Virus record (IMG/VR): IMGVR_UViG_3300018421_000282
Span: 1-20,666 of that record
Source: a virus
DNA length: 20,666 nt
Direction: 5' to 3' (one strand)
Both the position numbers and the translations under genes were made by a program. The notes beneath the pieces are model-generated. The model ran no database searches. It was not told the DNA's origin and worked only from the letters and a program-made list of their open reading frames with translations. Numbering within the stretch: position 1 is the stretch's first letter; each line of letters opens with the position of its first letter. Below, in pieces: positions 1-20,666 of the stretch.

Positions 1-775
1 CAATGTTTTCCATTGCCAATGTTACATATTCTTGATTGCTTTCGTTTACTAGATCATTGGATCTAACATAACGTACAAACTCTTTTAATGTGCTGATATC
101 TTTGCACATTTTAACAATGCTTTCGCCAATGCTGTCATGCATTTCACCACCATTGTATAGGTGTCTTGCCATTGCTCTAGCACCGCTCAAATTCTTGCTT
201 GGGAAAGCAAAACGCTCTTCACCACGTTGAATAAAAATTTTGCTGATGTTTCTGCTTCTAGAACCTCTAACTTCTTCGTTGACTGCTTTTGCATGCTTTA
301 CAATGATCTTAACATTGTCTAGAGGTTGATAACTTGTTTTTATAGATCCGGACATTGTGCCGAAACTTTCTGCAACTTGTACTGATTCTTCTGCTTCTCC
401 TGCTAATTTTCTTAAAACGTTTTGTTCCATCATATCTTTCTCTTTTGTTTTTGCAATACTAACTGCTTCACTGCTTGGTTTTAGAGTTTTTCCAAAAACT
501 CTAAAATCTAATGCCATCAAATAATCTCTTGCAAGATTGTTTAATTGTTTTCTAAGTGTATCAGTTTCTTGAGTGTTCTCACTTACACTCAATTGAATTT
601 CGTCAGTGGGTACATTTAATGTTATTAACAAATTAGGCGATTCTACAAAAAATCTAATTGCATCTGCTGGATCACCAACTTGCATGCCTTCTTTATCAAA
701 ACTATCAACAGTATAACCATAACCTTTTAAAAGGTTAAAAACTTTATCTGCAACTGTTTTTACACTGATAGCCAT
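1..775 (-). CDS. Unknown phage protein, N-terminal 258 residues (runs off window)
   Basis: The reading frame opens at ATG 775-773 and stays open to the window edge, so the C-terminus is missing. It begins MAISVKTVADKVFNLLKGYG and is a soluble-looking mixed alpha/beta protein without membrane segments or a signal peptide. A basic segment around residues 175-215 contains RGSRSRN and SGARAMARHLYNGGE. I do not recognise the family. The start is well supported: an AGGAG ribosome site lies about 8 bases upstream, and a late-promoter octamer (GATAAATA, minus strand, 801-794) sits further upstream at the terminase stop codon. It is the next gene after the large terminase and probably has its own late promoter, which suggests late expression and perhaps a virion or assembly role. 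That role is inferred from position only. Confidence 0.8.
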   Translation of the reverse strand, partial: MAISVKTVADKVFNLLKGYGYTVDSFDKEGMQVGDPADAIRFFVESPNLLITLNVPTDEIQLSVSENTQETDTLRKQLNNLARDYLMALDFRVFGKTLKPSSEAVSIAKTKEKDMMEQNVLRKLAGEAEESVQVAESFGTMSGSIKTSYQPLDNVKIIVKHAKAVNEEVRGSRSRNISKIFIQRGEERFAFPSKNLSGARAMARHLYNGGEMHDSIGESIVKMCKDISTLKEFVRYVRSNDLVNESNQEYVTLAMENI

Positions 776-793
776 TTATTTATCTCCTACTTG

Positions 794-801
794 TATTTAT
801 C
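794..801 (-). promoter_or_regulatory. Late-promoter-like octamer GATAAATA upstream of the gene starting at 775
   Basis: The minus strand reads GATAAATA here, one base from the T4 late consensus TATAAATA. It lies 18 bases before ATG 775, with AGGAG between, and overlaps the terminase stop. A second copy at 784-777 lies between the ribosome site and the start codon and is less likely to be functional. Confidence 0.5.
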
Positions 802-2393
802 TAAAGTAGTCCAATAGGCATCGGTTCATCGTACTCATCTCTATAGTCATCTTCGATTTCACCACTTTCTCCTAAACTGGTATTAACTACAGAAAATACA
901 TCATCTTCGAAGGTTGATATATAGTTGATCATTCGCATGTTTACTATCATAGACATAACCAAGTCGTCTGTTTCGCCTGGTTGTGCGGCAAAACTATTGC
1001 CTTTTGCCACAAAGTTTTTAAGTTCGCTGACAAATGCTTTACTGGTAATTTTAAGTTTGTCATTTTCTATATAACGTTTTAGTGCTATACATCCTTCAAT
1101 TTTTGTTTTACTACTGGTGTGAAATCCTTTACGTCCTTTACGCCCTTGAACTTTTACTGGATCATGCAGGAATGTGCCTGGAAAATTTTCTTCTCCTGTA
1201 TCTCTGATAACAACCAATGCCGCTTCTCCAATACTGTTATTTTCTACACTCCAATAAATTTCTCTTGCTTTGTAATTTTGAATTTCTTTAAGTATTTCCA
1301 ACATGGTCTTAACCTGACCTTCTATTGGAGTCTTATTGTGGCACCATTCGGCTACCTGCATCATACTGGGTAATTCTACAACCTGTATAGCAGAATTATC
1401 TCCTCCAGTACCTGTACTAGGATCTAAACTTACCACATACATATTTTCTGCACTTGGTCTTTTGTACCATCGAACTTGGCCCATCTTGTATAATGGCTCT
1501 CTGCTTTTCATATTTGCTAAATGCAGTGCATCTATTAATGTTTCATTGTATATGATGAATTCACATTCGTGTTCACGTTTAAATCTTTCTTCGCCTATTC
1601 TACCTTTTTCTTCTTCTGCCCATTGTTCTGTGCGTTCTGGGTGTTGATCCCAAGTGGCTAAATATCCTTTAAATCCGTTTATACCCACATCTTGGCTATT
1701 ACCATATTCATCAACAGTCTTAATTGCTTGATTCCAAATCATAGCAAACGTATCTTCGTCACTGTTTGGTGTGCTGGTTACAATACATTTACCGCCTGTA
1801 CTAAGTGTGGGCGAAAGTGAAGTCCAAAATTCTGCCGCAATCCTAGGAGGTACAAACGCAAACTCGTCTAAGTATACCAATGTAAGTGACATACCACGAC
1901 CAGTGTTTTCTGTTGTTGTACTTGCTACAATTCTACTGCCGTTGTCAAACGTTAGACTGGTTTTGTTGTATTCTGAAACACCTGCTCTGATATAATCCGG
2001 AATACTTTCATATGCATATCTAATACGTTGCATAATTTCTTGTGATCCAGCCGCTTTGTGAGCCGCAACTAATATTGTGCTGTCTGGTTTAAACATAGCA
2101 AACCATAACAAATAACCTGCGGCTACAGTGGTTTTACCCATCTGCCTGCCCAGCATGTTAATACTGTATCTGTATTTGTTATAATTTTCTACTAGTTCTT
2201 CTTGATAATCAAAAGGTTCAAAATTAATGCCGCCCTTTGTAGGGTGCTGTATTTTGACATACTTTTTCATAAAAAACATTGGACCAGTATTAGGATCACA
2301 ACAACGTTGAAATTCTTGCAACATTTCCGGTGTGTATTGAATTTTTGAAAAGGCTGGTTTGACCAGCTCAGTATTAACTGTTCCTTTTGGCAT
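801..2393 (-). CDS. 17: Terminase large subunit, gp17-like DNA-packaging ATPase/nuclease
   Basis: This is the packaging motor: it hydrolyses ATP to drive DNA through the portal into the prohead and cuts the concatemer. The N-terminal ATPase has a Walker A at residues 82-89 (GRQMGKTT), a Walker B at 171-178 (TLVYLDEF, D176/E177) and a coupling motif TSTPN at 206-210. The C-terminal RNase H-like nuclease shows D324 (SLDPS), E384 (VENN) and D476/D477 (GETDD), the expected acidic triad. At 530 residues it is shorter than T4 gp17 (610), with a reduced N-terminus. Unlike in T4, it does not directly follow gp16: a radical SAM gene and two unknown genes lie between. An AATAAATA octamer sits 6 bases upstream of the ATG and there is no clear Shine-Dalgarno. 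Identification is firm. Confidence 0.97.
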   Translation of the reverse strand: MPKGTVNTELVKPAFSKIQYTPEMLQEFQRCCDPNTGPMFFMKKYVKIQHPTKGGINFEPFDYQEELVENYNKYRYSINMLGRQMGKTTVAAGYLLWFAMFKPDSTILVAAHKAAGSQEIMQRIRYAYESIPDYIRAGVSEYNKTSLTFDNGSRIVASTTTENTGRGMSLTLVYLDEFAFVPPRIAAEFWTSLSPTLSTGGKCIVTSTPNSDEDTFAMIWNQAIKTVDEYGNSQDVGINGFKGYLATWDQHPERTEQWAEEEKGRIGEERFKREHECEFIIYNETLIDALHLANMKSREPLYKMGQVRWYKRPSAENMYVVSLDPSTGTGGDNSAIQVVELPSMMQVAEWCHNKTPIEGQVKTMLEILKEIQNYKAREIYWSVENNSIGEAALVVIRDTGEENFPGTFLHDPVKVQGRKGRKGFHTSSKTKIEGCIALKRYIENDKLKITSKAFVSELKNFVAKGNSFAAQPGETDDLVMSMIVNMRMINYISTFEDDVFSVVNTSLGESGEIEDDYRDEYDEPMPIGLL

Positions 2394-2398
2394 AATAG

Positions 2399-2406
2399 TA
2401 TTTATT
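2399..2406 (-). promoter_or_regulatory. Late-promoter-like octamer AATAAATA before gp17
   Basis: The minus strand reads AATAAATA in the short gap between the 137-residue gene and gp17, only 5 bases before the gp17 ATG. It matches the NATAAATA pattern seen at other gene starts here. The short distance would leave almost no leader, so a real promoter role is uncertain. Confidence 0.35.
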
Positions 2407-2413
2407 AAAGGAT

Positions 2414-2827
2414 TTAGACGTCTTTGCTATTTTTTAAATAGTTTAGCAGTTTATCTCTGATAACATTTGTCAAAACTGCTTTATCAGTACTGTAAGAAAC
2501 GTCTTGAGGTTCGTCGCATCCACACTCAGAATCACATTCGCATTCTTCTTTGCCACAATCTGGGCAAACTTCTGCTTTTGGTTGATCTTGTTGTGGTTCT
2601 TGGGGGTCGTCTTGTTTAGGAAGAGTAATACCAGCAAGTTTTAATACATCATGTAAATCTGCCATACTGTCAGCATTAGCAGTTACAGTTACACTACCTT
2701 TATTTGTTTTTTTGGTTTTTGTATAACTGGCAGTTTCAGATTCTTGATTTTCCACTGCACCTGGCATAACTTCAGGACCAGCAAAATAACTTTCCATTAA
2801 TGCTATGTATTCTCTCATTTCTTTCAT
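2414..2827 (-). CDS. Unknown 137-residue protein with a cysteine-rich acidic cluster
   Basis: I do not recognise the family. The N-terminus (MKEMREYIALMES) is probably helical and resembles the start of the preceding gene (MRELKELINES). The middle has a polar stretch and then VTVTANADSMADLHDVLKLA at about 46-65, likely a strand plus helix. Residues 88-104 carry six cysteines (C88, C91, C96, C98, C102, C104) in a Glu/Asp-rich setting, opening with CPDC as in zinc ribbons. Zinc binding is an inference. The gene starts 1 base after the preceding gene stops, so the two are probably translated together. It precedes the large terminase, so a packaging or assembly role is possible but unproven. Confidence 0.8.
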   Translation of the reverse strand: MKEMREYIALMESYFAGPEVMPGAVENQESETASYTKTKKTNKGSVTVTANADSMADLHDVLKLAGITLPKQDDPQEPQQDQPKAEVCPDCGKEECECDSECGCDEPQDVSYSTDKAVLTNVIRDKLLNYLKNSKDV

Positions 2828-2828
2828 A

Positions 2829-3521
2829 TTATCTTCTTGAACTTTGGCTTATAACATCAACTTCTTTTGGTTCAGGTGATTTTCCGCCACCTGCTGTACC
2901 AGTAATTGTGTCATACATTGCTTTGAGATTGTCGCCCATTAGTTCATCTTTGGTTGGATAATTTTTAAAATAATCAGCACCTTTTTCTGCTTTAATTTTT
3001 TGTAGTTCTGCTAAGAATTTTTCATTGTATTCTTCACCAAACAATGCTTCTGAAAAATCTAATTCTTCATTTTGCATTTCGTAGTGTGCTTGTTCTTCAG
3101 CATTGCGATCTGCGTCTTCTTGGCTAACTAATCTGTCTGCATCGTTGGCTAATCTTTCTTCAGCCATTTCACTTTCTAATTTTCTTGGATCTTTAACACT
3201 GTAACAAATCACTCTTTCGTGATCTAAACCTAAATTAACTGCAACAAATACTTCAAGAATTCTTTCATTAACTGGATACTTCAATACAACATCAGTACTG
3301 CATACTTCGCTGGTAAATTTAGCACCTTTTAATCTTTGAAATTCTACTGGATTTTCTTGAATTGGTAATCTTTTCCAAGGTGTAGCACTTACCAAATTGT
3401 ATTTGGCTAAGATGCTTTCTAACTTAGAAAGATCATCTGCTGAACAATCTCTGGCTAATTTAATTCTATAACCATATTCCTTTTTAAATGATTCGTTAAT
3501 AAGTTCTTTTAGTTCTCTCAT
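2829..3521 (-). CDS. Unknown 230-residue protein upstream of the terminase
   Basis: I do not recognise this soluble protein. The first 120 residues look like a compact alpha/beta domain (RIKLARDCSADDLSKLESIL, then strands around VFVAVNLGLDHERVICYSV). Residues 125-165 are strongly acidic and probably helical (AEERLANDADRLVSQEDADR). The C-terminal part (about 165-215) looks helical and ends in a flexible Gly/Ser/Lys tail. A GGAG ribosome site lies about 13 bases upstream of the ATG and a TGATAAATA late-promoter motif lies about 25 bases upstream, so it probably starts its own late transcript covering the 137-residue protein and gp17. A virion or assembly function is possible from this context only. 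Confidence 0.82.
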   Translation of the reverse strand: MRELKELINESFKKEYGYRIKLARDCSADDLSKLESILAKYNLVSATPWKRLPIQENPVEFQRLKGAKFTSEVCSTDVVLKYPVNERILEVFVAVNLGLDHERVICYSVKDPRKLESEMAEERLANDADRLVSQEDADRNAEEQAHYEMQNEELDFSEALFGEEYNEKFLAELQKIKAEKGADYFKNYPTKDELMGDNLKAMYDTITGTAGGGKSPEPKEVDVISQSSRR

Positions 3522-3545
3522 AGTGTTTTAAACTCCATTTGTACT

Positions 3546-3553
3546 TATTTATC
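3546..3553 (-). promoter_or_regulatory. Late-promoter-like octamer GATAAATA before the 230-residue gene
   Basis: The minus strand reads TTTTTGATAAATAAG in the 49-base gap after the radical SAM gene. The octamer is about 25 bases upstream of ATG 3521, with a GGAG ribosome site between, which is a sensible promoter-leader layout. The T-run plus GATAAATA also occurs upstream of the tail sheath gene. Confidence 0.55.
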
Positions 3554-3570
3554 AAAAATACAAATATTTT

Positions 3571-5274
3571 TTAAGATTGTTCTGTAATATTCAAATAAGA
3601 CTCTGTTCGATTTTCGTCATGCAATAATTCGCTGTCAAATAATGTGTGTTTTTCTATGCTCATAAGATTTTCAAAATATGTTTTTCTGCGTTGCATTTCT
3701 ATATCTGTAGTATCTTTAAACGACACCTGTTTACTCTTTACTTTATCAAACATCAAATCTATATCTTCATCTACACCATCCATACCCCAAACTTGATACT
3801 GTGCATAATAGTTTAGTTTATAATGATTTTTGGTAAGGTTTTGATTGTGGTAAAATCTTAATCTATAACTCCAAACATCCTCATTTACAACTCCGTGCTT
3901 GTTCATATAATTTACTAAACCTTTTTCCGAAGTAGTTTCCATAATAAGAGGATCTGACCAAGGTAAAATTTTAAGTTGCCATTGTTCATGATTAATAGAT
4001 AAATCACTTTTAGCAACATCATGATCTGGGTTGTTTGGATCTTCCAAATACAACGGACTTACTAGAAAACTGTCTAAAGGATTTTTGTCACTACCTAAAA
4101 ATTGTAGTGCTTTTTTTATGTCTTGTTTAGTGTCGCTGGGCAATCCTAATATAAAACCAGAATGTACTCCCACATGTTTCCATGTTGTTTGTTTAAGTTC
4201 TTTAATAAAATCCATAATAATCCATGGATTTAATCCTTTGCCTATATCTTTTGCACTTTCTGGTGTAAGAGTTTCTATTCCACAATGAGCAAATTCTAAA
4301 CCGCAATCTACTAAAAGTTGTGCTTGTTTTTTAAGATATACCAAATCTATTCTTATAAATGCCGCAAGTTTTAATTTAAAAGGTAACTCCTTGGCTATTT
4401 TAGCAATTTCTTCTAGTCTATCATTGTCGTCATTAAATGTATCATCTACAATCCAATATTTTGTTATGCCAAATTTTTCATAATTTCGAATCAACTCTTC
4501 TTTGATAAATTCTCTACCACGTACATATGTTCCAGGTTCTTTGCCTATATATTGAAAACTACAAAAACTACATTTAAATATACAACCTCTAGCAATCTCT
4601 AAAGGCACAACTTCGTTTTTATCCAACATATCTTCATCACACCAGAACATAGTAGACTTGCTGATGTCATGTATTTTTGTTTTATCTGTATAATACTGTT
4701 GTAAAGGCTTATGATCTTTAATGTCCTGTAATATCTGTGGTACTGTAATTTCTCCATAACCTTGCACAATTAAGTCTATGTTGGGATTTTCCAAAAAAGA
4801 TTTATTGACTAATCCACCGCCCACCATAATTTTTACATTAGGATTTATACTTTTAAGATGTGCTGTTATCCTATTTTCTTCTTCTATTGTTTCAACAGGA
4901 AGATAGTGATACATTTCCACATTGGTAGAACCTATATAAGTGAACGTCTTTTTCTTGGTAAGTTGTTTGGTCATAAACGTTGAGCTAGTACCAATTGCTA
5001 ACGTTTCTTCACCTACAAATTTATCGAATATTTTTTTAAATTCTTGTTCATTGAAGTATGCACAAAAATCTATTACTTGAACTGTGAATCCAGCCAGCCT
5101 ACAATAGTGTGCTAACTTGTATGCACCTATAACTCTGTTGCTGGTAGAGATATAATTATCCCAAAATGCTCTATTTGGATCAATATAATCTTGTTCACCT
5201 TTTAGATATTTTAAATTAAAATTTTCACTCATACGTCCGGTGAAAATTAAAAAATTTACAGGTGTTTTTTCCAT
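3571..5274 (-). CDS. B12-binding-type radical SAM enzyme, paralog 1
   Basis: An iron-sulfur enzyme expected to cleave S-adenosylmethionine to a radical; the substrate is unknown. Residues about 45-185 have the Rossmann-type layout of B12-binding domains, with VQVIDF near 65-70, NPNVKIMVGGG at 144-154 and QGYGEITVPQ at 171-180. The canonical DxHxxG cobalt ligand is not evident, as in many class B enzymes. The radical SAM core begins at ARGCIFKCSFCSF, with C231, C235 and C238 forming the intact CX3CX2C motif, followed by a TIM-barrel region (WIVDDTFNDD, CGIETLTPE, FILGLPSDT). The C-terminal 130 residues are unassigned. It shares colinear motifs with the enzyme at 16349-18208, so the two are paralogs. 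The start codon overlaps the gp16 stop by one base (TAATG), indicating coupled translation. It separates gp16 from gp17. Confidence 0.9.
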   Translation of the reverse strand: MEKTPVNFLIFTGRMSENFNLKYLKGEQDYIDPNRAFWDNYISTSNRVIGAYKLAHYCRLAGFTVQVIDFCAYFNEQEFKKIFDKFVGEETLAIGTSSTFMTKQLTKKKTFTYIGSTNVEMYHYLPVETIEEENRITAHLKSINPNVKIMVGGGLVNKSFLENPNIDLIVQGYGEITVPQILQDIKDHKPLQQYYTDKTKIHDISKSTMFWCDEDMLDKNEVVPLEIARGCIFKCSFCSFQYIGKEPGTYVRGREFIKEELIRNYEKFGITKYWIVDDTFNDDNDRLEEIAKIAKELPFKLKLAAFIRIDLVYLKKQAQLLVDCGLEFAHCGIETLTPESAKDIGKGLNPWIIMDFIKELKQTTWKHVGVHSGFILGLPSDTKQDIKKALQFLGSDKNPLDSFLVSPLYLEDPNNPDHDVAKSDLSINHEQWQLKILPWSDPLIMETTSEKGLVNYMNKHGVVNEDVWSYRLRFYHNQNLTKNHYKLNYYAQYQVWGMDGVDEDIDLMFDKVKSKQVSFKDTTDIEMQRRKTYFENLMSIEKHTLFDSELLHDENRTESYLNITEQS

Positions 5275-5750
5275 TAAGAATCTTTTTGATTGATAATTTT
5301 TAGTAATTCGTTTCTATCTAATACTGTGCCAGATGATCCGGAGCCTTCATAATCTCCTGAATTGCTGTCTAATCTAGCCTTTTTGATCATCATATCAATC
5401 TGTTTTAGTTTTGTGTTTATTTTACTGTCTTTTGCTTCAAGTGCTGTTTTTAACATTTTAGCGGCACTGTCAAATATACTGCCTGCATCTCTGTCGCTAA
5501 CATTCATACCTAAGTTCATCAATTGCTGATAACTATCAACTGCTTGTTGTGCAATATCGTCCATTTCAAAATCGTGCTGATCCAATCCTTTAACATTTTG
5601 TAAAGCATTGTCTATCTTTTCTGCAATACTTAATGCTTGTTGAATGTCTGCAACATCAACGGATTCTATTTCTTGAGGTGGTATAGGATCTTGTTCTTGC
5701 ACTTCTTCTAATGGTGGTAAATTGAATTCTTCTTCCAGTTTCTTAGTCAT
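5274..5750 (-). CDS. 16: Terminase small subunit, gp16-like
   Basis: This is probably the regulatory packaging subunit that recognises concatemeric DNA and stimulates the large terminase. At 158 residues it is close to T4 gp16 (164). It has an acidic, proline-rich N-terminal tail (about 1-30) followed by mainly helical sequence. The stretch from DIAQQAVDSYQQLMNLGMN through a degenerate RDAGSIFDSAAKMLKTALEA to KLKQIDMMIKKARLD matches the central helical oligomerisation region of this family. The C-terminus is Gly/Ser-rich and then helical. The gene lies 8 bases after gp4 and is coupled (TAATG) to the radical SAM gene downstream. The large terminase is about 2.9 kb further on. The call rests on pattern, length and context. 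Confidence 0.8.
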   Translation of the reverse strand: MTKKLEEEFNLPPLEEVQEQDPIPPQEIESVDVADIQQALSIAEKIDNALQNVKGLDQHDFEMDDIAQQAVDSYQQLMNLGMNVSDRDAGSIFDSAAKMLKTALEAKDSKINTKLKQIDMMIKKARLDSNSGDYEGSGSSGTVLDRNELLKIINQKDS

Positions 5751-5755
5751 AATGA

Positions 5756-5763
5756 TATTTATC
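5756..5763 (-). promoter_or_regulatory. Late-promoter-like octamer GATAAATA before gp16
   Basis: The minus strand reads CGATAAATATCATTATG: the octamer contains the gp4 stop codon (TAA) and ends 5 bases before the gp16 start. It matches the recurring late motif, but the very short distance makes promoter function uncertain. Confidence 0.35.
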
Positions 5764-6220
5764 GAGATTTTTTTCTTGGTTTGGTGGTTCTTGAAGGCTT
5801 TCTAAAAATTTGATCTTCGGTGATCACTTTAAAATGTATGCCTTTTGCTTTACACCATTCCTGTGCCGCTGTCCATTTGGCGGCATTTACTTGAGTTGCA
5901 AATTTGTCGCCTCTGCCCCTAGCATTTTCTATCACAGTCTGACTTTTTGGTTTTATTTCTATTAGTTCAATTAATGTTTTGCCATTCTTATCTGTGTATT
6001 GAACCATAAAATCAGGAACATAGTTTGTGATTTTACCTGTAAAAGGATGTCTATATGGTATTTTAACGTTTTCGCTGGCCCATTTAAGTATGTTTGGGTG
6101 ACTATCACAAAAACGCATAAAAGCCATTTCCCAACTGCTCCTAGAAAAAGGTGCTTTTGCTCCTATGTACTTTTCGGGGTTCTGTGGGGTAAAGATACCT
6201 TGTGCGTATTGACTTGCCAT
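5759..6220 (-). CDS. 4: Head completion protein, gp4-like
   Basis: T4 gp4 acts late in head maturation so that tails can join filled heads. At 153 residues this protein matches T4 gp4 (150). The start (MASQYAQGIFTPQNPEKYIG), FSRSSWEMAFMRFCD near 25-40, and VPDFMVQY followed by LIELIEIKPKS around 68-92 are typical of the family. The PDF...EIKPK pattern looks like a PD-(D/E)XK nuclease-type core, as noted for TnsA-like folds, so it may bind or trim DNA ends (inference). The C-terminal 14 residues are very basic (RKPSRTTKPRKKSR). It starts 6 bases after the preceding unknown gene and lies just upstream of gp16. Confidence 0.88.
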   Translation of the reverse strand: MASQYAQGIFTPQNPEKYIGAKAPFSRSSWEMAFMRFCDSHPNILKWASENVKIPYRHPFTGKITNYVPDFMVQYTDKNGKTLIELIEIKPKSQTVIENARGRGDKFATQVNAAKWTAAQEWCKAKGIHFKVITEDQIFRKPSRTTKPRKKSR

Positions 6221-6226
6221 AACATA

Positions 6227-6658
6227 TTAGGGCCTTATAACATTGGCAATTTTACTTTGATTGTTTGTTTTTTCAACTGTTAGTCCAATTAAATTGCCTT
6301 TGGGCCTAATTTTATTTATGGCTTTGTAAGTATTTTCTGCTAGTGTGATTGAACTTCTGTTCAACTCAAAATATTCTAAAGGATGAACATTTTGTTGTTT
6401 TGCTATTTTAATTAATGCTACAGCAAGTGTTTTTGCTGATTTTGTATTAAACCCTATACTGGTAAGTCTATTGTACACAGAATCAATTGTGTCAGGATTC
6501 AATCCGGAAGTATCTTGTGATATCATTCCTGTGAGTATATCTATGCTTGCTTCTGGTAATGGAAAATTTATGGTACTGTTTTTTAAAAACTGCACTAACT
6601 TATCACGTCGGATTTCAAAATCAGTTTCATTGCCAAATGTTTCATATAAACTTTTCAT
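6227..6658 (-). CDS. Unknown 143-residue protein between tail and head-completion genes
   Basis: I do not recognise this protein. It is predicted to be mostly helical, with helix-like segments around 12-30, 38-48, 58-90 (DTIDSVYNRLTSIGFNTKSA) and 95-120, and a basic C-terminal tail ending KIANVIRP. There is no membrane segment or cysteine motif. Its ATG overlaps the stop of the upstream tube-like gene (TAATG), and gp4 starts 6 bases after it ends, so it sits in a coupled string of virion genes. In T4 gene 53 (a baseplate wedge protein) neighbours gene 4, but no sequence pattern supports that assignment here. A late structural or assembly role is inferred from position. Confidence 0.8.
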   Translation of the reverse strand: MKSLYETFGNETDFEIRRDKLVQFLKNSTINFPLPEASIDILTGMISQDTSGLNPDTIDSVYNRLTSIGFNTKSAKTLAVALIKIAKQQNVHPLEYFELNRSSITLAENTYKAINKIRPKGNLIGLTVEKTNNQSKIANVIRP

Positions 6659-7752
6659 TATATTGATGGACCGGTTGATGATCGTTGTGTTGCAGGAGTT
6701 GCTCGTTTATCTTCAGCCTTGACTTCTTCTGCATTTTTAAATGAATCCAAGAAAGACACTTGGGCGGTTCGTTCTACATTGTTAAGAAATTCCACTTTTC
6801 TATCTTTCATTGCAGTGGGAATTTTACCGGCAATAGATCCACCGGGAACATCCGCTTGATCTGAAGTTCCTGATCTTAATGCTTGCCAATGATTAGCATT
6901 ATAATTACTAAATCTTTTTAATTCATCTTCTGTGATAAAAAAGTTTACATCAGGATTAACAGTAAAATTTTCATATTCTATATTCATTTGAATAGTGCTG
7001 ACTTGACTGTCGCCATGATCTATAGGATCTATTGTAAATGTGGTTATTAGAGGATTAAACAGTGTGTATCTAATAGCACGTTGTGCATGATACTGAACTA
7101 CATCCATTTGTGTAATAAAGTTTCTTTGACTACCTGGTTGTAAATTTAATCCTGCGTCATTACTTCCGAAAGGTCTATTGAATGATGTTGATGTTGAAGA
7201 ACCATCGCCTGAAGGCACAATTTGCGGTACAACATCATAATCTCTATATTTAGGAGTCGATGCTTGACCTTGTGTAGAATCAAATTTATTTGTAGGGTTA
7301 GTAAAAAGATGTGAATACATTTTCATCAGCAAGATTACCCACAGACTATCTACTGTGTCATATGCTGTAATCGAGATTGGTTTGTACTGCACACCACTAA
7401 CTGTAATACGTTTTTTATTGTATTGATTTTTTACATCTGCTTGAAATTCTGCTGATGGAAAGTCTGCTGACCTTACTAAACTGCTTAGATTATTTCTAAA
7501 ATCCACATCATTTAAAAAATCAACGTCAACTTCACTGTTAAAAGTAAAGTTGACGTATCCATTAAATTTCTGACGGACCGGGGTGTTGTTAGGTCTAAAA
7601 CGCTCAGCATTTTTAAAGTCACGCATATAATAATTCTGCGGACTGTTGCCATTGCCTTTGTGTGCATTTGGATCTCGTTTACCGTTATACATGGACTGGC
7701 CCATCATATCAGCCAGAATGTATCGTGTAATTCCTCTGTCCAAAAATGCCAT
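6658..7752 (-). CDS. Virion protein, possibly with a tail-tube-like fold (gp54/gp19-type?)
   Basis: A 364-residue protein directly downstream of the tail tube gene. The N-terminus (MAFLDRGITRYILADMMG) is followed by a charged linker. Residues about 65-150 contain strand-rich sequence (GYVNFTFNSEVDVDFLNDVD, then VSGVQYKPISITAYDTVDSL). A second strand-rich block near 215-275 (AQRAIRYTLFNPLITTFTID, then IQMNIEYENFTV) resembles the way tube-type proteins describe interlocked beta sheets. The last 80 residues are hydrophilic. I infer a tube-initiator, baseplate or tube-related protein. T4 gp54 is about 320 residues, but I see no diagnostic motif to name it. The gp19 stop lies 17 bases upstream, an AGGA site precedes the ATG, and the next gene is coupled by TAATG. 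Confidence 0.75.
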   Translation of the reverse strand: MAFLDRGITRYILADMMGQSMYNGKRDPNAHKGNGNSPQNYYMRDFKNAERFRPNNTPVRQKFNGYVNFTFNSEVDVDFLNDVDFRNNLSSLVRSADFPSAEFQADVKNQYNKKRITVSGVQYKPISITAYDTVDSLWVILLMKMYSHLFTNPTNKFDSTQGQASTPKYRDYDVVPQIVPSGDGSSTSTSFNRPFGSNDAGLNLQPGSQRNFITQMDVVQYHAQRAIRYTLFNPLITTFTIDPIDHGDSQVSTIQMNIEYENFTVNPDVNFFITEDELKRFSNYNANHWQALRSGTSDQADVPGGSIAGKIPTAMKDRKVEFLNNVERTAQVSFLDSFKNAEEVKAEDKRATPATQRSSTGPSI

Positions 7753-7769
7753 TTTAGTTCCTAATTAAA

Positions 7770-8405
7770 TTAGGCGCCTGTATTTTCTGTTGGTCCTGGT
7801 GTTATTGTTTCATCAAAAGGATTACCAGCCTCAAGTTTAGCCACAGCACTTGTACCTTGAGAGTGAATTGCATTATCATATCTAATTGTTAATGAAATTG
7901 TCACAGGTTCGTTAGTAGCATAGTCACTATCACTGTAATCAACATTTGTTAAGAAACAACCTTCCAGGTTCCAAACTTCCATAGCATCTATTGAACTACC
8001 ATCTAACACTTCAATTTGCATGGTAAATTTATAATCTTCGCCAGCAATTGGAGATGTTTGTTCAAAATGGTTCAACTGTCTTTGGTTTTGTGCACCAACA
8101 AGTCTAGCCACACTGTTAGAAATATCATCTCGAATTACAAGAGTAATTGGATCCCAAGCATGTTTACCTTGAACATACACTTTAGAGTTATAACTATCAA
8201 TCATAACTTCTTCATAGTTTACTTTAGGACGACTTACGTTCATAACATTCTGTGTTAATTTTGTTGATCTTTCATTGCCACCAAAGTCAAAAAGTGATAC
8301 TCTAAATCTAAACTTTAGTTTAGGCATTAAAATACCTTGACCTTCTGATGATGAGACAGGTACCCCGAATTTATTCTTGGTTTTGTCTACCGGATTTGTT
8401 GCCAT
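7770..8405 (-). CDS. 19: Tail tube protein, gp19-like
   Basis: This protein polymerises into the rigid inner tube of the contractile tail through which DNA passes. At 211 residues it is slightly longer than T4 gp19 (163), because of a 25-residue N-terminal lead and a flexible Pro/Thr-rich tail (about 195-211). The body has the family pattern: FRFRVSLFDFGG at 32-43, VSRPKVNYEEVMIDSYNSKV, a central GKHAWDPITLVIRDD near 80-94, and a C-terminal block with LEGCFLTNVDYSDSDYATNE and then VTISLTIRYDNA. It follows the tail sheath gene, as in T4, but is separated from it by a terminator and has its own late-promoter motif and an AGGAG ribosome site, so its level can be set independently. The identification is strong. 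Confidence 0.93.
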   Translation of the reverse strand: MATNPVDKTKNKFGVPVSSSEGQGILMPKLKFRFRVSLFDFGGNERSTKLTQNVMNVSRPKVNYEEVMIDSYNSKVYVQGKHAWDPITLVIRDDISNSVARLVGAQNQRQLNHFEQTSPIAGEDYKFTMQIEVLDGSSIDAMEVWNLEGCFLTNVDYSDSDYATNEPVTISLTIRYDNAIHSQGTSAVAKLEAGNPFDETITPGPTENTGA

Positions 8406-8451
8406 CGTTTATTCTCCTATTCATTTAGTCAAACGACTAATATGTTACACT

Positions 8452-8459
8452 TATTTATC
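8452..8459 (-). promoter_or_regulatory. Late-promoter-like octamer GATAAATA before gp19
   Basis: The minus strand reads TTGATAAATAAGTG about 46 bases upstream of the gp19 ATG and just after the gp18 terminator. An AGGAG ribosome site lies about 9 bases before the start codon. The order terminator, promoter, ribosome site, ATG makes this one of the most convincing late promoters in the window. Confidence 0.65.
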
Positions 8460-8498
8460 AATTTATATGGAAAAAAATTAAAACACAGTTTAAATGTC

Positions 8499-8527
8499 AA
8501 AAAAAAGGGGTCATAAGACCCCTTTTT
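8499..8527 (-). terminator. Rho-independent terminator after the tail sheath gene (potentially bidirectional)
   Basis: The minus strand forms a 6-bp stem GGGGTC/GACCCC with a 4-base loop (TTAT), followed by eight T residues. It begins about 17 bases after the gp18 stop. The plus strand also gives the same stem followed by five T residues. It would end the abundant sheath transcript before gp19. Confidence 0.85.
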
Positions 8528-8543
8528 AAACGTTTCCGAAAAA

Positions 8544-11333
8544 TTATTCAGAACCTGTAGTACCCAATGTGTTTTGGATTCTGATTGGAATGTAGATAAA
8601 CTCTACTGCTTTGATTGGCTGAATAGCAATATCAATGTAAAGTTCGTTTCTATCAATTCTTGCTGGTGTGTTGTTTGTGCTATCACAAACTGTTACATAG
8701 TCAAAAAGACCACGTTGAATCACCAACTGACTTAAGAATCCGTCAACTGTGGATTTAGCATTTGCTCTTGTTACTTCATCGTTTGGTTCAAATAAGAATG
8801 GCTTAACGATATCGTCAAGTCTTTCTCTGATGTAAACCATAAGTCTAGCAACATTGATTCTATCCAATGCACTAGAAACTGGATTAAGAGTCTTCTGACC
8901 AAATACTGTTAGGCCTCTTCCTGGGAATGAAGCAAGAGGGTTAACTTTGTTTTGATACAATGTATCTCTTTGACCTTCATTCAATGTTACAGGAACATAC
9001 TCGCCTGAAGTTGCATCAACGTAACCAACTGATGTTGCATTCTGAACAAGACCTCTTTGGAAGCCTGCTGGTGCAAACCATGGGAAAGCAACCTGATCGT
9101 TAAATGCTAAAGTTCTTAAAGCAACATGTGATGCTGGAACTACAACATTTGTACCATCTAAGTTAGTTGTTCTTGCACTTGGGTAGTAAACTGCCGCATA
9201 TGGTGAACTTGAAATAAGTCCATCTTCGCCGTTTTCACTAGCATTGTTGGCGTTAGTTGCCCAGTTAGTTAAACTGGTTGCGTCTGCTTTTAGTCTGAAA
9301 GGTGTATCACCTACTACAAAAGCAGTGTTTCTTCTATCACCACTAAGTGCAATCATTTCGTCAATCATTTCAGGGAAACCTGGAGCGGCAATGATGTTGA
9401 ATGCATTTATTTCACTTCTGATATCATCGTTTGAAGTGATTGCAGATTGCATTTTAATTTTAACAACATTGTGTACTGCTTTTCTCAAGCCGAACATACT
9501 ACCGTCATTTTTGTTTCCACTAGCATCTACCCAAACGTTACCAACGTTTGTGCCTGCAGGTGTGTAATTGATTTTCCATTCTTTTACATTACCAGCAGAT
9601 GCTCTTTTATTGAATCCTATGATTCCTTGAGGATAACTTGAGTTTGCAGGAGCATCAGCATCTAAACTAGATGAACTAGTTTGTCTGAAATCTGCAAATA
9701 CAACACCTTCAGATGTTACTTGGTCTGCTTTATCAACTGCTGTCCAAGCACTGCCGCTCCACTTATAAAGTGCAGGGAAGTTTTCTGTATCATCGCTGTC
9801 TAACCAAAGGTCACCTGAAACTAGAGATCCAGCATCACTTTGTGTTGTTGGCTCTGAAGATGAAACTTGGAAATCTTTGCTGAATGATACCCATCCGTTA
9901 GATGCATCATTTTCAAGTATATCCACATTTGCTTTTGCTACAGTTGCATTGTACCAGAAAGTACCTTCTGCCAATGTTCCTGTAATTTGTGTTTTGCTTG
10001 CTTCGTAACTTAAATCTTCAAAGTTAGTATAAGTTACATTTGCTGTTACAGCACCTGAACCAAAACCTAATGTGCTTGGTCCGAAGTCACTGTGTAGGCT
10101 GTTTACTTTGATATCTCTACCACTGCTAGATGTTAAAACAACATTGTCGTCATCACCTAAACTTGCTACTACTTCAGTAATACCTGCACCTGAGAAACCG
10201 CTGTTAAAATCATAAACAACGTCTTCTGCTGTTGCGGCACTTGCATTACCACTAATTGTAGCAGTAATAGCAACATTAACTGTTGTACCATTGTAAACTA
10301 CTTGTACGTTTGCGTTACCAGAAGCATCAAATGTTGTTAAAGCACTACCTGTACCAACTACTGTTGATTCACCGTTGTGTCTTTTTAGAACAAATTCTGC
10401 TTCACCATCTGCATTATTAAATTCTGCAATGATATCGCCTACTGATACGTTTGCTAAACCGATGCTTGTATAAGCCGCATCTGTGTTAGCATACATTGGA
10501 GCACTCACTGAACTGAATGCTTTTGTGCTAGAACTGTAAAGTTTAACACTAAGACTTGCGCCTTGGTTTGGTGTACTTGTTTGAATAAACAAATCACCTG
10601 TTGATAGTGATGTAACACCATCGCTTTGTGTTGTTGGTACTGCCAAATGACTTGCAAATTGGAAATCACTGCTTGTAGCAGAACTCCAACTTGATGTGCC
10701 GATTTGATACCAGTTATCGCTGTACTTTTCAAAGTACTTAACATCAGATGCAGTGCCTGATGTAGTATTTGCTACTACTGCAAAATCGCCATTTAGACCA
10801 AATGCTTGTTTAGGACCGCCTGTACCTGAATCGATATTGGATGCATCTACAACGGATACTGCTTTTTTAACCCATGCACTGCTGTCCCATTCTCTAAGTC
10901 CAAATGTTGAACTTGTAGTGTCGAACCAGTAAGAGCCGTCTGCTATTGTTCCTGTAGGAGCAGTACTAGAGGCACCTAATTCGCCTAAATCTATATCTGC
11001 TCTTAGAACGTATGCTCTATTGGCTAGACCAAGAAAACTGTGGGCCGCTAGTAAGCCGTATTCGTTAAGATCATATCCATTCAACTGATTACTACCACTT
11101 GAGTAAAACAAAGGATTACCAAATGTTTGTAGCAATTCACGTTGGCTTGTTATAAGTTTTAATTTTCCTGCTTCTGCTTTAGTTGTATTTGATGCTGTAC
11201 CTGAACCATCTGGACTGCTCTTGTCTTGAGCAGTTGCAATGATAATTAGAGGTACTGTACCTGTTCCTGCTGACGCATAGAACGATTCATCACTTACACT
11301 AATGCTTACACCAGGTGATACTAATGTAGCCAT
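8544..11333 (-). CDS. 18: Contractile tail sheath protein, gp18-like, enlarged
   Basis: Subunits form the outer sheath that contracts to drive the tube through the cell envelope. At 929 residues it is much larger than T4 gp18 (659). The conserved sheath core is split. An N-terminal piece (MATLVSPGVSISVSDES, residues 1-115) and a C-terminal piece (about 600-929, with ASFPGRGLTVFGQKTL and KPFLFEPND) flank a Ser/Thr/Gly/Ala-rich, strand-rich middle. That middle holds two repeated modules: TGTIADGSYWFD (127-138) is echoed by TGTLAEGTFWYN (451-462), and TTQSDGVTSLSTGDLFI (234-250) by TTQSDAGSLVSGDLWL (496-511). These are probably surface domains. AAGGAG precedes the ATG, a late octamer lies about 40 bases upstream, and a strong terminator follows, so it is a monocistronic high-level transcript. 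Confidence 0.95.
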   Translation of the reverse strand: MATLVSPGVSISVSDESFYASAGTGTVPLIIIATAQDKSSPDGSGTASNTTKAEAGKLKLITSQRELLQTFGNPLFYSSGSNQLNGYDLNEYGLLAAHSFLGLANRAYVLRADIDLGELGASSTAPTGTIADGSYWFDTTSSTFGLREWDSSAWVKKAVSVVDASNIDSGTGGPKQAFGLNGDFAVVANTTSGTASDVKYFEKYSDNWYQIGTSSWSSATSSDFQFASHLAVPTTQSDGVTSLSTGDLFIQTSTPNQGASLSVKLYSSSTKAFSSVSAPMYANTDAAYTSIGLANVSVGDIIAEFNNADGEAEFVLKRHNGESTVVGTGSALTTFDASGNANVQVVYNGTTVNVAITATISGNASAATAEDVVYDFNSGFSGAGITEVVASLGDDDNVVLTSSSGRDIKVNSLHSDFGPSTLGFGSGAVTANVTYTNFEDLSYEASKTQITGTLAEGTFWYNATVAKANVDILENDASNGWVSFSKDFQVSSSEPTTQSDAGSLVSGDLWLDSDDTENFPALYKWSGSAWTAVDKADQVTSEGVVFADFRQTSSSSLDADAPANSSYPQGIIGFNKRASAGNVKEWKINYTPAGTNVGNVWVDASGNKNDGSMFGLRKAVHNVVKIKMQSAITSNDDIRSEINAFNIIAAPGFPEMIDEMIALSGDRRNTAFVVGDTPFRLKADATSLTNWATNANNASENGEDGLISSSPYAAVYYPSARTTNLDGTNVVVPASHVALRTLAFNDQVAFPWFAPAGFQRGLVQNATSVGYVDATSGEYVPVTLNEGQRDTLYQNKVNPLASFPGRGLTVFGQKTLNPVSSALDRINVARLMVYIRERLDDIVKPFLFEPNDEVTRANAKSTVDGFLSQLVIQRGLFDYVTVCDSTNNTPARIDRNELYIDIAIQPIKAVEFIYIPIRIQNTLGTTGSE
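8925..10955 (-). repeat. Approximate span of tail-sheath middle region carrying duplicated modules
   Basis: Within the sheath gene, residues about 127-158 and 233-275 are echoed in order at about 451-485 and 495-533 (A1-B1 and A2-B2). Shared signatures are TGT(I/L)A(D/E)G(S/T)(Y/F)W(F/Y) and TTQSD...GDL. The DNA copies have diverged, so this is a protein-level duplication. The span given covers the repeats and the sequence leading to the conserved C-terminal core. Confidence 0.6.
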
Positions 11334-11372
11334 ATGTTTCTCCTTGATATGAACTAATTTCTATTGTGTAGA

Positions 11373-11380
11373 TATTTATC
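11373..11380 (-). promoter_or_regulatory. Late-promoter-like octamer GATAAATA before the tail sheath gene
   Basis: The minus strand reads CGTTTTTTGATAAATATC, placing the octamer 39 bases upstream of the gp18 ATG with AAGGAG in between. This is a standard promoter-leader-ribosome site arrangement. It forms one arm of an inverted repeat with the plus-strand copy at 11440-11447. Confidence 0.65.
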
Positions 11381-11439
11381 AAAAAACGCATAAAACCGGT
11401 ATTATACATCAAGGGGGTGCAACAGATTTAGCCGTTTTT

Positions 11440-11447
11440 GATAAATA
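11440..11447 (+). promoter_or_regulatory. Plus-strand late-promoter-like octamer GATAAATA, divergent from the sheath promoter
   Basis: The plus strand reads CGTTTTTGATAAATAAGG, almost identical to the sheath promoter on the other strand. It points into the 3' end of the dNMP kinase gene in antisense. An AAGGAA and an ATG (11460) with a 30-codon open frame follow. Activity would give an antisense RNA; whether it is used is unknown. Confidence 0.4.
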
Positions 11448-11455
11448 AGGAAATT

Positions 11456-12106
11456 TTATATGGCTCTTAAACTTTTTTGGTGTATCAGTTTAAAAATATC
11501 TTTTACTTGGTGTTCTAGTTCTGACAAAGTAGAATCATTGTATAATACATAATCGAAATCAAACCCTATCCAATTCCATTCACTGGCATGCACACTTTTG
11601 TATCTGGTGTTCATTGTGTGCTTTGCAGGCACATTGCCTTTGTTTGCTTGTACAGCAACATCATACCAATCAGGAAGTTCTCCTCTCACAACCTGTATCA
11701 CAGTTCCACCCAAAGTTTTGATCAATGATAGTTCATTTCTAAATCTAGCATCGCTGACAACTGTGTTAATGTTTGGATTTTTTCTCATGCGATATTCTAG
11801 ACTGTTTAACCAAATGTCTTCGCTAAAATGAGTTCTCAGAATATCTGTGCCCATAAGTTGTAGAGCAAGTCTAGGAGTAAAATTATCTATACCTAATTTT
11901 CTAGTCCAATAGATGTCTGTGGTTTCTCTAAAATCTCTGCTTTCAATTGTGTCACCTTCTAGCAGGTTTCTGTCCCAACCAAAAATACTTGCAGTCATGT
12001 CTTTAAGTGGTGCCGCAAAACTATCTTGCACACAGCCTAAATCACAAAACATATTTGCTACTGTGTCTTTTCCTGAACCTATTAAACCTGTAATACCTAT
12101 AATCAT
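11456..12106 (-). CDS. 1: Deoxynucleoside monophosphate kinase, gp1-like
   Basis: It phosphorylates deoxynucleoside monophosphates with ATP, supplying dNTP precursors for phage replication, and acts in the cytoplasm. The P-loop is at residues 7-15 (GLIGSGKDT). Downstream motifs of the dNMP kinase family include DSFAAPLKDM near 28-37, RLALQLMGTDILR near 79-91, and VVSDARFRNEL near 116-126, which carries a substrate-binding DxRF. At 216 residues it is near T4 gp1 (241). In T4 gene 1 also lies in the late-gene region (57-1-3), so its position among virion genes is not strange. The start ATG is directly followed by the Rossmann strand (MIIGITG). No clear ribosome site is seen upstream, although GAGAG occurs about 10 bases away. 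Confidence 0.92.
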   Translation of the reverse strand: MIIGITGLIGSGKDTVANMFCDLGCVQDSFAAPLKDMTASIFGWDRNLLEGDTIESRDFRETTDIYWTRKLGIDNFTPRLALQLMGTDILRTHFSEDIWLNSLEYRMRKNPNINTVVSDARFRNELSLIKTLGGTVIQVVRGELPDWYDVAVQANKGNVPAKHTMNTRYKSVHASEWNWIGFDFDYVLYNDSTLSELEHQVKDIFKLIHQKSLRAI

Positions 12107-12140
12107 AATTGTACTCTCTGTATTTTTAATTATATTTTAT

Positions 12141-12890
12141 TTAAAAAATATTATCTGTATTTTGAGCAATGTTGTTTTCTAGTATTTTTTGTAAATCATC
12201 AAATAAAATATCTGGATGAAAACAAGCCGATCCTACTATTCTGTCAAACTCAGATTGTGAATTATCTATTTTATGAAATTTATTAACTCTTACTAATGTT
12301 GGTATCTCCATACCATGATAGTCGTCTTCTATAGTAATCAAAGATTCATCATTTACAACTTCGTGCCCATATCTTATTTTTATACCTTTTCCTGTATCAT
12401 AATTTTCATCTGTTTGTTCTAATAAAGGATAATGATCAGTACATATTTTATCTATTGTTGAATTATTTTTAGCCCAAACTATTTTACTTTTAGACAAGTC
12501 TTTGTCTGTTAACTTATAATTTATAGCAACATTACGTCTAATGCGATTGTTTAAAATAAAATTTTTATATTCAGACGGTGCTAAATCTAAAAATCGTGTT
12601 CCTTCGTTGTGCCATTTGTATTCTCCAAATGCTGGTGTATGCAATATAAAAATATTATACACAGGTATATTAAATACTTTAAAAAATTCTTTTTGAAGTT
12701 TTTTTAATACACCTTCTTTCCAAACATATATATTTCCATCTTGGTGAGGGAACATTAAAAAATTATTTGTTTGATCTCTATTAAATTTTTCTACATCACC
12801 ATCAAATTTATCATAACTGATTTCAAATATTTCTTTTGCTAATGTAAAAGGTTTTATTAAATTTTTGTTTTGTATTTTAAAATAATTCAT
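12141..12890 (-). CDS. Putative iron/2-oxoglutarate-type oxygenase, paralog B of a pair
   Basis: No family is recognised with certainty. It aligns by eye with the upstream neighbour. Numbered from a TTG at 12899, both have a WHxEG motif (here KWHNEG, H97/E99), then an Arg-Asn block with alternating strands (RRNVAINYKL), then a late strand with H209 and R220 (LVRVNKFHKIDNSQSEFDR). An HxE...H...R order on a strand-rich protein fits a double-stranded beta-helix oxygenase, where His, Glu and His hold Fe(II) and Arg binds 2-oxoglutarate. Function is inference. I chose ATG 12890 (249 residues), which overlaps the upstream gene by 14 bases; the TTG would add three residues. Both genes look AT-richer than the structural genes, which hints at later acquisition. 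Confidence 0.72.
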   Translation of the reverse strand: MNYFKIQNKNLIKPFTLAKEIFEISYDKFDGDVEKFNRDQTNNFLMFPHQDGNIYVWKEGVLKKLQKEFFKVFNIPVYNIFILHTPAFGEYKWHNEGTRFLDLAPSEYKNFILNNRIRRNVAINYKLTDKDLSKSKIVWAKNNSTIDKICTDHYPLLEQTDENYDTGKGIKIRYGHEVVNDESLITIEDDYHGMEIPTLVRVNKFHKIDNSQSEFDRIVGSACFHPDILFDDLQKILENNIAQNTDNIF

Positions 12891-13683
12891 TGTTTTCAAA
12901 AAGTTGTACTATGTCTTTGTATGTATACTTACTGGAATTACCCATAAACCTAAGACTTATTCTATTTGTATTATCTGTTAAAACTTTATGATAAGAAGAA
13001 AGGTTTATAATATATGGACAATGATATCCTTTTTTAATACCTGTAATTTCTATATGTTCTCCCCACACATTTTCATCAAGAATAGAATCTATACTGGATG
13101 ACACTCGTAATGTTTTTTCAATATTAGTGACTCCTGTTACTTTATCTTCTGTGTTGCTAAGTTTGTACAATAAATCCATTTCTTCTCTAATAAGTTTTTC
13201 GCTTGGTTTACCAAACCACACTTCACTATTATTAGGATCACCATATAAAGGAAAATTTACAGCATAATTTACTCTACCATCTAACATGTTTATAACATCT
13301 CTATTATAAAAATCTGCATTGCCTTCTCTGTGCCATACACTAGATTTATGAAATTTAATTAAAGTAATAGGTAAAAATTTTACACCTATACTAGGTGTCC
13401 AGATGTCATCCATAATATTAATTTTAAAATTATCATTAAAGAAATCTTTTAAGATATATTGAAATTTTTTACTTGTAATGTAGCCCATTGTGCTACTAGG
13501 TCTTGTATCTCGAGAGTTTGTTCTCAATAAAGATTCTTCTACTCCTTCCCACAAGATATTTTCAGTTTGTGTATTTTGTATTAGTTGTTCTTTGCTGTTA
13601 GCAATTTCATAATCTTGATCAGTAAAAATTTCTGTATGATCAAATGGTAAAGTTAAATGTGGTAAATCTATAAAAGGTTTCAC
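12877..13683 (-). CDS. Putative iron/2-oxoglutarate-type oxygenase, paralog A of a pair
   Basis: A 268-residue protein without a sure family match. It has SSVWHREGNAD at about 114-124 (H118, E120), then RVNYAVNFPLYGDPNNSEVW at 137-156, then PYIINLSSYHKVLTDNTNRI at 223-242 (H232, R241). The order HxE, central Arg-Asn strand, distal His and Arg is what Fe(II)/2-oxoglutarate oxygenases with a jelly-roll core show. HxE instead of HxD is a known variant. A cofactor-free cupin is also possible. The start must be GTG 13683, immediately after the gp13 stop, because the next methionine is at residue 66. The downstream paralog overlaps its 3' end, so both are translated from the gp13 transcript. Confidence 0.72.
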   Translation of the reverse strand: MKPFIDLPHLTLPFDHTEIFTDQDYEIANSKEQLIQNTQTENILWEGVEESLLRTNSRDTRPSSTMGYITSKKFQYILKDFFNDNFKINIMDDIWTPSIGVKFLPITLIKFHKSSVWHREGNADFYNRDVINMLDGRVNYAVNFPLYGDPNNSEVWFGKPSEKLIREEMDLLYKLSNTEDKVTGVTNIEKTLRVSSSIDSILDENVWGEHIEITGIKKGYHCPYIINLSSYHKVLTDNTNRISLRFMGNSSKYTYKDIVQLFENNELF

Positions 13684-14451
13684 TTATCCAATTACAAAGC
13701 CTAGCGGTGAATTCCCTTCTTCCATATTGTGGATTCCGGCAATAAGTTGTTCCATTTCTGTAAGTGCTTCTTGTTTAAGTGCATCTCCGTTTAATGTAAC
13801 TGCTCCGCCAGGCCCTGGTAAGCCTCCTGTAAATTTACTTCTTGCTTCACCTAGCATCATTTTGCTTTGAGCTAAAGCATACGCACTTAACCATTCTGCG
13901 GCATAAACATCTTTGATTAATACACTTTCTGGTATAAAATTAAATACTCCCACTGCAATATCTTCAGCATGATTTACATTTCTTAGAATATTTAATTCCT
14001 TGGAATTTCTATTAAAAGTAAAATTATATTCGCTACCAAATACTCTACCAATTGTTTCTTTGTATTGAGCAAAAGCATCGAACACTGCTAATCCACCGAC
14101 TTGTCCTGCTTGTAACATGTACATGTTATTGAATGCAACATCAAAAGGATCAAAGTTTGTGCCGCCGCCACTGTTTGTGCCGATGCCTCTTCTGTATAAT
14201 CTTTTAACATCAATTACTTCACTAGGCAATGTGTATTTTGTAACACCTGCTTGAGTTTGGATGAATATAACACTTTCTTCTACAGCACCCGAACTGAGTT
14301 GTCTGTATTTTTGTAAAGATTTATTAATAGCAATGTCATAATGATCTCTGTCTAATTCGACATCCACCATTCCGTCTGCTAATCTCAATGAAATTTCATC
14401 GATAATCTCATCTCTGTTGTTATAACCTATTTGATCTATTCTAGTTGACAT
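13684..14451 (-). CDS. 13: Neck protein, gp13-like
   Basis: T4 gp13 forms the neck with gp14 and closes the filled head before the tail joins. The family pattern is clear: RDEIIDEISLRLADGMVDVE and ALDRDHYDIAINKSL-type helices at the start, then YTLPSEVIDVKRLYRRGIG, then FTFNRNSKELNILRNV and a helical C-terminus (YAAEWLSAYALAQSKMMLGE near 190-210) with a Gly/Pro-rich loop after it. About 255 residues against 309 in T4. I chose ATG 14451: an upstream GTG at 14466 lies inside the GATAAATA late motif and so would not be on a transcript from it. gp14 and gp15, which follow gp13 in T4, are not here; two putative oxygenases and dNMP kinase follow instead. Confidence 0.9.
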   Translation of the reverse strand: MSTRIDQIGYNNRDEIIDEISLRLADGMVDVELDRDHYDIAINKSLQKYRQLSSGAVEESVIFIQTQAGVTKYTLPSEVIDVKRLYRRGIGTNSGGGTNFDPFDVAFNNMYMLQAGQVGGLAVFDAFAQYKETIGRVFGSEYNFTFNRNSKELNILRNVNHAEDIAVGVFNFIPESVLIKDVYAAEWLSAYALAQSKMMLGEARSKFTGGLPGPGGAVTLNGDALKQEALTEMEQLIAGIHNMEEGNSPLGFVIG

Positions 14452-14456
14452 ACTAC

Positions 14457-14464
14457 TATTTATC
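14457..14464 (-). promoter_or_regulatory. Late-promoter-like octamer GATAAATA before gp13
   Basis: The minus strand reads AGTGATAAATAGTAGTATG. The octamer ends only 5 bases before the likely gp13 ATG, so a transcript starting from it would have no leader. The upstream transcript may instead carry gp13, with the motif being coincidental or serving leaderless initiation. Confidence 0.4.
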
Positions 14465-14475
14465 ACTTTTCGCCG

Positions 14476-15606
14476 TTAAAAGGCTTTAAGTATGATAGTA
14501 GTATTATTGATTCTACCGTTCATTTTAATCTCAACGGCTTTGATGTCGTTAAAGGCTTTTTGAAATTTGGTCTTTGCTGTGCCTTTGAATTCTTTGAGTT
14601 GTTCTGCGGGTTTTCTCAATGTTTTCTGTATACTGGAAGTAGCATTGAAATCTGTAATACTGGTTCCTTTTACATTTAGAGCGGGTTTCAAACCCTCCAC
14701 TTTGTAAACACCCAGTTTTCTATTTTTGGTATTGTATACCCAAAGTTCTGTAGCATCCAAAATCTCTATTGGATTAATACTGGCTATACCTAAATCACTG
14801 TCATTAATTTGGTACTTGAGTTTAGAAACAAGTTTTTCTTTACTGACTGCTTTAGGTTTACGTGGTTTGCGTTTTGCTTTACCAGTTTCAATTAATGTAT
14901 CACAAGCAGTGTCTATTTTTTCAAAAAAAGCAAGATACTGTTTACGCATTTTAACATCCATAAAAGAGTATGCTTCTTTGATGTCTGGGTCTTCCCATTG
15001 TACAACTTCTTTTGCTTCTTCTAATTGAAACAAGAAGTCATCTTTGATTATTTTGGCATGGGCAGGCTTTACTACGCCTCCGGCAAATGCTCGCATGTCA
15101 TTGTAAGGATCGAACTTACTAAAATTAAACTCGCCGGAAATCAATTCATCTACACTGTTTTCCCATTTGGCACATAAATCAGTGACTTGTTCTCGCATTC
15201 TGTCTTGTATAGACATAACTGGTTTTGCTGTTTTCTTCTCTTCCAGTTTTTCTATGACTTCTTCTGCTTTTGATTCCAGTGTAGGCAGTTTGTTTTCTAA
15301 ATGCTCTCTGGTACGTTCGGGCATGAATCCTAGTTTTAAAAACTTATAGCAAGGCTTACCAAAAGATGATAGCCACACATCTTTTACTCGCTTGAGTTTC
15401 TTAATCAGGTCTCTATCCCAACCACTGTGTTTTTCAATCCAAATTCTGGTTGCTTCGGCTAATTTTTTATCGTTGATTTCGTAATGTACAAAAAACTCCG
15501 CATCTCTAAATGCTTGGTCTCTTTTTTCTTCTGTATCAGCCAGACTGAGTTGTTTCCAATCAGGTTCTTTGATAAGATATACGTTTTTTGCTTTACGTTT
15601 TGCCAT
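14476..15606 (-). CDS. Unknown basic 376-residue protein
   Basis: I do not recognise this family. Residues 1-110 begin with a basic lead (MAKRKAKNVYLIKEPDW) and are mostly helical. Residues about 110-150 are charged and may be a coiled coil (LPTLESKAEEVIEKLEEKKT). The middle (150-240) is helical with aromatic residues. A basic Lys/Arg/Pro linker lies near 243-255 (AKRKPRKPKAVSKEK). The C-terminal 110 residues look like a beta-rich domain (ELWVYNTKNRKLGVYKVEGL). The basic linker suggests nucleic-acid contact, but this is a guess. The ATG overlaps the stop of the small membrane-protein gene (TAATG), and gp13 follows, so it probably comes from the strong promoter at 15866-15894. Confidence 0.82.
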   Translation of the reverse strand: MAKRKAKNVYLIKEPDWKQLSLADTEEKRDQAFRDAEFFVHYEINDKKLAEATRIWIEKHSGWDRDLIKKLKRVKDVWLSSFGKPCYKFLKLGFMPERTREHLENKLPTLESKAEEVIEKLEEKKTAKPVMSIQDRMREQVTDLCAKWENSVDELISGEFNFSKFDPYNDMRAFAGGVVKPAHAKIIKDDFLFQLEEAKEVVQWEDPDIKEAYSFMDVKMRKQYLAFFEKIDTACDTLIETGKAKRKPRKPKAVSKEKLVSKLKYQINDSDLGIASINPIEILDATELWVYNTKNRKLGVYKVEGLKPALNVKGTSITDFNATSSIQKTLRKPAEQLKEFKGTAKTKFQKAFNDIKAVEIKMNGRINNTTIILKAF

Positions 15607-15839
15607 TATTTAGATTCTTCTAGTACTCTATGTGGATCTTCCAACAAGGTTCTTACTGGTAAAGGTAAGTTTTTGTACCCTATTATGCTTTTAAAGTTTT
15701 TGAGCATGTTCTTTTCGTTGAGCAGAAAAGATAAACTCAGCATACCTTTAAATTGTCCTTCTCTATATCCTGCCTTATAACTCATATAAGTGTTAACAGC
15801 AACAAATAGAATAAATGTGATCGCCCATTCTATGTTCAT
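15606..15839 (-). CDS. Small membrane protein behind a strong promoter
   Basis: A 77-residue protein with one hydrophobic helix at about residues 4-21 (EWAITFILFVAVNTYMSY), followed by KAGYREGQFKG and a positively charged soluble tail. It is probably anchored in the inner membrane with the C-terminus in the cytoplasm by the positive-inside rule. I do not know its function. Its expression signals are the best in the window: CGGAGGTAAAAATG gives a near-perfect ribosome site, and a consensus sigma70 promoter lies about 27 bases upstream. Most neighbours lack such sites. Early, strong production is therefore inferred, as for host-takeover or membrane-modifying proteins. The stop overlaps the start of the downstream unknown gene. 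Confidence 0.82.
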   Translation of the reverse strand: MNIEWAITFILFVAVNTYMSYKAGYREGQFKGMLSLSFLLNEKNMLKNFKSIIGYKNLPLPVRTLLEDPHRVLEESK

Positions 15840-15865
15840 TTTTACCTCCGCGACATTTGGTAGTT

Positions 15866-15894
15866 ATTATAACACCTTAAAATTTGCTTGTCAA
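15866..15894 (-). promoter_or_regulatory. Perfect sigma70 promoter with extended -10
   Basis: The minus strand carries TTGACA (15894-15889), a 17-base spacer and TATAAT (15871-15866), with TG one base before the -10 (extended -10, TGTTATAAT). Both hexamers are exact consensus and the spacing is optimal. Transcription would start near 15859, giving a leader of about 20 bases with GGAGGT. It would be read by unmodified host RNA polymerase, unlike the late octamers. Confidence 0.9.
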
Positions 15895-15918
15895 TAGGCA
15901 TTTTTGAACTGATTTTAA

Positions 15919-16392
15919 TTAATCTAATAGTTTGGCTGTTAAACCGATGGTTGCTGATGCACACTTTAGTTGATTTTTAGTTACCACACATTCGTAAAAC
16001 ACATGATTGCCTCTTTTTTTAATTAAAGTAGCATGATATACCAAAGTATCGCCTGGAAATACTGGATTTCTAAACTTACACTTATCCACTGTGGTAACAA
16101 ACGTAACATAATCTTCATGATTGACTTTTCCTACTTGTTGTTCAGCAAGTTTCAGTGCGTGATACCCGGCACATTGATTCATACCTTCTATGAGATATAC
16201 TCCGGGCCAAATTTTCACATGTGGGAAGTGTCCTTCCAATACTGGATGATCTGATTGTACAACATAAACAGACTCTACTGATGTATCATCTATATATTGT
16301 ACATCACCTAACAGTTTAATTGGTTCTTGATGTGGGAGTTCCATACAGTTATATATTTCTACACTGATGTTTCTTGTCAAAAGAAAGGACAT
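15919..16392 (-). CDS. FabZ-like hot-dog dehydratase
   Basis: It resembles 3-hydroxyacyl-ACP dehydratase FabZ, which removes water from 3-hydroxyacyl chains bound to acyl carrier protein in fatty acid synthesis. The FabZ signature is present: DHPVLEGHFPHVKIWPGVYL at 48-67, then IEGMNQCAG. His55 and Glu69 match the catalytic pair of E. coli FabZ (His54, Glu68) with the same 14-residue spacing. Further motifs are VDKCKFRNPVFPGDTLVYHA and KKRGNHVFYECVV. At 157 residues it has the usual length, and LPHQEP near 19-24 matches the family's LPHRYP. The gene overlaps the 3' end of the radical SAM gene by 44 bases; a shorter start at 16344 (MELPHQ) would avoid this. It may act on a lipid or polyketide-like acyl chain; thioesterase activity is also possible. 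Confidence 0.88.
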   Translation of the reverse strand: MSFLLTRNISVEIYNCMELPHQEPIKLLGDVQYIDDTSVESVYVVQSDHPVLEGHFPHVKIWPGVYLIEGMNQCAGYHALKLAEQQVGKVNHEDYVTFVTTVDKCKFRNPVFPGDTLVYHATLIKKRGNHVFYECVVTKNQLKCASATIGLTAKLLD

Positions 16393-18208
16393 TATAAAAA
16401 TATTGATTTATTTTTGCTGTTTCTCTGTAATTGAAATTAATAGGTTTAAATTCGTCATATTCTGTAGGAGGTATAAACAATCTAGGATCATGATAAGGGA
16501 AACCATTTGCATGAAATATTGCGGCAGTTCGTTGCTTGTGTATATTTCTTAGTCTTAGATGTAGACTGGTGGCATATTTCTTTACATCATAAAAAGTTAA
16601 ACCATGACTATTTTTCCACACAACATTTTTCATTTTATATGCAAACTCTAGAAACTGTTCTGGGATAGGATTTCCATGCATGTCTACTGTTGTTTCCTCA
16701 TATCCCCATTCTTGCCAGGATTGGCTAAACTCACTTTCGCTTAACAATGTGAAAGATGTAGCATTTTCTCCGATATCTCTGATATGTAGAGGTTGTATAG
16801 TAAGTGCATCTATCTGATTTTTATCCGAACTTAAAAAATTAGACATGTATTTAAGTGTGTCTTTAGTATCGCTAGGCAATCCTGCAATAATACCAGTCAT
16901 AAACTTCACATCTTTCATATATGTCTGCTTCATTTCTCTATGAAACTCAAATTGTAGTTCTGGATTTAATCCTTTACCTATATCTTTTGCACATTCTGGA
17001 TCAACAGTTTCGATACCTAGTACCAACTGTCGTGCACCACTATCGGCTAACAGTTTTGCTTGTGGTATAGGTTGGTTTCTATTCATATAAACCAAATCCC
17101 AACGAATATATGCATTCCAACTCAGTTTAAAAGGCAATCGTTGACTCATTTCATACCATGCTACAACTTTATCATGGTCATCATTAAATGTATCATCTGT
17201 TAGCCAATAGTGTGTTGTGCCATGTGTATGATAATTGTATAAGATTTCATCTTCAATGGCTTCTATGCCTCTTAAAGATTCACCTTTTTGCTTACCGTTT
17301 AATGGAAAACTACAAAATCTACATTTAAAAATACAACCTCTACCAACTTCTAATGGAAGAATTTCTCCTTTTAACACATGATCTTCTGGTAGCCATTCCA
17401 TTGTGGAATTTTGTATGTCTAATTCACTTTTAGCATCCATTAGTGTGTATAAGCCTTTAGAATTTACTGGATATTGTGCTGACTCGTTGCTGTTATCTTT
17501 GAGTTGTCGTAATAATTTAGGTACTGTTACGTCTCCATAGCCCAAATTGATATAATCGATCATGCCTTCTTGTTCATTAGGCACACCTTGATTAGGAGTC
17601 GTAAATGCTCCACCCAAAATAAACTTTATATTAGGATTTATATCTAAGATAAACTGTTTTAGTTGTCTATCTGCAGGTCCTCCCAAAGAAAAAAATCTAT
17701 TCCACTGACTTTCCTCGATAACTTCTTTGCGTTCTTCTATGGTATAATCTTCATAAACATCAAAATTGCTACAACTAGGTCGAATATATGTGCTATCATA
17801 AAACCTAAATGTGTTTCCTACTCCGATCAATAATGTTTTTTCGCCTACAAATTTTTCTAAAACTTTTTCTAGTGATTTTCTGCATAGATTTCCCATGTGA
17901 TCTATGACTTGAACTGTAAATCCATGCTGTCTTGCTTCATGGGCTACTTTGTATGCTCCCATTGCTCTTATACTGGCTCGATTAACCAAATCAAAATCGC
18001 CTTCTTTCCATAGACTGGTTAAATCATCATGTTCTCGCTGAATTTGATCTCGTGTTTGTGTTCCAAACTGAGGAGAGTCTGTGAAAATAAGAAAATTTAC
18101 AGGAGTTTTTTCAATTGGAAAATTTTTAAAAGGATTTATTAAATCTTTTTGATGGTGAAACTGTTGGTACACCGAATGATCGAATTTTTCAAATGCATTT
18201 TCATCCAT
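16349..18208 (-). CDS. B12-binding-type radical SAM enzyme, paralog 2
   Basis: A 619-residue iron-sulfur radical enzyme with unknown substrate. It has a 33-residue N-terminal extension absent from paralog 1, then EKTPVNFLIFT shared with it. The B12-binding-like region spans about 80-235 (VQVIDHMGNL at 99-108, NPNIKFILGGA at 191-201, INLGYGDVTVPKLL at 220-233). The radical SAM motif GRGCIFKCRFCSF has C292, C296 and C299 (CX3CX2C), followed by WLTDDTFNDDHD, GIETVDPECAKDIGKGLNPE and IIAGLPSDTKD. Cobalamin-dependent methylases and rearranging enzymes share this layout. It starts 11 bases after the reductase gene and overlaps the FabZ-like gene, so reductase, radical enzyme and dehydratase appear to be one translational unit. 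An AATAAATA octamer precedes the ATG. Confidence 0.9.
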   Translation of the reverse strand: MDENAFEKFDHSVYQQFHHQKDLINPFKNFPIEKTPVNFLIFTDSPQFGTQTRDQIQREHDDLTSLWKEGDFDLVNRASIRAMGAYKVAHEARQHGFTVQVIDHMGNLCRKSLEKVLEKFVGEKTLLIGVGNTFRFYDSTYIRPSCSNFDVYEDYTIEERKEVIEESQWNRFFSLGGPADRQLKQFILDINPNIKFILGGAFTTPNQGVPNEQEGMIDYINLGYGDVTVPKLLRQLKDNSNESAQYPVNSKGLYTLMDAKSELDIQNSTMEWLPEDHVLKGEILPLEVGRGCIFKCRFCSFPLNGKQKGESLRGIEAIEDEILYNYHTHGTTHYWLTDDTFNDDHDKVVAWYEMSQRLPFKLSWNAYIRWDLVYMNRNQPIPQAKLLADSGARQLVLGIETVDPECAKDIGKGLNPELQFEFHREMKQTYMKDVKFMTGIIAGLPSDTKDTLKYMSNFLSSDKNQIDALTIQPLHIRDIGENATSFTLLSESEFSQSWQEWGYEETTVDMHGNPIPEQFLEFAYKMKNVVWKNSHGLTFYDVKKYATSLHLRLRNIHKQRTAAIFHANGFPYHDPRLFIPPTEYDEFKPINFNYRETAKINQYFYNVLSFDKKHQCRNI

Positions 18209-18213
18209 ATGAG

Positions 18214-18221
18214 TATTTATT
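18214..18221 (-). promoter_or_regulatory. Late-promoter-like octamer AATAAATA before radical SAM paralog 2
   Basis: The minus strand reads GATTAATAAATACTCATATG; the octamer contains the reductase stop codon and ends 5 bases before the ATG. It matches the NATAAATA pattern but is very close to the start. Confidence 0.3.
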
Positions 18222-18936
18222 AATCTACAAATGCACGTTCTAACACAAACTCGCCGGCTTCGCCTAGATTACCTTCTTGCCAACCCAACATTTCAAAAAA
18301 TTCTCTGCATTCATAATTCATTTCAGGGCCACCGCACACCATAATTCTGTCTGTTTGTTTGTTAAAACCATTTTCTGTGAAATTATCAATGTGTTGCCAG
18401 AATCTTCCTTTGCGGACATAGTCTTGTTGCGTACATGTATCATAATATTCTAATGGAAATGTTTCACACAGTTCATTAATGGTATCACAGTATGCATGTT
18501 CGGTGTGTGTTCGTGTGGTATGAACTAAAATCACATTTTCAAACTTATCGTATGTGTCTGGGTCTCTGATTATGCTCATAAATGGAGCAAGTCCTGTGCC
18601 AGTTGATAACAAAAATAAATTTTTTGCAGGTGTCAAGTTATCAATCAACAGTGTGCCTGTACACTTTGGCATAACAATTACTTCGTCACCAACTTTTAAA
18701 TGCTGTAGACGACTTGTAAGAGGTCCGTCGGGTACTTTGATGCTGAGAAACTCTAAATGATCTTCGTAGTTTGCACTGGCAATACTGTATGCTCTCAATA
18801 ATGGCTTGTCGTCTACCATAAGTCCTATCATGGCAAACTCGCCATTGCGAAATCTAAAAGTTTTTGATCTTGTAGTTTTAAAACTGAAGGTCTTATCTGT
18901 CCAATGGTGTACCCATGTCACTGTTTCTGTGTTCAA
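18220..18936 (-). CDS. Ferredoxin/flavodoxin-NADP+ reductase (Fpr-type)
   Basis: An FAD enzyme that moves electrons between NADPH and ferredoxin or flavodoxin. At 238 residues it matches bacterial Fpr (248 in E. coli). The FAD site RAYSIAS is at 48-54, VPDGPLTSRLQHLKVGDEV at 68-86 is typical, the NADP site STGTGLAPFMS is at 111-121, VCGGPEM occurs near 194, and the C-terminus ends in an aromatic-containing FVLERAFVD like other Fpr proteins. The start is TTG 18936, since no in-frame ATG exists upstream; it overlaps the preceding stop by four bases (TTGA). It directly precedes radical SAM paralog 2, which needs a low-potential electron, so it likely serves that enzyme through a host or phage ferredoxin or flavodoxin (inference). 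Confidence 0.93.
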   Translation of the reverse strand: MNTETVTWVHHWTDKTFSFKTTRSKTFRFRNGEFAMIGLMVDDKPLLRAYSIASANYEDHLEFLSIKVPDGPLTSRLQHLKVGDEVIVMPKCTGTLLIDNLTPAKNLFLLSTGTGLAPFMSIIRDPDTYDKFENVILVHTTRTHTEHAYCDTINELCETFPLEYYDTCTQQDYVRKGRFWQHIDNFTENGFNKQTDRIMVCGGPEMNYECREFFEMLGWQEGNLGEAGEFVLERAFVD

Positions 18937-19190
18937 TGTTTGGTTTCTCCCATAGATTCTATCATCGCTTTGAGAATTTCTGGATCTTCTAACTGATCCA
19001 ATAAATCTGTGTTTAACATATACATGGTATTACCGTCTTGGGTCATGTGTTGAATGTGTAATCCTTGATCATCCATGCCTAATAATTGTAATACTTCCTC
19101 ATAACTGAGTAAATCTTTACCTTGACGCCTTGCTTCTAATAAAATTTGCAATATAGCATGTGTTATTTCGTTTTCTAAATCATCAGACAT
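18933..19190 (-). CDS. Unknown acidic 85-residue protein
   Basis: I do not recognise it. The N-terminal half is helical (ENEITHAILQILLEARRQG, about 6-24), then a short loop and a helix (SYEEVLQLLGM), a strand-like stretch (GLHIQHMTQDGNTMYMLN) and an acidic C-terminal helix (DPEILKAMIESMG). It is soluble, with no cysteines. It could be a small regulatory or partner protein, but no motif shows this. The ATG lies 12 bases after the encoded CCA end of tRNA-Gly, so its ribosome site (AGGTAG) begins at the tRNA's last base. It overlaps the reductase start by 4 bases and is the first gene of the reductase-radical SAM-dehydratase unit. Confidence 0.75.
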   Translation of the reverse strand: MSDDLENEITHAILQILLEARRQGKDLLSYEEVLQLLGMDDQGLHIQHMTQDGNTMYMLNTDLLDQLEDPEILKAMIESMGETKH

Positions 19191-19202
19191 TCTGTTTCTA
19201 CC

Positions 19203-19277
19203 TGGAGCGGATACCGAGAATCGAACTCGGATCTAAACCTTGGCAAGGTCTCATAATAGCCGTTATACTATATCCGC
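19203..19277 (-). tRNA. tRNA-Gly (anticodon GCC)
   Basis: The minus strand gives a 75-base cloverleaf with acceptor GCGGATA/TATCCGC, a GTTCGATTC T-loop, the anticodon loop TTGCCAA (GCC, reading GGC/GGU) and an encoded CCA end. It lies 6 bases from tRNA-Ala and 12 bases before the next coding start, so it is cut from a joint transcript. Confidence 0.95.
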
Positions 19278-19283
19278 ATAACT

Positions 19284-19359
19284 TGGTGGAGGTAGAGGGA
19301 TTCGAACCCACGACCCTCTGCTTGCAAAGCAGATGCTCTCCCAACTGAGCTATACCCCC
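19284..19359 (-). tRNA. tRNA-Ala (anticodon TGC)
   Basis: A 76-base cloverleaf on the minus strand with acceptor GGGGGTA/TACCTCC, D-arm AGCTCAGTTGGGAGAGC, anticodon loop TTTGCAA (UGC), T-arm GTTCGAATC and encoded CCA. The acceptor contains a G3-U70 pair, the main identity signal for alanyl-tRNA synthetase, so the anticodon and identity element agree. Confidence 0.97.
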
Positions 19360-19366
19360 GTGTTCT

Positions 19367-19576
19367 TTACTTCATTAAAGATGCTATTTTTTGTGCAATC
19401 CTTTCTGCATTTGCTTGAATGTTTGCACTGATAAGTTCAGCATTTTTTCTAATGTTTTCTGCTATATTGTTCCAATCAAAACTTGATGTTGCTTTTTTAG
19501 CAACTGTTTTTTTAGCAACTGTTTTTTTAGTTGTTGCTTTTTTAACAGGAGCCTTTTTTGTTTTTGTTGTTGCCAT
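19367..19576 (-). CDS. Small Lys/Ala-rich histone-H1-like protein
   Basis: A 69-residue basic protein. Residues 2-30 are a lysine-alanine-threonine tail with KKTVA repeats (KKTVAKKTVAKKATS), like the tails of bacterial H1-type nucleoid proteins. Residues 33-69 look like an amphipathic helix (WNNIAENIRKNAELISANIQ, then ANAERIAQKIASLMK). It probably binds DNA or RNA nonspecifically; a role in genome condensation or packaging is inferred. An AGGA ribosome site lies about 10 bases upstream, and the stop is 7 bases before the 5' end of tRNA-Ala. The repeats are visible in the DNA as a 15-base unit, which suggests slippage or tandem duplication. Such composition can also arise by chance in short frames, but the tail plus helix structure argues for a real gene. 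Confidence 0.7.
   Translation of the reverse strand: MATTKTKKAPVKKATTKKTVAKKTVAKKATSSFDWNNIAENIRKNAELISANIQANAERIAQKIASLMK
19493..19552 (-). repeat. 15-base tandem repeat in the H1-like gene
   Basis: On the plus strand the unit TTTTTTAGCAACTGT is present twice exactly (19493-19507 and 19508-19522), followed by two decayed copies that begin TTTTTTAG and TTTTTTAA. It encodes the KKTVA repeats on the minus strand and keeps the frame, so unit loss or gain would change the tail length. Confidence 0.8.
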
Positions 19577-19605
19577 ATATTTTCCTATATTAATGAGTAT
19601 ATTTA

Positions 19606-19854
19606 CTAAAAATAAAATATTTCATAGGTAGAAAAAGAGTCTTTTAATGGTGTGTAAGACAATTTGAACATCATTAGGTCTTCTTGGTTACTAAACCTTA
19701 CATTCAAAGTGTAGCCTTCTGTTTCATATTCTATATTTATGTGTTTTGGTTTTGCCCACTCGTTGATACTTTTTGCAATTTTGTTCTTGTGTAACATAGC
19801 AGGAAGCCCATTGCCTCCTGTTGGTAATCTAAATTTTGCATAAGGTATAGGCAT
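19606..19854 (-). CDS. Unknown 82-residue protein
   Basis: I do not recognise this family. It begins MPIPYAKFRLPTGGNGLPAM, continues with a helix (NKIAKSINEWAKP) and ends with three or four predicted strands (INIEYETEGYTLNVRFSNQED, then MMFKLSYTPL, TYEIFYF). A small alpha/beta fold is likely. It is hydrophilic without cysteines or membrane segments. The ATG lies 9 bases from the CCA end of tRNA-Asp, with no Shine-Dalgarno, so ribosomes must begin on a very short leader once the tRNA is cut away. It precedes the H1-like gene. The reading frame has a sensible composition and tight spacing, which supports a real gene. Confidence 0.7.
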   Translation of the reverse strand: MPIPYAKFRLPTGGNGLPAMLHKNKIAKSINEWAKPKHINIEYETEGYTLNVRFSNQEDLMMFKLSYTPLKDSFSTYEIFYF

Positions 19855-19862
19855 ATTAAAAA

Positions 19863-19939
19863 TGGCGATCTGGAAGGGACTCGAACCCTCGACCTCCGCC
19901 GTGACAGGGCGGCGTTCTAACCAACTGAACTACCAGACC
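19863..19939 (-). tRNA. tRNA-Asp (anticodon GTC), overlapping the SGNH gene
   Basis: A 77-base cloverleaf on the minus strand: acceptor GGTCTGG/CCAGATC (one G-U pair), D-arm with GTTGGTTAG, anticodon stem CCGCC/GGCGG around CTGTCAC (GUC), T-loop TTCGAGT, discriminator G and CCA. Its first 23 bases are also the last codons and the TAG stop of the upstream SGNH-like gene. Confidence 0.97.
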
Positions 19940-20576
19940 ACTCTGCAATTTGTTTTGCTGTTAACGGGCCAGGGTGCATTTTATCTTTTGCATGATCTTT
20001 CATGCTTAAATGTTCTACATCTAAAAGTTTTGCTGTGTGTTTAAAAACACTTGCCTGAAGATGTTTTGTGTTTTGCCAAAACAAATCCACTGTTCTTTTT
20101 GCAATCAGTGCATTGGCATTTACATTATCATCATTCATGCTCCACGTTGAATAAAAAGTTGTCAACTTGTAATCAAACGCAGTTTCATCTACCCAAGGTC
20201 CCATATTGAATGGTTGTTTTTTCAAAAAGTAAGTACATCGTTCTAAACTGGTCCACAAATTTATAACTGCATGTGGAACAATTCCTAATTCTTGCATAAC
20301 CATTTGATTATAACAAGCATAATTTATAGAACTTGCTGGCACACACATATTAATTACTGGACGATCAATTAATAACGATAATTGATGTGAAATAGTTTCG
20401 TTTTCTTCGAGACCAACACCAAAACCCATTGAACAGCCAAATAACACAACACTGTTATTCCAATCAACATTGTCAAACTCTACAGTTCTATAACCTTTAG
20501 AGTTTACTGTGTATTGAGAATTTTCACTGTTAAATCTTAGATTTCCTGGTAAAAATTCTTTCTGTTTGTAATACAT
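19917..20576 (-). CDS. SGNH/GDSL-type hydrolase-like protein ending inside tRNA-Asp
   Basis: Likely an esterase-type fold that removes acyl or acetyl groups from sugars or lipids. Block I is VLFGCSMGFGVGLEENETI (about residues 45-63), with the nucleophile Ser in GCS, a known variant of GDS. A VINMCVPASS strand-turn follows (block II-like, Gly replaced by Val/Pro). AKDKMHPGPLTAKQIAEW near the C-terminus supplies the DxxH catalytic Asp and His. About 219 residues is usual for SGNH proteins. I chose ATG 20576; GTG 20582 would add two residues, and a stop codon lies just upstream. The last residues (SGSSVG) and TAG stop are encoded by the 5' part of tRNA-Asp. The start is 15 bases after tRNA-Val. 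No signal peptide is visible, so it acts in the cytoplasm or on the particle (inference). Confidence 0.8.
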   Translation of the reverse strand: MYYKQKEFLPGNLRFNSENSQYTVNSKGYRTVEFDNVDWNNSVVLFGCSMGFGVGLEENETISHQLSLLIDRPVINMCVPASSINYACYNQMVMQELGIVPHAVINLWTSLERCTYFLKKQPFNMGPWVDETAFDYKLTTFYSTWSMNDDNVNANALIAKRTVDLFWQNTKHLQASVFKHTAKLLDVEHLSMKDHAKDKMHPGPLTAKQIAEWSGSSVG

Positions 20577-20591
20577 ACTCACTCATTAAAC

Positions 20592-20666
20592 TGGTAGGCG
20601 ATGACAGGCTCGAACTGCCGACCCTCTCGGTGTAAACGAGATGCTCTCCCAACTGAGCTAATCGCC
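20592..20666 (-). tRNA. tRNA-Val (anticodon TAC), 5' end one base beyond the window
   Basis: The minus strand gives GGCGATTAGCTCAGTTGGGA at the start, the anticodon loop TTTACAC (UAC, reading GUA/GUG), T-loop TTCGAGC and an ATCGCCT acceptor strand followed by ACCA. The seventh acceptor pair requires one more base 5' of 20666, so the gene is cut by a single base at the window edge. Confidence 0.95.

Follow-up and report, generated by a model that had tools for sequence, protein, structure and literature searches.

An apparent accessory paralog, from a B12-type radical SAM family found almost solely in viruses, near the terminase genes of a T4-like virus

Why does a marine-type T4-like virus carry a second B12-type radical SAM gene beside its putative small terminase gene? 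The question is raised by a 20,666-base virus record (from here on, the window), whose T4-like structural genes lie on the minus strand in the order gp16-A-o230-o137-gp17. Gene A is the copy in question, and its paralog, gene B, lies further along the window between an FNR and a FabZ-like gene (Table 1). An earlier note on this DNA derived both copies from one duplication, assigned A late expression at the time of packaging, and called the phage genome streamlined. The last description is without basis, as the nearest annotated isolates have genomes of about 288 kb.

Table 1. Position and assignment of the genes and the promoter-like element discussed here, in window coordinates.
Feature	Position	Strand	Assignment and remarks
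Gene A	3571..5274	-	Radical SAM protein of the B12 type (class B); 567 aa; CxxxCxxC motif spanning residues 231-238
Gene B	16349..18208	-	Paralog of A, 619 aa, presumed core copy in the FNR-rSAM-FabZ operon
FNR	18220..18936	-	Ferredoxin/flavodoxin-NADP reductase-like (PF00175/PF00970); always directly upstream of B-type copies
FabZ-like gene	15919..16344	-	3-hydroxyacyl-ACP dehydratase-like (PF07977, 1.9e-15)
gp16	5274..5750	-	Putative small terminase, by position alone; phrog_16202, function unknown; stop overlaps the start of A (TAATG)
o230	2829..3521	-	Structural-protein-like (phrog_14802, virion structural protein, 3.1e-5); conserved in the gp16-gp17 interval across the lineage
o137	2414..2827	-	The other conserved gene of the gp16-gp17 interval; found at the junctions of relatives
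gp17	801..2393	-	Large terminase (PF03237, 1.2e-20, and PF17289); 60% identity to Wroclawvirus TerL
GATAAATA	3546..3553	-	T4-late-promoter-like element, 25 bp upstream of o230 and hence downstream of A

A and B are homologous and both look functional. The two proteins align at 35% identity over 608 columns (BLASTP, E 2e-99), which at the sequence level is far beyond chance, and the strings quoted in the earlier note (EKTPVNFLIFT, FTVQVID, GRGCIFKC or ARGCIFKC, DDTFNDD, AKDIGKGLNP and GLPSDTK) all occur in both, in the same order. Its view that both copies are intact, with their iron-sulfur motifs, also holds: the open reading frames are intact at the positions in Table 1, the motifs are invariant and selection is purifying. 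The radical SAM domain PF04055 lies above the cut-off in both proteins (A 6.9e-18, B 5.5e-15). The B12-binding domain PF02310 is above its cut-off of 32.1 bits in A (33.6 bits, 3.9e-8) and below it in B (16.4 bits). Residues C231, C235, C238, E226, R229, R308, E334 and K346 are invariant in 58 of 58 aligned members, and no loss of catalytic residues was seen in close relatives. The A junction recurs at 99-100% protein identity in three contigs from other metagenome samples (L001, L002 and L003), and is therefore not the chimera of a single contig.

Codon comparisons indicate that both A and B are under purifying selection. In close pairs of A, dN/dS is 0.10-0.15; the distant pair of the window and L061 gives 0.30, with dS near saturation. 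For B the values are 0.09-0.18 in three of four pairs, the fourth being a very close pair with 0.43 at a dS of 0.046, and between tandem copies the ratio is 0.11. These values bear on the idea that A is a passenger copy without current use, either a recent insertion or a decaying duplicate. Its patchy distribution over two separate terL clades would fit such a copy, but the A lineage is long-lived (46-51% identity among its orthologs), is constrained in close pairs and retains its motifs, which makes a passenger quite improbable.

The predicted structure of A (AlphaFold, pLDDT 86.1, pTM 0.89) places it in a well-populated enzyme class. Membership in the radical SAM superfamily is indicated by PF04055, by the CxxxCxxC motif in 58 of 58 aligned members and by the barrel in the model. 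Class B, or class 1 Cbl, is defined by an N-terminal Rossmann domain of the B12 type ahead of the barrel, which is found in A by PF02310 and in B under the cut-off. Against the PDB, the model matches AprD4 (Z 19.5), CysS (19.3), OxsB (18.9), TsrM (18.9) and TokK (16.1) over about 385-420 residues. Like A, these proteins (Z 15-19.5) combine the Rossmann domain, a barrel with CxxxCxxC and a C-terminal helical region, though at only 12-17% identity, and the OxsB/TsrM/CysS-type match is full-length, covering residues 4-520 of the predicted structure. AprD4 is not known to use cobalamin, and MiaB and RimO follow closely in fold score. Because these three are on a par with the cobalamin enzymes, the fold indicates the class but neither the reaction nor the use of cobalamin. 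According to their PDB titles, the TokK and CysS structures contain pantetheinylated ligands. In 54 of 58 aligned members, F or W occupies position 100, which lies in the loop that follows strand 3, where TokK has Trp76 (PMC13331322); for cobalamin binding, this analogy is no more than suggestive.

Family databases do not narrow the function further. The best NCBIfam match of A is TIGR04072 (rSAM_ladder_B12, lipid biosynthesis; 7.4e-22, 77.6 bits, with B at 59.2), and that of B is TIGR04479 (PhpK-type P-methyltransferase; 3.6e-17, 61.9 bits, with A at 65.6). With cut-offs of 360 and 600, respectively, A and B are members of neither. An enzyme name from NCBIfam was rejected, as the matches spread across many subfamilies, all far under the cut-offs. 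In PHROGs, A weakly matches a family of unknown function and B has no match. The divergence between the two copies is greatest in the C-terminal region, where 5 of 109 columns are identical in all A and B rows, against 53 of 201 in the barrel, and this fits different substrates.

Judging from profile searches, A and B belong to a large family of B12-type radical SAM proteins that is essentially viral in the data searched. A profile built from 13 members splits off 117 family members at 180 bits or more, while all other proteins score at most 124 bits. One scan of IMG/VR gave 151 stretches with relatives, 80 of which were kept, and a terminase ATPase domain was present in 6 of the 21 distant records searched. 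A single scan of bacterial and archaeal genomes yielded only five family-level contigs (L175-L179), one of which, L176, has neighbours in common with phage contigs. No relative of A or B was found among the 50,697 records of the phage collection. Two single viral records, those with L171 (289 kb) and L251 (236 kb), contain 16 and 17 radical SAM domain matches, often in tight runs, for example at 146-166 kb in the L251 record.

An abundance of radical SAM genes in a marine T4-like genome has already been reported (PMC5332604), and so have radical SAM cassettes in pelagimyophages (PMC7029224). The former describes 12 such genes in the 183-kb genome TARA_ERS488813_N000010, as well as Fe-S assembly genes (Nishimura et al. 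2017, PMC5332604); the B12-type family, its paralog history and the FNR-FabZ operon are not singled out in that passage. In freshwater pelagimyophages, fabF and a desaturase were noted (PMC7029224). The literature searched, with subscription papers mostly outside it, held no description of the present family of viral B12-type proteins, its amplification within a lineage, or its link to FabZ, carrier proteins and desaturases.

Phylogenetic analysis traces A and B to a common ancestor within the viruses. In trees of 98 rows and then, with more care, of 34 rows, A, B and a third type of copy, C, form one clade (support 100/100) that occurs in this T4-like lineage only, and no bacterial sequence falls inside it in the 98-row tree. 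In the 34-row tree, support is 100/99 for A (represented by the window, L034, L061 and L112), 99/97 for B and 100/100 for C. A groups with C (97/95), probably its nearer relative of the two; a grouping of A with B is not rejected (AU p 0.09). The C copies adjoin B-type copies or share the FNR-FabZ operon (L026, L239, L240 and L241), and a contig can hold up to three copies: A, B and C in G003, and three in tandem (G001/G008; L127/L128). These varied arrangements imply that the copy number rises and falls in the FNR-FabZ operon, and A looks like the same stock as the B and C copies, now placed elsewhere. Hence, the duplication proposed by the earlier note did take place, and within the lineage, yet a single event does not account for repeated amplification and for the grouping of A with C. 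The two copies do not fall into distant bacterial clades, as independent acquisition from different bacteria would have it. A few bacterial assemblies (L175-L179) do contain members of the wider family, but A, B and C stand as one clade against all other members, with no bacterial sequence within, and we regard separate acquisition as the least probable of the explanations considered.

The A tree and the terL tree differ slightly. The window groups with L061/L112 in the former (bootstrap 88, SH-aLRT 71) and with L034 in the latter (82). This weak conflict could reflect an exchange of A between phages.

The position of A turned out to be less intimate with packaging than it first appears. A does lie in the interval between the presumed small and the large terminase genes, but not directly between them, since o230 and o137 intervene. 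The name gp16 is given by position alone. The putative gp16 has no PDB match, and a 15-member alignment did not match T4 gp16 (hhalign, probability 0.1%); small terminases diverge fast, and the position fits. In comparison, gp17 is a clear TerL by Pfam. Nor does A break a usual gp16-gp17 pairing, because throughout the lineage, and also in Pseudomonas phage MIJ3, two other genes already stand between them. Together with PA5oct, MIJ3 represents the nearest annotated isolates (Wroclawvirus/Arenbergviridae; TerL 60%, gp13 53%). It shares the order gp16-like, structural, hypothetical, TerL, with the structural gene in the place of o230; unlike the window, it has no radical SAM gene at this junction.

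At the gp16-o230 junction, A is missing from most relatives. The junction is either empty (50-185 bp), or holds A and a gene of about 210 aa on the opposite strand, or that gene alone; in the window it holds A alone. From these gene orders, A is an accessory gene that was inserted downstream of the putative gp16, ahead of o230. The phages carrying A belong to two separate terL clades, the window with L033/L034/L037 and L061 with L112. The opposite-strand gene is conserved (60-87% identity to the L061 copy), has no match in Pfam, NCBIfam or the phage collection, and accompanies A in this slot in L034, L037, L061 and L112. Its positions include L061:7832-8464, L034:8210-8842, L062:2317-2982 and L070:8200-8832 (minus strand). 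A small RNA or tRNA was considered for the gap of about 690 bp in relatives and none was found; the gap is this opposite-strand open reading frame.

As proposed, A appears to be translationally coupled to the upstream gene through the TAATG overlap. No obvious ribosome-binding site precedes its start in the window; in relatives, GGGGA or GGAG lies a few bases ahead of the ATG of A. The element GATAAATA occurs at 8 sites in the window versus 4.0 expected, a number reached in one of 100 shuffles, and is also found before o230 in L034, L061 and L062. The site nearest downstream of A serves o230, not A. Late expression of A would be plausible, and A is probably transcribed together with the structural genes upstream of it.

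A possible role of A in packaging would be to modify the terminase, the procapsid or the DNA. Such a role would explain the place between gp16 and o230, and both the position and the TAATG coupling speak for it. However, A is absent from this junction in most relatives, the slot also takes an unrelated gene on the opposite strand, and the paralogs sit in a metabolic operon. The link to packaging is one of position only, and we consider a packaging role very improbable. A packaging-linked function was rejected as the default, with the slot empty or otherwise filled in most relatives. A minimal lesson is that a radical SAM gene beside gp16 should not be taken as a sign of a packaging function.

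The surroundings of B are more informative. The FNR-rSAM-FabZ operon is the same in all relatives in which the region is covered, and FNR and FabZ bracket the B/C arrays in the T4-like lineage wherever both sides are covered. The best NCBIfam match of FNR is PRK10926, ferredoxin--NADP(+) reductase (3.9e-36, under the cut-off). The open reading frame call of the FabZ-like gene (to 16392) is over-extended; the likely start is 16344, just past the stop of B, and the proteins of relatives have 140 aa and start with MELPH. The gene carries the FabA-like Pfam domain (PF07977) and matches NCBIfam FabZ at 6.8e-25, under the equivalog cut-offs (87.6 versus 113 and 80.7 versus 155 bits). FabZ is the sole acyl gene in the lineage: no carrier protein, desaturase or ketoacyl synthase was detected in the T4-like relatives. 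Furthermore, neither a Fer2 (2Fe-2S) ferredoxin nor an A-type Fe-S carrier was found in the T4-like records, which are fragments. The region directly upstream of the operon (window 19203-20667) holds tRNA genes for Gly, Ala, Asp and Val, four in all, among small open reading frames, and tRNAs occur there in relatives too.

More distant phages extend the acyl connection. In two viral contigs (L245:9830-13862 and L244:9950-13404), genes for ketoacyl synthase, acyl carrier protein and FabZ, in L245 also for AcpS, come after the radical SAM gene, an arrangement that reads as a near-complete phage-encoded acyl-carrier cassette. Fatty-acid desaturases are present in 15 of 41 records, and 35 of the 46 desaturases lie within 12 kb of a family member. 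When the desaturase set was rotated along each record, 13.1 were expected and none of 20,000 rotations scored as high, a test that does not remove a general clustering of phage metabolic genes. In addition, carrier proteins are found near family members in several distant phage records. Among the cellular members, L175 (a Bacteroidetes MAG) and L179 (Endobugula) lie in NRPS clusters with PP-binding domains. The bracketing by FNR and FabZ, the acyl genes of distant phages, and the NRPS neighbours together with the fold relatives solved with pantetheinylated ligands, all point to acyl substrates bound to a carrier protein or to pantetheine. The clusters in L175 (3-11458) and L179 (800-9528) also include condensation and adenylation domains and a second radical SAM protein.

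We therefore have common descent, intact motifs, purifying selection, an accessory distribution and a full-length class 1 Cbl-type fold match as computational results. The best explanation for them, to which we would give an even chance, is that A belongs, as an intact accessory paralog, to a virus-specific family that modifies carrier- or pantetheine-bound acyl substrates. B would be the core copy in its operon, in a family amplified within the T4-like lineage, and a duplicate nearest to the C copies, which still lie beside B in relatives, would have moved into the gp16-o230 slot. The [4Fe-4S] cluster and SAM would generate a 5'-deoxyadenosyl radical, with reducing power passing from host NADPH through FNR, a possible electron source, and a host flavodoxin or ferredoxin. 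The radical would then modify an acyl substrate tethered to a carrier protein or pantetheine, with cobalamin as the methyl carrier if it is bound, and FabZ would work on the same acyl pool. A and B would act on different substrates or positions, or on successive ones. A packaging role would not be necessary, and A would probably help to remodel host acyl chains.

The main competitor, unlikely but to be taken seriously, is a non-acyl target, such as a building block of cell-surface glycan or LPS, a small cofactor or a peptide, with FabZ and FNR as loosely linked helpers. Class B radical SAM enzymes are very diverse, the NCBIfam matches fall over many subfamilies far under their cut-offs, and AprD4, an aminoglycoside enzyme, ties for the top fold match. 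Moreover, a host-recognition island of pelagimyophages acquires radical SAM cassettes (PMC7029224). What argues against such targets is the constant presence of FabZ as a neighbour, along with the ketoacyl synthase, carrier protein, AcpS and desaturases of distant relatives. A heteromeric enzyme with A and B as its subunits is improbable, as is regulation of B by A. Records with A also have B where both regions are covered (the window, the L114 record G005, and G003), but B occurs without A in L017/L047 and L023/L067, while an obligate pair would stay together, and A retains the full catalytic set.

A broader version of the acyl reading is possible, and we hold it only tentatively. The virus-specific family might run a phage-encoded remodelling of carrier-bound acyl chains. 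In jumbo phages it would draw on a ketoacyl synthase, carrier protein, FabZ, AcpS and desaturases encoded by the phage itself; in T4-like phages it would rely on FNR and FabZ and use host acyl-ACP. The serial copies A, B and C would modify successive positions, leading to a lipid or acyl product that the host does not make. If true, many uncultured viruses would direct cobalamin-type radical chemistry at acyl chains as a form of host-lipid control of which the literature searched gave no description, and infection would be tied to the supply of cobalamin, SAM and iron. The paralog arrays would offer a natural set for mapping sequence to substrate in an enzyme class that is hard to predict.

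Another protein family of 250-280 aa is present between gp13 and a kinase-like gene in the window (12141-13683) and in L012, L026 and L240, with one to four copies per phage. It has no Pfam match, and its sequence holds hints of metal-binding His/Asp motifs, so that it is possibly oxygenase-like.
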